Assembly: GCA_035651955.1 (NCBI GenBank)
Contig: DASRES010000039.1
Coordinates: 1-54,058 of the forward strand
DNA length: 54,058 nucleotides
Source: Acidimicrobiia bacterium
Lineage (GTDB): Bacteria; Actinomycetota; Acidimicrobiia; IMCC26256; JAMXLJ01
Reading direction: 5' to 3'
Below are positions 1 to 54,058 of this stretch, one piece after another. The translations under genes were made by a program, and so were the position numbers. Every line of letters starts with the position of its first letter. Position 1 is the first letter of the stretch. Under the pieces are notes generated by a model that worked only from the letters and a program-made list of their open reading frames with translations, searched no databases and was not told the DNA's origin.

Positions 1-382
1 CTGCGATGCGGCGGTTCACCGCCGGGATGCCGGCGTGGAGCAGCGCGTCGAACTCGCGGCGCGACATGGCGAGGAGCTTCATCGTCGTCAGCGACCAGAC
101 CGTCGCGACCCGAGGTCGACCGTCGAGCAGCGCCATCTCACCGAAGATCGTGCCGGGCTGCAGCGTGCCGAGCGCCACGCCGTCGCGCACCGCGACCGCT
201 TCGCCGTCCAGCACGACGAAGCATTCGTCGCCCGGCGCGTCCTGGATCGTCAGCACCCAGTTGTCCGGTCGCCAGACCTCGGTCGTCAGCCGTCCGACGA
301 CATCGAGCTCGCGATCGGTGCAGCCCTCGAACAGCCACACGTCGCGCAACCGGTCGTGCCATGTGTGCCTGGTGAACCTCAT
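1..382 (-). CDS. Cyclic-nucleotide-binding domain protein (C-terminus beyond window)
   Basis: This reading frame enters from the left edge, so only the first 127 residues are visible. They form a cNMP-binding (Crp/FNR-type) beta-barrel. The phosphate-binding cassette FGEMALLDGRPRVAT lies at residues 80-94, with the Gly-Glu pair and Arg91 that contact the cyclic phosphate and ribose in this family. Whether an effector domain such as a helix-turn-helix, a transporter or another domain follows cannot be seen. The ATG at 382 overlaps the TGA of the upstream cyclase gene by 4 bp (ATGA), which implies translational coupling. The inferred role is a receptor for the nucleotide made by its neighbour. 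The fold is clear; the function is not. Confidence 0.85.
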   Translation of the reverse strand, partial: MRFTRHTWHDRLRDVWLFEGCTDRELDVVGRLTTEVWRPDNWVLTIQDAPGDECFVVLDGEAVAVRDGVALGTLQPGTIFGEMALLDGRPRVATVWSLTTMKLLAMSRREFDALLHAGIPAVNRRIA

Positions 383-972
383 GCGTGCTCCTCCTCGTTC
401 TCGGATCCGTTCCTCGTGAACAGGTCGTGACGGATCGGCGTGACCGCCGCATCCGATGCCCACTCGATCTCCACCGCCCGCAGGGTCATCGACTTGCAGG
501 AGACCTCGCGGCCGACCGAGAACACGTGACCGCTCCCCGCCGCGAGCTCGCGAACGCGCTCGATGGCGAGGATGCGACCGTGGTCGGCCGCGCTGCACAG
601 CCGCGCCGCCTCGACGACGGGCATGCCGAAGCAGTCGCCCTGCTCGACGGTCACGTCGCCGACGCTGACACCGACCCGGACGTCGAGACGGTGGCGCGCG
701 TCCCGGTTCGTCGTGTCGACGGTCCGCTGGATCGCAGCGGCGCCGTCCAACGCGCGGCGGACGCTCGAGAAGCGCGCCATCACGCCGTCGCCGATGGTCT
801 TGACGACCTGACCGCCCGTGCTCTCGACCGCGTCGCGCAGCGCCCGGAAGTGCTCGCGCCGCAGCGAGTCGCTCGCGTCGTCACCGAGCCGCATGGCGAT
901 CTCGGTCGAGCCGACGACGTCGGTGAACAACACCGACAGCGTCTGCACGTCCGTCTCCTGCCTCGTCTCCAT
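379..972 (-). CDS. Class III adenylate/guanylate cyclase domain protein
   Basis: This 197-aa protein is essentially a lone class III cyclase catalytic domain, which makes cAMP or cGMP from the NTP. Visible motifs are VLFTDVVGST (first metal Asp, about residue 18) and VKTIGDGVMARF (Lys58 and second metal Asp62). The segment PVVEAARL (118-125) keeps the transition-state Arg124, but Val120 stands where canonical enzymes have Asn. This variant occurs in many actinobacterial cyclase-like proteins, and activity may be low or altered. The ATG at 972 was chosen because the cyclase fold starts about ten residues later; the longer upstream frame runs into the divergent SARP gene. The gene overlaps the cNMP-binding gene by 4 bp. 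Confidence 0.85.
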   Translation of the reverse strand: METRQETDVQTLSVLFTDVVGSTEIAMRLGDDASDSLRREHFRALRDAVESTGGQVVKTIGDGVMARFSSVRRALDGAAAIQRTVDTTNRDARHRLDVRVGVSVGDVTVEQGDCFGMPVVEAARLCSAADHGRILAIERVRELAAGSGHVFSVGREVSCKSMTLRAVEIEWASDAAVTPIRHDLFTRNGSENEEEHA

Positions 973-1040
973 GGATGAGGTTCTACGGACCGGCCGCAAA
1001 GGCCCCGTAAAGCGGTGGAACCCGCTCTGACCAGCCGGTA

Positions 1041-1069
1041 CGGTTCGCGCTTCGCGGCGGCTCGAACCG
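1041..1069. promoter_or_regulatory. Inverted repeat upstream of the SARP-type regulator
   Basis: CGGTTCG (1041-1047) and CGAACCG (1063-1069) form perfect 7-bp arms, 15 bp apart, in the 106-bp gap between the divergent cyclase and SARP genes. The position, ending 9 bp before the SARP ATG, suits an operator or an mRNA hairpin. No regulator can be assigned from sequence alone. Confidence 0.3.
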
Positions 1070-1078
1070 GGGTGGGCC

Positions 1079-4000
1079 ATGGAGCTCCGCGTCCTCGGAC
1101 CTCTCGAGGTGGTCGGCGACGACGGACCGGTCGCGCTCCGGGGTTCGAAGCCGCGTGACCTGCTGGCGCTCCTCGCGGTCCGCGCGAACAGATGCGTGGC
1201 GCCCGAGGTGCTCGTCGACGAGCTCTGGCACGGTGCACCGCCCGACAGCGCGGGCGCCGCGCTACGGGTCCACATCGCGCGAGTACGCCGCGCGCTCGAG
1301 CCCGGGCGGCTCGACGGCATGCCGAGTGGGCGCCTCCCGCTGGACGCGCACGGCTACCGGCTCGTCCTCGCGTCCGACGAGACCGACGCGTCACGCTTCG
1401 AGCAACTGGTCGGTCGCGCGCACGACGCCCGCCGGGAGGGCTATCCGGAACACGCGGAGGAGCAGCTCGCCGCCGCGCTCGAGCTCTGGCGTGGTCCCGC
1501 GTACGCCGGGATCGACGACCTCGAGCCCGTCCGCCCCGAGGCCGCGCGCCTCGACGAGCTGCGCGTGTGCGCCATGGAGGAACGCTTCGACGCGCTGCTG
1601 GAGCTCGGCGCCCACGAGCGGATCGTCCACGCGGTCCAGGCCGCGGTGGCCGTCCACCCGTTGCGGGAGCGGCTCACCACGCAACTCGTGGTCGCCCTCT
1701 ACCGTTCGGGTCGACACGCGGAGGCTCTTGCCGCGTGCAGCGCGTTGGTGCGCCGGCTCGACGACGAGCTCGGCTTGGAGCCGTCGGTGGAGCTACGCGA
1801 CCTCGAGCGCGCTGTCTTGTTGCAGCGACCAGAGCTCGACTGGCGCGCCCCGACGAAACCCGAGCGGTCGGTCGGCGTCGGCGCGCGTTCGTTCGTACGG
1901 GAGCGTCTCATCGGACGTGATGCGGAGCGCACGGCCCTGCTGTCGCTCTGGAACCGCTCGACACTCGGCGAGCGACAGCTCGCGCTCGTCACCGGACCGG
2001 CGGGCATCGGGAAGAGCGCGCTCGTCGAGGACCTGGCGCGCCACGCGGAAGCCGCGAACGTGCTCGTCGCGCGCGGTTGGTGCGACCCGGACCCTGTGCA
2101 CGAGCTGCAGCCGTTCGTCGGGGTCGTCCAGACGCTCGCGGGACGCGTCGACCTGTCGGACGATCCGCTCTTCGACGCGCTGGTTGCGATCGCTCCTGCC
2201 CTCGGCTCCCGCGAGCGACCTGCCGACGGCGACGGGAGCGAGGCTCCGACCGAAGCGCGCCGCTACCGGCTCTTCGAGGCGATCGCGAGGCTCGTCGCCG
2301 CCGTCCATCCCGCGCCGTGTCTCGTCGTGCTCGAAGACGTGCACTGGGCCGGGAGGCCCGTCCTCCAGTTGTTGCGCCATCTCGTCCGACACGCGGACGT
2401 TCGTCGCCTGCTCGTCGTCGCGACGTGCAGGGACTCCGAGGGCACGAGCGCGCGCGACATCGTCGACGATTTGCGCCGGCTGGTGACGGAGACGGGTGGC
2501 ACCGAGCTCGCGTTGCATGGCTTCGACGTCGGCGCCGTGCGCGCGCTCATCGAGACGAGCGCGCCGCCGGACATGCGCGTAGAGCTCGCCCGATGTGCGG
2601 AGACCGTACGCGACGTGACGGGTGGCAGCCCGTTCTACGTGAGGGAAGTCCTCCACGAGCTCGCGGTCGCCGACGATCGAAGTGTCGACGCCGCGACCGC
2701 GCTCGCACAGCTCGCGCCGTCAAGCGTTCGCGCGCTGGTTGGCGAGCGTGTCGCGCGGCTGACGGAACCGGCTCGCGACCTGCTGTCCGCGGCAGCGGTG
2801 ATCGGGATCGAGTTCACGCTCCCGCTCCTCGCGGCTGCACTCCGGGTCGAGGAGATCGACGCGTTGGTGCTCCTCGACGAGGCGTCGAACGAGGCGCTCG
2901 TGAACCAGGCCCCGAACGCGGTGGATCGGTTCCGGTTCGCGCATGCGATCGTTCGCAACGCGATCTACGCCGGGTTGACGCGCGTCCGCCGCGCCCGGCT
3001 GCACCGCGCGATCGCTGACGCGCTCACCTCGACGCCGTACGTGCACGGTCCAGGGCACGCGGCGGAGATCGCACACCACTTCGTCGAAGCCGTGCCGACC
3101 GGCGCTCGCGACGATGCCGTCCGCTGGTCCCGCTCGGCAGGTGAGCAGGCGCTCGCGGCGGGGGCGTACGACGACGCGGTGCGGTGGCTGTCGGTCGCGC
3201 TCGAGCTGTCGGGCGGTCGTGTGCTGAGCGCTCGGGACGAAGGACGGACGCAGCACGCGTTGGGACTCGCCTACGAGGGCGGTGGTCGCGTCGATCTCGC
3301 GCGCGACGCCCACTTCCGGGCCGCGGATCTCGCGTGCGCCACGGACGACCCGGACCTCCTCGTCGATGCGGCACTCGGGATCCCGTGGGTGTGGGGGTAC
3401 ATCGGTCCGTACCGCGGCGCGGTGCTCGGGGTCACCGACGACGCGCTCGCCGTCGTCCCGCCGGACGCTCGCCGGGTCAAGCTCCAGGCGCGGGTGGTAC
3501 AGGCCAGCGTGTTCGCCGACGCCCGCCGCGCAACACTCGCCGCCCAGGACGCGCTGGCATTGGCGGAACAGCTCGACGATCCCGGCGCACTCAACGACGG
3601 ACTCATTGCCGCGCACAACGCGCTCGTCCGGGATCCCGGCGAGGTCGAAGAGCGGCTCGCGTTCGCGCGTCGGGCAGTCGCCGCGTGCCGGGCCGGTGCG
3701 CTCCGGGTGGCCGAGCTGGGGAGCCTGCGGGTCCTTCTTGCAGACCTTCTCGCGTCCGGGTTGGTCACCGAGTTCGACCGGACGCTCGATACGTTCGAGG
3801 CGCTGGCGCGACACGAGGCAGATCCTCACGCCTCCTACTGGTCCGCGGCCTTGCGCGCGACGCAGGCAACGTTCAGAGGCGAACTGACGTCCGCGGAGCA
3901 ACTCGTCCGCGGGGCGCTCGTCCGCGGGGAGGAGCTCTCAGAGCCCGAGGCTCCCGGCGTCCACCTCCTGCAGACGTTCGCGATCCGGTACCAGCAAGGG

Positions 4001-4552
4001 CGGTTGGCGGAGCTCTCGAGCACGCTGACACGGCAGATCGATCCGGGGTCGCCGTTCCGGGCTGGACTCGCGCTCCATGTCGCCTTGCTGGCGGAGACCG
4101 GGAAGCACGATGCGGCCGTCCGGGCGCTCGACGACGTGCTCGGCGACGGAGCCGCGCCGCTCCCACCGGACGCGTTCTGGCTTGCCGCAATGTGTCTGCT
4201 CGCCGGTGCAGCTGCGGAGGTCCACGCAGCCGTCTGGCTGCAGCCGCTCGAGGAGCTCCTGGCTCGGTTCGCGGGCCAGGTCGTCGTCTTCGGACGCGGC
4301 GGCGCGGTGTTCGGCACCGTCGACCACTGGCTCGCTGAGCTTGCACTCGCGCGAGGCGACGACGACCGTGCAGTGGGCCTGTTCGAGCGCGCGTGTGCCC
4401 GCGCGCGCGAGATGCGCTTCCCGTATTGGGTCGCGGCCGCGTCGATCGGCGCCGCGCAAGCCCGTCACGTCCGCCACGCGGATGCCGGGACCGACTGCGC
4501 CGCGTTCGGTCGGCTCACCATTCGTGTGGCGCAGTCAGGCGCAAGCACATGA
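1079..4552 (+). CDS. SARP-type regulator with BTAD, AAA/STAND ATPase and TPR-like repeats
   Basis: This is a 1157-aa multidomain transcriptional regulator. Residues 1-95 form an OmpR-type winged helix (MELRVLGPLEVVGDDGPV at the start), followed by a bacterial transcriptional activation domain to about 245. A P-loop ATPase follows, with Walker A GPAGIGKSA at about 306 and Walker B CLVVLEDVHW at about 413. The last 500 residues are alanine- and leucine-rich helical repeats of TPR type. Family members bind direct repeats near promoters and often control secondary metabolism or stress genes. The architecture resembles AfsR, and there is no LuxR-type HTH at the C-terminus. The ATG at 1079 fits the start of the winged helix. 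A small gene follows 14 bp downstream. Its target genes are unknown. Confidence 0.88.
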   Translation: MELRVLGPLEVVGDDGPVALRGSKPRDLLALLAVRANRCVAPEVLVDELWHGAPPDSAGAALRVHIARVRRALEPGRLDGMPSGRLPLDAHGYRLVLASDETDASRFEQLVGRAHDARREGYPEHAEEQLAAALELWRGPAYAGIDDLEPVRPEAARLDELRVCAMEERFDALLELGAHERIVHAVQAAVAVHPLRERLTTQLVVALYRSGRHAEALAACSALVRRLDDELGLEPSVELRDLERAVLLQRPELDWRAPTKPERSVGVGARSFVRERLIGRDAERTALLSLWNRSTLGERQLALVTGPAGIGKSALVEDLARHAEAANVLVARGWCDPDPVHELQPFVGVVQTLAGRVDLSDDPLFDALVAIAPALGSRERPADGDGSEAPTEARRYRLFEAIARLVAAVHPAPCLVVLEDVHWAGRPVLQLLRHLVRHADVRRLLVVATCRDSEGTSARDIVDDLRRLVTETGGTELALHGFDVGAVRALIETSAPPDMRVELARCAETVRDVTGGSPFYVREVLHELAVADDRSVDAATALAQLAPSSVRALVGERVARLTEPARDLLSAAAVIGIEFTLPLLAAALRVEEIDALVLLDEASNEALVNQAPNAVDRFRFAHAIVRNAIYAGLTRVRRARLHRAIADALTSTPYVHGPGHAAEIAHHFVEAVPTGARDDAVRWSRSAGEQALAAGAYDDAVRWLSVALELSGGRVLSARDEGRTQHALGLAYEGGGRVDLARDAHFRAADLACATDDPDLLVDAALGIPWVWGYIGPYRGAVLGVTDDALAVVPPDARRVKLQARVVQASVFADARRATLAAQDALALAEQLDDPGALNDGLIAAHNALVRDPGEVEERLAFARRAVAACRAGALRVAELGSLRVLLADLLASGLVTEFDRTLDTFEALARHEADPHASYWSAALRATQATFRGELTSAEQLVRGALVRGEELSEPEAPGVHLLQTFAIRYQQGRLAELSSTLTRQIDPGSPFRAGLALHVALLAETGKHDAAVRALDDVLGDGAAPLPPDAFWLAAMCLLAGAAAEVHAAVWLQPLEELLARFAGQVVVFGRGGAVFGTVDHWLAELALARGDDDRAVGLFERACARAREMRFPYWVAAASIGAAQARHVRHADAGTDCAAFGRLTIRVAQSGAST

Positions 4553-4566
4553 GACAGGGAGGAACC

Positions 4567-4980
4567 ATGGCTGACATGACCGCGTTCGGACTCTTGACGA
4601 GCGAGCTCCATGCTCACGCGAACGATCTCATGAAGGATCCGGAGGGGCGACGGCGCCTCCAGGAGATGTACGAGCGGCGACCGATACCGTCGTTTCTCGA
4701 GATGGTGAGGGAGTTGGGTCTCGACACGTACATGACCGACCTCGAGAAGTCGTATCTGGAGCACATGAGCGCGCACGAAGTACGCACGATCCAGGACGTC
4801 ACGCTCGAGGCGCTCCGCCAGAAGGACCCGGAGCTCGTCCTCGCCGGTGAGTGCGCGAAGGCCGAGAAGAGCAGGGGGGCGGGATCGCGCGCGACGGGTG
4901 ACCCACCGGCGGCACCGGCGATCAACATCGTCGCGGCGACGGTGGACGGGAAGTCCGCGATCGGCATCCAGCCCGCCTAG
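4567..4980 (+). CDS. Hypothetical protein downstream of SARP regulator
   Basis: This 137-aa protein is not recognised. The ATG at 4567 follows a strong ribosome binding site (GGGAGGAACC). The first 95 residues are amphipathic and charged, starting MADMTAFGLLTSELHAHAND, with no signal peptide or membrane segment. The last 40 residues are low-complexity Ala/Gly/Pro and look disordered. A Cys near residue 97 is the only one. The 14-bp gap to the SARP-ATPase gene suggests co-transcription. Its helical character and length would fit a small partner or precursor peptide, but there is no direct evidence for either. The ORF itself looks real from codon pattern and ribosome binding site. Confidence 0.6.
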   Translation: MADMTAFGLLTSELHAHANDLMKDPEGRRRLQEMYERRPIPSFLEMVRELGLDTYMTDLEKSYLEHMSAHEVRTIQDVTLEALRQKDPELVLAGECAKAEKSRGAGSRATGDPPAAPAINIVAATVDGKSAIGIQPA

Positions 4981-5133
4981 CACCGGTCGCTCCTGCCGCG
5001 TCGAGCGCGTGAGCACGCGGCGCGGTCGTCGACGCGCGCAGCCGCACTGTGACGCGCGCCCGGCCGGGGTTCCGAGTGACGGCCCGAACCGGCGGGTAAC
5101 CCTGCGCGGAACGCCGACCGTGTGGGGAGCGAG

Positions 5134-5607
5134 ATGCTCGAACGACTGAAGGGCAAGGCCAAGGAGGTCGCCGGCTCGCTGCTCGGCGACCGCGACCTCG
5201 AGCGCCAGGGCGAGCTGCACGAGCAGAAGGCCGATGCGCAGGACGCCGCCGCGCAGCACGAGGCGCGTGCGGAGCAGGAGCGCGCCGCAGCCGACGTCAC
5301 CGAGCGCGAGCGCGAGGTGCGGGCCGAGCGTGAGCGGCTCACTGCCGAGGTGGCAGCGGAGGAGCGCGAGGCGCGCGTCGAGCGTGAACGCGAACGGGCG
5401 GAGCAGGAGGCCGAGGTCCGCCACGGGCGCGAGCAGGCCGCGCTCGCACACGAGCGGCAGGTCCGGGAGACGGCGCTCGCGGCCGACGAGCACCGCGCGG
5501 CGCGGGAGCACGCCGAGCAGGCGCGCGCTGCGAACACCGCCGAGCGGCAGGCCGATGTCGCCCGGCGGGCCGCCGAGGCGCTCGACGACGCGACGCCCGA
5601 CGTCTGA
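5134..5607 (+). CDS. CsbD-like N-terminus with long charged coiled coil
   Basis: This 157-aa protein starts MLERLKGKAKEVAGSLLGD and continues ERQGELHEQKADA, matching the opening of CsbD-family stress proteins. The rest, about residues 30-150, is an almost uninterrupted Glu/Arg/Ala coiled coil unlike normal 60-70 aa CsbD proteins. The ATG at 5134 is preceded by GGGGAG at 5124-5129; the GTG at 5122 would lie over that site and is less likely. The next gene, 20 bp downstream, encodes another coiled-coil protein, so the two may be co-expressed structural or envelope-stress proteins. The function is unknown. Confidence 0.7.
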   Translation: MLERLKGKAKEVAGSLLGDRDLERQGELHEQKADAQDAAAQHEARAEQERAAADVTEREREVRAERERLTAEVAAEEREARVERERERAEQEAEVRHGREQAALAHERQVRETALAADEHRAAREHAEQARAANTAERQADVARRAAEALDDATPDV

Positions 5608-5627
5608 CGGATGCGGAGGACCACCCG

Positions 5628-6239
5628 ATGAGCGTGTTGCAGGAGATCCCGCGGGCCGCCGTCCGGTCCACGTTGTGGGCGGCCCGGTTGCCGCTGACCC
5701 TGGCCGAAGCGGTGCGCGGCTCGGATCCCGAGTGGCCACCGGCGCTTGCGTTCGACGCGCTCGCCGCCGAGGTGCGCGAGCTCGCGGGCGGCGTGCTGCG
5801 CGACGACGAGCTCGTGCGGGCCGGCCGGCTGCAGCGGGCGCGTGTCCAGGAGCTGCGGCGGGCCGCCGATCTCGACGCCGCGGCCGCCGAGACGCGTGAG
5901 GAGGCGGACGAGGAGCTGCGCGCGCGCCGTGAACGCGACGCCCGGCAGCGCGCCGCCGTCGAGCGCGAGACCCGCCAGCGCGCGCAGGCCGCACGGCGGG
6001 CCAAGAGCGAGCAGCAGGCCGGGATCGCCGCCGAGGCGCAGCGCCGCAAGCAGGCGGTGCGACGCGCCGAGACCGCGACGAAGGAACGTGTCGCAGACGA
6101 GGAGCGCGCGGCCCGTCTCGCCCGGCTGGACGCGGAGGACCAGGCGCTGCGCGAGGAGCGGCGTGCCGTCGCGGCGAGCGGCGCCGCCGTCGACGCCGAC
6201 CGGGAGCTCGCGGCGCGCAAGGCGGCACGCCGCTCGTGA
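5628..6239 (+). CDS. Coiled-coil protein, unknown function
   Basis: This 203-aa protein has a short hydrophobic/amphipathic start (MSVLQEIPRAAVRSTLWAAR), a globular-looking stretch to about residue 70, then a highly charged coiled coil rich in Arg, Glu, Ala and Gln to the C-terminus, which ends in a basic patch. No catalytic motif is seen. It starts at an ATG after a GCGGAGGA ribosome binding site, 20 bp after the CsbD-like gene, and both share the same biased composition. The pair may have arisen by expansion of one coiled-coil module, but this is inference. Confidence 0.65.
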   Translation: MSVLQEIPRAAVRSTLWAARLPLTLAEAVRGSDPEWPPALAFDALAAEVRELAGGVLRDDELVRAGRLQRARVQELRRAADLDAAAAETREEADEELRARRERDARQRAAVERETRQRAQAARRAKSEQQAGIAAEAQRRKQAVRRAETATKERVADEERAARLARLDAEDQALREERRAVAASGAAVDADRELAARKAARRS

Positions 6240-6273
6240 CAAGGCGGCCCGCCGATCGTCCCAATGCCGCACG

Positions 6274-6289
6274 CGGCCGGCGCCGGCCG
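6274..6289. repeat. Perfect 16-bp GC palindrome
   Basis: CGGCCGGCGCCGGCCG is a perfect palindrome in the 64-bp gap between the coiled-coil gene and the hydrolase gene. It could act as a compact terminator-like hairpin, or be chance in DNA this GC-rich. No T-tract follows. Confidence 0.35.
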
Positions 6290-6303
6290 GGCACACTGAG
6301 TAC

Positions 6304-7578
6304 GTGACCGAGACGGTGAGCCACACGTCGACGGACGGGCTGGGCCCGGAGCACCCGCGCACGGCGGCCGAGGTGCTCGCGATCACGCGCCGGCCGAGCC
6401 TCACGGTGCAGATGACGAGCCTCGCGCTACCCCTCTGGCGGACCCTCGGGTTCATGTCGCCGCCCGCACGAGAGCGACGTGCCGTTCGCTACGCGAGCGC
6501 CGAGGTCCCGATGCCCTCGTGGTCGCCCGTCACCGCCGCGCACGTGCTCGCCGACGAGATGTGTCTCGCGGCGTTCAAGCTCGTCCGCAAGCCTCCGACG
6601 ATCGAGGGCTTCCGGCGGATCGAGCAGGAGGTCGACGACGCCGTCGCGATGTTCGGCGCGCGCGGCTGGCTCGACGACGTCGCGGCATACGTCGGGGAGC
6701 CGCCGCCGCTCACCGACGCCGAGCCGTGCCGCGCGTTCGCGTTCCGGACGCGGATCGAGGGCTACCGCTTCGAGAGCGGCTGGGAGCCGCACCCGGGTGA
6801 GCCCGGACGTGACCGCTGGCTCTCCTACGAGGCGAACCGCACCGCGCGGATGTTCGTCCTCCGTCACGACGACGACCGGCCGCGGCCATGGCTCGTGTAC
6901 GTGCACGCGACCGCGATGGGCCGCCCCGAGATCGACACGTGGGTGCTGCGTGTGAAGCACCTCCACGAGACGCTCGGGCTCAACGTCGCGATGCCGTTGC
7001 TGCCGTTGCACGGCACGCGCGCTGCGCCGCGCGGTGTCGACGCGCAGTTCCCGACGGTCGACGTGCTCGACAACGTGCACGGACTCGCGCAGGCGGCGTG
7101 GGACGTGCGCCGGGTGCTGTCGTGGGTGCGCACCCAGGACCCGACCGCGATCGGCATCACGGGTCTGTCGCTCGGCGGGTACGTTACCGCGCTCGTCGCC
7201 GGCCTCGAGGAGCCCCTCGACTGTGTCATCCCGGGGATGCCGGCGGTCGACTTCCCGCGCGTCCTGCGTCGGCACACACCCCGCGAGGTGCGCGACCTCG
7301 AGGACTTCCGCATCCTGGGCGAGAAGAGCGACCTGCTGCACCGCGCCGTGTCGCCGCTGCTGCCCGTTCCCGCGACGCCTCGCGACCGCCGGTTCATCTA
7401 CGCGGGCACCGCGGACCGGTTGCTCGACCCGCTCGAGCAGATCGTCGCGCTCTGGGAGCACTGGGACCGTCCCGAGACGAAGTGGGTGCACGCGGGGCAC
7501 GTCGGTCATCTGCTCCACGACGGCGGCACGCGCTCGTTCGTGGAGGAGGTGCTCGCGCGCTGCCTGCCGCTCGACTGA
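6304..7578 (+). CDS. Alpha/beta hydrolase
   Basis: This protein of about 424 aa is a serine hydrolase of the alpha/beta fold. The nucleophile elbow GLSLGG, a likely acid in YAGTADRLLDP and the C-terminal His in HAGHVGHLLHD make a complete catalytic triad. An oxyanion-side motif YVHATAMGRPE precedes them. The GTG at 6304 is preferred because the reading extends sensibly from there and CACACT lies 6 bp upstream, consistent with a leaderless message. The ATG at 6412 is an alternative. The gene converges on the WS/DGAT genes with only 3 bp between stops, so a lipid ester or acyl substrate is plausible. No lipase subfamily can be named. Confidence 0.75.
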   Translation: MTETVSHTSTDGLGPEHPRTAAEVLAITRRPSLTVQMTSLALPLWRTLGFMSPPARERRAVRYASAEVPMPSWSPVTAAHVLADEMCLAAFKLVRKPPTIEGFRRIEQEVDDAVAMFGARGWLDDVAAYVGEPPPLTDAEPCRAFAFRTRIEGYRFESGWEPHPGEPGRDRWLSYEANRTARMFVLRHDDDRPRPWLVYVHATAMGRPEIDTWVLRVKHLHETLGLNVAMPLLPLHGTRAAPRGVDAQFPTVDVLDNVHGLAQAAWDVRRVLSWVRTQDPTAIGITGLSLGGYVTALVAGLEEPLDCVIPGMPAVDFPRVLRRHTPREVRDLEDFRILGEKSDLLHRAVSPLLPVPATPRDRRFIYAGTADRLLDPLEQIVALWEHWDRPETKWVHAGHVGHLLHDGGTRSFVEEVLARCLPLD

Positions 7579-7581
7579 CGG

Positions 7582-9048
7582 TCAGCGCGCCGCGCGTGCG
7601 GGTGCGCGGGTCGCGCCCGCGGTCGCCTTCTTGGTCGGTGGCTTCGCCGGGGTGACGCCGGCCGCGTCGCGCAGACGCGTGACCGCGCGCTCGAAGCCGG
7701 TGGCGAGGTCCCACACGTCGGGAACGAGCTCGCGGCACGCGATCACGCCGAAGTCGACGTTCCCCATGTTGCTGAGCACGGTCAGGTTCAACCCGATCCC
7801 CTCGATGAGCGGTCCCATCGGGTAGACGGCGTCGACACGCGCGCCTGCGCAGTAGAGCGGCAGCGGCGGTCCGGGGACGTTCGACACGATGAGGTTCGCG
7901 AGCGGGCCGTGCCGGTCGGCGAGCCCGAAGTTCGAGTACACGCGCATCGCCGCGCTCACCAGGTTGGGAGACGTGTACTGCGCCCACGCCTGCAGCACGT
8001 CGACCCCGAACGCCTGCGACGACCGCTTCGAGCGCGTCGTGTCCTCGTGCACGAGGCGCAGCTGCTCCAGCGGATCGTCGACCTGGACGGGGAGCAGCGC
8101 GGTGATGATCGTCATCGCGTTCGTCACGCGCTCCTCGGACGGGTCCTGTGGGACGGCCATCGGGCACGCGGCGACGAGCGGACGGTCGGGGAGCGCGTCG
8201 TGCTCGCGCAGCCACTCGCGCAGGGACATCGCGCATGCCGCGAGGACGACGTCGTTCACCTTCGTCCCGGTCGCGTCCTTCGTCGCCTTCACGTCGGCGA
8301 GCGACACGCGTCCGTACGCGACGCTGCGGTGTGGCGTGATCGCCCCGTTGAACGGCGTGGCCGGACCCTGGCGTCGCCCGCCCGTCGCGCTGTCGGGTTG
8401 CGACCGGCGGTGGAGCTGGTGACGGACGAGACCCGTCGCCGTCTTCCACGTCGTCGCCGCGAGCCCGATCGGTCGCGTCACCAGCGACTCCAGCGCGGCC
8501 GGGACGAGCTCCACCTGCGACGGCACCCGTTCGGGCCGCCACTCCGCCGTCGCCGGCTCGGGGTGCGCGTCGGGCGTCAGGTCGAACAGGTGGACCATGA
8601 GGTCCGCGCCGGACACGCCGTCGATCGAGGAGTGGTGCAACTTCGCGACGATCGCGATGCGGCCGTGCTCCAGACCCTCGACGACCCACATCTCCCACAG
8701 CGGACGGTCACGGTCGAGCGGCCGGCTCGCGATGTTGCCGACGAGCCCGGCGAGCTCTCGCATCCCGCCCGGCGACGGCACCGCGACGCGGATCATGTGC
8801 GCGTCAAGGTCGAACGCCGGGTCCTCGACCCAGTACGGGTGGCCGAGGCCGAGTGGGACGGGCACGAGCCGCCGGCGGAACGGGGGCAGGAGGTGCAGCC
8901 GCTCGCGGACCATCTCCCGGAACCGGTCGAACGAGTAGCCGCCCGGCATCGTCGACGGGTCGAGCACGACCGTGCCGACGACGTGCATGTGCATCGCCGG
9001 CGTCTCGATGTAGAGCATCGCCGCGTCCATGCCCGACAGTCGCTTCAC
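7582..9048 (-). CDS. Wax ester synthase/diacylglycerol acyltransferase (WS/DGAT), copy 1
   Basis: This 488-aa bifunctional acyltransferase joins acyl-CoA to fatty alcohols or diacylglycerol to store neutral lipid. The catalytic HHxxxDG motif is HHSSIDG at residues 138-144, with PLWE at 117-120 and the conserved NVPGPP motif in the C-terminal half. The length matches the family. The GTG at 9048 has a strong ribosome binding site (AAGGGGGAA) and overlaps the TGA of the upstream paralogue by 4 bp, so the two are translationally coupled. The C-terminal tail is rich in Ala, Lys and Arg and may be disordered. The first Met in frame, at 9030, is less likely. Confidence 0.92.
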   Translation of the reverse strand: MKRLSGMDAAMLYIETPAMHMHVVGTVVLDPSTMPGGYSFDRFREMVRERLHLLPPFRRRLVPVPLGLGHPYWVEDPAFDLDAHMIRVAVPSPGGMRELAGLVGNIASRPLDRDRPLWEMWVVEGLEHGRIAIVAKLHHSSIDGVSGADLMVHLFDLTPDAHPEPATAEWRPERVPSQVELVPAALESLVTRPIGLAATTWKTATGLVRHQLHRRSQPDSATGGRRQGPATPFNGAITPHRSVAYGRVSLADVKATKDATGTKVNDVVLAACAMSLREWLREHDALPDRPLVAACPMAVPQDPSEERVTNAMTIITALLPVQVDDPLEQLRLVHEDTTRSKRSSQAFGVDVLQAWAQYTSPNLVSAAMRVYSNFGLADRHGPLANLIVSNVPGPPLPLYCAGARVDAVYPMGPLIEGIGLNLTVLSNMGNVDFGVIACRELVPDVWDLATGFERAVTRLRDAAGVTPAKPPTKKATAGATRAPARAAR

Positions 9049-10529
9049 GGCGTTCCCCCTTCGATCGGCGTTCCCGAACTGGAGCCGTACCCGCCGGTGG
9101 CGGGTGATGCTCGGGCTGTCACGGCGAGCTCCCGGAGCTCGTCGAGCGCGTCGTGCAGGTCGGTGACGAGGCTCCGGAGGTCCGGCATGGCGTCGTCGCA
9201 CGCGAGGAGCCCGACGTCGAGCCCGTCGAGATAGCTCCAGACCGTGATGTTGAGCCCCGCGTTCTCGAGGACGGGGCCGACGGAGAAGAGCTCGACGAGT
9301 TGCGCGCCCGCGACGTAGAGGGGCTCGGTCGGGCCGGGCACGTTCGAGACGACGAGGTTGACGGGCGGCCGGTGCCGGTTCGCGAGACGGAGGCGCGAGT
9401 AGGCCCGCACGGTCGCGCCGAACGGCAGCGGCGGCGTGAGCTCCGACCAGTCGGCCAGCATGGCGGGACCGAGCCGGGCGAGCTGGTCCTTGGCGGCCTG
9501 GGTGACCGCGTGGATCTCGGCAAGACGCGCGCGTGGGTCGTCGACGTGGACGGGCAGCGTCGTGAACAGGTTCGAGACGTTGTTCGCCGCGCTCGTGGGC
9601 GCGCTCGCCGGCGCGCGCGTCGAGACCGGGACGCTCGCGACGAGCGCGCGGTCGGGGAGCTCCCCGCGAGCGAGCAGGTACCGGCGCAGCGCGCCGGTAC
9701 ACAGCGCGAGCACGACGTCGTTGACCGTGCAGCCGAGCGCTTGCTTCAGCGTCTTGACGTCGGCCAGCGGGAGCGTCGTCGACACGAAACGTCGGCGCGG
9801 TGTGAGCGCGCGGTTGAACCGCAGCTTGGGGGTGGCGAACGGCAGCGGCGCGCTCGCGGCGCGCGCCCGGCGCCCGCGCGCGACGTTCACGAGTCCGCGC
9901 ACCGTGCGCGCGATGAGGTCGGGAAGACCGGCGAGCGCGCGCAGCGCGTCGACGAGGGCGTCGACGACCAGGCGGACGCGAGACGGGACCGGCTCCGCTC
10001 GCCACCCTGGCGCGTCCCCGTCCTCCGGCCTGTCGGGCGCCTCGGGATCGCGGTCGAGGACGCCGACGAGGAGCTCGGCCGCGGTGACACCGTCGGCGAT
10101 GCAGTGGTGGAGCTTCGCGACGAACGCAACCGTGCCGTCGGCGAGACCTTCGACGACGGACACCTCCCAGAGCGGGCGGTCGCGGGGCAGGGGACGGCTC
10201 GCGATCGACGAGACGACGTCGTCGAGCTGCGCCCGTGTCCCGGGGGAGGGCAGCACGACCCGTTGTAGGTGCGCGTCGAGGTCGAAGCCCGGGTCCGCGA
10301 TCCACACCGGGTGGTTCAGGCGCCCGGGCACCTCGACGATCCGGCGCCGGAACGGCGGCAGCCGGTCGAGCCGCGCGCCGAGCACGTCGCGGAACCGCTC
10401 GAACGAGTACCCGCCGGGCACGCGCGACACGTCGAGGATCGCGATCTTCAACGTGTGCATGTGCTGGGACGGCGTCTCCATCGCGAGGAAGCCGGCGTCG
10501 ATCCCCGCCATGCGCTCCATGACGGCCAT
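9045..10529 (-). CDS. Wax ester synthase/diacylglycerol acyltransferase (WS/DGAT), copy 2
   Basis: This 494-aa paralogue of the downstream gene has HHCIADG at residues 141-147, PLWEV at 119-123 and the NVPGPTEPLY segment. It opens MAVMERMAGIDAGFLAMETP, the usual WS/DGAT start. The two copies differ substantially, which suggests an old duplication or separate acquisition and possibly different acyl or alcohol preferences. Its stop overlaps the start of copy 1 in a GTGA junction. The gene lies 32 bp downstream of dinB on the same strand, with which it may share transcription, though no functional link is expected. Confidence 0.92.
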   Translation of the reverse strand: MAVMERMAGIDAGFLAMETPSQHMHTLKIAILDVSRVPGGYSFERFRDVLGARLDRLPPFRRRIVEVPGRLNHPVWIADPGFDLDAHLQRVVLPSPGTRAQLDDVVSSIASRPLPRDRPLWEVSVVEGLADGTVAFVAKLHHCIADGVTAAELLVGVLDRDPEAPDRPEDGDAPGWRAEPVPSRVRLVVDALVDALRALAGLPDLIARTVRGLVNVARGRRARAASAPLPFATPKLRFNRALTPRRRFVSTTLPLADVKTLKQALGCTVNDVVLALCTGALRRYLLARGELPDRALVASVPVSTRAPASAPTSAANNVSNLFTTLPVHVDDPRARLAEIHAVTQAAKDQLARLGPAMLADWSELTPPLPFGATVRAYSRLRLANRHRPPVNLVVSNVPGPTEPLYVAGAQLVELFSVGPVLENAGLNITVWSYLDGLDVGLLACDDAMPDLRSLVTDLHDALDELRELAVTARASPATGGYGSSSGTPIEGGTP

Positions 10530-10561
10530 TCTGACGCCGCGTCGACGCGTGAGCGACGGGT

Positions 10562-11752
10562 TCAGTCGGGCAGCATCGGTACGGAGAGGCCGTCGTCGCG
10601 GCCGAGCATGGCCGCTCGGGTGACGGCACGGGTGCCGAAGCGGTCGCGCACGTCGTCGAGCGCGGCGTCGAGCGTCCCGCGCGTCCGGCGGTCGAACGGC
10701 AGCGGGAGCTGGACGGCCTCGTCGTCGTCCAGGTTGCCGACCGACACGCCGACGAGCGTGATGCCCCGCTGCTCGATCAGGGGCGTCGCCGTCGCGAGCA
10801 GGTCACGCGCAACCGTCAGGATCGGGTCGGTCCGTGAGGTCGCGCGCGGGAGCGTGTGCGAGCGCGTCACCCGCGAGAAGTCGTCGAAGCGCAGTCGCAG
10901 CGTCACCGTCCGGCCGACGCGGTCCGCGGCGCGCATCCGTCGCGTGACGCGTTCGACGAGCCCGGCGAGATAGGTGTCGACGTCGTCGAGCGTGTGCGGC
11001 CCACGGCCGAGCGCGCGTTGTGACCCGATCGAGCCGCGCCGGCGGCCGACCGTCACCGGACGGGGGTCGAGGTTGTTGGCGAGCGCGTGCACGTGTCGGC
11101 CGCCCGCCTGGCCGAGCATGGCGACGAGCGACTCGACGCCCAGTCGCGCGACGTCGCCGACCTTGGTGATCCCGCGATCGTGCAACTTGGCGGCGGTGAC
11201 GGGCCCGACACCCCACAGCCGCTCGACCGGCAACGGGTGCAGGAACTCGAGCTCGCCGTCGGGCGGGACGAGCAGCAGCCCGTCCGGCTTGGCGACCGCG
11301 CTCGCGACCTTGGCGAGGAACTTCGTGCGCGCGATGCCGACCGTGATCGGCAGCCTGACGCGCTCGCGCACCTCGCGCCGCAGCCGTGTCGCGATCTCGA
11401 GCGGCGTGCCCGCGACGCGGCGCAGGCCGCCGACGTCGAGGAACGCCTCGTCGATCGACAGTCCCTCGACGAGGGGTGTCGTGTCCTCGAACACGTCGAA
11501 GACCTCGCGGCTCGCGTCGGAGTACGCCGACATGCGGGGCGCGACGACGATGGCGTCCGGGCACAGCGTGCGGGCCTGCGCGGCGCCCATCGGCGTGCGC
11601 ACACCGCACGCCTTCGCCTCGTAGCTCGCGGCGAGGACGACCCCCATCCCGACGATGACGGGCTTCCCGCGCAGACCGGGGTCGTCGCGCTGCTCGACCG
11701 ACGCGTAGAACGAGTCGAGGTCGGCGTGGAGGATCGTGGCGTCGCCGCTCAC
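10562..11752 (-). CDS. dinB: DNA polymerase IV (Y-family, translesion)
   Basis: This is a Y-family polymerase for translesion synthesis. The palm metal ligands are in ADLDSFYASVEQ (Asp at about 11) and SIDEAF (Asp101, Glu102). YEAKACGVRTPM is the conserved finger motif. GVGPVTAAKL forms the helix-hairpin-helix, and a beta-clamp-binding peptide QLPLPF sits near the C-terminus. The GTG at 11752 (396 aa) is chosen because a LexA-type box lies immediately upstream; a start at the GTG at 11770 would place that box inside the coding region. Some actinobacterial DinB proteins are catalytic orphans, but here all metal ligands are present. SOS induction is inferred from the box. Confidence 0.93.
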   Translation of the reverse strand: MSGDATILHADLDSFYASVEQRDDPGLRGKPVIVGMGVVLAASYEAKACGVRTPMGAAQARTLCPDAIVVAPRMSAYSDASREVFDVFEDTTPLVEGLSIDEAFLDVGGLRRVAGTPLEIATRLRREVRERVRLPITVGIARTKFLAKVASAVAKPDGLLLVPPDGELEFLHPLPVERLWGVGPVTAAKLHDRGITKVGDVARLGVESLVAMLGQAGGRHVHALANNLDPRPVTVGRRRGSIGSQRALGRGPHTLDDVDTYLAGLVERVTRRMRAADRVGRTVTLRLRFDDFSRVTRSHTLPRATSRTDPILTVARDLLATATPLIEQRGITLVGVSVGNLDDDEAVQLPLPFDRRTRGTLDAALDDVRDRFGTRAVTRAAMLGRDDGLSVPMLPD

Positions 11753-11765
11753 GAACGCATGTTCG
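11752..11765 (-). promoter_or_regulatory. LexA (SOS) box at dinB
   Basis: CGAAC-GCAT-GTTCG on the plus strand is a perfect match to the actinobacterial and Gram-positive SOS box pattern CGAAC-N4-GTTCG. It touches the GTG at 11752, so bound LexA would cover the promoter or first codon of dinB. The half-sites are exact. Confidence 0.7.
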
Positions 11766-11796
11766 CACACCGACGGCGGCCGAGCAGCGATGTCAG

Positions 11797-11817
11797 TGAC
11801 GCTTCAATGAAGCGTCA
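11797..11817. repeat. Palindrome A1 upstream of dinB
   Basis: TGACGCTTCA, one spacer base, then TGAAGCGTCA: perfect 10-bp arms. A near-identical palindrome follows with centres 38 bp apart. The very short spacer suits a protein-binding site or a cruciform better than a normal RNA loop. The half-site also occurs in the hairpin at 37561-37601. Confidence 0.6.
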
Positions 11818-11834
11818 GTCGGCCCACGACCGAC

Positions 11835-11855
11835 TCACGCTTCACTGAAGCGTGA
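11835..11855. repeat. Palindrome A2 overlapping the end of the metal permease gene
   Basis: TCACGCTTCA, one spacer base, then TGAAGCGTGA: perfect 10-bp arms differing from A1 by one base per arm. The permease stop codon (11842-11844 on the minus strand) lies inside it. It may be a paired operator with A1 or a 3'-end hairpin. Confidence 0.6.
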
Positions 11856-12702
11856 CCGACCGCCCGCGTACGTCCGCCCGGACCGGTCGGCGCCGCTGTC
11901 GCGCGTGATCCGCGGTCACGGCGGCGAGGTAGCACACCGCGGCTGCGGCCATGATCGAGAAGCTGGGCGGGAGGCTGCCGTCCAGGTAGCTGACGACCAA
12001 CCCGACCCAGACGACGAGCACGGCGAGCCCGCTCGAGAATGCCAGCCCGCGCCAGGGTTTGACCGTCAGCCGCCGCGCTGCGCCGGCCGGCGCGGCGAGC
12101 AACCCGACGAGCAGGAGGGCGCCGACGGCCTGGGTGGCCTCGGCCGCGCACACACCGACGAGCGCGAGGAACGCGATCCCGAGCGCGCGGACCGGCACGC
12201 CGCGCGCGTCGGCGACGGCCGCGTCCGCGCTCGCGAACAGCAAGGGCCGCGCGAGCACCAGCACGGCGAGGCAGACGGCGAGCCCGACGGCGGCGGCGAC
12301 GTAGGCGTCGTTGGCGCTGAGCCCGAAGATCGACCCGAACAGGACGCTCACGCTCTTGGTGCCGCCCGCGCTGCGTGACGACTCTGCGTAGATCGTCATG
12401 AACAGCACGCCGAGGCCGAGGACCCAGGTGAAGACGTTGCCGATGACGACGTCGTCGGGCCGGCCACGCTGGCCCAGCACGCCCATCCCCGCGCCGACCG
12501 CCACGGTCGCGACGAACAGGCCGACGCGCGGGTCGACGCCGAACGCGAGCGCGGCGAGCGCGCCCGTGAACGCCACGTGGCTCAGCGCGTCGCCGCTGAA
12601 CACCTGGCTGCGCAACACGACGAAGTACCCGACGGCGCCGCACGCGGCCGCGATGAGCGTCCCGGCGAGGAACGCGTGCTGCATGAACGGCGCGGTCAGC
12701 AC
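11842..12702 (-). CDS. Metal ABC transporter permease (ZnuB/MntB type), distal copy
   Basis: This 286-aa integral membrane protein of the ABC-3 metal permease family has about eight hydrophobic segments and the family start FMQHAFLAGTLIAAACGAVGYF. Conserved family stretches include GDALSHVAFTG and AEATQAVGALLLVGLLAAPAG. It takes a divalent ion, probably Zn or Mn, through the membrane. The GTG at 12702 overlaps the previous gene by 7 bp; the Met at 12684 is an alternative. It is the last gene of a four-gene operon (binding protein, ATPase, two permeases), so the importer probably works as a permease heterodimer. The basic tail is cytoplasmic. Confidence 0.88.
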   Translation of the reverse strand: MLTAPFMQHAFLAGTLIAAACGAVGYFVVLRSQVFSGDALSHVAFTGALAALAFGVDPRVGLFVATVAVGAGMGVLGQRGRPDDVVIGNVFTWVLGLGVLFMTIYAESSRSAGGTKSVSVLFGSIFGLSANDAYVAAAVGLAVCLAVLVLARPLLFASADAAVADARGVPVRALGIAFLALVGVCAAEATQAVGALLLVGLLAAPAGAARRLTVKPWRGLAFSSGLAVLVVWVGLVVSYLDGSLPPSFSIMAAAAVCYLAAVTADHARQRRRPVRADVRGRSVTLQ

Positions 12703-13574
12703 GTCCGCACCCCGAGTCGCGATGCGGCGTGCGCGAGCACGTACACACCGAACGCGAACGTCGTGATCCAGAACCCGATGGGGTACGACGAGAAGTACCC
12801 GATTCCGAGCCCGAGCCACGTCACCGCGACCGCGAGGACGACCGACAGGACGATCCCGCGCCCGGGGCGCGACGTCAGGCGCTGCGCCGCGGCAGGTGGC
12901 GCGACGAGCAGCGCGAAGACGAGGAGCGACCCGGTGATCTGGCTCGCCTCGGCCACCGCGACGCCGAGGACCACGAGGAAGAGCGCGGACACGAGGCGTA
13001 CGGGGAGGCCGCGCGCCTGCGCGACGTCGGCATCGACGGACGCGAACAGCAACGGCCGCGCGAGTGCCGTCAGTGCGGCGAGCGCGACGGCCGCGACGAC
13101 CGCGAGCGTCACCACCTGTGCGCTCGTGATGCCGAGGAAGCTCCCGAACAGCAGGGCGTTCGTCTCGGTGAGGAGCCCCGCGTAGAGCGTCGCGAACAGG
13201 AACCCGCACGCGAGCGCGAACGCCTGCACGGTGCCGATCGCGGCCGACTCCTCGCCCCGCGCGCGTCCTCGCCCGGTGGACGCGGCCGCGATCACGAGCG
13301 CCGCGGTCACGCAGAACGCGTAGTAGCCGAGGTTCGCGCTCACGCCGAGCCAGACCGCGCCGGCCGCGCCCGGGAAGCCGACGAGCGCGAGCGTGTGACC
13401 GGCGAACGCCTCGCGGCGGAGCACCATGAACCAGCCGATCGCGCCGGCGAGGACGGCCACGACCGCTCCCGCTCGCAACGCGTTCACCATGAACTGGTGC
13501 TGGAGGAGCTGGCGCACGTCGTCGACGAGGTTCCACGACAGGTGCGCGACGTCCGCGCCGAGCAGCGCGCTCAC
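12696..13574 (-). CDS. Metal ABC transporter permease (ZnuB/MntB type), proximal copy
   Basis: This 292-aa second ABC-3 permease is hydrophobic throughout, with a start region QHQFMVNALRAGAVVAVLAG like its neighbour and the conserved AEASQITGSLLVFALLVAPP segment. The GTG at 13574 overlaps the ATPase stop by 4 bp (GTGA). It differs from the distal permease by a longer N-terminal segment and a short cytoplasmic insert with GRGRARGEES at about residue 100. Two permease genes beside one ATPase is the arrangement known for heterodimeric manganese and zinc importers. Confidence 0.88.
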   Translation of the reverse strand: MSALLGADVAHLSWNLVDDVRQLLQHQFMVNALRAGAVVAVLAGAIGWFMVLRREAFAGHTLALVGFPGAAGAVWLGVSANLGYYAFCVTAALVIAAASTGRGRARGEESAAIGTVQAFALACGFLFATLYAGLLTETNALLFGSFLGITSAQVVTLAVVAAVALAALTALARPLLFASVDADVAQARGLPVRLVSALFLVVLGVAVAEASQITGSLLVFALLVAPPAAAQRLTSRPGRGIVLSVVLAVAVTWLGLGIGYFSSYPIGFWITTFAFGVYVLAHAASRLGVRTC

Positions 13575-14407
13575 GGATGCGGGTGTCCCGCGACGCGGTG
13601 GAGGTCGGGATGGTACGTCGCGACCTCGGGCTCGCCGACGACGACGAGCCGGCCGTCGCTCGCGTGCAGCACCTCGATCGGGGACCCGTAGAGCCGCGTG
13701 AGCGTGTCGCTCGTGATGACGTCCTCGGGCCGTCCACACCGCGCGCCACCACCCGCGAGGTACACGACGTGGTCGAGCGCGCCGACGATCGGGTTGACGT
13801 CGTGCGCGACGATCACGACGGTCACGCCCTGCTCGCGGCAGATCCGCTCGACGAGCGCCGCGACGCCGGCCTGGTTCGCGAGATCGAGGCTGTCGAGGGG
13901 TTCGTCGAGCAACAGCAGCGCGGGATCGCGCGCGAGCGCCTGCGCGATGAGGAGGCGCTGCTGCTCGCCACCGGAGCAGTCGCCGATCGGCCGGTCGGCG
14001 TAGTCGCCCGCGCCGACGAGGTCGACGAGCTCGGCGACACGCCGCCGGACGGCCCGGTCGCGTCGCGTACGGGGAAGCGGGATGCCCCACCGGTCGCCGT
14101 CGACGCCGAGACGCACGACGTCGACGCCACGGATCCGCAGGCCGGGGTCGAAGCTGCGGCGCTGGGGCAGGTACCCGATCTCTTCGCGCGCGTCACCGGG
14201 TGGTCGGCCGAGCACGCGGACGGTTCCGGCCGCGACGGGCACGACGCCGAGCAGGACCTTCAGCAGGGTGGACTTGCCGACGCCGTTCGGCCCGAGCACC
14301 GCGACGAGGTCGCCGCGCGCGATCTCGAGGTCGACGCCGCTCCAGATCGTTCGGTGGCCGACGCGCACGGCCGCCCCCCGGATCGTCACCGCGGCGTCGG
14401 CCGTCAT
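13571..14407 (-). CDS. Metal ABC transporter ATP-binding protein
   Basis: This 278-aa ABC ATPase has Walker A GPNGVGKST, a Q-loop at YLPQRRSF, the signature as CSGGEQQRLLIAQALA, Walker B LLLLDEP and the switch His in VVIVAHDVN. It powers the import complex formed by the flanking genes. The ATG at 14407 overlaps the stop of the binding-protein gene (ATGA); an upstream Met in the open frame lies inside that gene and is rejected. Signature and loop spacing are normal for ZnuC/MntA-type ATPases. Confidence 0.92.
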   Translation of the reverse strand: MTADAAVTIRGAAVRVGHRTIWSGVDLEIARGDLVAVLGPNGVGKSTLLKVLLGVVPVAAGTVRVLGRPPGDAREEIGYLPQRRSFDPGLRIRGVDVVRLGVDGDRWGIPLPRTRRDRAVRRRVAELVDLVGAGDYADRPIGDCSGGEQQRLLIAQALARDPALLLLDEPLDSLDLANQAGVAALVERICREQGVTVVIVAHDVNPIVGALDHVVYLAGGGARCGRPEDVITSDTLTRLYGSPIEVLHASDGRLVVVGEPEVATYHPDLHRVAGHPHP

Positions 14408-15327
14408 CGGTGCACCGCCGTCGCGAGCGCGTCGCGCAGTGCAACGAGTTGGCGCGTCTGCCATGCCTCGAACGTCGCTCCGCGAGGTGTCAGGGTCTCG
14501 GTCATCCGGACGACCGGGATGCGTTCGGTGCGTGCAGCGTCGACGAGGCGCTGCACGTCTGGAGTGGAGTTCTGCGGGTTGAACACGAAGACCGCGATCT
14601 GCCTGCCGGTGATCTGGCGGTCGGCCGTCCGTTTGTCAGACGCGCTGGGGTCGTTGCCCTCGGAGATCGCGTCGAGGAAGGGCACCGGCGTGGCGAGGCG
14701 GACTCCGAGCGCAGGGACGATCGGCACGACGATGCTCTCCGAGGCTCCGATCGCGACGCCACGGAACCGATCGCGAATGGAGGCGATCGTGTCGTCGTAC
14801 GCGCGCAGCCGCGTGTGCTCGAGGGTGTCGCGCTGTTGCTCGTAGTAGGCGGCGTGAGCCGGGTCGAGGCGGCCCAGGTCCCGCGCGACACGCGCGACGA
14901 ACGCGTGGACCGACGCGGGGGAGTACCACTGGTGGGGATTGCCGCCCGCGTGCACGCCGACGAGATCGCCGACGTCGAGGACGACGCGCCCGCGCTCGGG
15001 GTTCGCCGCGAGCAGCTTGCGGGCCCACGCGTCGTACCCGATGCCGTTCACCACGACGTAGTCCGCGGTCGCGAAGCGGCGCGCGTCCGCGGGGGTGGGC
15101 TCGTAGTCGTGGGGATCGACGGCGGGGTTCGTGATGATGCTGGCCACGTCGGCCTTCGTCCCGGCGATCTGTGCGACGAGGCTTCCCCAGGTGTTCTCGG
15201 CCGCGACGACCGCGAGCCGCCCGCCCGCCCCGGCCGACGGCGAGCCGCCGACACGGCAACCGCCCAGCGCGACGGCGCACGTCGCGAGCAGGGCGGTCGC
15301 GAGGGGAATGAGGCTCGTTCTCACCAT
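14404..15327 (-). CDS. Metal-binding lipoprotein of ABC importer (ZnuA/PsaA type)
   Basis: This 307-aa substrate-binding protein carries a lipoprotein signal peptide: hydrophobic MVRTSLIPLATALLATCAVA, then lipobox LGGC with Cys24 as the lipidated residue. Family metal-site motifs include DPHDYEP (first His) and GNPHQWYSP (second His). A later Glu/Asp-rich segment, AISEGNDPSASD, probably helps the site. It lacks the long His-rich loop typical of many zinc-specific ZnuA proteins, so Mn is also possible. It is the first gene of the operon and diverges from the Fur-family regulator, with operator-like boxes between them. The ATG at 15327 is overlapped by one of those boxes. Confidence 0.88.
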   Translation of the reverse strand: MVRTSLIPLATALLATCAVALGGCRVGGSPSAGAGGRLAVVAAENTWGSLVAQIAGTKADVASIITNPAVDPHDYEPTPADARRFATADYVVVNGIGYDAWARKLLAANPERGRVVLDVGDLVGVHAGGNPHQWYSPASVHAFVARVARDLGRLDPAHAAYYEQQRDTLEHTRLRAYDDTIASIRDRFRGVAIGASESIVVPIVPALGVRLATPVPFLDAISEGNDPSASDKRTADRQITGRQIAVFVFNPQNSTPDVQRLVDAARTERIPVVRMTETLTPRGATFEAWQTRQLVALRDALATAVHR

Positions 15328-15383
15328 GGCGAACGTACGAGACTGAGTCTCATTCGGTCAAGCGAACGAGAACCAACCTCATT
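15307..15383. promoter_or_regulatory. Three Fur/Zur-type operator boxes at 29-bp spacing
   Basis: Three related 19-bp imperfect palindromes lie at 15307-15325, 15336-15354 and 15365-15383. The middle one is TACGAGACTGAGTCTCATT, with perfect 6-bp inner arms GAGACT and AGTCTC. The right copy is AACGAGAACCAACCTCATT, and the left copy reads AATGAGGCTCGTTCTCACC. Their centres are exactly 29 bp apart. They occupy the intergenic region and the start of the binding-protein gene, where a Fur-family repressor encoded next door would control both directions. Binding is inferred, not shown. Confidence 0.6.
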
Positions 15384-15402
15384 TCACCGGTGACGTGCAC
15401 GC

Positions 15403-15408
15403 TATGAT
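15403..15408 (+). promoter_or_regulatory. Putative -10 element of the Fur-family regulator gene
   Basis: TATGAT ends 6 bp before the GTG start codon at 15415, which places transcription initiation at or next to the start codon. This fits a leaderless mRNA, common in actinobacteria. There is no ribosome binding site at normal spacing. Confidence 0.45.
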
Positions 15409-15414
15409 CGCGAG

Positions 15415-15855
15415 GTGTCGCCCGACGTCCACGAAGCCGCAGGCGCGCGGCTGCGCGCGCTGGACGGCCGCTACACGGACGCGCGACGGAGGCTGGTCGA
15501 GGTCCTCGCCGCGGCCGGGCAGCCGTTGACGGTCGGGGAGATCGTCGAGCGCAGTGCACTCCCGGTCAGCTCGGTCTACCGGAACCTCACGGTGCTCGAG
15601 GAGGCCGGGCTCGTGCACCGGCTCGCCGGTCACACCGAGTTCACGCGCTTCGAGCTGGCGGAGGACCTGCTCGGCCACCATCACCACCTCGCGTGCACCG
15701 CGTGCGGCGCGATGACCGACGTCCGCCTGCCGGCGGCCGTCGAGGCGGAGCTCACCCGTGCGCTCGCGCGGGTCGCGCGCCGTCAGCGGTTCTCGATCGA
15801 CGCGCACCGGCTCGACGTCGTCGGCCTCTGCGCGTCCTGCGCGACGACGGGCTGA
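15415..15855 (+). CDS. Fur-family metalloregulator (Zur-like)
   Basis: This 146-aa protein has an N-terminal winged helix (PVSSVYRNLTVLEEAGLV is the recognition region, about residues 50-67) and a C-terminal dimerisation and metal domain. The His run at 88-91 and the CxxC pairs Cys94/Cys97 and Cys139/Cys142 give the structural zinc site and likely sensory ligands. It is divergent from a Zn/Mn importer operon, which argues for Zur or Mur rather than iron Fur. It lies downstream of three operator-like boxes, so autoregulation is likely. The start is GTG, apparently leaderless. Confidence 0.85.
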   Translation: MSPDVHEAAGARLRALDGRYTDARRRLVEVLAAAGQPLTVGEIVERSALPVSSVYRNLTVLEEAGLVHRLAGHTEFTRFELAEDLLGHHHHLACTACGAMTDVRLPAAVEAELTRALARVARRQRFSIDAHRLDVVGLCASCATTG

Positions 15856-15909
15856 GGAAGCGCCCGGCGATCCCGGGGGACCGCCGGGCGGCAACCGGTG
15901 AGCGGGACG

Positions 15910-16311
15910 TCAGCGACCCGACGCGCGCGACCGCTCGCACGGCACGCAGTTGCGCGCGTGGGGAATGACCTCGAGGCGGGCCGCGAGGATCGTCCCGCCG
16001 CAACGCGCGCAGCGGCCGTACGACCCGTCGTCGATGCGCGCGAGCGCGTCGTCGATCTCCTGGAGCGCCTCGCGGCCGCGGGCGTCCAGGTCCTCGAGGA
16101 GCTCGCGCTCGAGCTGCTCGTCGGCGTCGGTGACCGTCGCGAGATCGTCGAGCGCTTCGACGCGCTGCGACGACTGCTGGAGCAGCGCGTGGCGCTGCTC
16201 CACCAGCAGCTCGCGGAACGTGTCGAGCGTCGCCGGGGTGACCTCGCCGTGCGAGGCATCGGCAACGCCGGGAACGTCGGCGCGCCGGGGCGCCGCGGGG
16301 GACGCGTGCAT
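15910..16311 (-). CDS. DksA/TraR-type C4 zinc-finger protein
   Basis: This 133-aa protein has an N-terminal helical/coiled-coil region (residues 30-95) and a C-terminal C4 zinc finger: Cys101, Cys104, Cys122 and Cys125 in CARCGGTIL...NCVPC. This fold binds the RNA polymerase secondary channel in DksA, but actinobacterial versions often lack the acidic tip pair and their role is less clear. The ATG at 16311 has a perfect AGGAGG ribosome binding site 5 bp upstream. Convergent with the Fur-family gene and about 55 bp from it. Confidence 0.82.
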   Translation of the reverse strand: MHASPAAPRRADVPGVADASHGEVTPATLDTFRELLVEQRHALLQQSSQRVEALDDLATVTDADEQLERELLEDLDARGREALQEIDDALARIDDGSYGRCARCGGTILAARLEVIPHARNCVPCERSRASGR

Positions 16312-16370
16312 GGGGAACCTCCTGGTGTCGCGCGCGCGACGAGCGCGCGGAACGGGCCTGAACGGAGCGG

Positions 16371-16715
16371 TCAGGCCGCGGGAGGCGCGCCGAGGAGGAG
16401 CGATCGCCAGTCGTCGCCCGCGTCCCAGAGGACCCGGCGCGACGGCACGACGTGGAGGCGCCGGTGTGCGAGCGTGAACGCGGCCGCGACGGCCACCGAC
16501 GCGACTGCGACGGCGGGCTCCCACGGCGTGCTGACACCGGCGCTGCGCAGCGCGCGCACCGCAGGGACCGGGACCGCGACGTGGTGGTCCGGCGACGTGT
16601 GACCCGTGTGCGCGGCTGCGCGGTGGTCCTCGGCCGCGACGCGCACCGCGATCTGCGTCGCGAGCGCGCCGAGCGCGAGCGCGACGATCGGGAGGAGGAT
16701 CCGCCGCCGAACCAT
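16371..16715 (-). CDS. Small membrane protein, unknown function
   Basis: This 114-aa protein has two hydrophobic segments, at about residues 5-25 (ILLPIVALALGALATQIAV) and 66-83 (WEPAVAVASVAVAAAFTLA), joined by a His-rich extracytoplasmic loop (HRAAAHTGHTSPDHHVAV). The His cluster might bind metal, but no family is recognised. Starts at ATG 16715. It lies between the DksA-like gene and the PAP2 gene on the same strand, 26 bp from the latter, and could be co-transcribed. Confidence 0.5.
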   Translation of the reverse strand: MVRRRILLPIVALALGALATQIAVRVAAEDHRAAAHTGHTSPDHHVAVPVPAVRALRSAGVSTPWEPAVAVASVAVAAAFTLAHRRLHVVPSRRVLWDAGDDWRSLLLGAPPAA

Positions 16716-16741
16716 GCCTCGATGGTACCGGAACCGTTCCG

Positions 16742-17644
16742 TCAGACGCGTTCGAGCTCGTCGCGCTCCGGAACACGCGGCGGGTCGAGCGCGACGCCGC
16801 GCAACACCGCGAGCAGCGTCGCCATCGCGACGAGCACCGCGCCGGTGATCGCGGCCGCGGCCGCCGCGAACGCGCCGCCGAGATCGACGGTGTCGACGTC
16901 GTTGCGACGGATGGCGACGACCGTTACCGCGAGCCCGACGAACGCGATCACGAGCAGCGCGAGGCCCGCGGACGCGAACCACGGTGTGGCGCTCGGCCCG
17001 CGCGTCTCGCGCCGCTCGTCGAGCCCGCGACCGATGAAGACGGTGAGGACGGTGGACGCCCACGCCGTCACGACGAGGACCGCGCCGATCGGGTCGCTCG
17101 CCCGGTGGCTCGCGGTCGCGACGACCGCGACGCCGATCGCTCCCGCGTAGAGCGCGCCCAGCATCCCGACGAGGCTGCGCCAGCGGCTGGGCGCGACGAG
17201 CACGGCGCCGACCGCGAGCGACATCGCCACGGTCGTGTGGCCGCTCGGGAACGACGGCGTCCGACCGAGCGCGTCGACGACGCCGAGATCGGGCCGGGGC
17301 AGCACGAAGTGCTTGAGGATCTCCGACGTGAGCGTCGCCCCCGCCATCACGATCCCGGCGCCGACGGCGAGACGGGGCCGTCCCCGTAGCAACGCGACGA
17401 GCACGATTGCGCCGCCGAGCAGCGCGACGGACGCGACGTCGATCGTCGTCAGGAGCCGGTGGGCGGCGTGCACGGTCTCGATCCGCAGCGCATGACGACC
17501 CCGGACCGCGGTCGCGTCGAGCCGCTGGCCCCAAGCGGTGCGGACCGCGAACAGGTAGAGCGCGACGAAGAGGAGGACGGAGACGGCCGCGGTCGTCTCC
17601 AAGGCCCGCTGCTTCACCGCGCGGGAGGCCGGCTGGCTGCTCAT
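16742..17644 (-). CDS. PAP2-family membrane phosphatase
   Basis: This 300-aa membrane protein has the phosphatidic acid phosphatase type 2 signatures: KHFVLPRP (residues 111-118), PSGHT (133-137) and HRASD (180-184). The third motif lacks the usual Ser-Arg seven residues before the His and has Ala-Val instead, a variant seen in some actinobacterial PAP2 proteins. About eight membrane segments are visible, two after the catalytic core. It probably removes phosphate from a lipid phosphate or undecaprenyl pyrophosphate outside the membrane. The ATG at 17644 was chosen because the upstream extension is low-complexity and overlaps the divergent acyltransferase gene. Confidence 0.82.
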   Translation of the reverse strand: MSSQPASRAVKQRALETTAAVSVLLFVALYLFAVRTAWGQRLDATAVRGRHALRIETVHAAHRLLTTIDVASVALLGGAIVLVALLRGRPRLAVGAGIVMAGATLTSEILKHFVLPRPDLGVVDALGRTPSFPSGHTTVAMSLAVGAVLVAPSRWRSLVGMLGALYAGAIGVAVVATASHRASDPIGAVLVVTAWASTVLTVFIGRGLDERRETRGPSATPWFASAGLALLVIAFVGLAVTVVAIRRNDVDTVDLGGAFAAAAAAITGAVLVAMATLLAVLRGVALDPPRVPERDELERV

Positions 17645-17744
17645 CGGGGTTCTCGGGACGCTAGTGCGCAGGCGCCGACGCGGTGACCGCGGGTGGGTGC
17701 CCCGGTCTCGACCGTCGGTGGGCGATCCGATACAACGTTCGCCG

Positions 17745-19742
17745 ATGGCCTCACGCCGGGTGCGGATCCCGTATGTCGCCGCGCTCGACGGCGTGCGCGG
17801 CGTCGCGGTCGCGGGTGTGCTGCTGTTCCACGGCGGGCACCTGACCGGTGGGTACCTCGGCGTCGACCTCTTCTTCGTCCTGTCCGGCTTCCTCATCACG
17901 TCGTTGCTCCTCGCGGAATCGGAGCAGACGGGCGAGATCGCGCTGCGTGGCTTCTGGTCGCGCCGCGCCCGTCGGCTGCTCCCCGCGCTCGGTGCGATGC
18001 TCGTCTTCGTCGTCATCTACGCGACGTTCGTCGCCGCGCCCGCGGAGCTGTCACGAATCCGTGGTGACGCCCTCGCGACCATCGGCTACGTCGCGAACTG
18101 GCGTGACGTGCTGTCGCACTTCGACTACTGGGCGCTGTTCAGCGCGCCATCGCCACTCGAGCACACGTGGAGCCTCGCGATCGAGGAGCAGTTCTACGTC
18201 GTGTGGCCGCTCCTGTTCACCGCGGTCCTGTGGTGGGGCGCGCGTCGCGGGAGCGGGCGGCGCGAGGTGCGCGCGACGGCGAAGCGCATCGTGGCGCTCT
18301 CGGCCGTGCTCGCGGTCGCGTCCGGGTTGCTCGGGTTCGTCCTGTACGAGGCGGTCGGGACGAACCGCGTCTACTACGGCACCGACACGCGCGCCGCGGC
18401 GATCCTCCTGGGCGCGGGCCTCGCCGCGTTGCTGGCGCTGCGAGGACCGGCGCGGACCCGCGCGGGCCGGTGGCTCGTGGAGATCGTCGGGCTCGGCGGG
18501 GTCGCGGTCCTCGCGTACGCGTGGGCCGCGCTCGGCGGCGCGAACCCGCGTCTGTACGAGGGCGGTCTGTTCGCGTGCTCGCTCGCGGGCGCGGCCGTGA
18601 TCGCGGCCGCGACGCATCCGCAACCGGGCCCGATCGCGCGTGTGTTCCAGCTCCGGCCGCTCGTGCTGCTCGGGCTCATCAGCTACGGCGTGTACCTGTG
18701 GCACTGGCCCGTGTTCGTGTGGGTCGACGCGCAGCGCACCGGTCTCGACGGCTGGACGTTGTTCGTCGTGCAGGTCGCCGTCACGCTCGCGATCTCGATC
18801 GCGTCGTTCTTCCTGCTGGAGCGGCCCATCCGTCACGGCGCACTGCGCGCCCCGCAGTGGCGCGTCATCACGCCCGTCGCGGCGACGGCACTCGTCATCG
18901 CCGTCGTCGCGTCCACCGCCGGCTACGTCGCACCCGTCGACAGCGCGACCGCGACGGCAGCCGCGACGCAGGGCTCGCTCCCGAGCGCCATCGCGGCGGC
19001 ACGCGCGTACCCGGCAGCGATGCGCGTCGAGGTGGTCGGCAACTCCGTCGCGTTCTTCCTCGCCCGCGAGGGCTTCGGCGCGATCCAGACGGAGCCGCGC
19101 ATGGTCGTGCACAACGGCGCGTTCCCGGGTTGCGTCTATCCCCCCAGCCCGTACACGCGCACCGACGCGAACAGCCCGCGGCATCCCACGGTGAACTGCA
19201 GCGCGTACTGGGCGAACGACATCGAGCAGTTCCGTCCCCAGGTCGTGTTCCTGACGTTGGGTGACACCGCGGGCCAGTACCTCGTGAACGGTCAGTGGCT
19301 CGAGCCGTGCACGGCCGGGTACGCGCGCTGGTTCGAGAGCGCGACGCACGACGCGATCGACGTGCTCACCAAGCGCGGTGCGCACCTCGTCATCGCGACG
19401 ACGGCACCCAACCAGATCTTCGGGCAGCCGGACACCTTCTACAAGGAGGCGGCCTGCGTCAACGACCTCGAGCGCAAGGTCGCGGCGAACGATCCGCGCG
19501 TCTCCGTCATCGACCTCGCGGCGTACATCTGCCGGGCGAACGGCACGTGCCGTCAATTGCAGAACGGCATCCGTCTGCGTCCGGACTCGGTCCACTACCG
19601 CCATGAAGGCGCGCGGATCCTCGCGACCTGGATGTTCCCGCAGCTCGGGTTGAGGACGGCGGACGGAAGGCCGGGCTGGGTCGTGTCGAACGGCTCACCG
19701 CCACTCCCCGCGTTGCAGCACGTCGGCGCCGGCGCCGACTGA
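17745..19742 (+). CDS. OafA/YrhL-type acyltransferase with C-terminal SGNH domain
   Basis: This 665-aa protein has an N-terminal acyltransferase-3 membrane domain (about residues 1-385, at least ten hydrophobic segments). It opens YVAALDGVRGVAVAGVLLFHGG, with the conserved His used for acyl transfer. LEHTWSLAIEEQFYVVWPLL is another family hallmark. The C-terminal part outside the membrane is SGNH-like, with VVGNSVAFFL carrying the Ser nucleophile block and a late DxxH in RPDSVHYRHEG. Such two-domain proteins O-acetylate cell-surface polysaccharides or glycolipids. No ribosome binding site is seen, and TACAAC 8 bp upstream hints at a near-leaderless start. Substrate unknown. Confidence 0.87.
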   Translation: MASRRVRIPYVAALDGVRGVAVAGVLLFHGGHLTGGYLGVDLFFVLSGFLITSLLLAESEQTGEIALRGFWSRRARRLLPALGAMLVFVVIYATFVAAPAELSRIRGDALATIGYVANWRDVLSHFDYWALFSAPSPLEHTWSLAIEEQFYVVWPLLFTAVLWWGARRGSGRREVRATAKRIVALSAVLAVASGLLGFVLYEAVGTNRVYYGTDTRAAAILLGAGLAALLALRGPARTRAGRWLVEIVGLGGVAVLAYAWAALGGANPRLYEGGLFACSLAGAAVIAAATHPQPGPIARVFQLRPLVLLGLISYGVYLWHWPVFVWVDAQRTGLDGWTLFVVQVAVTLAISIASFFLLERPIRHGALRAPQWRVITPVAATALVIAVVASTAGYVAPVDSATATAAATQGSLPSAIAAARAYPAAMRVEVVGNSVAFFLAREGFGAIQTEPRMVVHNGAFPGCVYPPSPYTRTDANSPRHPTVNCSAYWANDIEQFRPQVVFLTLGDTAGQYLVNGQWLEPCTAGYARWFESATHDAIDVLTKRGAHLVIATTAPNQIFGQPDTFYKEAACVNDLERKVAANDPRVSVIDLAAYICRANGTCRQLQNGIRLRPDSVHYRHEGARILATWMFPQLGLRTADGRPGWVVSNGSPPLPALQHVGAGAD

Positions 19743-19800
19743 CTCCGCGCGCCGCGTAAGGTTTCCGCGCCTCACGCACACGCGACGCGAAAGGACGGGG

Positions 19801-21378
19801 ATGGCGCAGCGCGACTGGATCACCGACGCGCGAACGTTGTGGGAACTGCTCGAGCAGCGCGCGAATCGCGACGGTGAGCGCGTCATGCTCGTCGACGAGC
19901 AGGAGCGCAGCGTGACGTTCGCCGGGTTCCGCGACCGCGCGCTGCGTGTTGCCGCCGGGCTGCGCGACCTCGGGATCGGTGAGGGGACGCCGGTGTCGTG
20001 GCAGCTCCCGAGCCGGATCGACACGATCGTCCTGTCGATGGCCCTGTCGCGCCTCGGCGCGGTGCAGAGCCCGATCATCCATCTGTACCGCGACCGCGAG
20101 GTCGGGTTCGCGCTGCGCCAGACGGGCTCCGCGCTGTTCGCCGTCCCCGGCGTGTGGCGCGGGTTCGACTACCCGGATCTCGCGCGCCGGGTGACGGACG
20201 GCATGGAGCAGCCGCCGCGCGTGCTCGTGGTGGACGACGGGCTCCCCGAAGGCGACCCGTCCTCGTTGCCGCCCGCGCCCGACGTCGCGGCGGGCGAGGA
20301 CGCGCCCGTGCGCTGGATCTACTACACGTCCGGGAGCACCGCGGATCCGAAGGGCGTCCGCCACACCGACCAGACGCTGATGGCTGCGGGCCGCGGGCTC
20401 GCACACGCGCTCGACATGTCACGCGACGACGTCGGCAGCATCGCGTTCCCGTACGCGCACATCGCGGGACCGGACTACCTCGTGATGATGCTCACCGTCG
20501 GGATGGGATCGGTCGTCGTCGAGGCCTTCTCGATGGACGTCCTGCCGTTCTACCGGGAGCACGGCGTCACGATGGCGGGTGGCAGCACCGCGTTCTACGT
20601 CGCGTTCCTCACCGAGCAGCGCAAGCACCCGGGCGAGTCGATCCTGCCGTCGCTGCGCATGCTGACGGGCGGTGGCGCGCCGAAGCCGCCCGAGATCCAC
20701 TACGAGGTACAGCGCGAGATCGGTGGGCGGGGCGTCGTGCACGGCTACGGCATGACCGAGGTGCCGATGATCGCGAACGGCTCGCCGCACGACACCGACG
20801 AGCAGCTCGCGAACACCGACGGCGCCCCGATCCTCGGAGCCGAGATCCGCGTCGTGAAGCTCGACGGCACGATCGGCGGTCCCGACGAGGAGGGCGAGAT
20901 CCGCGTCCGCGGCCCGATGGTGATGCGCGGCTACACCGACGCGTCGCTGAACGGCGAGGCGTTCGACGACGAAGGGTTCTTCCGGACCGGGGATCTCGGG
21001 AAGCTGCGCGCGGACGGTCACGTCGTCCTGACCGGCAGGCTGAAGGACGTGATCATCCGCAAGGGCGAGAACGTGAGCGCGAAGGAGATCGAGGACGTCC
21101 TCTACACGCATCCGAAGGTGGAGGAGGTCGCGGTCATCGGCTTGCCGGACCGAGAACGCGGCGAACGCGTCTGCGCCGTCGTGCAGGTGGCCGCGGACGC
21201 CGACGTGCTGACGTTCGACGAGATGGTCGCGTTCTGCCGCGAGGCCGGCTTGATGACGCAGAAGATCCCGGAGCAGCTCGAGGTCCGCACCGACATGCCA
21301 CGCGCCTCGATCGGCAAGATCGTGAAGACGAAGCTGCGCGCCGAGTACGCCGAGAAGCCCTGGACGCCGCGGTCGTGA
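19801..21378 (+). CDS. AMP-dependent acyl-CoA synthetase/ligase
   Basis: This 525-aa adenylate-forming enzyme activates a carboxylic acid to acyl-CoA. Motifs in order are YYTSGSTADPKGV (P-loop), HGYGMTEVP, GDLGKL (adenine/ribose Asp), GRLKDVIIRKGENVS (hinge) and IGKIVKT with the catalytic Lys near the C-terminus. The ATG at 19801 follows AAAGGACGGGG. It resembles the cyclohexanecarboxylate and medium-chain acyl-CoA ligases, but the substrate cannot be fixed. Its TGA overlaps the GTG of the glycine-rich secreted protein, an unexpected coupling. Confidence 0.9.
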   Translation: MAQRDWITDARTLWELLEQRANRDGERVMLVDEQERSVTFAGFRDRALRVAAGLRDLGIGEGTPVSWQLPSRIDTIVLSMALSRLGAVQSPIIHLYRDREVGFALRQTGSALFAVPGVWRGFDYPDLARRVTDGMEQPPRVLVVDDGLPEGDPSSLPPAPDVAAGEDAPVRWIYYTSGSTADPKGVRHTDQTLMAAGRGLAHALDMSRDDVGSIAFPYAHIAGPDYLVMMLTVGMGSVVVEAFSMDVLPFYREHGVTMAGGSTAFYVAFLTEQRKHPGESILPSLRMLTGGGAPKPPEIHYEVQREIGGRGVVHGYGMTEVPMIANGSPHDTDEQLANTDGAPILGAEIRVVKLDGTIGGPDEEGEIRVRGPMVMRGYTDASLNGEAFDDEGFFRTGDLGKLRADGHVVLTGRLKDVIIRKGENVSAKEIEDVLYTHPKVEEVAVIGLPDRERGERVCAVVQVAADADVLTFDEMVAFCREAGLMTQKIPEQLEVRTDMPRASIGKIVKTKLRAEYAEKPWTPRS

Positions 21379-23096
21379 CGCGCGCCGCGCGCGTTGCGGC
21401 GGTGCTCGCAGCGGCGCTCACACTCTCGTTCGCGGCGGCGGCCGCACCCGGCGGCGCCACGCCGGTGCCCTCGCCGCGTGCACCGACGCGCGCCGCGGCG
21501 ACGCGCGTCGCGGTGTCGACGCCGACCGCAGTCGGCCGGCGCATGTCACTGCGATCGCGCGTCCCGTCGTCGGTGCACGCGGCCTCGACGACGAGCCCGT
21601 TCGTCGCGACCGAGTATCCGTGCACGGGCGCGTCGCAGAGCGAGGTCGTCCCGAGCGGCGTGCACGCGCTCGCGGTCGAGATGTTCGGCGGTGACGGTGC
21701 CGCGACCGCCGGCGCGGCCGGCGGCAAGGGCAGCTTCGTGACGGCCTCGTTCGCGGTGACACCCGGCGAGACGCTCGCGCTCGACGTCGGGTGCGCGGGC
21801 GTGGCGCCGTCCGCCGGCGCGCCGCGTGGCGGCACGGGCGGCTTCGGGTACGCGACCGGGGGCGCGGGCGGCGCAGGTGTGGCGAACGGCGACGGCGGCG
21901 CGGGTGGTGGCGGCGCCTCCGCGGTGCGGCGCGCGACGACGCCGCTGCTCGTCGCGTCCGGCGGTGGCGGCGCGGGCGCGGGGGCCACGGGCGCGGGCAC
22001 GGGCGGCGACGGCGACCACGCGGGCGAGTCGACGACGGCGGGCGCGCCGGTGAGCGGCGGCGCGGCGGGCGCCGGGTCGGTGCCCGGTGCCGGCGGTGTG
22101 CCGGGCGGCGCGGGAGGGTCGGGCGCGGCCGGGGGCGACGGCGGCTCCACGGGACTCGCGCCCGTCGGCGGCGGTGGCGGCGGCGCGGGTGCGGCGGGTG
22201 GTGGTGGCGGCGGCTCGGGCGACTCGGGGACGTCGGTCGGTGCGGGCGGTGGCGGCGGCGCGAGCGCGTCGCCGAGATCGGGCATCGCGTACGGGGCGGG
22301 CGGGACCGGCAACGGCTCGGCCGGCGACGGCGCGCTCGTGACGGTCTCGGTGCAGCCCGTCAGCCAGATGCGCTACGAACCGGGCGCGAGCGCGTACCGC
22401 GGCGTCGCGTCGGCGTTCGACTCGTCGGGCGGCTACGTGGTGGACGGGAGCGGCGCGGTGACGACGTTCGCGCAGGGCGGTGACCCGGCGCCGCCGGCAG
22501 CGACGGGGATGGCGCGCTGGTCGAGCTGGGACATCGTCCGCGGGATCGCGACGATGCCGGACGGTCACGGCGGCTTCACGCTGGACGGCTGGGGTGGCCT
22601 CCACCCGTTCGCGATCGCCGGATCGAGCCCGCCCGCGATCAGCGGCGCGGCGTACTGGAAGGGATGGGACATCGCGCGCGGCGTCACGATCCTGCCCGAC
22701 GGCACCGGCGGGTACGTCGTCGACGGATGGGGTGCACTGCACCCGTTCGCGATCGGTGCGAACCCGCCCCCGCCGCGGTTGACGAACGGACCGTCGTGGC
22801 GGGGATGGGACATCGCGCGCGGCGTGACGATCGCTCACGAGCTCGGGAGCGAGCTCGGCGGCTACGTGCTCGACGCGTGGGGTGTGCTGCATCCGGTCGG
22901 CGCGCTGGAGCTGCAGGTGACCGGGGGAGTGCTGCGTGACTACGCGGTGCCGCCCGCGACGGGCGGCGCCTACTGGCGCGGGTGGGACATCGCGCGCGGC
23001 GTCGTCGCGTTCCCGGCGGGGAGCAGCAGCTTCGGCGGGGTGGTGCTCGACGCGTGGGGCGGTCTGCACCCGTACGCGTCGGCCGGCGTGCAGTAG
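21375..23096 (+). CDS. Secreted glycine-rich protein with C-terminal WDIARG repeats
   Basis: This 573-aa exported protein starts with a signal peptide (hydrophobic RVAAVLAAALTLSFAAAAAP). After a basic linker comes YPCTGASQSEVVPSGVHALA, then about 200 residues of Gly/Ala-rich sequence resembling the glycine-rich surface domains of soil actinobacteria. The last 240 residues hold four clear copies of a unit of about 50 residues with W-x-x-WDI-x-RG and GG-x-V-x-D-x-WG-x-LHP, plus a degenerate first copy. Such repeats are common on actinobacterial secreted enzymes and are thought to form a beta-propeller or wall-binding fold. GTG at 21375 overlaps the acyl-CoA ligase stop by 4 bp. Confidence 0.78.
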   Translation: MTRAARVAAVLAAALTLSFAAAAAPGGATPVPSPRAPTRAAATRVAVSTPTAVGRRMSLRSRVPSSVHAASTTSPFVATEYPCTGASQSEVVPSGVHALAVEMFGGDGAATAGAAGGKGSFVTASFAVTPGETLALDVGCAGVAPSAGAPRGGTGGFGYATGGAGGAGVANGDGGAGGGGASAVRRATTPLLVASGGGGAGAGATGAGTGGDGDHAGESTTAGAPVSGGAAGAGSVPGAGGVPGGAGGSGAAGGDGGSTGLAPVGGGGGGAGAAGGGGGGSGDSGTSVGAGGGGGASASPRSGIAYGAGGTGNGSAGDGALVTVSVQPVSQMRYEPGASAYRGVASAFDSSGGYVVDGSGAVTTFAQGGDPAPPAATGMARWSSWDIVRGIATMPDGHGGFTLDGWGGLHPFAIAGSSPPAISGAAYWKGWDIARGVTILPDGTGGYVVDGWGALHPFAIGANPPPPRLTNGPSWRGWDIARGVTIAHELGSELGGYVLDAWGVLHPVGALELQVTGGVLRDYAVPPATGGAYWRGWDIARGVVAFPAGSSSFGGVVLDAWGGLHPYASAGVQ

Positions 23097-23113
23097 CGCG
23101 CGGGCGCTCGCCG

Positions 23114-23620
23114 ATGCAGCGCGTCGTCGTGGTCGGCTCGGGTGGCGCGGGCAAGTCGACGTTCAGCCGGCGCCTCGGCGCGCTGACTGGTCTGCCCGTG
23201 GTGCACCTCGACGATCTGTACTGGCGGCCCGGTTGGGAGCCGACGCCCGTCGACGAGTGGCGTGCCGTGCAGGCGCGTGTGGTTACCGAACCGAGGTGGA
23301 TCGTCGACGGGAACTACTCCGCGACGCTCGACGTGCGGCTCGAACGCGCCGACACCGTCGTGTTCCTCGACTTCCCGCGCGCGTTGTGCCTTTCACGCGC
23401 GCTGTGGCGTGTCGCGCGCAACCACGGTCGGGCGGTGCAGGCCGCGGGCTGCCCCGAGCGGTTCGACGGCGAGTTCATCCGGTGGATCTGGTTCTATCCG
23501 ACGCGCAGCAGGCCGCGTGTCCTGGACGCGATCGCCCGCCATCGCTCGCATCTCGACCTCGTCTGCCTCACGCGTCCGCGCGACGCGCGACGTTGGCTCG
23601 CTTCCTCCGGCGACGGATGA
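23114..23620 (+). CDS. P-loop kinase-like protein (topology-modulation/adenylate-kinase type)
   Basis: This 168-aa NTPase has Walker A GSGGAGKST at residues 8-16, then HLDDLYWRPGW and WIVDGNYSATLDVRLERADTVVFLDFPR, the signature of the FlaR/DNA topology-modulation-like P-loop family. These are small putative nucleoside or nucleotide kinases with uncertain substrates. The ATG at 23114 gives the Walker A at the normal position; the longer open frame upstream overlaps the secreted protein. Its 3' end overlaps the convergent membrane-protein gene by 53 bp. Confidence 0.8.
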   Translation: MQRVVVVGSGGAGKSTFSRRLGALTGLPVVHLDDLYWRPGWEPTPVDEWRAVQARVVTEPRWIVDGNYSATLDVRLERADTVVFLDFPRALCLSRALWRVARNHGRAVQAAGCPERFDGEFIRWIWFYPTRSRPRVLDAIARHRSHLDLVCLTRPRDARRWLASSGDG

Positions 23621-24632
23621 CGCGCAGTGTCGGCAGCACCAGCGCGCCCGCGAGCGCGGGGAGGAACGTGCCCAGCCCGCGATACGCGAGCGCGCCGGCG
23701 AGCGCCGTCGCGTGGTGGACGTCGTAGGACGACAGCACCGCAGGCAGCGCGGTCTCGACGACGCCGAGCCCCGCGGGCAGCAGCGGGACGCCGGTCGCGA
23801 GCACCGCGACCGTGTACGCCAGCAGCAGCACGTCCGGCCGCACGACGGCGCCCGCGGCGACGAGGCAGAAGAACAGGCACAGCCCGTCGCACGCCCACGC
23901 GGCCAGCGCGATCGCGACGACGACCACCACGTCGGTGCGCGTCGGTGTGATCGTGCGCGCGTCCGTGTACCAGCGCGACCCGCGCGCGCGACGCTCCTCG
24001 ACCGGGACTCGACGATCGTGTGGCGCGAGCACCCCGAGCCGGACGCTGACCCATTGCACGACCGTCTCGCGCCGGGCGAGCGCGATGACGAGCGCGAGCA
24101 CGAACAGCATGAAGGCCGCGACGCCCAGCAGCGTGCCGCGCTCGTCGCCGGGAACGTCGCCGACCGTGGAGGCCACGAGGATCGCGCACCCCGTGATGAG
24201 CCACAGCGTCCCGTTCGCGTACCACTCCGAGAAGATGAGGGTGAGCGCGGCGCGCCGCCGGGTGAGACCACGGCGGGTCAGCTCCGCGCTCGCCAGCACC
24301 ATCCCCTCGGCCGGCGACGCCGGCGTGATCAACCCGAGCCCGAACACGACGAGCCCCAGTCGCAGCGCGGCGTTGGGTGCGAGGTCCGCGTCGCGACCGG
24401 CGAGCCGGTGGAGCTGCCACGACAGCAGCACGTAGCTCGCGGCCTCGGCCCCGATCCCGGCCAGCAGCCACCGGCCGTCGACGTCGGCGAGCGCGTCGCT
24501 CGCGTCCGAGAGCCCGCCCGCGAGCTGGATCGCGACGAACAGCGCGAGCCCGGCGAGCACGAGCCCGATCACGAACCGGAACAACGTGCGCCGTCGCGAG
24601 CGTTCGGTCGGTTCGTCCGCGCCGGTGATCAC
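23568..24632 (-). CDS. Flippase-like membrane protein (UPF0104/YbhN family)
   Basis: This 354-aa protein with about eight membrane segments belongs to the lysylphosphatidylglycerol synthase transmembrane/UPF0104 family. Supporting stretches are [21 protein letters not shown] and [19 protein letters not shown], both typical of the family. Members without the catalytic domain are thought to flip lipids. The basic C-terminus ([16 protein letters not shown]) is cytoplasmic. The gene runs against the P-loop kinase gene and the coding ends overlap by 53 bp, so one may be slightly shorter than called. Confidence 0.82.
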
Positions 24633-24688
24633 GACTGCGGGCCCTCGCGCGGCAGGGCGCGCGTCAGACTTGGGCCGAGGAGGTCGTC

Positions 24689-25099
24689 ATGGCACACGAG
24701 ATCACGAAGACCGACGACGAGTGGAAGCAGGAGCTCGGCGCCGAGCGCTACCACGTGCTGCGCCAGGCGGGGACCGAACCGCCGTTCAGCGGCGAGTACG
24801 TGCACACCAAGGACGACGGTAGCTACCGGTGCGCCGCGTGCGGTGCAGTCCTGTTCCGCTCGGACGACAAGTTCGACTCGGGCACGGGCTGGCCGAGCTT
24901 CACGCAGCCCGCGGTCGCCGACGCGCTCGAGCTCGTGGAGGACCGCAGCCACGGCATGGTCCGCACGGAGGTGCGCTGCCGCAGGTGCGGATCCCACCTC
25001 GGGCACGTGTTCGACGACGGCCCGCGCCCGACCGGGCTGCGGTACTGCATGAACTCGCTGGCGCTGGAACTCGATCGGGACGCCGACCACACAGGGTGA
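24689..25099 (+). CDS. msrB: Peptide methionine (R)-S-oxide reductase
   Basis: This 136-aa MsrB repairs the R-epimer of methionine sulfoxide in proteins. Structural zinc is bound by Cys48/Cys51 and Cys97/Cys100. The catalytic Cys120 sits in RYCMNS, and GTGWPSF and [10 protein letters not shown] are family signatures. Full-length, with a clear AGGAGG ribosome binding site before ATG 24689. The riboswitch region starts right after its stop, so it lies upstream of, but probably outside, the pilin transcription unit. Confidence 0.97.
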
Positions 25100-25103
25100 G
25101 ATT

Positions 25104-25206
25104 CCGCTCAAGCCCCTGGTAGCGGGCACCGATAACCAGCTCAGCGAGTCTCAGGAAAAAGGCAAACCCGCCGGGAGGCGGGGACGCAAAGTCACGGGGC
25201 CCATCC
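25104..25206 (+). promoter_or_regulatory. GEMM-I (c-di-GMP-I) riboswitch, arms in permuted order
   Basis: The P2 arm is unmistakable: GGCAAACC (25161-25168), a 6-bp stem CCCGCC/GGCGGG capped by GNRA loop GGGA (25167-25182), then GACGCAAAGTC (25183-25193). A P3-like arm with GGTAGCGGGCACCGAT (25118-25133) lies 5' of it rather than 3'. Between them CCAG-CTC / GAG-T-CT-CA-GG (25136-25155) closes a P1-like hairpin. Nucleotides equivalent to the three ligand contacts are present: G25162 (G, not A, so c-di-GMP rather than cGAMP), A25189 and C25129. It lies about 140 nt upstream of the pilin start codon. The class assignment is strong; the permutation is inferred from arm order. Confidence 0.8.
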
Positions 25207-25344
25207 CGCCTCGCCGACGACGGCGTGACGGACGGCCGGCCGGACTACCCCGAGGACGTGAACCCCGGTGACGGGGGGAGCCCGACGGGCGAGACCACGG
25301 ACTCGCACCCGGAACATCCCGACCCATCACAAGGGGGCACGCGA

Positions 25345-25905
25345 GTGCTGCAGAACACCCTGAAGAACCTCAGGGCCCGTCGTGACGGGGAGGAGGGGTT
25401 CACGCTCATCGAGCTCATGGTCGTGGTGCTGATCATTGCCATCCTCATCGCCATCGCCATCCCCACCTTCCTCGGTGCGAAGAGCCGGGCCCAGGACAAG
25501 CAGGCACAGTCCGACGTGCGGAACGCGCTGACGGCTGCGAAGACGGTCTTCACCGACGCGCAGACGTACGCCAACGCCACGGGCACGGCGACGAACCCGA
25601 ACACGAGCACGGCGGGGATGTCGCAGGTCGAGCCGTCGTTGAACTACGACCTGACGCAGTCGACGGACCCGAAGACGGTTGCCGTCGAGGCGATCTCGAC
25701 GGGCGCGAACGGTTCGACGTACGACGAGATCCTCCTCGTCGCCCGTTCGAACGACAACAAGTGCTGGGCGATCAGCGACATCCAGGGCGCCGCGGCGCCT
25801 CAGGGTCGCACCGTCGGCACGGCGTACGCGTCGTTCGGTGACACGAACGGTGCGTGCACGCTCCAGGCGGCGAGCAACGCGACCTGGGCGAGCGCCTGGT
25901 CGTAA
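25345..25905 (+). CDS. Type IV major pilin-like prepilin
   Basis: This 186-aa prepilin has an 18-residue basic leader, the cleavage site G18 before FTLIELMVVVLIIAILIAIA and the conserved Glu at mature position 5, followed by the hydrophobic alpha-1 helix. The globular part contains two Cys (in NKCWAISD and NGACTLQ), likely a C-terminal disulfide. GTG 25345 is preferred, with AAGGGGG 7 bp upstream; the open frame back to 25225 is Pro/Gly/Asp-rich and would spoil the leader. It lies downstream of a GEMM-I riboswitch and is closed by a strong hairpin. The prepilin peptidase is encoded nearby. Confidence 0.92.
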   Translation: MLQNTLKNLRARRDGEEGFTLIELMVVVLIIAILIAIAIPTFLGAKSRAQDKQAQSDVRNALTAAKTVFTDAQTYANATGTATNPNTSTAGMSQVEPSLNYDLTQSTDPKTVAVEAISTGANGSTYDEILLVARSNDNKCWAISDIQGAAAPQGRTVGTAYASFGDTNGACTLQAASNATWASAWS

Positions 25906-25931
25906 CCCGAACCCGACCAACGCCGAACGAG

Positions 25932-25959
25932 AGGGCCCGGAGGTTCGCCTCCGGGCCCT
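25932..25959 (+). terminator. Hairpin terminator after the pilin gene
   Basis: A perfect 12-bp stem, AGGGCCCGGAGG / CCTCCGGGCCCT, with a UUCG tetraloop lies 26 bp after the pilin stop codon. No T-tract follows, only TCGG, as is common for actinobacterial terminators. It would separate abundant pilin mRNA from the downstream genes. Confidence 0.8.
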
Positions 25960-26072
25960 TCGGCGTGTGCGGGGAAATCGTCGCAGGATTCGCGCGCACC
26001 GCGTTCAACCTTTGCGCTGCGCACGCCGATACCCCACCTGTCGTCCCGCTCTCTCCGGAGGAAGAACACTCC

Positions 26073-26180
26073 ATGGGTGCACTGCAGATCATCGGACTCG
26101 TCGTCGTCGCCGGCCTCATCGGGCTGCTCGTGAAGATGCGCCGCTCGAACAGCGCGCCGGCGACGCGTCGCACGCGCTGA
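26073..26180 (+). CDS. 35-aa single-pass membrane peptide
   Basis: This 35-residue ORF has a hydrophobic helix, IIGLVVVAGLIGLLV (residues 6-20), and a strongly basic C-terminus KMRRSNSAPATRRTR, giving an N-out/C-in topology. It has a strong ribosome binding site, CCGGAGGAAG, about 9 bp before ATG 26073, which is better than most in this window. It sits between the pilin gene and the prepilin peptidase gene. A pilus accessory role is plausible from position, but no family is recognised. Confidence 0.55.
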   Translation: MGALQIIGLVVVAGLIGLLVKMRRSNSAPATRRTR

Positions 26181-26239
26181 CGCGCGCGAACACGGTCGCC
26201 GGGCTCAACCTCGCCCGCACGCGCGCCGACGCGTAGACC

Positions 26240-27013
26240 GTGAACGTGGCGACCGCCGTCATCGCAGGGATCTTCGGGCTGCTCGTCGGCTCGTTCCTCA
26301 ACGTCGTGATCTGGCGGGTGCCACGCAAGGAGTCGGTCGTGAGGCCGGCGTCGCACTGCCCCGAGTGCGACGCTCCGGTCCGCCCGTACGACAACGTGCC
26401 CGTGCTGTCGTGGGTCGTCCTGCGTGGGCGCTGCCGCGACTGCCACGCGCCCATCCCCGTCCGCTACCCGCTCGTCGAGCTCGCGTGCGGCGCGCTGTGG
26501 GCGGGGCTGGGGTGGCGCTTCGCCGGGTCGTGGGCGCTCCCCGCCTTCCTCGTCCTCGGCGCCGGGCTGCTCGCGCTGTCGGTCATCGACCTCGAGCACT
26601 ACCTGCTCCCGAACCGGGTCGTGTACCCGCTCGGGATCGCGTGCGCGGTGCTCCTCGCCGTCGGCGCGGTCGGTGACGGCGACCCGGCCCGCTGGCTGCG
26701 GGCGCTCGCGGCCGGCGCGGTCGCGTTCGTCGCCTTCTTCACCATCCACCTCGTCTCGCCGCGCGGGATGGGGTTCGGCGACGTCCGCCTCTCGTTCGTG
26801 CTCGGGCTCGCGCTCGGCTGGCTCGGGTGGGGCTATGTCGCGCTCGGCCTCTTCCTCGGGTTCGTCTACGGCGCGGTCGTCGGCGTCGGGCTCATCGTGA
26901 CGCGGCTGCGGTCCCGCCGGGACCACGTCCCCTTCGGCCCCTTCCTCGCCGCGGGCACGCTCACCGCGGCGCTGTGGGGTCACCTCATCCTCGACTGGTA
27001 CCTCCACCGGTAG
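26240..27013 (+). CDS. pilD: Prepilin peptidase/N-methyltransferase
   Basis: This 257-aa bifunctional membrane enzyme cleaves prepilin leaders and methylates the new N-terminal Phe. The N-terminal cytoplasmic domain has the zinc-binding cysteines Cys40, Cys43, Cys65 and Cys68 (CPEC, CRDC). The A24 aspartyl protease pair is Asp117 in VIDLEHYLLPN and Asp181 in GMGFGDVRL. Around eight membrane segments. GTG 26240 is the likely start, at the expected distance from GIFGLLVGSFLNVVIWR. It should process the pilin encoded upstream. A long hairpin starts 2 bp after its stop codon. Confidence 0.95.
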   Translation: MNVATAVIAGIFGLLVGSFLNVVIWRVPRKESVVRPASHCPECDAPVRPYDNVPVLSWVVLRGRCRDCHAPIPVRYPLVELACGALWAGLGWRFAGSWALPAFLVLGAGLLALSVIDLEHYLLPNRVVYPLGIACAVLLAVGAVGDGDPARWLRALAAGAVAFVAFFTIHLVSPRGMGFGDVRLSFVLGLALGWLGWGYVALGLFLGFVYGAVVGVGLIVTRLRSRRDHVPFGPFLAAGTLTAALWGHLILDWYLHR

Positions 27014-27014
27014 A

Positions 27015-27057
27015 GATGCGGCACTGACGTACGCATTGCGTAGGTCAGTGCCGCATC
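27015..27057 (+). repeat. Long hairpin B after the prepilin peptidase gene
   Basis: A perfect 14-bp stem, GATGCGGCACTGAC / GTCAGTGCCGCATC, one G-G mismatch, then 5 bp more (TACGC/GCGTA) around loop ATT. It begins 2 bp after the stop codon. It can act as a terminator or 3'-end stabiliser and belongs to the set of stop-adjacent hairpins in this window. The 200 bp that follow hold only the promoter for the next gene. Confidence 0.75.
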
Positions 27058-27201
27058 GTTCATTCCTGCCGCGTGCCGCACCCCCTCGTGCGCGCGCCAC
27101 GCTTCGCGCGAACGACTCAAGTCGAGGGGGCGGAAATGACGACGCTTCCTGCAGGTCTTCGCCGGGGGACCCGCGCCGAACCTTCCGGGCTGATGGCGCT
27201 G

Positions 27202-27231
27202 TTGACTGGTGTTGCTAGTGAACAGTACTGT
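27202..27231 (+). promoter_or_regulatory. Promoter of the HTH-pilMN operon with overlapping palindrome
   Basis: TTGACT (27202-27207) and TACTGT (27226-27231), 18 bp apart, resemble a housekeeping promoter. A perfect 10-bp palindrome ACAGTACTGT (27222-27231) covers the -10 element and could be an operator. Transcription would start about 20 bp before GTG 27259. Confidence 0.5.
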
Positions 27232-27258
27232 GCTCGGAGTCAAAGAGGGGTAGGTAGC

Positions 27259-27525
27259 GTGACATTTGCGATGCCTGAGCGTGGCCTGCTCACCGTGCGT
27301 GAGGTGGCCGCGGAGATGCGGGTGTCGACGATGACCGTGTACCGGCTCATCAAGGCCGGCGAGCTCCCCGCGATCCGGGTCGGGAAGCACTTCCGGATCA
27401 AGGGTGGGGACCTGCTGGCGTACCTCGACAGCCGGATCGTCGGCGGCGCGCCGCCCGTCCGGCCCGCACCGCCGGCAGCCGACGACATGCGAGACGTGCG
27501 AGGGGGCTCGTGGCCCGGCGGGTGA
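27259..27525 (+). CDS. Excisionase-family helix-turn-helix protein
   Basis: This 88-aa DNA-binding protein has a MerR-like winged HTH of the excisionase/AlpA type: LLTVREVAAEMRVSTMTVYRLIKAGELPAIRVGKHFRI (residues 10-47), then DLLAYL. The tail is Gly/Pro/Ala-rich. GTG 27259 is chosen because AGAGGGG lies 8 bp upstream and a promoter precedes it; an ATG at 27136 in the same frame would include that promoter. It overlaps the start of pilMN by 16 bp, so it is translated with it. No integrase or phage gene is near. It is probably a regulator of the pilus operon. Confidence 0.72.
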   Translation: MTFAMPERGLLTVREVAAEMRVSTMTVYRLIKAGELPAIRVGKHFRIKGGDLLAYLDSRIVGGAPPVRPAPPAADDMRDVRGGSWPGG

Positions 27526-29327
27526 TCGGGCTCGACGTCGGCACGAACGCGGTACGGGTCGCCGAGATCGAGGTCGGCCCGTCGCCGGTCCTGCGCGCCT
27601 TCGGTCAGGTCGCGCTCCCGCCCGAGGCGATGCGCGAGGGCGAGATCGTCGACCCCGGCGCGGTCACCGCCGCGATCGAGCGCCTCTGGCGCGAGCTCGG
27701 GCTACGCAAGGGTGAGGTCCGCGTCGGGATCGCGAGCCCGCGCGTGATCGTCCGCCCGGTCGAGCTGCCCGCGATGCCCGAGGAGGACCTCGCGGGCGCG
27801 TTGCGCTTCCAGGCCCAGGAGCTCATCCCGATCCCGATCGACGAGGCCGTCTTCGACTTCCAGGTCCTCGACACCATGCCGCCGCTCGAGGGCGAGGAGG
27901 GGACGGGAACGAGTCGCGTCCTGCTCGCCGCCGCGCACCGCGAGACGGTCACGCGACTCGTCGACGCCGTCCGGGCCGCCGGGCTGCGCGCGGCCGCGAT
28001 CGACGTCGTGCCGCTCGCGCTCGTCCGCGCGCTGACGATCGTGCCGACCGACGACACCGCGCCCGGCGCGGAGGCGATCGTGTCGATGGGTGGCGGCACG
28101 ACCGTGGTCGTCGTCCACGAGGCCGGGCTGCCGCGCTTCGTCCGCATCCTCGGCGCGGGTGGCCGCGTCCTCACTGACGCGGTCGCGCGCGACCTCGACC
28201 TTCCCGCCGAGACCGCGGAGTCCGTGAAGCGCCAGGGCGACCTCGCGCCTGACGACCTCGGCGCCCGTGCCCGCGCCGCGATCGAGCGGCCGCTCAGCGA
28301 CCTCCTCGAGGAGGTCCGCAGCTCGATCGACTACTACCGCACGCAACCGGGCGCCGCGCCGCTGCGCCGCGCGCTGATCACCGGTGGGTCCTCACGACTG
28401 TCCGGCATCGTCGACCGGTTGTCGAGCGTGCTCGGCGTCCCCGTGGAGGAGGCGCGCCCGCGTGACCACGTCGTGGTCGCGGACATCGGGTTCCCGCCCG
28501 AGGAGCTGCCCGCGCTCGACCCGTACCTCGTGGTGCCCATCGGGCTCGCGTTCGGCGGCATCGGCGCGACACGCCGGATCAACCTCACGACGGTCGTGCG
28601 TCGCGTCGAGGTGGACCGCCGTCTCGTCGGCGCGCTCGCCGCCTGTCTCGTCGCGCTGATCGTCCTGCTCGGCTTCCTCACCGTGAAGAAGTCGCACGAC
28701 GTGTCGAACGCGAAGGACGACCTCAAGACGGTGCAGCGGTCGAACACGCAGCTGCAGGCGGAGATCACCCGTCTCGGTGGTGTGCAGGCGGACCAGCGCC
28801 AGGTCGAGGCGATGAAGGCACAGGTGACGCAGCTCCTGCAGAACGACGTGTCGTGGGGAACGCTGCTGCAGGGCATCGCGCGCGTCATCCCGGACGACGT
28901 CTGGCTGACGAGCTTCCAGGGCACGCAGAGCAAGACCGCGACGGCCGCGCCGTCGTCGGCCGCGAACACCGCGGCCGGCATCTCGGGCAGCGCCGCCACG
29001 ACGACGACGTCGGGCTCGTCGGGTGCGACGACGTCGACGACCGCGCCGGGAGCCGTGCCCGCGGGCGGGCCGACGGGCACGCTCACGTTCAGCGCGACCG
29101 GCCTGGACTTCACGTCGGTCGCGTCGTGGATCCAGCGCATCTCGGACATCCCCGCGCTGTCGAACGTGTGGGTGTCGTCCGCGAGCCGCGGCGGACAGGG
29201 TCAGTCCGGCGCGGGCGCGGGCGCAGGCTCGACGGGCCAGAACCTCGTGACGTTCTCGTCGACCGCGACGTTCAACGCGAACGCGCGCTCGAACCGTCTC
29301 CAGCAGCTGGAGCAGGGGGACGGATGA
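27510..29327 (+). CDS. pilM: Fused PilM-PilN pilus assembly protein
   Basis: This 605-aa protein joins two normally separate proteins. Residues 1-350 are PilM, an actin-like ATPase (VIGLDVGTNAVRVAEIEVG phosphate-1 loop, VSMGGGTTVVVV, ALITGGSSRLSGI). From about 355 it reads RRINLTT, the short motif with which PilN normally binds PilM. A membrane helix (LVGALAACLVALIVLLGF) and a periplasmic coiled coil plus a PilN-type domain with a Ser/Thr/Ala-rich insert follow. PilM and PilN form the inner-membrane alignment complex of type IV pili. GTG 27510 has AGGGGG 4 bp upstream; GTG 27522 is an alternative. Its stop overlaps the pilO ATG. Confidence 0.85.
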   Translation: MARRVIGLDVGTNAVRVAEIEVGPSPVLRAFGQVALPPEAMREGEIVDPGAVTAAIERLWRELGLRKGEVRVGIASPRVIVRPVELPAMPEEDLAGALRFQAQELIPIPIDEAVFDFQVLDTMPPLEGEEGTGTSRVLLAAAHRETVTRLVDAVRAAGLRAAAIDVVPLALVRALTIVPTDDTAPGAEAIVSMGGGTTVVVVHEAGLPRFVRILGAGGRVLTDAVARDLDLPAETAESVKRQGDLAPDDLGARARAAIERPLSDLLEEVRSSIDYYRTQPGAAPLRRALITGGSSRLSGIVDRLSSVLGVPVEEARPRDHVVVADIGFPPEELPALDPYLVVPIGLAFGGIGATRRINLTTVVRRVEVDRRLVGALAACLVALIVLLGFLTVKKSHDVSNAKDDLKTVQRSNTQLQAEITRLGGVQADQRQVEAMKAQVTQLLQNDVSWGTLLQGIARVIPDDVWLTSFQGTQSKTATAAPSSAANTAAGISGSAATTTTSGSSGATTSTTAPGAVPAGGPTGTLTFSATGLDFTSVASWIQRISDIPALSNVWVSSASRGGQGQSGAGAGAGSTGQNLVTFSSTATFNANARSNRLQQLEQGDG

Positions 29328-30055
29328 GCCCGGCGATGACGAAGCGGATCGTCCCGATCGCCGCCGCGGCGCTCGCCGTGCTGATCGTGCTCGTGTGGTA
29401 CTTCGGCTTCTACTCGCCGAAGAGCCACGACCTCTCGAAGGTCCATCAGGACACCGACGCCGCGCAGCAGAGCCAGCAGACGTTGCGCGCGCAGCTGAGC
29501 AACCTGCGCGGTCTCGAGGCGAACCGCACGAAGGAGCAGGCCCAGCTCCAGCAGCTCTCGGCCGCGGTCCCGGCGACGCCCGATCTCGCGAGCTTCATCC
29601 TGCAGGCGAACGACATCGCGACCCAGGCGGGTGTCAACTGGTTGCAGGTCTCGCCGTCGCCGCCGACCGCGGGCACCGCCGGCGCGCCGACGACGATCAA
29701 CGTCACGATGCAGCTGCAGGGTGGGTTCTTCCAGGTGTTCGACTACCTGAACCGGCTCGAGGACATGCAGCGACTCTTCCTCGTCGACACGGTGAACATC
29801 TCGTCGAGTGGCGGCGGCCAGAGCGGCGCATCGGGGGGCGTGACGTCCGACCCGACGCTCTCGATGTCGATCACGGGCCGGATGTTCACGCGTGCGGTGC
29901 CGGCGGCACCGGGTGGTGCGGCGGGCGGCACCGGCGGGCCGGGTGGCACCGGCGGGACGGGTGGCACGGGCACGACGCCGACGACGCCCACGACGTCCGG
30001 GACGACCACGACCACGGCGTCGTCCACGACGACGCAGAGCACGCAGGTCGGCTGA
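29324..30055 (+). CDS. pilO: PilO-like pilus assembly protein
   Basis: This 243-aa protein has a short cytoplasmic N-terminus, one membrane helix (IVPIAAAALAVLIVLVWYFG, about residues 9-28), a coiled coil (residues 38-85) and a ferredoxin-like domain (INVTMQLQGGFFQVFDYLNRLEDMQRLFLVD), the usual PilO plan. The last 45 residues are a low-complexity Gly/Thr tail. PilO pairs with PilN in the periplasmic-side alignment complex. Its ATG overlaps the pilMN stop (ATGA), which supports a stoichiometric complex. Confidence 0.85.
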   Translation: MSPAMTKRIVPIAAAALAVLIVLVWYFGFYSPKSHDLSKVHQDTDAAQQSQQTLRAQLSNLRGLEANRTKEQAQLQQLSAAVPATPDLASFILQANDIATQAGVNWLQVSPSPPTAGTAGAPTTINVTMQLQGGFFQVFDYLNRLEDMQRLFLVDTVNISSSGGGQSGASGGVTSDPTLSMSITGRMFTRAVPAAPGGAAGGTGGPGGTGGTGGTGTTPTTPTTSGTTTTTASSTTTQSTQVG

Positions 30056-30056
30056 C

Positions 30057-30716
30057 ATGGCGGCGACACGCAACGTCTCGTCCGACACGAAGCGGGTCAT
30101 GATGATCGGCGGGGTCGGCCTCGTCGTGATCCTCGGCCTGCTCGCGTTCTCCCTGTCTCGCGGGGGCGGCTCGTCGTCGTCGCCGCCGACGACGACCGTC
30201 CCGTCGAGCCGGTCGGTGAGCGAGCGCGCGCTCGCGTCCGGCCGGCGCGCGCAGACGTCGCCGAGCACGACCACGACGACTACGACGACGCCCGTCAACT
30301 CGATGCCCGACAGCTTCGAGACGTTCACCGAGCGCAACCCGTTCCAGCCCGCGGTCGGCGTGTCGACGGGTGTGACGACGACGCCCGACACGAGCGGCAC
30401 GACGGGGACCACGCCGACGACCGCGCCCGCGACGTCGGGTACCGCGAGCGGCACCGGCACGGGTACCGGTGCCACGACGGAGACGACGACCGCGAGCCAG
30501 AACCCGTCGGCGGGAACGGTCGTGCAGCTCGTCGAGGTCGTGCCCGGCAGCCCGCCGAGCGCGCGCGTGCAGGTCGCGTCCACCGTGTACACCGTGACGC
30601 CGGGACAGACGTTCGACACGAGCTACAAGCTCGTCTCGCTGAGCGGTACGTGCGGGCAGTTCCTGTTCGGCGACTCGCCGTTCCAGCTCTGCCAGGGCCA
30701 ACAGGTCCTGAAGTAG
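30057..30716 (+). CDS. PilP-like pilus assembly protein
   Basis: This 219-aa protein has one N-terminal membrane helix (MMIGGVGLVVILGLLAFSL) and long Thr/Ser-rich linkers including a run of eight Thr. RNPFQP precedes a C-terminal domain VVQLVEVVPGSPPSARVQVA, followed by VYTVTPGQTFDTSYKLVSLS. That small beta-domain and the NPF motif resemble the homology region of PilP/GspC. Two Cys near the C-terminus (GTCGQ, QLCQG) may form a disulfide. Its position after pilO also suits PilP. The assignment rests on layout and weak motif likeness. Confidence 0.55.
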   Translation: MAATRNVSSDTKRVMMIGGVGLVVILGLLAFSLSRGGGSSSSPPTTTVPSSRSVSERALASGRRAQTSPSTTTTTTTTPVNSMPDSFETFTERNPFQPAVGVSTGVTTTPDTSGTTGTTPTTAPATSGTASGTGTGTGATTETTTASQNPSAGTVVQLVEVVPGSPPSARVQVASTVYTVTPGQTFDTSYKLVSLSGTCGQFLFGDSPFQLCQGQQVLK

Positions 30717-30756
30717 CCCCGGGCCCTCACCGAGCCCGCCTTACACTTCGCACACT

Positions 30757-31917
30757 GTGCTGCGCTTCCTGACCGCCGGCGAGTCGCACGGCCCCGCGCT
30801 GACGGTCATCGTCGAGGGCCTGCCCGCGGGCCTGCCGATCCTCGTCGAGGACGTCGCGTCCGAGCTCGCCCGTCGGCGTCTGGGCTACGGGCGCGGTCCG
30901 CGCATGCGCTTCGAGCGCGACGACGTCGAGATCAACGGCGGCGTCCGCCACGGCCGCACCCTCGGGTCGCCGGTGTCGATGGTCATCCACAACACCGAGT
31001 GGCCGAAGTGGCAGGAGGAGATGTCGGCCGCGCCCGGCGTCACCGCGAAGCCGTTGCGCCAGCCCCGGCCGGGCCATGCGGATCTCGTCGGCATGCAGAA
31101 GTACGGGTTCGACGACGCGCGCGACGTGCTCGAGCGCGCGAGCGCGCGCGAGACCGCGGCGCGCGTCGCGGCCGGTGCGCTCGCGAAGGCCTTGCTCGCG
31201 CAGCTCGGCACGTCGGTCCTCAGCCACGTGATCCAGCTCGGCGCGGTGCGCGCACCGGGCGAGCCCCGCCCGACGCCGGACGACCTCGAGCGCGTCGACG
31301 ACTCGTCCGTGCGGTGCTTCGACCCGGAGGCCGAGGACGAGATGGTGGCCGCGGTGAAGGCGGCCGCGAAGGTCGGTGACTCGCTCGGTGGCGTGGTGGA
31401 GGTGCTCGGCTACGGCGTGCCGCCCGGTCTCGGGTCGCACGTCCACTGGGACCGCAAGATCGACGGGCTCCTCGCGCAGGCGCTCATGAGCATCCAGGCG
31501 ATGAAGGGCGTCGAGATCGGCGACGGGTTCGCGGTGTCCGGTCTGCCCGGCAGCCAGGCGCACGACGAGATCCTGTGGGACGCGGACGCGCGCGAGTACC
31601 GGCGCGCGTCGGACCGCGCGGGTGGCACGGAGGGCGGGATGACCACCGGGGAGCTGCTCGTCGCCCGGGTCGCGATGAAGCCGCTCGCGACGTTGAACCG
31701 TCCGGTGCTGCGCACGGTCGACACCGAGACGAAGGCCGAGACGGTGTCCTTCAAGGAGCGCACCGACGTGACCGCGGTGCCCGCGGCGGGTGTCGTCGCC
31801 GAGACGATGGTCGCGCTCGTGCTCGCGAACGAGGCGATGCGGAAGTTCGGTGGCGACTCGCTCGACGAGCTGCTCCGCAACCACCGCGGGTACCTGGCGT
31901 CGCTGCGCGAGTCCTGA
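30757..31917 (+). CDS. aroC: Chorismate synthase
   Basis: This 386-aa enzyme converts 5-enolpyruvylshikimate-3-phosphate to chorismate using reduced FMN, the last step of the shikimate pathway. It opens MLRFLTAGESHGPALTVIVEG, with RPGHADL and RASARETAARVAAGA in order, all highly conserved. Full-length. GTG 30757 is preceded by TACACT at 30742-30747, 9 bp upstream, so the message may be leaderless or nearly so. It begins the aro operon, after the pilus genes. Confidence 0.97.
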   Translation: MLRFLTAGESHGPALTVIVEGLPAGLPILVEDVASELARRRLGYGRGPRMRFERDDVEINGGVRHGRTLGSPVSMVIHNTEWPKWQEEMSAAPGVTAKPLRQPRPGHADLVGMQKYGFDDARDVLERASARETAARVAAGALAKALLAQLGTSVLSHVIQLGAVRAPGEPRPTPDDLERVDDSSVRCFDPEAEDEMVAAVKAAAKVGDSLGGVVEVLGYGVPPGLGSHVHWDRKIDGLLAQALMSIQAMKGVEIGDGFAVSGLPGSQAHDEILWDADAREYRRASDRAGGTEGGMTTGELLVARVAMKPLATLNRPVLRTVDTETKAETVSFKERTDVTAVPAAGVVAETMVALVLANEAMRKFGGDSLDELLRNHRGYLASLRES

Positions 31918-31928
31918 CCGAGCGAGCC

Positions 31929-32486
31929 GTGAGCATCTCGCGTGGCCCGCACCTCGTGCTGATCGGGTTGATGGGTGTCGGGAAGTCGACCGTCGGGCGT
32001 CGCTGCGCGACCGCGCTCGACCGGCCCTTCGTCGACACGGACGAGCTCGTCGAGACGATCGCGCGCATGCCCGTCCCGACGTTGTTCGCGACGCGCGGCG
32101 AGGCGCACTTCCGCGCGCTCGAGAGCCGCGTGCTCGAGGACGCGTGCGCGTCGCCCGTCCCCGCGGTGATCGCGTGCGGCGGCGGTGCCGTGGTCGACGC
32201 GAAGAACCGTCGCCGGCTCGAGCGCGCCGGGCTCGTCGTGTGGCTGCAGGCGCCGCCCGCGGTCCTGACCGAGCGCGTCGGTCGCGGCGACGGCCGCCCG
32301 CTGCTCGCGGGCCCGGCGGGTGCGCGGCCACGGCCGCCGCAGGTGACGGCCACGCTCGAACGGCTCGCGCTGCTGCGCGAGTCCGCGTACGCGGACGCGG
32401 CCGACGCGGTCGTCGACACCGTGGGCCGCAACCCCGCCGAGGTCGCCGACGTGGTGCTGCGCGTGTACCGCGCGACGGTCCCGTGA
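31929..32486 (+). CDS. aroK: Shikimate kinase
   Basis: This 185-aa enzyme phosphorylates shikimate at O3. Walker A GLMGVGKST lies at residues 13-21, DTDELVE carries the shikimate-binding Asp, IACGGGAVV is the GGG motif and GRPLL supplies the lid Arg. GTG 31929 lies 11 bp after the aroC stop. Its TGA overlaps the aroB GTG by 4 bp, so the two are coupled. Length is normal. Confidence 0.95.
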   Translation: MSISRGPHLVLIGLMGVGKSTVGRRCATALDRPFVDTDELVETIARMPVPTLFATRGEAHFRALESRVLEDACASPVPAVIACGGGAVVDAKNRRRLERAGLVVWLQAPPAVLTERVGRGDGRPLLAGPAGARPRPPQVTATLERLALLRESAYADAADAVVDTVGRNPAEVADVVLRVYRATVP

Positions 32487-33550
32487 CCGCCTCCGAGACC
32501 GTCGTCGGCAACGGCGTCCTGCGCGACGTCGCGCGCGTGCTGCGCGGGCGGCGTCGTGTCGTCGTCGTGACGCAGCCGGCGGTCGCGGCGTTGTATGGGG
32601 ACACCGTCGCCGAGGCCCTGGGCGGCGTGGGCGTCGCGTGCGAGACGGTCACGATCGGCGACGGCGAGGACGAGAAGTCGCTCACGACGGTCGAGACGCT
32701 GTGCCGCCACTTCGCGTCGTCGGGTCTGCTGCGCGCGGACGCGGTCGTCGCGCTCGGTGGCGGCGTGGTCGGCGACACGGCGGGGTTCGCCGCCGCGGTG
32801 TACCACCGTGGTGTCGACGTCGTGCAGGTGCCGACGACGTTGCTCGCGCAGGTGGACTCCGCGGTCGGCGGCAAGACGGGTGTGAACCTCCCCGAGGGGA
32901 AGAACCTCGTCGGCGCGTTCCACCTGCCGGTCGCCGTCGTCGCCGACACCGCGACGCTCTCGACGTTGCCCGAGCGGGAGTTCCGCTCGGGATTGGGAGA
33001 GGTGGCGAAGTACGCGCTCATGCCCCAGGGTGCCGAGGTCGCGGACATCCTCGACGCGCGGCGCGACGACGTCCTCGCGCGTGATCCCGACGTCCTCGGC
33101 GACCTCGTGCGCCGGTGCATCGCGATCAAGCAGGCGGTCGTCGACGCCGACCCGCAGGAGCGGACCGGTGTACGCGCGACGCTGAACCTCGGACACACGC
33201 TCGCGCACGCGCTCGAGACCGCCGGCGGCTACGACCTCCGCCACGGTGAGGCCGTCGCGGTCGGCCTCGCGTTCATCGGCGAGCTCGCGTACGCGACCGA
33301 GCGCGTCGATCGTGACACCGCGGCTCGCTTCCGCGACCTTCCCGCGGCGCTCGGCCTCCCCGTCGACGTCCCCGACGGTGACGCGCTCACGCCCGCCGCG
33401 CTGCTCGCGGTGATGCGCCGCGACAAGAAGGCGAAGGGTGGGTTGACGTTCGTCGTGCCCGCCGACCGCGGTCGCGTGCTCGAGACGGTCGACGACCCGC
33501 CGGCCGCCGCGCTGGAGCACGCGCTCCGCGCCGTCGGCGTGCGAGGCTGA
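32483..33550 (+). CDS. aroB: 3-dehydroquinate synthase
   Basis: This 355-aa NAD-dependent enzyme makes 3-dehydroquinate from DAHP. Motifs: ALGGGVVGDTAGFAAAVYHRG (NAD-binding), VPTTLLAQVDSAVGGKTGVN, and the metal ligands in GEVAKYAL, NLGHTLAHALE and RHGEAVAVG. Starts at GTG 32483 inside the aroK stop (GTGA). It is followed after 6 bp by aroQ, the enzyme that uses its product. Confidence 0.97.
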   Translation: MTASETVVGNGVLRDVARVLRGRRRVVVVTQPAVAALYGDTVAEALGGVGVACETVTIGDGEDEKSLTTVETLCRHFASSGLLRADAVVALGGGVVGDTAGFAAAVYHRGVDVVQVPTTLLAQVDSAVGGKTGVNLPEGKNLVGAFHLPVAVVADTATLSTLPEREFRSGLGEVAKYALMPQGAEVADILDARRDDVLARDPDVLGDLVRRCIAIKQAVVDADPQERTGVRATLNLGHTLAHALETAGGYDLRHGEAVAVGLAFIGELAYATERVDRDTAARFRDLPAALGLPVDVPDGDALTPAALLAVMRRDKKAKGGLTFVVPADRGRVLETVDDPPAAALEHALRAVGVRG

Positions 33551-33556
33551 GCACCG

Positions 33557-34000
33557 ATGCCGACGATCTTGTTGCTCTCGGGCCCGAACCTGAACCTGTT
33601 CGGCGAGCGCGAGCCGTCCGTGTACGGGACCGACACGCTCGACGACATGGTGCGCGACGCCCGTGAGGCGGCCGCGGCGCGTGGGTACGAGGTCGAGCAC
33701 GTGCAGTCGAACCACGAGGGCGACCTCGTCGACGCGGTGCACGCGGCGCGCGGCCGATGCGACGCGATCGTCGTCAACGCCGGCGCGCTCACGCACTATT
33801 CGTACGCGCTCGCGGACGCGCTCGCGACGTTCGAGGGCGTGAAGGTCGAGCTGCACGTCTCGAACCCGGCGGCGCGCGAGGCGTGGCGCGCGGAGTCGGT
33901 CCTCTCGCCCTTCGTGACGGGCGTCGTCGCGGGGTTCGGCCGCGCCGGGTACCGCCTCGCGGTCGACGGCGCGCTGGCGAAGCTGGGGGAGCGCGCGTGA
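33557..34000 (+). CDS. aroQ: 3-dehydroquinate dehydratase, type II
   Basis: This 147-aa type II enzyme (dodecameric in the family) converts 3-dehydroquinate to 3-dehydroshikimate. It starts with GPNLNLFGEREPSVYG, which carries the active-site Asn, Arg and catalytic Tyr. QSNHEGDLVDAV, VVNAGALTHYSYAL and ELHVSN (His) follow. The stop overlaps the GTG of the downstream peptidase gene. All expected residues are present. Confidence 0.97.
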   Translation: MPTILLLSGPNLNLFGEREPSVYGTDTLDDMVRDAREAAAARGYEVEHVQSNHEGDLVDAVHAARGRCDAIVVNAGALTHYSYALADALATFEGVKVELHVSNPAAREAWRAESVLSPFVTGVVAGFGRAGYRLAVDGALAKLGERA

Positions 34001-35106
34001 CCGATCTCCCCGCCATGGACGTCGCCGCTCGGACCGACCGGCTGCGGGCCCGCTTCGACGACGACGGTCTGGACGCGCTGCTCGTCACGCGGCTGCCGAA
34101 CGTCCGTTACCTCACCGGGTTCACCGGCTCGGCCGGCATGGTCCTCGTCGCGCGCGACTGGTCGCTGCTCGTCACGGACGGCCGCTACGCCACCCAGGCC
34201 GAGGAGCAGCTCGCCGCGGCCGGCGCGCGTGCCGACGTCGCGATCGGTGCGAGCGGGCTGAAGCAGCGTGACATCCTGCGCGACGCGGTGCGCGACGGCA
34301 GCCGGCTCGGGCTCGAGGCGCACGGCGTGACGTGGGCGCAGCAGCGCGCGTTCGCGTCGGAGTGGTTCGGGCACGCCGAGCTGGTCCCCACGGAGGGCAT
34401 GGTCGAGGCGCTGCGCTGCGTGAAGGAGCCGGCCGAGGTCGCGCGGATCCGTGCCGCGTGCGCGATCGCCGACGACGCGTTGCGCGAGGTCAGCGCGTTG
34501 CTCGCGCAGGAGCCGAGCGAGCGCGAGTTCGCGCTCCGGCTCGAGCTCGCGATGCGCGAGCGTGGCGCGAGCGGCAACAGCTTCGACCCGATCGTCGCGT
34601 CGGGCCCGAACGGCGCGAAGCCGCACGCGCGCCCGACGGACCGGCGGGTGCAGCGGGGCGAGCTCGTCGTCATCGACTTCGGTTGCGTCGTCGACGGCTA
34701 CTGCTCCGACATGACGCGCACCGTCAGCGTCGGCGACCCCGGTCCCGAGGCGCGGCGCGTCTGGGACACCGTGCTCGCGAGCCAGCGCGCGGGACGCGAC
34801 GCCGTGCGCGCGGGAGTCGAGTGCGCGGCCGTCGACCGCGCGAGCCGCGCCGTCATCGACGACGCCGGATGGGGCGACGCGTTCGCGCACGGCACCGGTC
34901 ACGGCGTCGGCCTCGAGATCCACGAGGACCCGCGGGTGGCCGCGACGGCCCGTGGTACGTTGGCCGAAGGTCACGTCGTGACCGTGGAGCCCGGCGTCTA
35001 CCTCCCCGGCGTCGGTGGCGTCCGCATCGAGGACACCGTCGTCGTCACGGCGTCCGGTGCCGAGCCCCTCACCGAATTCCCGAAGGAACTCGTCGTCTCG
35101 TCATGA
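33997..35106 (+). CDS. Xaa-Pro aminopeptidase/dipeptidase (M24 family)
   Basis: This 369-aa metallopeptidase has an N-terminal creatinase-like domain (to about residue 145) and a pita-bread catalytic domain. Dinuclear metal ligands are the Asp pair in VIDFGCVVDGYCSDMTRT, His in HGTGHGVGLEIHE and the two Glu in TVEPGVYLPGVGGVRIEDTV. It cleaves X-Pro bonds. GTG 33997 overlaps the aroQ stop (GTGA), with ATG 34015 as an alternative. This peptidase lies between aroQ and efp in many actinobacteria, and its link to EF-P (relief of proline stalling) is suggestive but not proven. Confidence 0.92.
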   Translation: MTDLPAMDVAARTDRLRARFDDDGLDALLVTRLPNVRYLTGFTGSAGMVLVARDWSLLVTDGRYATQAEEQLAAAGARADVAIGASGLKQRDILRDAVRDGSRLGLEAHGVTWAQQRAFASEWFGHAELVPTEGMVEALRCVKEPAEVARIRAACAIADDALREVSALLAQEPSEREFALRLELAMRERGASGNSFDPIVASGPNGAKPHARPTDRRVQRGELVVIDFGCVVDGYCSDMTRTVSVGDPGPEARRVWDTVLASQRAGRDAVRAGVECAAVDRASRAVIDDAGWGDAFAHGTGHGVGLEIHEDPRVAATARGTLAEGHVVTVEPGVYLPGVGGVRIEDTVVVTASGAEPLTEFPKELVVSS

Positions 35107-35176
35107 GTGAGCGAGCCGCCAGGCGAGCGGAAGCGTGGCCCAGCGGCCCGGCGCCGAAGGCGCCAGGAGCGGAAGC

Positions 35177-35737
35177 ATGAGTGTTTCCACCAACGACCTG
35201 CGCAACGGGATGGCCCTCAACCTGCCCGAGGGCCTGATGACGGTCGTCGAGTTCCAGCACGTGAAGCCGGGCAAGGGCGGCGCGTTCGTGCGCACGAAGC
35301 TGAAGAACTACCGCACCGGTGCCGTCCTCGAGCGCACGTTCCGCGCCGACGAGAAGGTCCCGCTCGCCGTCATCGACAAGCGCGAGATGCAGTACCTCTA
35401 CCGCGATGGCGCCGACCTCGTGTTCATGGACGGCGAGAGCTACGAGCAGATGAACGTGCCCGCGTCCGAGCTCGGCAGCGCGGTCAGCTTCATGAAGGAG
35501 GGCGACACCGTCATCCTGCCGATGTACCAGGGGCAGGTCGTCGGCGTGGACCTCCCGGCCGCGGTCGAGCTGACGGTGACGGAGACCGAGCCGGGGATCC
35601 AGGGCGACCGCGTGTCGGGCGCGCGCAAGCCGGCGACGCTCGAGACCGGTCTCGTCGTGCAGGTCCCGCTGTTCGTCGAGACGGGCGACACGCTGAAGGT
35701 CGACACCCGCACCGGCGAGTACCTGACCCGAGCCTGA
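35177..35737 (+). CDS. efp: Elongation factor P
   Basis: This 186-aa EF-P helps ribosomes stalled at polyproline. The KOW-like domain carries the loop KPGKGGAF (residues 31-38) with the Lys that is modified in some bacteria. Two OB domains follow, ending GDTLKVDTRTGEYLTRA, the conserved EF-P C-terminus. ATG 35177 is preceded by GAGCGGAAG. The 70 bp upstream are rich in GAGCGA/GCGAGC repeats. Full-length and typical. Confidence 0.97.
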   Translation: MSVSTNDLRNGMALNLPEGLMTVVEFQHVKPGKGGAFVRTKLKNYRTGAVLERTFRADEKVPLAVIDKREMQYLYRDGADLVFMDGESYEQMNVPASELGSAVSFMKEGDTVILPMYQGQVVGVDLPAAVELTVTETEPGIQGDRVSGARKPATLETGLVVQVPLFVETGDTLKVDTRTGEYLTRA

Positions 35738-35751
35738 GACGTGGGGTAGCG

Positions 35752-36177
35752 ATGGCGACGCGGCGCGAGGCGCGTGAGCGGGCACTCGGGCTCTGCTACG
35801 AAGCCGAGCAGCGGCTCGTGCCCGCGGAGCGTCTCCTCGCCGAGCAGCCGGTCGCGCCGGACCCCTACGCGAGCGAGGTGCTCGCGGGTGTCGACGACCA
35901 TCGCGAGGAGATCGACGCCGTGCTTCGCAAGTTCTCGGAGCACTGGGCGCTCGAACGCATGCCCGCGGTCGACCGCGCCGTCCTTCGCATCGCGTGCTAC
36001 GAGCTGATGTACCGGCCCGACGTGCCGACGGCCGTCGTCATCACGGAGGCGGTCGAGCTCGCGAAGCAGTACTCGACCAAGGATTCCGGGCGCTTCGTGA
36101 ACGGGATGCTCGGTCGGATCGCCGACCACGTCCGCGACGACGACACCCCCGCGAGCGAGGACACACCCGCGCCGTGA
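35752..36177 (+). CDS. nusB: Transcription antitermination protein NusB
   Basis: This 141-aa all-helical RNA-binding protein acts with NusE in rRNA antitermination. It starts [18 protein letters not shown] and carries the conserved [22 protein letters not shown] and [29 protein letters not shown]. The end is a short acidic tail. ATG 35752 was chosen because the NusB domain starts there. Its stop overlaps the clpS GTG by 4 bp. Confidence 0.96.
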
Positions 36178-36512
36178 TCGCGCGGCTCCGCTCCACCGGG
36201 ACCGAGCTCGAGGAGCCCGTCCTCGACGAGCCGCTGCTCGACGAGCCGATCGGTGACGAGGACGTCCTCACCGACAAGCCGTGGATCGTCATCGTGTGGA
36301 ACGACCCGGTGAACCTGATGTCGTACGTCGTGTACGTCTTCCAGAAGCTGTTCGGCTACTCGCGCCAGAAGGCGACGAAGCTCATGCTCGACGTGCACCA
36401 CAAGGGCAAGGCGATCGTGTCGCACGGCAACCGCGAGAAGGCCGAGACGGACGTCGCCCGCCTGCACGCGCACGGTCTGTGGGCGACGATGGAACGCGAC
36501 ACACCCGCGTGA
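36174..36512 (+). CDS. clpS: ATP-dependent Clp protease adaptor ClpS
   Basis: This 112-aa adaptor delivers N-degron substrates to ClpA/ClpC. An acidic, probably flexible N-terminus (residues 10-35, repeats of LDEP) precedes the core [20 protein letters not shown], with [22 protein letters not shown] and [20 protein letters not shown]. The Asn-Asp pair in WNDPVN and the His in DVHHKG form the N-degron pocket. GTG 36174 overlaps nusB. The next gene is DUF2017, its usual actinobacterial neighbour. Confidence 0.94.
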
Positions 36513-36522
36513 CGGTGCGCGC

Positions 36523-37047
36523 GTGATCTTCTCCGCGTTCAAGCGCAACCGTCGGGGTGAGCTCGTGGCGCGTCTGCGTCCCGAGGAGGTCGAGCTGCTG
36601 CGCCGCCTGCCCGACGAGCTCCAGCCCGTCCTCGACGCCCCACCCGAGCCCGACGTCGCGGGGGAGGGCGACGCGATCCGGCAACGACTGTTCCCGCGCG
36701 CGTACCTGGACCCGACCGAGGAGCAGGCCGAGCACGACTGGCAGAGCGCCGTCCATCCGGAGCTCGTGCGCACGAAGCTCGAAGCGCTCTCGTTGCTCAC
36801 GACGACGCTCGATCGCGCGACGACGACGCGCGGTCGCGTCGAGGTCGTCCTGTCGCCCGAGGAGTCGGAGGCGTGGCTCGGCGTGCTGAACGACGCGCGA
36901 CTCGCGCTCGGCGTCGCCCTCGGTGTCACCGAGGACCTCGACTACGGGAAGATCCGTCCGGACGACCCGGCGGCCGCCGGGTACAGCGTGTACGGCTGGC
37001 TCACCTCACTGCAGGGTCAGCTCGTCGACGCGCTCGCGGGCGGATAG
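36523..37047 (+). CDS. DUF2017 family protein
   Basis: This 174-aa protein belongs to DUF2017, which is found next to clpS across actinobacteria; a mycobacterial member has been described as a redox-responsive regulator using a Cys pair. No Cys is visible here, so that mechanism is unlikely for this copy. Conserved-looking stretches include GELVARLRPEEVELLRRLPDEL and YSVYGWLTSLQGQLVDAL. Starts at GTG 36523, 10 bp after clpS. Probably co-transcribed with nusB and clpS. Confidence 0.82.
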   Translation: MIFSAFKRNRRGELVARLRPEEVELLRRLPDELQPVLDAPPEPDVAGEGDAIRQRLFPRAYLDPTEEQAEHDWQSAVHPELVRTKLEALSLLTTTLDRATTTRGRVEVVLSPEESEAWLGVLNDARLALGVALGVTEDLDYGKIRPDDPAAAGYSVYGWLTSLQGQLVDALAGG

Positions 37048-37064
37048 CCGGCAGTTCTCTGACG

Positions 37065-37565
37065 ATGCGCTTCGAGGCCGAGCAGACGTTCCCGGGTGCG
37101 TCACCCCGCGACGTCGGCGCGCTCCTCGTCGATCCGGCGTTCGAGGCGAGCGTCGAGCTGCCCGACCTCTCGCCGCCGGAGGTCGTCGCGCGCGAACGCG
37201 ACGGCAACGTCGCGCTGCTGAAGCTCCGGTACGAGTACACCGGGCAGCTCGATCCGATCGCTCGCCGGTTGCTCGGCAACCGGAAGCTCTCGTGGGTGCA
37301 GGAGCTGCGCCTCGACGTCGAGGCCGGTCGCGGTGAGCTGACGTTCGCCGCGGAGGCCGACCCGTCACGGCTGCACGGCCGCGCGGACGTCACGCTCACG
37401 GTCGACGGGGACGGCGGCACGCGCCGGCTCTTCGCGGGTGAGCTCGTCGTGAAGGCGCCCGTCGTCGGCGGCATGGCGGAGCGCAGGATCGTCCCCGGAC
37501 TCCTCCGCCGCCTCGACGTCGAGGCCGACGCGGTCCGCGCGCACCTCTCCCGCCCCGTTCCGTGA
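37065..37565 (+). CDS. DUF2505 family protein (START/SRPBCC-like)
   Basis: This 166-aa protein matches the actinobacterial DUF2505 pattern: MRFEAEQTFPGASPRDVGAL at the start, DPAFEASVELPDLSPPEV, and the end VKAPVVGGMAERRIVPGL. The predicted helix-grip fold would have a hydrophobic pocket, but no ligand is known. ATG 37065 lies 17 bp after DUF2017. Its stop codon lies within a hairpin shared with the convergent aldo/keto reductase gene. Confidence 0.72.
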   Translation: MRFEAEQTFPGASPRDVGALLVDPAFEASVELPDLSPPEVVARERDGNVALLKLRYEYTGQLDPIARRLLGNRKLSWVQELRLDVEAGRGELTFAAEADPSRLHGRADVTLTVDGDGGTRRLFAGELVVKAPVVGGMAERRIVPGLLRRLDVEADAVRAHLSRPVP

Positions 37566-37601
37566 AGCGTCACCGCGCCTATGTGGCGGTGCCGCTTCAC
37601 G
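37561..37601. terminator. Hairpin C, bidirectional, spanning two convergent stop codons
   Basis: CGTGAAGCG (37561-37569) pairs with CGCTTCACG (37593-37601). A T-C mismatch, CACCGC/GCGGTG and a 9-nt loop containing CCTATG follow. Both the DUF2505 stop (TGA 37563-37565) and the aldo/keto reductase stop (37597-37599) are inside it. It can serve as a terminator for both directions. The 10-mer CGCGCCTATG at its apex recurs in the hairpin at 43415-43458. Confidence 0.75.
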
Positions 37602-38367
37602 AAAGCGTGTCGAGCGCGTGCATCTCGTCGTCGGTCAGCGTGAAGCCGAACACGTCGAGGTTCTGCGCGATGCGTTCGGGTGTCTTCGACTTCGGGATCG
37701 CGACGACCTCGTGCTGCACGTGCCACCGCAGCACGACCTGCGCAGCCGTCACCCCGTGCGCACGCGCGATCGCGACGAGCCGCGCGTCGCGCAGGTTCGT
37801 GTGCTTGAACGGCGAGTAGCCCTCGACGACCATCCCGCGCTCCCGCGCCGCGGCGAGGAAGCGCGCGTCGAAGCGTGACGGGTCCCACGGGACCTGGTCG
37901 AGCGCCGGCGTCTCGCCGGTCGCGGCCGTGAGGCGGTCGACCTGAGCGACGCTGTGGTTGCTCACCCCGACGCTCGTCGCGAGCCCGTCGTCCCGGATCG
38001 AGAGGAACCGCTCCCACGTCCGCTCGAGGACGCGGTCGCGCGGTGGCCAGTGCACGAGCCAGAGGTCGACGTGGTCGGTGCCGAGCGCGGCGAGGCTCGC
38101 GTCGATCGTCGCCTGCTCGCGACCCGCGTTCTCGGGCGGCAGCTTCGTCGTGAGGAACACCTCGTCGCGCGCGATCCTGCTGTCGCGCAGCGCGCGTCCG
38201 ATCTCCGCCTCGTTGCCGTACATCGTCGCGGTGTCGATCAGCCGGTAGCCGGCGTCGAGCGCAGCCCGCGTCGCCCGGTACGCGCCGCGACCGCTGAGCT
38301 GCCATGTCCCGAACCCGACGAGCGGCATGGCGGCGCCGCTGCGCAACGTGACGGTGGGGACGTCCAT
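37597..38367 (-). CDS. Aldo/keto reductase
   Basis: This 256-aa NADPH-dependent oxidoreductase has the AKR (beta/alpha)8 barrel. Key residues: Asp in GYRLIDTATMYGNE with the catalytic Tyr, Lys in VFLTTKLPPEN and His in LWLVHWPP. IPKSKTPERIAQNLDVFGF is the NADPH-phosphate-binding segment. ATG 38367 is preceded by GGAGG almost directly, so the message may be read from an unusual short spacer. It is divergent from a metal ATPase gene with only 48 bp between starts, so the copper-type operator there may affect both. Confidence 0.9.
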   Translation of the reverse strand: MDVPTVTLRSGAAMPLVGFGTWQLSGRGAYRATRAALDAGYRLIDTATMYGNEAEIGRALRDSRIARDEVFLTTKLPPENAGREQATIDASLAALGTDHVDLWLVHWPPRDRVLERTWERFLSIRDDGLATSVGVSNHSVAQVDRLTAATGETPALDQVPWDPSRFDARFLAAARERGMVVEGYSPFKHTNLRDARLVAIARAHGVTAAQVVLRWHVQHEVVAIPKSKTPERIAQNLDVFGFTLTDDEMHALDTLS

Positions 38368-38377
38368 CCTCCGAGTG

Positions 38378-38408
38378 TTGCCCGACGGATACCTCCAGGG
38401 GGTATAGT
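38378..38408 (+). promoter_or_regulatory. Copper-type operator inside promoter of P1B ATPase gene
   Basis: TTGCCC (38378-38383) and TATAGT (38403-38408) are separated by 19 bp. The dyad ATACCTCCAGGGGGTAT (38389-38405) lies in this spacer. Such dyads are used by CsoR repressors, and a 19-bp spacer is typical of MerR/CueR activators. Transcription should begin close to the ATG at 38416. Neither regulator gene is in the window. Confidence 0.6.
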
Positions 38409-38415
38409 GGCGCGC

Positions 38416-40410
38416 ATGGAGCACCACGGCCAGCACGACGGGCACCACGACCACGGGTCGCACGCCGACGCGTTCCGGCGCCTGTTCTGGTGGAGCCTCG
38501 TGCTGACGGTGCCGATCGTTGTCGCGAGCCCGATGGTGGCGGACTGGTTCGGCTACCCGGTCGACGTGCCGGGAGCGGGTTGGGTCGGGCCCATCCTCGG
38601 CAGCGTCGTGTTCCTCTGGTGCGGCCGGCCGTTCCTGGCGGGCGCACGCGACGAGCTGCGCGCCCGCGCGCCCGGGATGATGCTGCTCATCGCGCTGGCG
38701 ATCACGGTTGCATACGTCGCGTCGCTGGCGAGCTCGATCGGCTGGTTCAGCGAGGACTTCTGGTGGGAGCTCGCCGCGCTGATCACGATCATGCTGCTCG
38801 GCCACTGGCAGGAGATGAAGGCGCTGGGGCAGGCGTCGGACGCGCTCACCGCGCTCGCCGCGCTGCTGCCGGACACCGCGGACGTCGTCGACGCGCATGG
38901 TGACACGCGCACGGTCGCGCTCGACGACCTGCGGCCGGGCACGGTCGTGCTGGTGCGCTCCGGTGCACGCGTCCCCGCGGACGGGACGGTACTCGACGGC
39001 GAGGCCGAGGTCGACGAGTCGATGATCACCGGCGAGTCGCGGGCGGTGACGAAGCAGCCCGGCGCCCGTGTCGTCGCGGGGACGGTGGCCACGGACTCCG
39101 CGTTGCGCGTCCGCGTCGACGCCGTCGGCGCCGACACCGCGCTCGCCGGCATCCAACGGCTCGTCGCCGACGCGCAGACGTCGCACAGCCGCGCCCAGGC
39201 GCTCGCAGACCGCGCGGCAGCACTGCTCTTCTACGTCGCGCTCGCGGCCGCGGTCGTCACGTTCGTCGCGTGGAGCATCGGCGGTGACGTCGGCCGCGCG
39301 GTCGGGCTCACCGTCGGCGTCCTCGTCATCAGCTGCCCGCACGCGCTCGGCCTCGCGATCCCGCTCGTCGTCGCGCTCGCGTCCGCGATCGGTGCGCGCG
39401 CCGGGATCCTCGTGAAGGACCGGCTCGCGCTCGAACGCATGCGGACGGTCGACACGGTCCTGTTCGACAAGACGGGCACGCTGACGAAGGGCGCTCCCGC
39501 CGTCACCGACGTCGCGGGCATCGGGACCGTCGACAGCGCGACCGTCCTCGGGCTCGCCGCCGCGGTGGAGGCCGACTCCGAGCACCCGCTCGCGCGCGCG
39601 GTCGTCGAGGCAGCACGGAGTCAGCGTGGCGACGACGTGCCCCGGGCAGTCGGGTTCCGATCATTGACAGGACGCGGCGTGGAGGCCGCGGTCGACGGCA
39701 CGGTCTACGCGGTCGGCGGTCCCGCGCTGGTGCGCGAGCTCGGCGTCGACCTCCCGCCCGAGCTCGAATCGGCGTTCGACGCGTGGCGTGCGCGCGGCAC
39801 GACCGTTCTGACGCTCGTACGCGACAAGACGGACATCGTCGGCGCGCTCGCGCTCGAGGACGAGATCCGGCCGGAGGCGCGCGAGGCGGTCGACGCGCTG
39901 CGCGGGCGCGGGGTCCGCGTCGTGATGGTGACGGGCGACGCGCGCAACGTCGCCGAGTCGGTCGGGGCGCGGCTCGGCATCGACGAGGTGATTTCCGAAA
40001 TCCTCCCCGAGGACAAGGACGAGACTGTCGGCGCGCTGCAGGCGCGTGGCCTGCGCGTCGCGATGGTCGGCGACGGCGTGAACGACGCGCCCGCGCTCGC
40101 GCGCGCGGACGTCGGCATCGCGATCGGCGCGGGTACCGACGTCGCGATCGAGTCCGCGGGCGTCGTGCTCGCGACGAGCGACCCGCGCGCGGTCGTGTCC
40201 GTCGCGCGCCTGTCGGAGGCCGGCTACCGCAAGATGGTGCAGAACCTCGTGTGGGCCGCGGGGTACAACGTCGTCGCGATCCCGCTCGCCGCGGGCGCGC
40301 TCGCGTGGGCCGGGATCACGCTCGCCCCCGCGGTCGGCGCCGTCCTCATGAGCCTCTCGACGATCGTCGTCGCCCTCAACGCGCAACTCCTCCGCCGCGT
40401 CGCGCTCTGA
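38416..40410 (+). CDS. P1B-type heavy-metal ATPase with CPH motif (CopB-like)
   Basis: This 664-aa cation-pumping P-type ATPase has a His-rich N-terminus (MEHHGQHDGHHDHGSHADA) instead of a CxxC metal domain. Membrane helix 6 carries SCPHALG, with Cys307-Pro-His309. The CPH motif and His-rich head are hallmarks of the P1B-3 (CopB) group, which handles Cu(II) or sometimes Cu(I). DKTGT (phosphorylated Asp351), the HP motif SEHPLARA and GDGVNDAPALA complete the enzyme. The start is ATG 38416, with TATAGT 7 bp before it, pointing to a leaderless mRNA. Expected role: copper export at the membrane. Confidence 0.93.
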   Translation: MEHHGQHDGHHDHGSHADAFRRLFWWSLVLTVPIVVASPMVADWFGYPVDVPGAGWVGPILGSVVFLWCGRPFLAGARDELRARAPGMMLLIALAITVAYVASLASSIGWFSEDFWWELAALITIMLLGHWQEMKALGQASDALTALAALLPDTADVVDAHGDTRTVALDDLRPGTVVLVRSGARVPADGTVLDGEAEVDESMITGESRAVTKQPGARVVAGTVATDSALRVRVDAVGADTALAGIQRLVADAQTSHSRAQALADRAAALLFYVALAAAVVTFVAWSIGGDVGRAVGLTVGVLVISCPHALGLAIPLVVALASAIGARAGILVKDRLALERMRTVDTVLFDKTGTLTKGAPAVTDVAGIGTVDSATVLGLAAAVEADSEHPLARAVVEAARSQRGDDVPRAVGFRSLTGRGVEAAVDGTVYAVGGPALVRELGVDLPPELESAFDAWRARGTTVLTLVRDKTDIVGALALEDEIRPEAREAVDALRGRGVRVVMVTGDARNVAESVGARLGIDEVISEILPEDKDETVGALQARGLRVAMVGDGVNDAPALARADVGIAIGAGTDVAIESAGVVLATSDPRAVVSVARLSEAGYRKMVQNLVWAAGYNVVAIPLAAGALAWAGITLAPAVGAVLMSLSTIVVALNAQLLRRVAL

Positions 40411-40429
40411 TCTGACTCGCCCGCGTGCC

Positions 40430-40478
40430 GTTCCGTGAATCGTCACGGCCACAGAGTGGTCGCCACGCTTCACGGAAC
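40430..40478 (+). terminator. Hairpin D after the P1B ATPase gene
   Basis: GTTCCGTGAA (40430-40439) pairs with TTCACGGAAC (40469-40478). A T-C mismatch, CGT/ACG and an inner stem GGCCAC/GTGGTC with loop AGA follow. It lies 20 bp after the ATPase stop and before the pyrR leader. Its outer stem resembles that of the hairpin at 37561-37601. No T-tract follows. Confidence 0.7.
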
Positions 40479-40530
40479 CGAGGGTGGCCGGGGTGGGCTG
40501 CCACCCGTGGTACGGTGACCGCGACCGTGA

Positions 40531-42107
<1,577 letters not shown>

Positions 42108-42115
<8 letters not shown>

Positions 42116-43400
42116 GCTCGTCGTACGGGGCGGGCGCGTCGTCGACGCGACGGGCGAGCGCACCGCCGACGTGCGCGTGCGCGACGGCGTCGTCGTCGAG
42201 GTCGGCGAGAACCTGCGCGGGGGAGCGCGCGAGCTCGACGCGGCGGGCTGTCTCGTCGCGCCCGGGCTCGTCGACCTGCACACGCACCTGCGCGAGCCGG
42301 GCGACGAGGAGGCGGAGACGATCGAGACGGGGGCGCGCGCCGCGGCCCTCGGCGGGTTCACCGCGGTCGTCGCGATGCCGAACACGCAGCCACCCCTCGA
42401 CGACGCCGCGGTCGTGGCAGCGGTGCTCGCGCGCGGTGCCGGTACGGCGTGCGAGGTTGTGGCGTCGGCGTGCATCACCAAGGGGCGCGCCGGCGCCGAG
42501 CTCGCGCCGATGGCCGAGCTGCACGGCCTCGGCGTGCGGATCTTCACGGACGACGGCAACTGTGTCGGCGATGCCGGCGTCATGCGGCGCGCGCTCGAGT
42601 ACGCCCGGTCGCTGCCCGGCGCGGTCGTCGCCCAGCACGCCGAGGACCCCGCGCTCGCGCGGGGCGGCCACATGCACGAGGGTGCGTGGTCGAGCCGGCT
42701 CGGCATCCCGGGTCGTCCCGCCGCGGCCGAGGACGTCGTGGTCGCGCGTGACGTCGAGCTCGCCGCGATCACGGGGACGCGCGTCCACGTGCTGCACCTG
42801 TCGAGCGCGCGCGCCGTCGCGCTCGTGCGCGACGCCAAGGTGCGCGGGATCCCCGTCACCGCGGAGGTCACCCCGCATCACTTCACGCTGACGGACGCGC
42901 GCTGCGCGTCGTTCGACCCGGTGTTCAAGGTGCACCCGCCGCTGCGCACCCAGGCCGACGTCGACGCCGTGAAGGCGGGCCTCGCCGACGGGACGATCGA
43001 CGCCATCGCCACGGACCACGCGCCGCACACGCCCGAGTCGAAGGAGCGCCCGTTCGAGGAGGCACCACCGGGGATGCTCGGACTGGAGACCGCGCTCGCG
43101 CTCACGCTCACCGAGCTCGTCGAGCCCGGTGTGCTGACGATGCAGGACGCGCTCGGCGCGCTGTCGTGGCGGCCGGCGCAGATCGCGGGCATCGCGGAGC
43201 GTCACGGTGGCCCGATCGCGCCGAAACGCCCCGCGAACCTGTGCGTGATCGACCCCGCGGTCACGTGGGAGGTGGATGCCACCCGTCTCGCGAGCCGGGC
43301 CCGCAACACGCCGTTCGCGGGTCGGAAGCTGACGGGCCGCGTCCGCCACACCGTCCTGCGCGGCGAACCGGTCGTCGTCGACGGCGAGGCCCGGCGATGA
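42108..43400 (+). CDS. pyrC: Dihydroorotase (class I, PyrC)
   Basis: This 430-aa zinc amidohydrolase closes carbamoyl aspartate to dihydroorotate. Metal ligands are visible in [10 protein letters not shown], in the HAED and HLSSA segments and in [12 protein letters not shown]. The start is a rare TTG at 42108, supported by a GGGGGG ribosome binding site 5 bp upstream and by overlap with the pyrB stop; no ATG or GTG gives a full N-terminus. A long hairpin begins 14 bp after the stop, before carA. Confidence 0.94.
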
Positions 43401-43414
43401 CCCCCACCCACCCG

Positions 43415-43458
43415 GTTGGTACACAAGTCGCGCCTATGACCGCGACTTGTGTACCAAC
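43415..43458 (+). repeat. Hairpin E with perfect 18-bp stem between pyrC and carA
   Basis: GTTGGTACACAAGTCGCG pairs perfectly with CGCGACTTGTGTACCAAC around an 8-nt loop CCTATGAC. It begins 14 bp after the pyrC stop and ends 24 bp before the carA GTG, leaving the carA ribosome binding site free. The AT-richer stem differs from its surroundings. The apex CGCGCCTATG is the same as in the hairpin at 37561-37601. Inside an operon it may be an attenuator, processing site or mobile repeat. Confidence 0.85.
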
Positions 43459-43482
43459 GCGCCGAGGGGTTGGAGGTCGCGC

Positions 43483-44583
43483 GTGAGTTCCGCGGCCCGG
43501 GAGGCGGTGCTCGTCCTCGCGGACGGGACGACGTTCGAGGGCGAGGCGATCGGCTGGCCCGCGGACGAGCACGGGGACGCCGTCGCGACCGGCGAGGTCG
43601 TGTTCAACACCGCGCTGAGCGGCTACCAGGAGATCGTCACCGACCCGTCGTACGCGGGACAGGTCATCGCGTTCACGTACCCGCACATCGGCAACTACGG
43701 CGTGAACGGCGACGACGTCGAGAGCCGCCGTCCCGCGTGCCGCGGGGTGATCGTGCGCGACCTCGCGCGGCGGCCGAGCAACTGGCGCGCCACCGACGAC
43801 CTCGACACGTTCCTGCGCCGTCACCGCGTGCCGGGCATCGCGGGCATCGACACGCGCCGGCTGACCCGTCACATCCGCGAAGCCGGCGCGATGCCGGGCG
43901 CGTTCGGCACCGACGAGCACGCGACGCGGATCGCGGCCAGCGAGGCGCAGGCGACCGACGGCATCGACCTCGTAGCCACCGTGACGACGCCCGCCGCGTA
44001 CAGCGTGGGCGACCCGGCCGCGCCGTTCCTCGTCGTCGCGTACGACTTCGGCATCAAGACGACGATCCTGCGCCACCTCGAGGCCGCCGGTTGCCAGGTC
44101 GAGGTCGTCCCCGCGTCCACCACCGCGGAGGACGTCCTCGCGCGCGAGCCCGACGGCGTGTTCCTCTCGAACGGGCCCGGCGACCCGGCCGCGGTCGAGG
44201 GCGTGGCCGGCAACGTCGCGAGGCTGCTGGGCGAGGTCCCCGTGTTCGGGATCTGCCTCGGTCAGCAGATCCTGGGGCTCGCGCTCGGCGGACGGACGTT
44301 CAAGCTGCCGTTCGGTCACCACGGCGCGAACCATCCCGTGCGTCACGAGCGCGACGGGCGCGTCGAGATCACGAGCCAGAACCACAACTACGCGGTCGAC
44401 GTCGACTCGCTCCCGGGCTCGGTGGACGTCACCCACGTCAACCTGAACGACGGCGTCGCGGAGGGCTTCCGCCTGCGCGACGTCCCCGCGTTCGCGGTGC
44501 AGTACCACCCGGAGGCCGGCCCCGGTCCGCACGACGCGACGTACCTGTTCGACGAGTTCACCACGATGATGGCCGAGGGCTGA
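43483..44583 (+). CDS. carA: Carbamoyl-phosphate synthase small subunit
   Basis: This 366-aa glutaminase subunit feeds ammonia to CarB. The N-terminal half has [21 protein letters not shown]. The class I amidotransferase domain holds the nucleophile Cys258 in FGICLGQQ and the His/Glu pair in [13 protein letters not shown] 43483 has GGAGG 6 bp upstream. The open frame back to 43447 begins inside hairpin E and is rejected. The gene is followed after 8 bp by carB. Confidence 0.96.
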
Positions 44584-44591
44584 CCCGCACG

Positions 44592-47909
<3,318 letters not shown>

Positions 47910-47914
47910 CGTGC

Positions 47915-47977
47915 CCCGATCGTTCATGCGTCGCCGGTCGTTGCACCACGACGACGAGCGACGCATGAACGCTCGGG
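47915..47977 (+). repeat. Hairpin F between carB and pyrD
   Basis: CCCGA (47915-47919) pairs with TCGGG (47973-47977). A T-C mismatch separates this from a perfect 14-bp stem CGTTCATGCGTCGC / GCGACGCATGAACG, and an inner GTCGT/ACGAC caps it. It fills the carB-pyrD gap and covers two possible ATG starts for pyrD (47925, 47965). As with hairpin E, its place inside the operon argues against a simple terminator. Confidence 0.8.
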
Positions 47978-47985
47978 ATGTCGAC

Positions 47986-48903
47986 ATGCGGGTGCGCATC
48001 GGGCCGGTCGAGCTGCCGAACCCGATCGTTGCCGCGTCGGGCACGTTCGGGCACGGCGACGAGGTCGCGCGCGTGTGTGACCCGTCGCGGCTCGGCGCCG
48101 TCACGACGAAGTCGCTCGCGCCGTTCCCGTGGGCGGGCAACCCGGCCCCGCGCCTCCACCCGGCGAGCGCGGGCATGCTCAACTCCGTCGGCCTCCAGGG
48201 CCCGGGCGTCGAGACGTGGGTGAGCGAGGAGCTGCCCGCGCTCCTGGCACGCGGCGCGCGCGTGATCGCGTCGATCTGGGGACGGACGGTCGACGACTTC
48301 GCGCTCGCCGCGAAGATGCTGCGACCCGTCCACGACGACCTCGTCGCGCTCGAGGTGAACGTCAGCTGCCCGAACGTCGAGGACCGGTCGCGGATGTTCG
48401 CGCATTCGGCGGACGCGACCGCCGCGGTGACCCGCGCCGTCGTGGACGCCGTGGACGGCCTCCCCGTGCTCGCCAAGCTGTCGCCCAACGCGACCGACGT
48501 GCGCGAGATCGCCGCCGCGGCGGTCGGCGCCGGCGCGACGGGGCTCACCCTCGTCAACACGCTGCTCGGCCTCGCGCTCGACCCGGTCACGCGGCGGCCC
48601 GCGCTCGGTGCCGGCGGCGGGGGACTGTCCGGGCCGGCGATCAAGCCGGTCGCGCTGCGGATCGTGGCCGAGGTCGCCCGGGAGCTGCCCGGCGTGCCGA
48701 TCGTGGGGACGGGCGGCGTGCTGACCGGGGCCGACGCGGTCGAGATGCTCGTCGCGGGCGCGTCCGCGGTCGGCGTCGGCACCGCCTCGTTCCACGACCC
48801 CCGCGCCGCGCTGCGCATCCTCGACGACCTGGTCGACTGGTGCGCCCGCCACGCCATCGCCCGGGTCGCCGACCTGACCGCCACGCTGGAATGGCCGACG
48901 TGA
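47986..48903 (+). CDS. pyrD: Dihydroorotate dehydrogenase, class 1B type (PyrD)
   Basis: This 305-aa FMN enzyme oxidises dihydroorotate. VELPNPIVAASGTFGHGDEV, NPAPRLHPASAGMLNSVGLQ, VNVSCPNVED and GGGLSGPAIKPVALR follow the class 1B layout closely. That class normally works with the NAD- and Fe-S-binding PyrK, which is absent from this operon. ATG 47986, after GGGA, lies just outside hairpin F; ATG 47965 and 47925 in frame are inside it. Start choice is uncertain by up to 25 residues. Confidence 0.9.
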   Translation: MRVRIGPVELPNPIVAASGTFGHGDEVARVCDPSRLGAVTTKSLAPFPWAGNPAPRLHPASAGMLNSVGLQGPGVETWVSEELPALLARGARVIASIWGRTVDDFALAAKMLRPVHDDLVALEVNVSCPNVEDRSRMFAHSADATAAVTRAVVDAVDGLPVLAKLSPNATDVREIAAAAVGAGATGLTLVNTLLGLALDPVTRRPALGAGGGGLSGPAIKPVALRIVAEVARELPGVPIVGTGGVLTGADAVEMLVAGASAVGVGTASFHDPRAALRILDDLVDWCARHAIARVADLTATLEWPT

Positions 48904-48913
48904 GGAGACCGGC

Positions 48914-49633
48914 ATGACCGTGCCCGAGCCCGTCGCCCCGCCCGAGATCCGCGACCGTCTCGCGGTCGCGCTCGACGTCGACGACCTCGATGACGCGGTC
49001 GACCTCGCGCGCCGCGTCGCACCCTGGATGGGCATCGCGAAGGTCGGCCTCGAGCTCTACACGGTGGCGGGACCGGTCGCGTTCGCGCGCATGCACGACC
49101 TCGGCCTGCGCGTCTTCGCGGACCTCAAGCTCCACGACATCCCGACCACCGTCGAGCGCGCCTCACGCGCCGCCGCGCGTCACGGCGTCGAGTTCCTCAA
49201 TCTGCACGCGGCTGGTGGTGTCGCGATGCTGCGCGCGGGTGTCGAAGGCGCGCGTGACGGCGCGCGCGATCACGCGCCGCTCGTCCTCGCGGTGACGGTG
49301 TTGACGAGTGACGCCGACACGAGCGCGTTCACACCGCGACTCGACGCGACGATCGACGCGGGATGTGACGGCGTGGTGTGCTCCGCGCACGAGGTGCGCC
49401 TCGTGAAGGAGCGCGACCCGTCGCTGCGCGCGATGGTCCCCGGTGTGCGACCGGCGGGCACGGCGCGCGACGATCAGGCGCGCGTCGCGACGCCTGCAGA
49501 CGTTGTCGCCGTCGGTGGTGACTGGATGGTGTTGGGACGCGCGGTGACGCGCGCAGCGAGTCCCGAACGCGCCGCGGCGGACGTCGTCGCGTCGTTGCAC
49601 GACACTCTGAAAACACCGTCTCACCTGCGCTGA
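48914..49633 (+). CDS. pyrF: Orotidine-5'-phosphate decarboxylase
   Basis: This 239-aa enzyme makes UMP, the last step of the pathway. Motifs: LAVALDVDDLDDAVDLA (substrate Asp), KVGLELYTV, VFADLKLHDIPTTV with the catalytic Lys and Asp of the E. coli-type enzyme, and VPGVRPAGTARDDQARV at the phosphate site. ATG 48914 has GAGGAGA upstream. It ends the pyr operon, and a short hairpin follows. Confidence 0.96.
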   Translation: MTVPEPVAPPEIRDRLAVALDVDDLDDAVDLARRVAPWMGIAKVGLELYTVAGPVAFARMHDLGLRVFADLKLHDIPTTVERASRAAARHGVEFLNLHAAGGVAMLRAGVEGARDGARDHAPLVLAVTVLTSDADTSAFTPRLDATIDAGCDGVVCSAHEVRLVKERDPSLRAMVPGVRPAGTARDDQARVATPADVVAVGGDWMVLGRAVTRAASPERAAADVVASLHDTLKTPSHLR

Positions 49634-49638
49634 CGCGC

Positions 49639-49654
49639 ACCCGGGGTCCCGGGT
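49639..49654 (+). terminator. Short hairpin after pyrF
   Basis: ACCCGG and CCGGGT pair around a 4-nt loop (49639-49654), 6 bp after the pyrF stop codon. Compact and GC-rich, without a T-tract. Candidate end of the pyr operon, directly before the mihF promoter. Confidence 0.5.
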
Positions 49655-49681
49655 TGCCCGTCAATCCGCCCTGCCTATACT
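49654..49681 (+). promoter_or_regulatory. Promoter of mihF
   Basis: TTGCCC (49654-49659) and TATACT (49676-49681) with a 16-bp spacer match a housekeeping sigma factor promoter. They give a leader of about 65 nt before the mihF ATG at 49753, which has a CGGAGG ribosome binding site. This is the clearest promoter in the right half of the window. Confidence 0.65.
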
Positions 49682-49752
49682 GACCCTTCGTCTCGTCCGA
49701 CTCGCCTCAGTCGTTCACGGACGTCCGGTCACGACACGGAGGTTCCCGCCCC

Positions 49753-50067
49753 ATGCCCCTTCCCCCGTCACTCACACCCGAGCAGCGTCAGGCTGCGCTC
49801 GACAAGGCCGCTGAGGCACGGCGTGTGCGTGCAGAGGTGAAGAAGAAGCTGAAGGACCGCGCGTTGTCGTTGAAGGAGCTCTTCGACGTGAGCGACACCG
49901 ACGACACTGTCGCGAAGCTGAAGGTCGTGAGCGTGCTCGAGTCGTTGCCCGGTGTTGGCAAGGTGCGCGCGCGCAAGATCATGGAAGAGCTCGACATCAG
50001 CGAGAGCCGTCGACTGCGCGGCCTCGGCGCGAACCAGCGCACGTCGCTGCTCGAGCACTTCGGTTAG
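49753..50067 (+). CDS. mihF: Integration host factor, actinobacterial type (mIHF)
   Basis: This 104-aa nucleoid protein has a long N-terminal basic helix (EARRVRAEVKKKLKDRALSL) and a helix-two-turn-helix region VLESLPGVGKVRARKIMEEL, ending SRRLRGLGANQRTSLLEHFG. All are hallmarks of mIHF, which is confined to actinobacteria. ATG 49753 is after CGGAGG. Gmk follows after 25 bp, the usual neighbour. It bends or compacts DNA and is essential in mycobacteria. Confidence 0.96.
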   Translation: MPLPPSLTPEQRQAALDKAAEARRVRAEVKKKLKDRALSLKELFDVSDTDDTVAKLKVVSVLESLPGVGKVRARKIMEELDISESRRLRGLGANQRTSLLEHFG

Positions 50068-50092
50068 TCGCGCGCGATCCGGTCACGTTCGC

Positions 50093-50677
50093 GTGCGCGG
50101 CCGGCTCGTCGTCATCGCGGGTCCCTCCGGGGCGGGGAAGGGGACCATCGTCCGGCGGTTGCTCGAGACGCATCCCGAGCTGACGTACTCGGTGTCGATG
50201 ACGACGCGCGCGCCGCGTCCCGGTGAGGTCGACGGGCGCGACTACTTCTTCGTGTCGCGCGACCGGTTCGAGAAGCTCCGCGACGCGGGCGGCTTCCTCG
50301 AGTGGTTCGCGGTGTACGGCGACCTGAAGGGCACGCCGCGCGAGCCCGTGGAGCGCAACCTCGACGCCGGCCGCGACGTCCTGCTCGAGGTCGACGTGCA
50401 GGGGGCGATGGCGGTCAAGGAGCGGTTCCCCGAGGCACTCCTCGTCTTCGTGAAGCCGCCCTCCCGAGACGTGCAGCGGGAGCGGTTCCTCGCCCGTCAC
50501 CGCGACGACCCCAACTTCGACCCCGGCGACCTCGAGCGGCGCCTCGCGCAGGCGGACGCCGAGGAGGCCTTGGCCGGCCGCTTCGACGCCCTCGTCGTCA
50601 ACGACGACCTCGATCGGGCGGTCGGGGAGGTCGCTGCTATCCTGACCGACCGCCGTCGTGCCGCCGACCAGGCCTGA
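50093..50677 (+). CDS. gmk: Guanylate kinase
   Basis: This 194-aa enzyme phosphorylates GMP to GDP. P-loop GPSGAGKGT lies at residues 10-18. TTRAPRPGEVDGRDYFFVSR forms the GMP-binding region and LLEVDVQGAMAVK is also conserved. GTG 50093 is the only start giving the proper N-terminus without overlap into mihF. A 93-bp gap with weak hairpins leads to rpoZ. Confidence 0.95.
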   Translation: MRGRLVVIAGPSGAGKGTIVRRLLETHPELTYSVSMTTRAPRPGEVDGRDYFFVSRDRFEKLRDAGGFLEWFAVYGDLKGTPREPVERNLDAGRDVLLEVDVQGAMAVKERFPEALLVFVKPPSRDVQRERFLARHRDDPNFDPGDLERRLAQADAEEALAGRFDALVVNDDLDRAVGEVAAILTDRRRAADQA

Positions 50678-50770
50678 CGCGCCCTCCCCGCACCCGTAGG
50701 AGTCGAGGCGGAGGCGTGGCCGGACGGCCGGGACGCCGCAGCCGAGACGACCAGACGACATGGAGCCTCG

Positions 50771-51058
50771 ATGGACGACCGCCGCATCACGTTGATGGAG
50801 CCCCGCATGGAGGAGCTCCTCGACAAGGTGGACTCGAAGTTCACGCTCGTGACGCTGGCCGCGAAGCGGGCCCGGGAGATCAACGACTACTACAATCAGC
50901 TCGGCGAGGGGCTCGGCAAGATCGTCCCACCCCAGGTCACGTCTGTGTCGCGCAAGCCGCTGTCGATCGCGCTCGAGGAGATCGAGGTCGACAAGATCAA
51001 GTTCGAGCGTCCCGACCCCGACGAAGAGGCCGTCGACGGCGAGGAGCCGGCCGAGTAG
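50771..51058 (+). CDS. rpoZ: RNA polymerase omega subunit
   Basis: This 95-aa omega subunit stabilises the beta-prime subunit. The core is [20 protein letters not shown] followed by [18 protein letters not shown], then [10 protein letters not shown]. The acidic tail is typical. ATG 50771 is after GGAG. Lies between gmk and coaBC, as in other actinobacteria. Confidence 0.95.
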
Positions 51059-51085
51059 CTGCCCCGGCGGGGGCGAGGCCGGGCG

Positions 51086-52366
51086 ATGGACGCTCGCGAC
51101 GCCGATGCGGTGCTGCGGGGACGGCGGATCGTCCTCGGCGTGACCGGCGGCATCGCCGCGTACAAGGCGGTCGAGGTGTGCCGCCGGCTCGTCGACGCCG
51201 GGGCGCACGTGGCCGCCGTGCTCACGTCGGACGCCACGCGATTCGTGGGCGCCGTGACGTTCTCCGCGCTCGCGTCGGAGCCCGCGCGCACGTCGCTGTT
51301 CGACGGACCCGACCCGATCCCGCACACCCGGCTCGGCCAGAGCGCCGACCTGGTCGTCGTCGCGCCCGCGACGGCCAAGCTGCTCGGCAGGTACGCGGCC
51401 GGCATCTCCGACGACCTGTTGAGCGCGACGCTGCTCGCGACGCGCGCGCCCGTCCTGCTCGCCCCCGCGATGCACACCGAGATGTGGGAGCACCCGGCGG
51501 TGCAGGACAACGTGGCGACGCTTCGCCGCCGCGGGGTGCACGTGGTCGATCCAGACGAGGGCCGGCTCGCCGGTGGTGACGTCGGCGCGGGCCGGCTCGC
51601 CGATCCCGAACGGATCGTCGCGGCCGCCGCGGAGGTGCTGCTCGCGGCGAATCGCTCGGCGATTCGCCGCGAAGGGGGCGCTGACCAGGGCCGGGACCTC
51701 GCCGGCGTGCGGGTGCTCGTCACCGCGGGCGGCACCCGCGAGCCGATCGACCCGGTCCGTTACGTCGGGAACCGGTCGTCCGGGAAGATGGGGCACGCGC
51801 TCGCGGAGGTGGCGTGGCGGCGCGGCGCCGCGACGACGCTCGTCACGACGCAGTCCCGCCCGGTCGCCGACGGCGTCGACGTCGTCCGCGTCGAGACCGC
51901 CGAGGAGATGGCCGCCGCGGTGCTCGAGCGCTACGCCGACGTCGACGTGGTCGTGATGGCCGCCGCCGTCGCGGACTTCCGCCCGAAGGCCGTGGCGGCG
52001 GAGAAGCTGAAGAAGCGCGACGGCCTCCCCGAGGTCGTCCTCGAGCCGACGCCCGACATCCTCGCCGCGCTCGGGGAGCGCAAGACCGGCCAGGTGCTCG
52101 TCGGCTTCGCGGCCGAGACCGAGCGCGTGCGCGAGCACGCGGCCGACAAGCTCCGCGCGAAGCGCGTCGATCTCATGGTCGCCAACGACGTCAGCGCGGC
52201 CGACGCCGGGTTCGAGGTGGACACGAACCGCGCGCTGCTCCTCGACCCGAGCGGGGCGGTGGAGGAGCTGCCGCTGCTCACGAAACTCGACCTCGCGAGG
52301 GTCATCTTCGATAGGGTGCACCGCCTGCTCGGCGACCGGTCGCGCCAGCAAGACCGCGGCGCGTGA
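51086..52366 (+). CDS. coaBC: Bifunctional phosphopantothenoylcysteine decarboxylase/synthetase
   Basis: This 426-aa enzyme carries out two coenzyme A steps. The N-terminal CoaC flavoprotein (LGVTGGIAAYKAVEVCRRL, catalytic His in IPHTRLGQ, VVAPATAKLLG, PAMHTEMW) is followed from about residue 205 by CoaB (LVTAGGTREPIDPVRYVGN, SSGKMGHALAE, AAAVADFRPK, KKRDGLPEVVLEPTPDIL). The PAMH in place of PAMN is common in actinobacteria. ATG 51086 is 27 bp after rpoZ. Confidence 0.96.
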   Translation: MDARDADAVLRGRRIVLGVTGGIAAYKAVEVCRRLVDAGAHVAAVLTSDATRFVGAVTFSALASEPARTSLFDGPDPIPHTRLGQSADLVVVAPATAKLLGRYAAGISDDLLSATLLATRAPVLLAPAMHTEMWEHPAVQDNVATLRRRGVHVVDPDEGRLAGGDVGAGRLADPERIVAAAAEVLLAANRSAIRREGGADQGRDLAGVRVLVTAGGTREPIDPVRYVGNRSSGKMGHALAEVAWRRGAATTLVTTQSRPVADGVDVVRVETAEEMAAAVLERYADVDVVVMAAAVADFRPKAVAAEKLKKRDGLPEVVLEPTPDILAALGERKTGQVLVGFAAETERVREHAADKLRAKRVDLMVANDVSAADAGFEVDTNRALLLDPSGAVEELPLLTKLDLARVIFDRVHRLLGDRSRQQDRGA

Positions 52367-52398
52367 GCGTCGATCACTGATCCACAGAGAGAGAATCC

Positions 52399-53592
52399 AT
52401 GGATTCGTTCACGTTCACGTCGGAGTCGGTGACCGAGGGTCACCCCGACAAGATGTGCGACCAGATCAGCGACGCCGTCCTCGACGCCATCTTCGAGGAG
52501 GACCCGACGAGCCGGGTCGCGTGCGAGTCGATGGCGACCACCGGTCTCGTCGTTGTCGCCGGCGAGATCAGCACGAGCGCCTACGTCGACATCCCGCGCG
52601 TCGTGCGCGACACGATCCGCGCGATCGGCTACGACCGGGAGTCGTACGGGTTCGACGGCAGCACGTGCGGCGTCATCACCTCGATCGACGAGCAGTCGCC
52701 CGACATCGCGATGGGCGTCGACAAGGCGGTCGAGCAGCGCGCCGGCACGGGCGAGCACTTCGACGAGATCGGCGCGGGCGACCAGGGGATGATGTTCGGC
52801 TACGCCTGCGACGAGACCGAAGACCTGATGCCGATGCCGATCTGGCTCGCACACCGTCTCGCGCACCGGCTGTCCGAGGTCCGCAAGGCCGGCGTGCTCC
52901 CGTACCTGCGCCCCGACGGCAAGACGCAGGTGACGGTCGCGTACGAGAACGGCGTCCCGAAGCGGCTGCAGACGGTGCTCATCTCGACGCAGCACCAGCC
53001 CGGCATCGACATCGAGAGCCTGATGAAGCCGGACCTGATCGAGCACGTCATCCGGCCGTTGCTGCCCGAGCAGTTCGCGGACGACAGGTTCGAGGTGCTC
53101 TGCAACCCGACCGGCAACTTCGAGCTCGGCGGTCCGCACGCCGACTGCGGCCTCACGGGTCGCAAGATCATCGTCGACACGTACGGCGGCATGGCCCGCC
53201 ACGGCGGCGGCGCGTTCTCCGGCAAGGACCCGACGAAGGTCGACCGCTCGGCGGCGTACGCGGTGCGCCACGCGGCGAAGAACATCGTCGCGGCCGGGCT
53301 CGCGAAGCGCTGCGAGGTCCAGGTCGCGTACGCGATCGGCGTCGCGCGTCCCGTGTCGATCATGGTCGAGACGTTCGGTACGTCCGAGATCGATCCCGCG
53401 AAGCTGCCCGACCTCATCCAGGAGCAGTTCGACCTGCGGCCCGCGGCGATCATCGACCGGCTCGACCTGCGCCGGCCGATCTTCCGCAAGACCGCCGCGT
53501 ACGGGCACTTCGGCCGTCCCGACCGCGACTTCACGTGGGAGCGCACGTCGCAGGCGGACACGCTCCGCAAGGCCGCAGAATCGCTCGCGTAG
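52399..53592 (+). CDS. metK: S-adenosylmethionine synthetase
   Basis: This 397-aa enzyme makes SAM from ATP and methionine. [16 protein letters not shown] holds the N-terminal metal and ATP site. [18 protein letters not shown]-type [17 protein letters not shown] and [18 protein letters not shown] (P-loop-like) complete the family signatures. The 32-bp gap upstream is too short for a SAM riboswitch, and none is visible. ATG 52399 follows GAGAGAGA. The priA frame starts within its 3' end. Confidence 0.97.
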
Positions 53593-54058
53593 TCCGCGTA
53601 CGGCCGGACGTCCCGGCCGTCGACCGCGACTTCGACTATCTCGTGCCCGACGCGCTCGACGCGCGCGTCGCGGTCGGCACGATCGTGCGCGTCCCGCTCC
53701 ACGGTCGGCGCGTGCGCGGCTGGGTCGTGGCTGACGGCGTCGCGCCCGAGACGGAACCCGAGCGGCTCCGGCCCATCGCGGCCGCGGTGTCGGCCGGCCC
53801 GTCCCGCGAGCTCGTGGACCTGTGCGGGTGGATCGCGTGGCGGTGGTGCGGGCCGGTCGTCTCGCTGTTGCGCAGCGCGTCGCCGCCCAACGTCGTCGCG
53901 CCCGAGGCCGCCCCCGTGCCCGACGTCGGCGTGCACCCGGTGGTCGACGTGCCGGCCGGTCTCGACGGCATCGCGGACGCGCCCGTCGGGCTCGTCGCGT
54001 GGCCGCCCGCGTCCGACCGGCGCGCGCTCGTCCGGTCCCTCCTCGCGCCCTCGGGCTC
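53535..54058 (+). CDS. priA: Primosomal protein N' (PriA), C-terminus beyond window
   Basis: The frame runs off the right edge, so only the first part (about 174 residues) is visible. [20 protein letters not shown] followed by [31 protein letters not shown] is the conserved PriA 3'-DNA-binding domain. Many actinobacterial PriA proteins lack helicase residues, but that region lies outside this window. The only in-frame standard start before the domain is GTG 53535, which overlaps metK by 58 bp; an ATC at 53580 at the expected N-terminus is another possibility. Fork restart role by family knowledge. Confidence 0.8.

Follow-up and report, generated by a model that had tools for sequence, protein, structure and literature searches.

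A candidate class-wide operator of Acidimicrobiia that separates a ZnuA-type importer operon from the divergent gene of a Fur-family regulator

The closest described systems are the actinobacterial Zur repressors (S. coelicolor Zur, M. tuberculosis FurB, and C. glutamicum Zur; PMC2823685, PMC6103462). These proteins have the Fur fold and recognize 7-1-7 palindromes with a 1-bp centre, their boxes overlap znuABC-type promoters and leaderless starts, autoregulation is known, and S. coelicolor Zur has more than one box at znuA. In C. glutamicum the Zur boxes lie over core promoters, and three of the transcripts have no leader (PMC2823685). A sensory cysteine is essential in both E. coli Zur (C88) and S. 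coelicolor Zur (C79), where it belongs to a mixed N/O/S site (PMC6103462). E. coli Zur represses a ZnuABC-type importer at a box, TRWNAYRWTATAWYRTNWCA, that is occupied by two adjacent dimers with high cooperativity (PMC6103462). Proteobacterial Fur and Mur have sensor residues with only N and O ligands and two CxxC motifs, and the sites of A. baumannii Fur include TGAGAAT half-sites (PMC3055841).

The locus described here resembles the actinobacterial systems in the fold of its regulator, the 7-1-7 geometry of its boxes, and the presence of several boxes at one importer. As with Zur, its predicted operator sits at a znuABC promoter, judged by sequence only. It differs from them in its box and its regulator. 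The box has G rather than A at position 4 (TGAGAAY vs TGAAAAT) and does not match the S. coelicolor Zur consensus TGAAAATGATTTTCA (PMC2823685), and the regulator has no sensory cysteine. The sensor residues of the regulator (E80, HHHH, E110, and H131) and its two CxxC motifs are of the proteobacterial Fur/Mur kind, but its predicted target is a ZnuA-family ABC importer, and no iron-gene target was seen. The likeness to E. coli Zur is confined to control of a ZnuABC-type importer; there is no evidence in the window for cooperativity of the E. coli kind. Autoregulated, Zur-like control of a divergently transcribed importer is thus an arrangement already known. What appears to be new is the class-wide definition of the operator, its association with a clade of regulators lacking the sensory cysteine, and one suggestive case of a regulator/operator swap. 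An open-access literature search found no paper on Acidimicrobi* with Zur and zinc uptake.

Three boxes between the importer operon and the regulator gene

In the window, the whole stretch of 54,058 nucleotides that was analysed, the interval from a minus-strand ZnuA-type importer operon to a divergent plus-strand gene for a Fur-family regulator contains three imperfect 7-1-7 palindromes, with centres at 15316, 15345, and 15374. The two start codons are separated by 87 bp. The features of the locus are as follows, with box sequences read towards znuA.

11842..12720, minus strand: ABC-3 permease 2, start approximate
12696..13568, minus strand: ABC-3 permease 1, start approximate
13571..14464, minus strand: importer ABC ATPase, true start probably near 14407
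14404..15327, minus strand: metal-binding lipoprotein of the ZnuA family (PF01297), His-His-Glu type
15307..15325: box 1, 19 bp, core 15309-15323, centre 15316, TGAGAACGAGCCTCA, matrix score 16.15 (rank 3)
15332..15337, minus strand: putative -10 of the importer operon, TACGTT, 18-bp spacer, placed by eye (TAAGTT in the sister species)
15336..15354: box 2, core 15338-15352, centre 15345, TGAGACTCAGTCTCG, matrix score 20.78
15356..15361, minus strand: putative -35 of the importer operon, TTGACC, placed by eye (TTGCAG at the same place in the sister species)
15365..15383: box 3, core 15367-15381, centre 15374, TGAGGTTGGTTCTCG, matrix score 20.75
15403..15408, plus strand: putative -10 of the regulator gene, TATGAT, 6 bp before the GTG start, placed by eye
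15415..15855, plus strand: Fur-family regulator (PF01475), 146 aa, Zur-like clade of Acidimicrobiia

The core of box 2, GAGACTGAGTCTC, is a perfect 6-1-6 palindrome. Boxes 1 and 3 clearly depart from perfect symmetry, and each retains one good half-site (TGAGAAC; GTTCTC). Box 1 covers the first codons of the first gene of the importer operon, and its core lies just within the coding sequence. Box 2 occupies the spacer that separates the two putative hexamers of the importer promoter, and box 3 borders on the probable -35 region of the regulator. A strict sigma-70 consensus scan found no promoter and did not return the importer hexamers. The placement of these hexamers puts the transcript start at or beside the ATG, which would make the importer mRNA leaderless. 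No Rfam RNA element was found at the site of the boxes.

A scanning matrix was trained on 20 boxes that precede ZnuA genes elsewhere in the order, none of them from the genus of the window. This matrix ranks the three boxes first to third among the 54,058 positions of the window (20.78, 20.75, and 16.15 bits), and the best independent position after them scores 5.6. Among about 100,000 background positions, none scored as high as any of the three. The bare half-site pattern YGAG-N7-CTCR was not enriched, with 13 occurrences in the window vs 12.3 ± 3.6 in first-order simulations, and an equally spaced triple of half-sites arose in 0 of 200 such simulations. These data confirm that the three boxes are more than chance; the matrix test is decisive and far stronger than the half-site simulation. 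A preliminary description of this DNA had placed three Fur-type boxes between a metal importer operon and the gene of its regulator, with one over the start codon of the importer and another upstream of the -10 of the regulator. Its coordinates were right, and the setting and both placements are supported.

The three boxes do not stand on equal footing. In the sister species, boxes 2 and 3 stand out as islands of conservation, and box 1 less clearly so. The core of box 1 is part of the importer coding region, and its conservation is hard to separate from that of the codons. One alternative is that the operators are boxes 2 and 3 only and that box 1 is a coincidence of signal-peptide codons. 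Box 1 has the lowest score of the three, and the corresponding stretch of the sister species scores only 8.3 in register and 13-14 when shifted. However, box 1 is still the third-best position of the window and is unmatched by any background position. Boxes that act as roadblocks within transcribed regions are known for Fur-family regulators. We consider the coincidence doubtful and retain box 1 as a probable operator.

The box across the order and the class

The box is widespread among relatives. A box scoring at least 16 was found near the start of 25 of the 28 ZnuA-family loci of the order, with the tested genus left out of the matrix each time. A search of 58 genomes of the order for TGAGAAYNRTTCTCA with at most one mismatch returned 49 sites vs 12 for the reversed control. 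About half of these sites are at a znu or regulator start (21 of the 45 classified, plus four seen at znuA). Position 4 of the box is G in 93% of the arms from other genera. Across the class, the exact motif was present in 69 of 395 genomes vs one control match, and 24 of the 30 loci that were fetched have it at a znu or regulator start. Many of these class-wide loci have the architecture of the window: the same regulator is transcribed divergently from znuA, with the box 33-38 bp ahead of the regulator gene.

These comparisons define the predicted operator as a class-wide Acidimicrobiia motif, TGAGAAY-N-RTTCTCA, of which the boxes of the window are members. It differs from the actinobacterial Zur box by one base per arm. 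The GAGACT/AGTCTC core of the window reads as a divergent genus-level form of box 2 only. GAGACTNAGTCTC was rejected as an order-wide motif; the relatives have GAGAAY. The earlier suggestion of a lineage-specific operator unlike the known Zur box therefore stands as far as the difference goes, but the lineage is the whole class and the motif is TGAGAAY-N-RTTCTCA rather than the GAGACT core.

The other-genera matrix picks exactly these three boxes, and across relatives the box is associated with importer genes and with the regulator clade. We favor, with a probability of roughly 0.8, the reading that the boxes are the operator of an autoregulated, metal-dependent, Zur-like Fur-family repressor that controls the importer. 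The motif and its candidate cognate regulator would provide a testable system for metal uptake in a large and mostly uncultured class.

The znuA-box-regulator unit is also kept in genus g36 of another order (L184-L196), whose genomes are about 1 Mb, with a perfect TGAGAATAATTCTCA-type box; one member (G107, L193) has two boxes 22 bp apart.

The regulator and the metal

The regulator matches PF01475 with 61.3 bits (cut-off 23.1), and its Fur domain consists of a winged helix and a dimerisation domain. Its AlphaFold model matches Fur structures over 125-139 residues with Z scores of 12-15, and the best match (VIA-align) has a Z score of 14.9 and an rmsd of 2.7 over 139 residues. The closest solved structure does not discriminate among metals: Fur, PerR, Mur, and Zur all match the model. 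None of the NCBIfam models for Zur, Fur, PerR, and AztC came near its cut-off, and the identity to solved actinobacterial Zurs is about 23-30% by structural alignment. The genome has only two Fur-family genes at the search threshold, and the other one adjoins rubrerythrin, which makes the window regulator the natural candidate for the boxes.

Most genomes of the order have a member of the regulator clade, usually about 40-55% identical, and in many of these genomes the regulator is unlinked to znu. The invariant residues of the clade are E80, HHHH88-91, E110, H131, and the two CxxC motifs. C94, C97, C139, and C142, which form the structural CxxC...CxxC zinc site, are invariant in 21 orthologues. 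They are the only cysteines of the window regulator, and no further conserved cysteine was found among the aligned orthologues. The sensory cysteine is thus absent, and by that feature the protein is not a standard Zur. Many regulator orthologues that are unlinked to znu (e.g. L010, L012, L013, L019, L021, L023, and L024) share a GGTACACT-like element shortly before the start codon, possibly the conserved -10 of a short-leader promoter.

One member of the order, G044, departs from this pattern. We did not detect a close orthologue of the clade regulator in its genome. Its znu locus (L056, L197), of the His-His-Glu type, contains a Cys-bearing Zur-like protein and an A-type box, TGAAAACCGTTTTCA, that resembles the S. 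coelicolor Zur consensus. This is the single case in which the A-type box was seen. G044 is a possible regulator/operator swap. A broader reading is that in Acidimicrobiia a Cys-less Fur-family clade replaces the actinobacterial Zur as the repressor of zinc uptake, with regulator and operator changed together: G with the clade, A in G044, and the GAGACT drift in the genus of the window. We put this forward tentatively, at a little short of even odds.

The metal is more likely to be zinc than manganese or iron, and we regard zinc as probable. The ligands of the binding protein by alignment are H73, H132, E197, and E277, and the third ligand is Glu, not His. No PF01297 protein other than this lipoprotein was found in the genome, and the solved proteins nearest to it in sequence include the FpvC type (6ru4), YfeA, and PsaA. 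The alternative is the same circuit responding to Mn2+ (or Fe2+), with a Mur-like regulator of a manganese or iron importer. The His-His-Glu ligand set is that of manganese and iron proteins, the nearest solved sequences are of that type, the sensor site of the regulator must be N/O only because there is no spare cysteine, and Mur, which regulates manganese uptake, is one of the closest folds. Three observations tip the balance towards zinc. In other genomes of the order the box also stands before genes for His3 ZnuA-type binding proteins, the genome of the window has other candidates for manganese and iron in two Nramp genes and one DtxR gene, and G044 pairs its Cys-bearing Zur-like protein with the same His-His-Glu type of znu locus. 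No boxes were found at the Nramp, ZIP, or DtxR genes of the genome. These data make the manganese or iron circuit unlikely. If the metal is zinc, the locus raises the question of how zinc is recognized by a Fur-family protein that lacks the cysteine on which characterised Zurs depend, and it offers a possible natural case of joint regulator and operator change. A ZIP-family gene adjoins a DtxR-family repressor gene in the same genome (G000:C50:23702-24760; L165, L166).

Predicted control, box spacing, and other sites

The repressor reading predicts the following circuit. With ample metal, most likely Zn2+, dimers of the regulator loaded with it would bind the boxes. Occupation of box 2 between the -35 and -10 would block the importer promoter. 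A second block would come from box 1, which lies at the start codon of the probably leaderless mRNA. Box 3, at the regulator's promoter, would let the regulator repress its own gene. When the metal is scarce, the dimers would leave, and the importer and the regulator would both be expressed. The analysis shows the boxes, their conservation, and their association with importer genes and with this regulator clade; we infer direct binding, repression, the leaderless start, and the metal.

The boxes had been described as exactly 29 bp apart, with the regular spacing taken to suggest cooperative binding. The 29/29 spacing is correct for the window, but it is not a conserved feature: the sister species has 26 and 31 bp (37 via the best-scoring register of box 1). 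Elsewhere, multi-box promoters have spacings of 22-35 bp (22, 24, 34, and 35 in the two-box cases), and most promoters have a single box. Spacing was rejected as a functional signal because of the sister species, and the 29/29 interval is a property of the window's genome that does not support cooperative binding. Where a promoter has two Zur boxes, independent action is considered the most likely (PMC6103462). A cooperative array of three boxes at a fixed 29-bp spacing is therefore very improbable, even though both intervals are exactly 29 bp, the simulations never produced an equally spaced triple of the half-site pattern, and S. coelicolor Zur on DNA was solved as a trimer of dimers (title of entry 7vo0).

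Many relatives carry this box before their importer genes, and a motif scan for other zinc or manganese genes had been proposed as a check on the boxes. It gave no further convincing site in the window's own genome. Two whole-genome pattern searches (4.1 Mb), which covered sites with at most three mismatches, returned 7 sites vs 5 for the control and 36 vs 20 for the control. The best site outside the znu region scored 14.4 among the loci examined, and the six best others were all in coding sequence. No ribosomal-protein or COG0523 target with a box was seen in the genome among sites with at most three mismatches.

Three loci in other genomes carry the box near different genes. It lies 27 bp before an FAD/NAD(P)-binding oxidoreductase gene transcribed divergently from a regulator copy (L093:1501-2757, G032), a possible extra target. 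It lies 39 bp before a WhiB gene (L085:1193-1510, G017) and 107 bp before a gene for a zinc-type alcohol dehydrogenase (L121:1509-2695, G038). The adhA gene belongs to actinobacterial Zur regulons (PMC2823685).

Elsewhere in the window, a c-di-GMP-I riboswitch (Rfam RF01051, 52 bits) is located at 25151-25252 on the plus strand. It directly precedes a type IV pilin-like ORF (25225-25905) and overlaps the listed start of that ORF.
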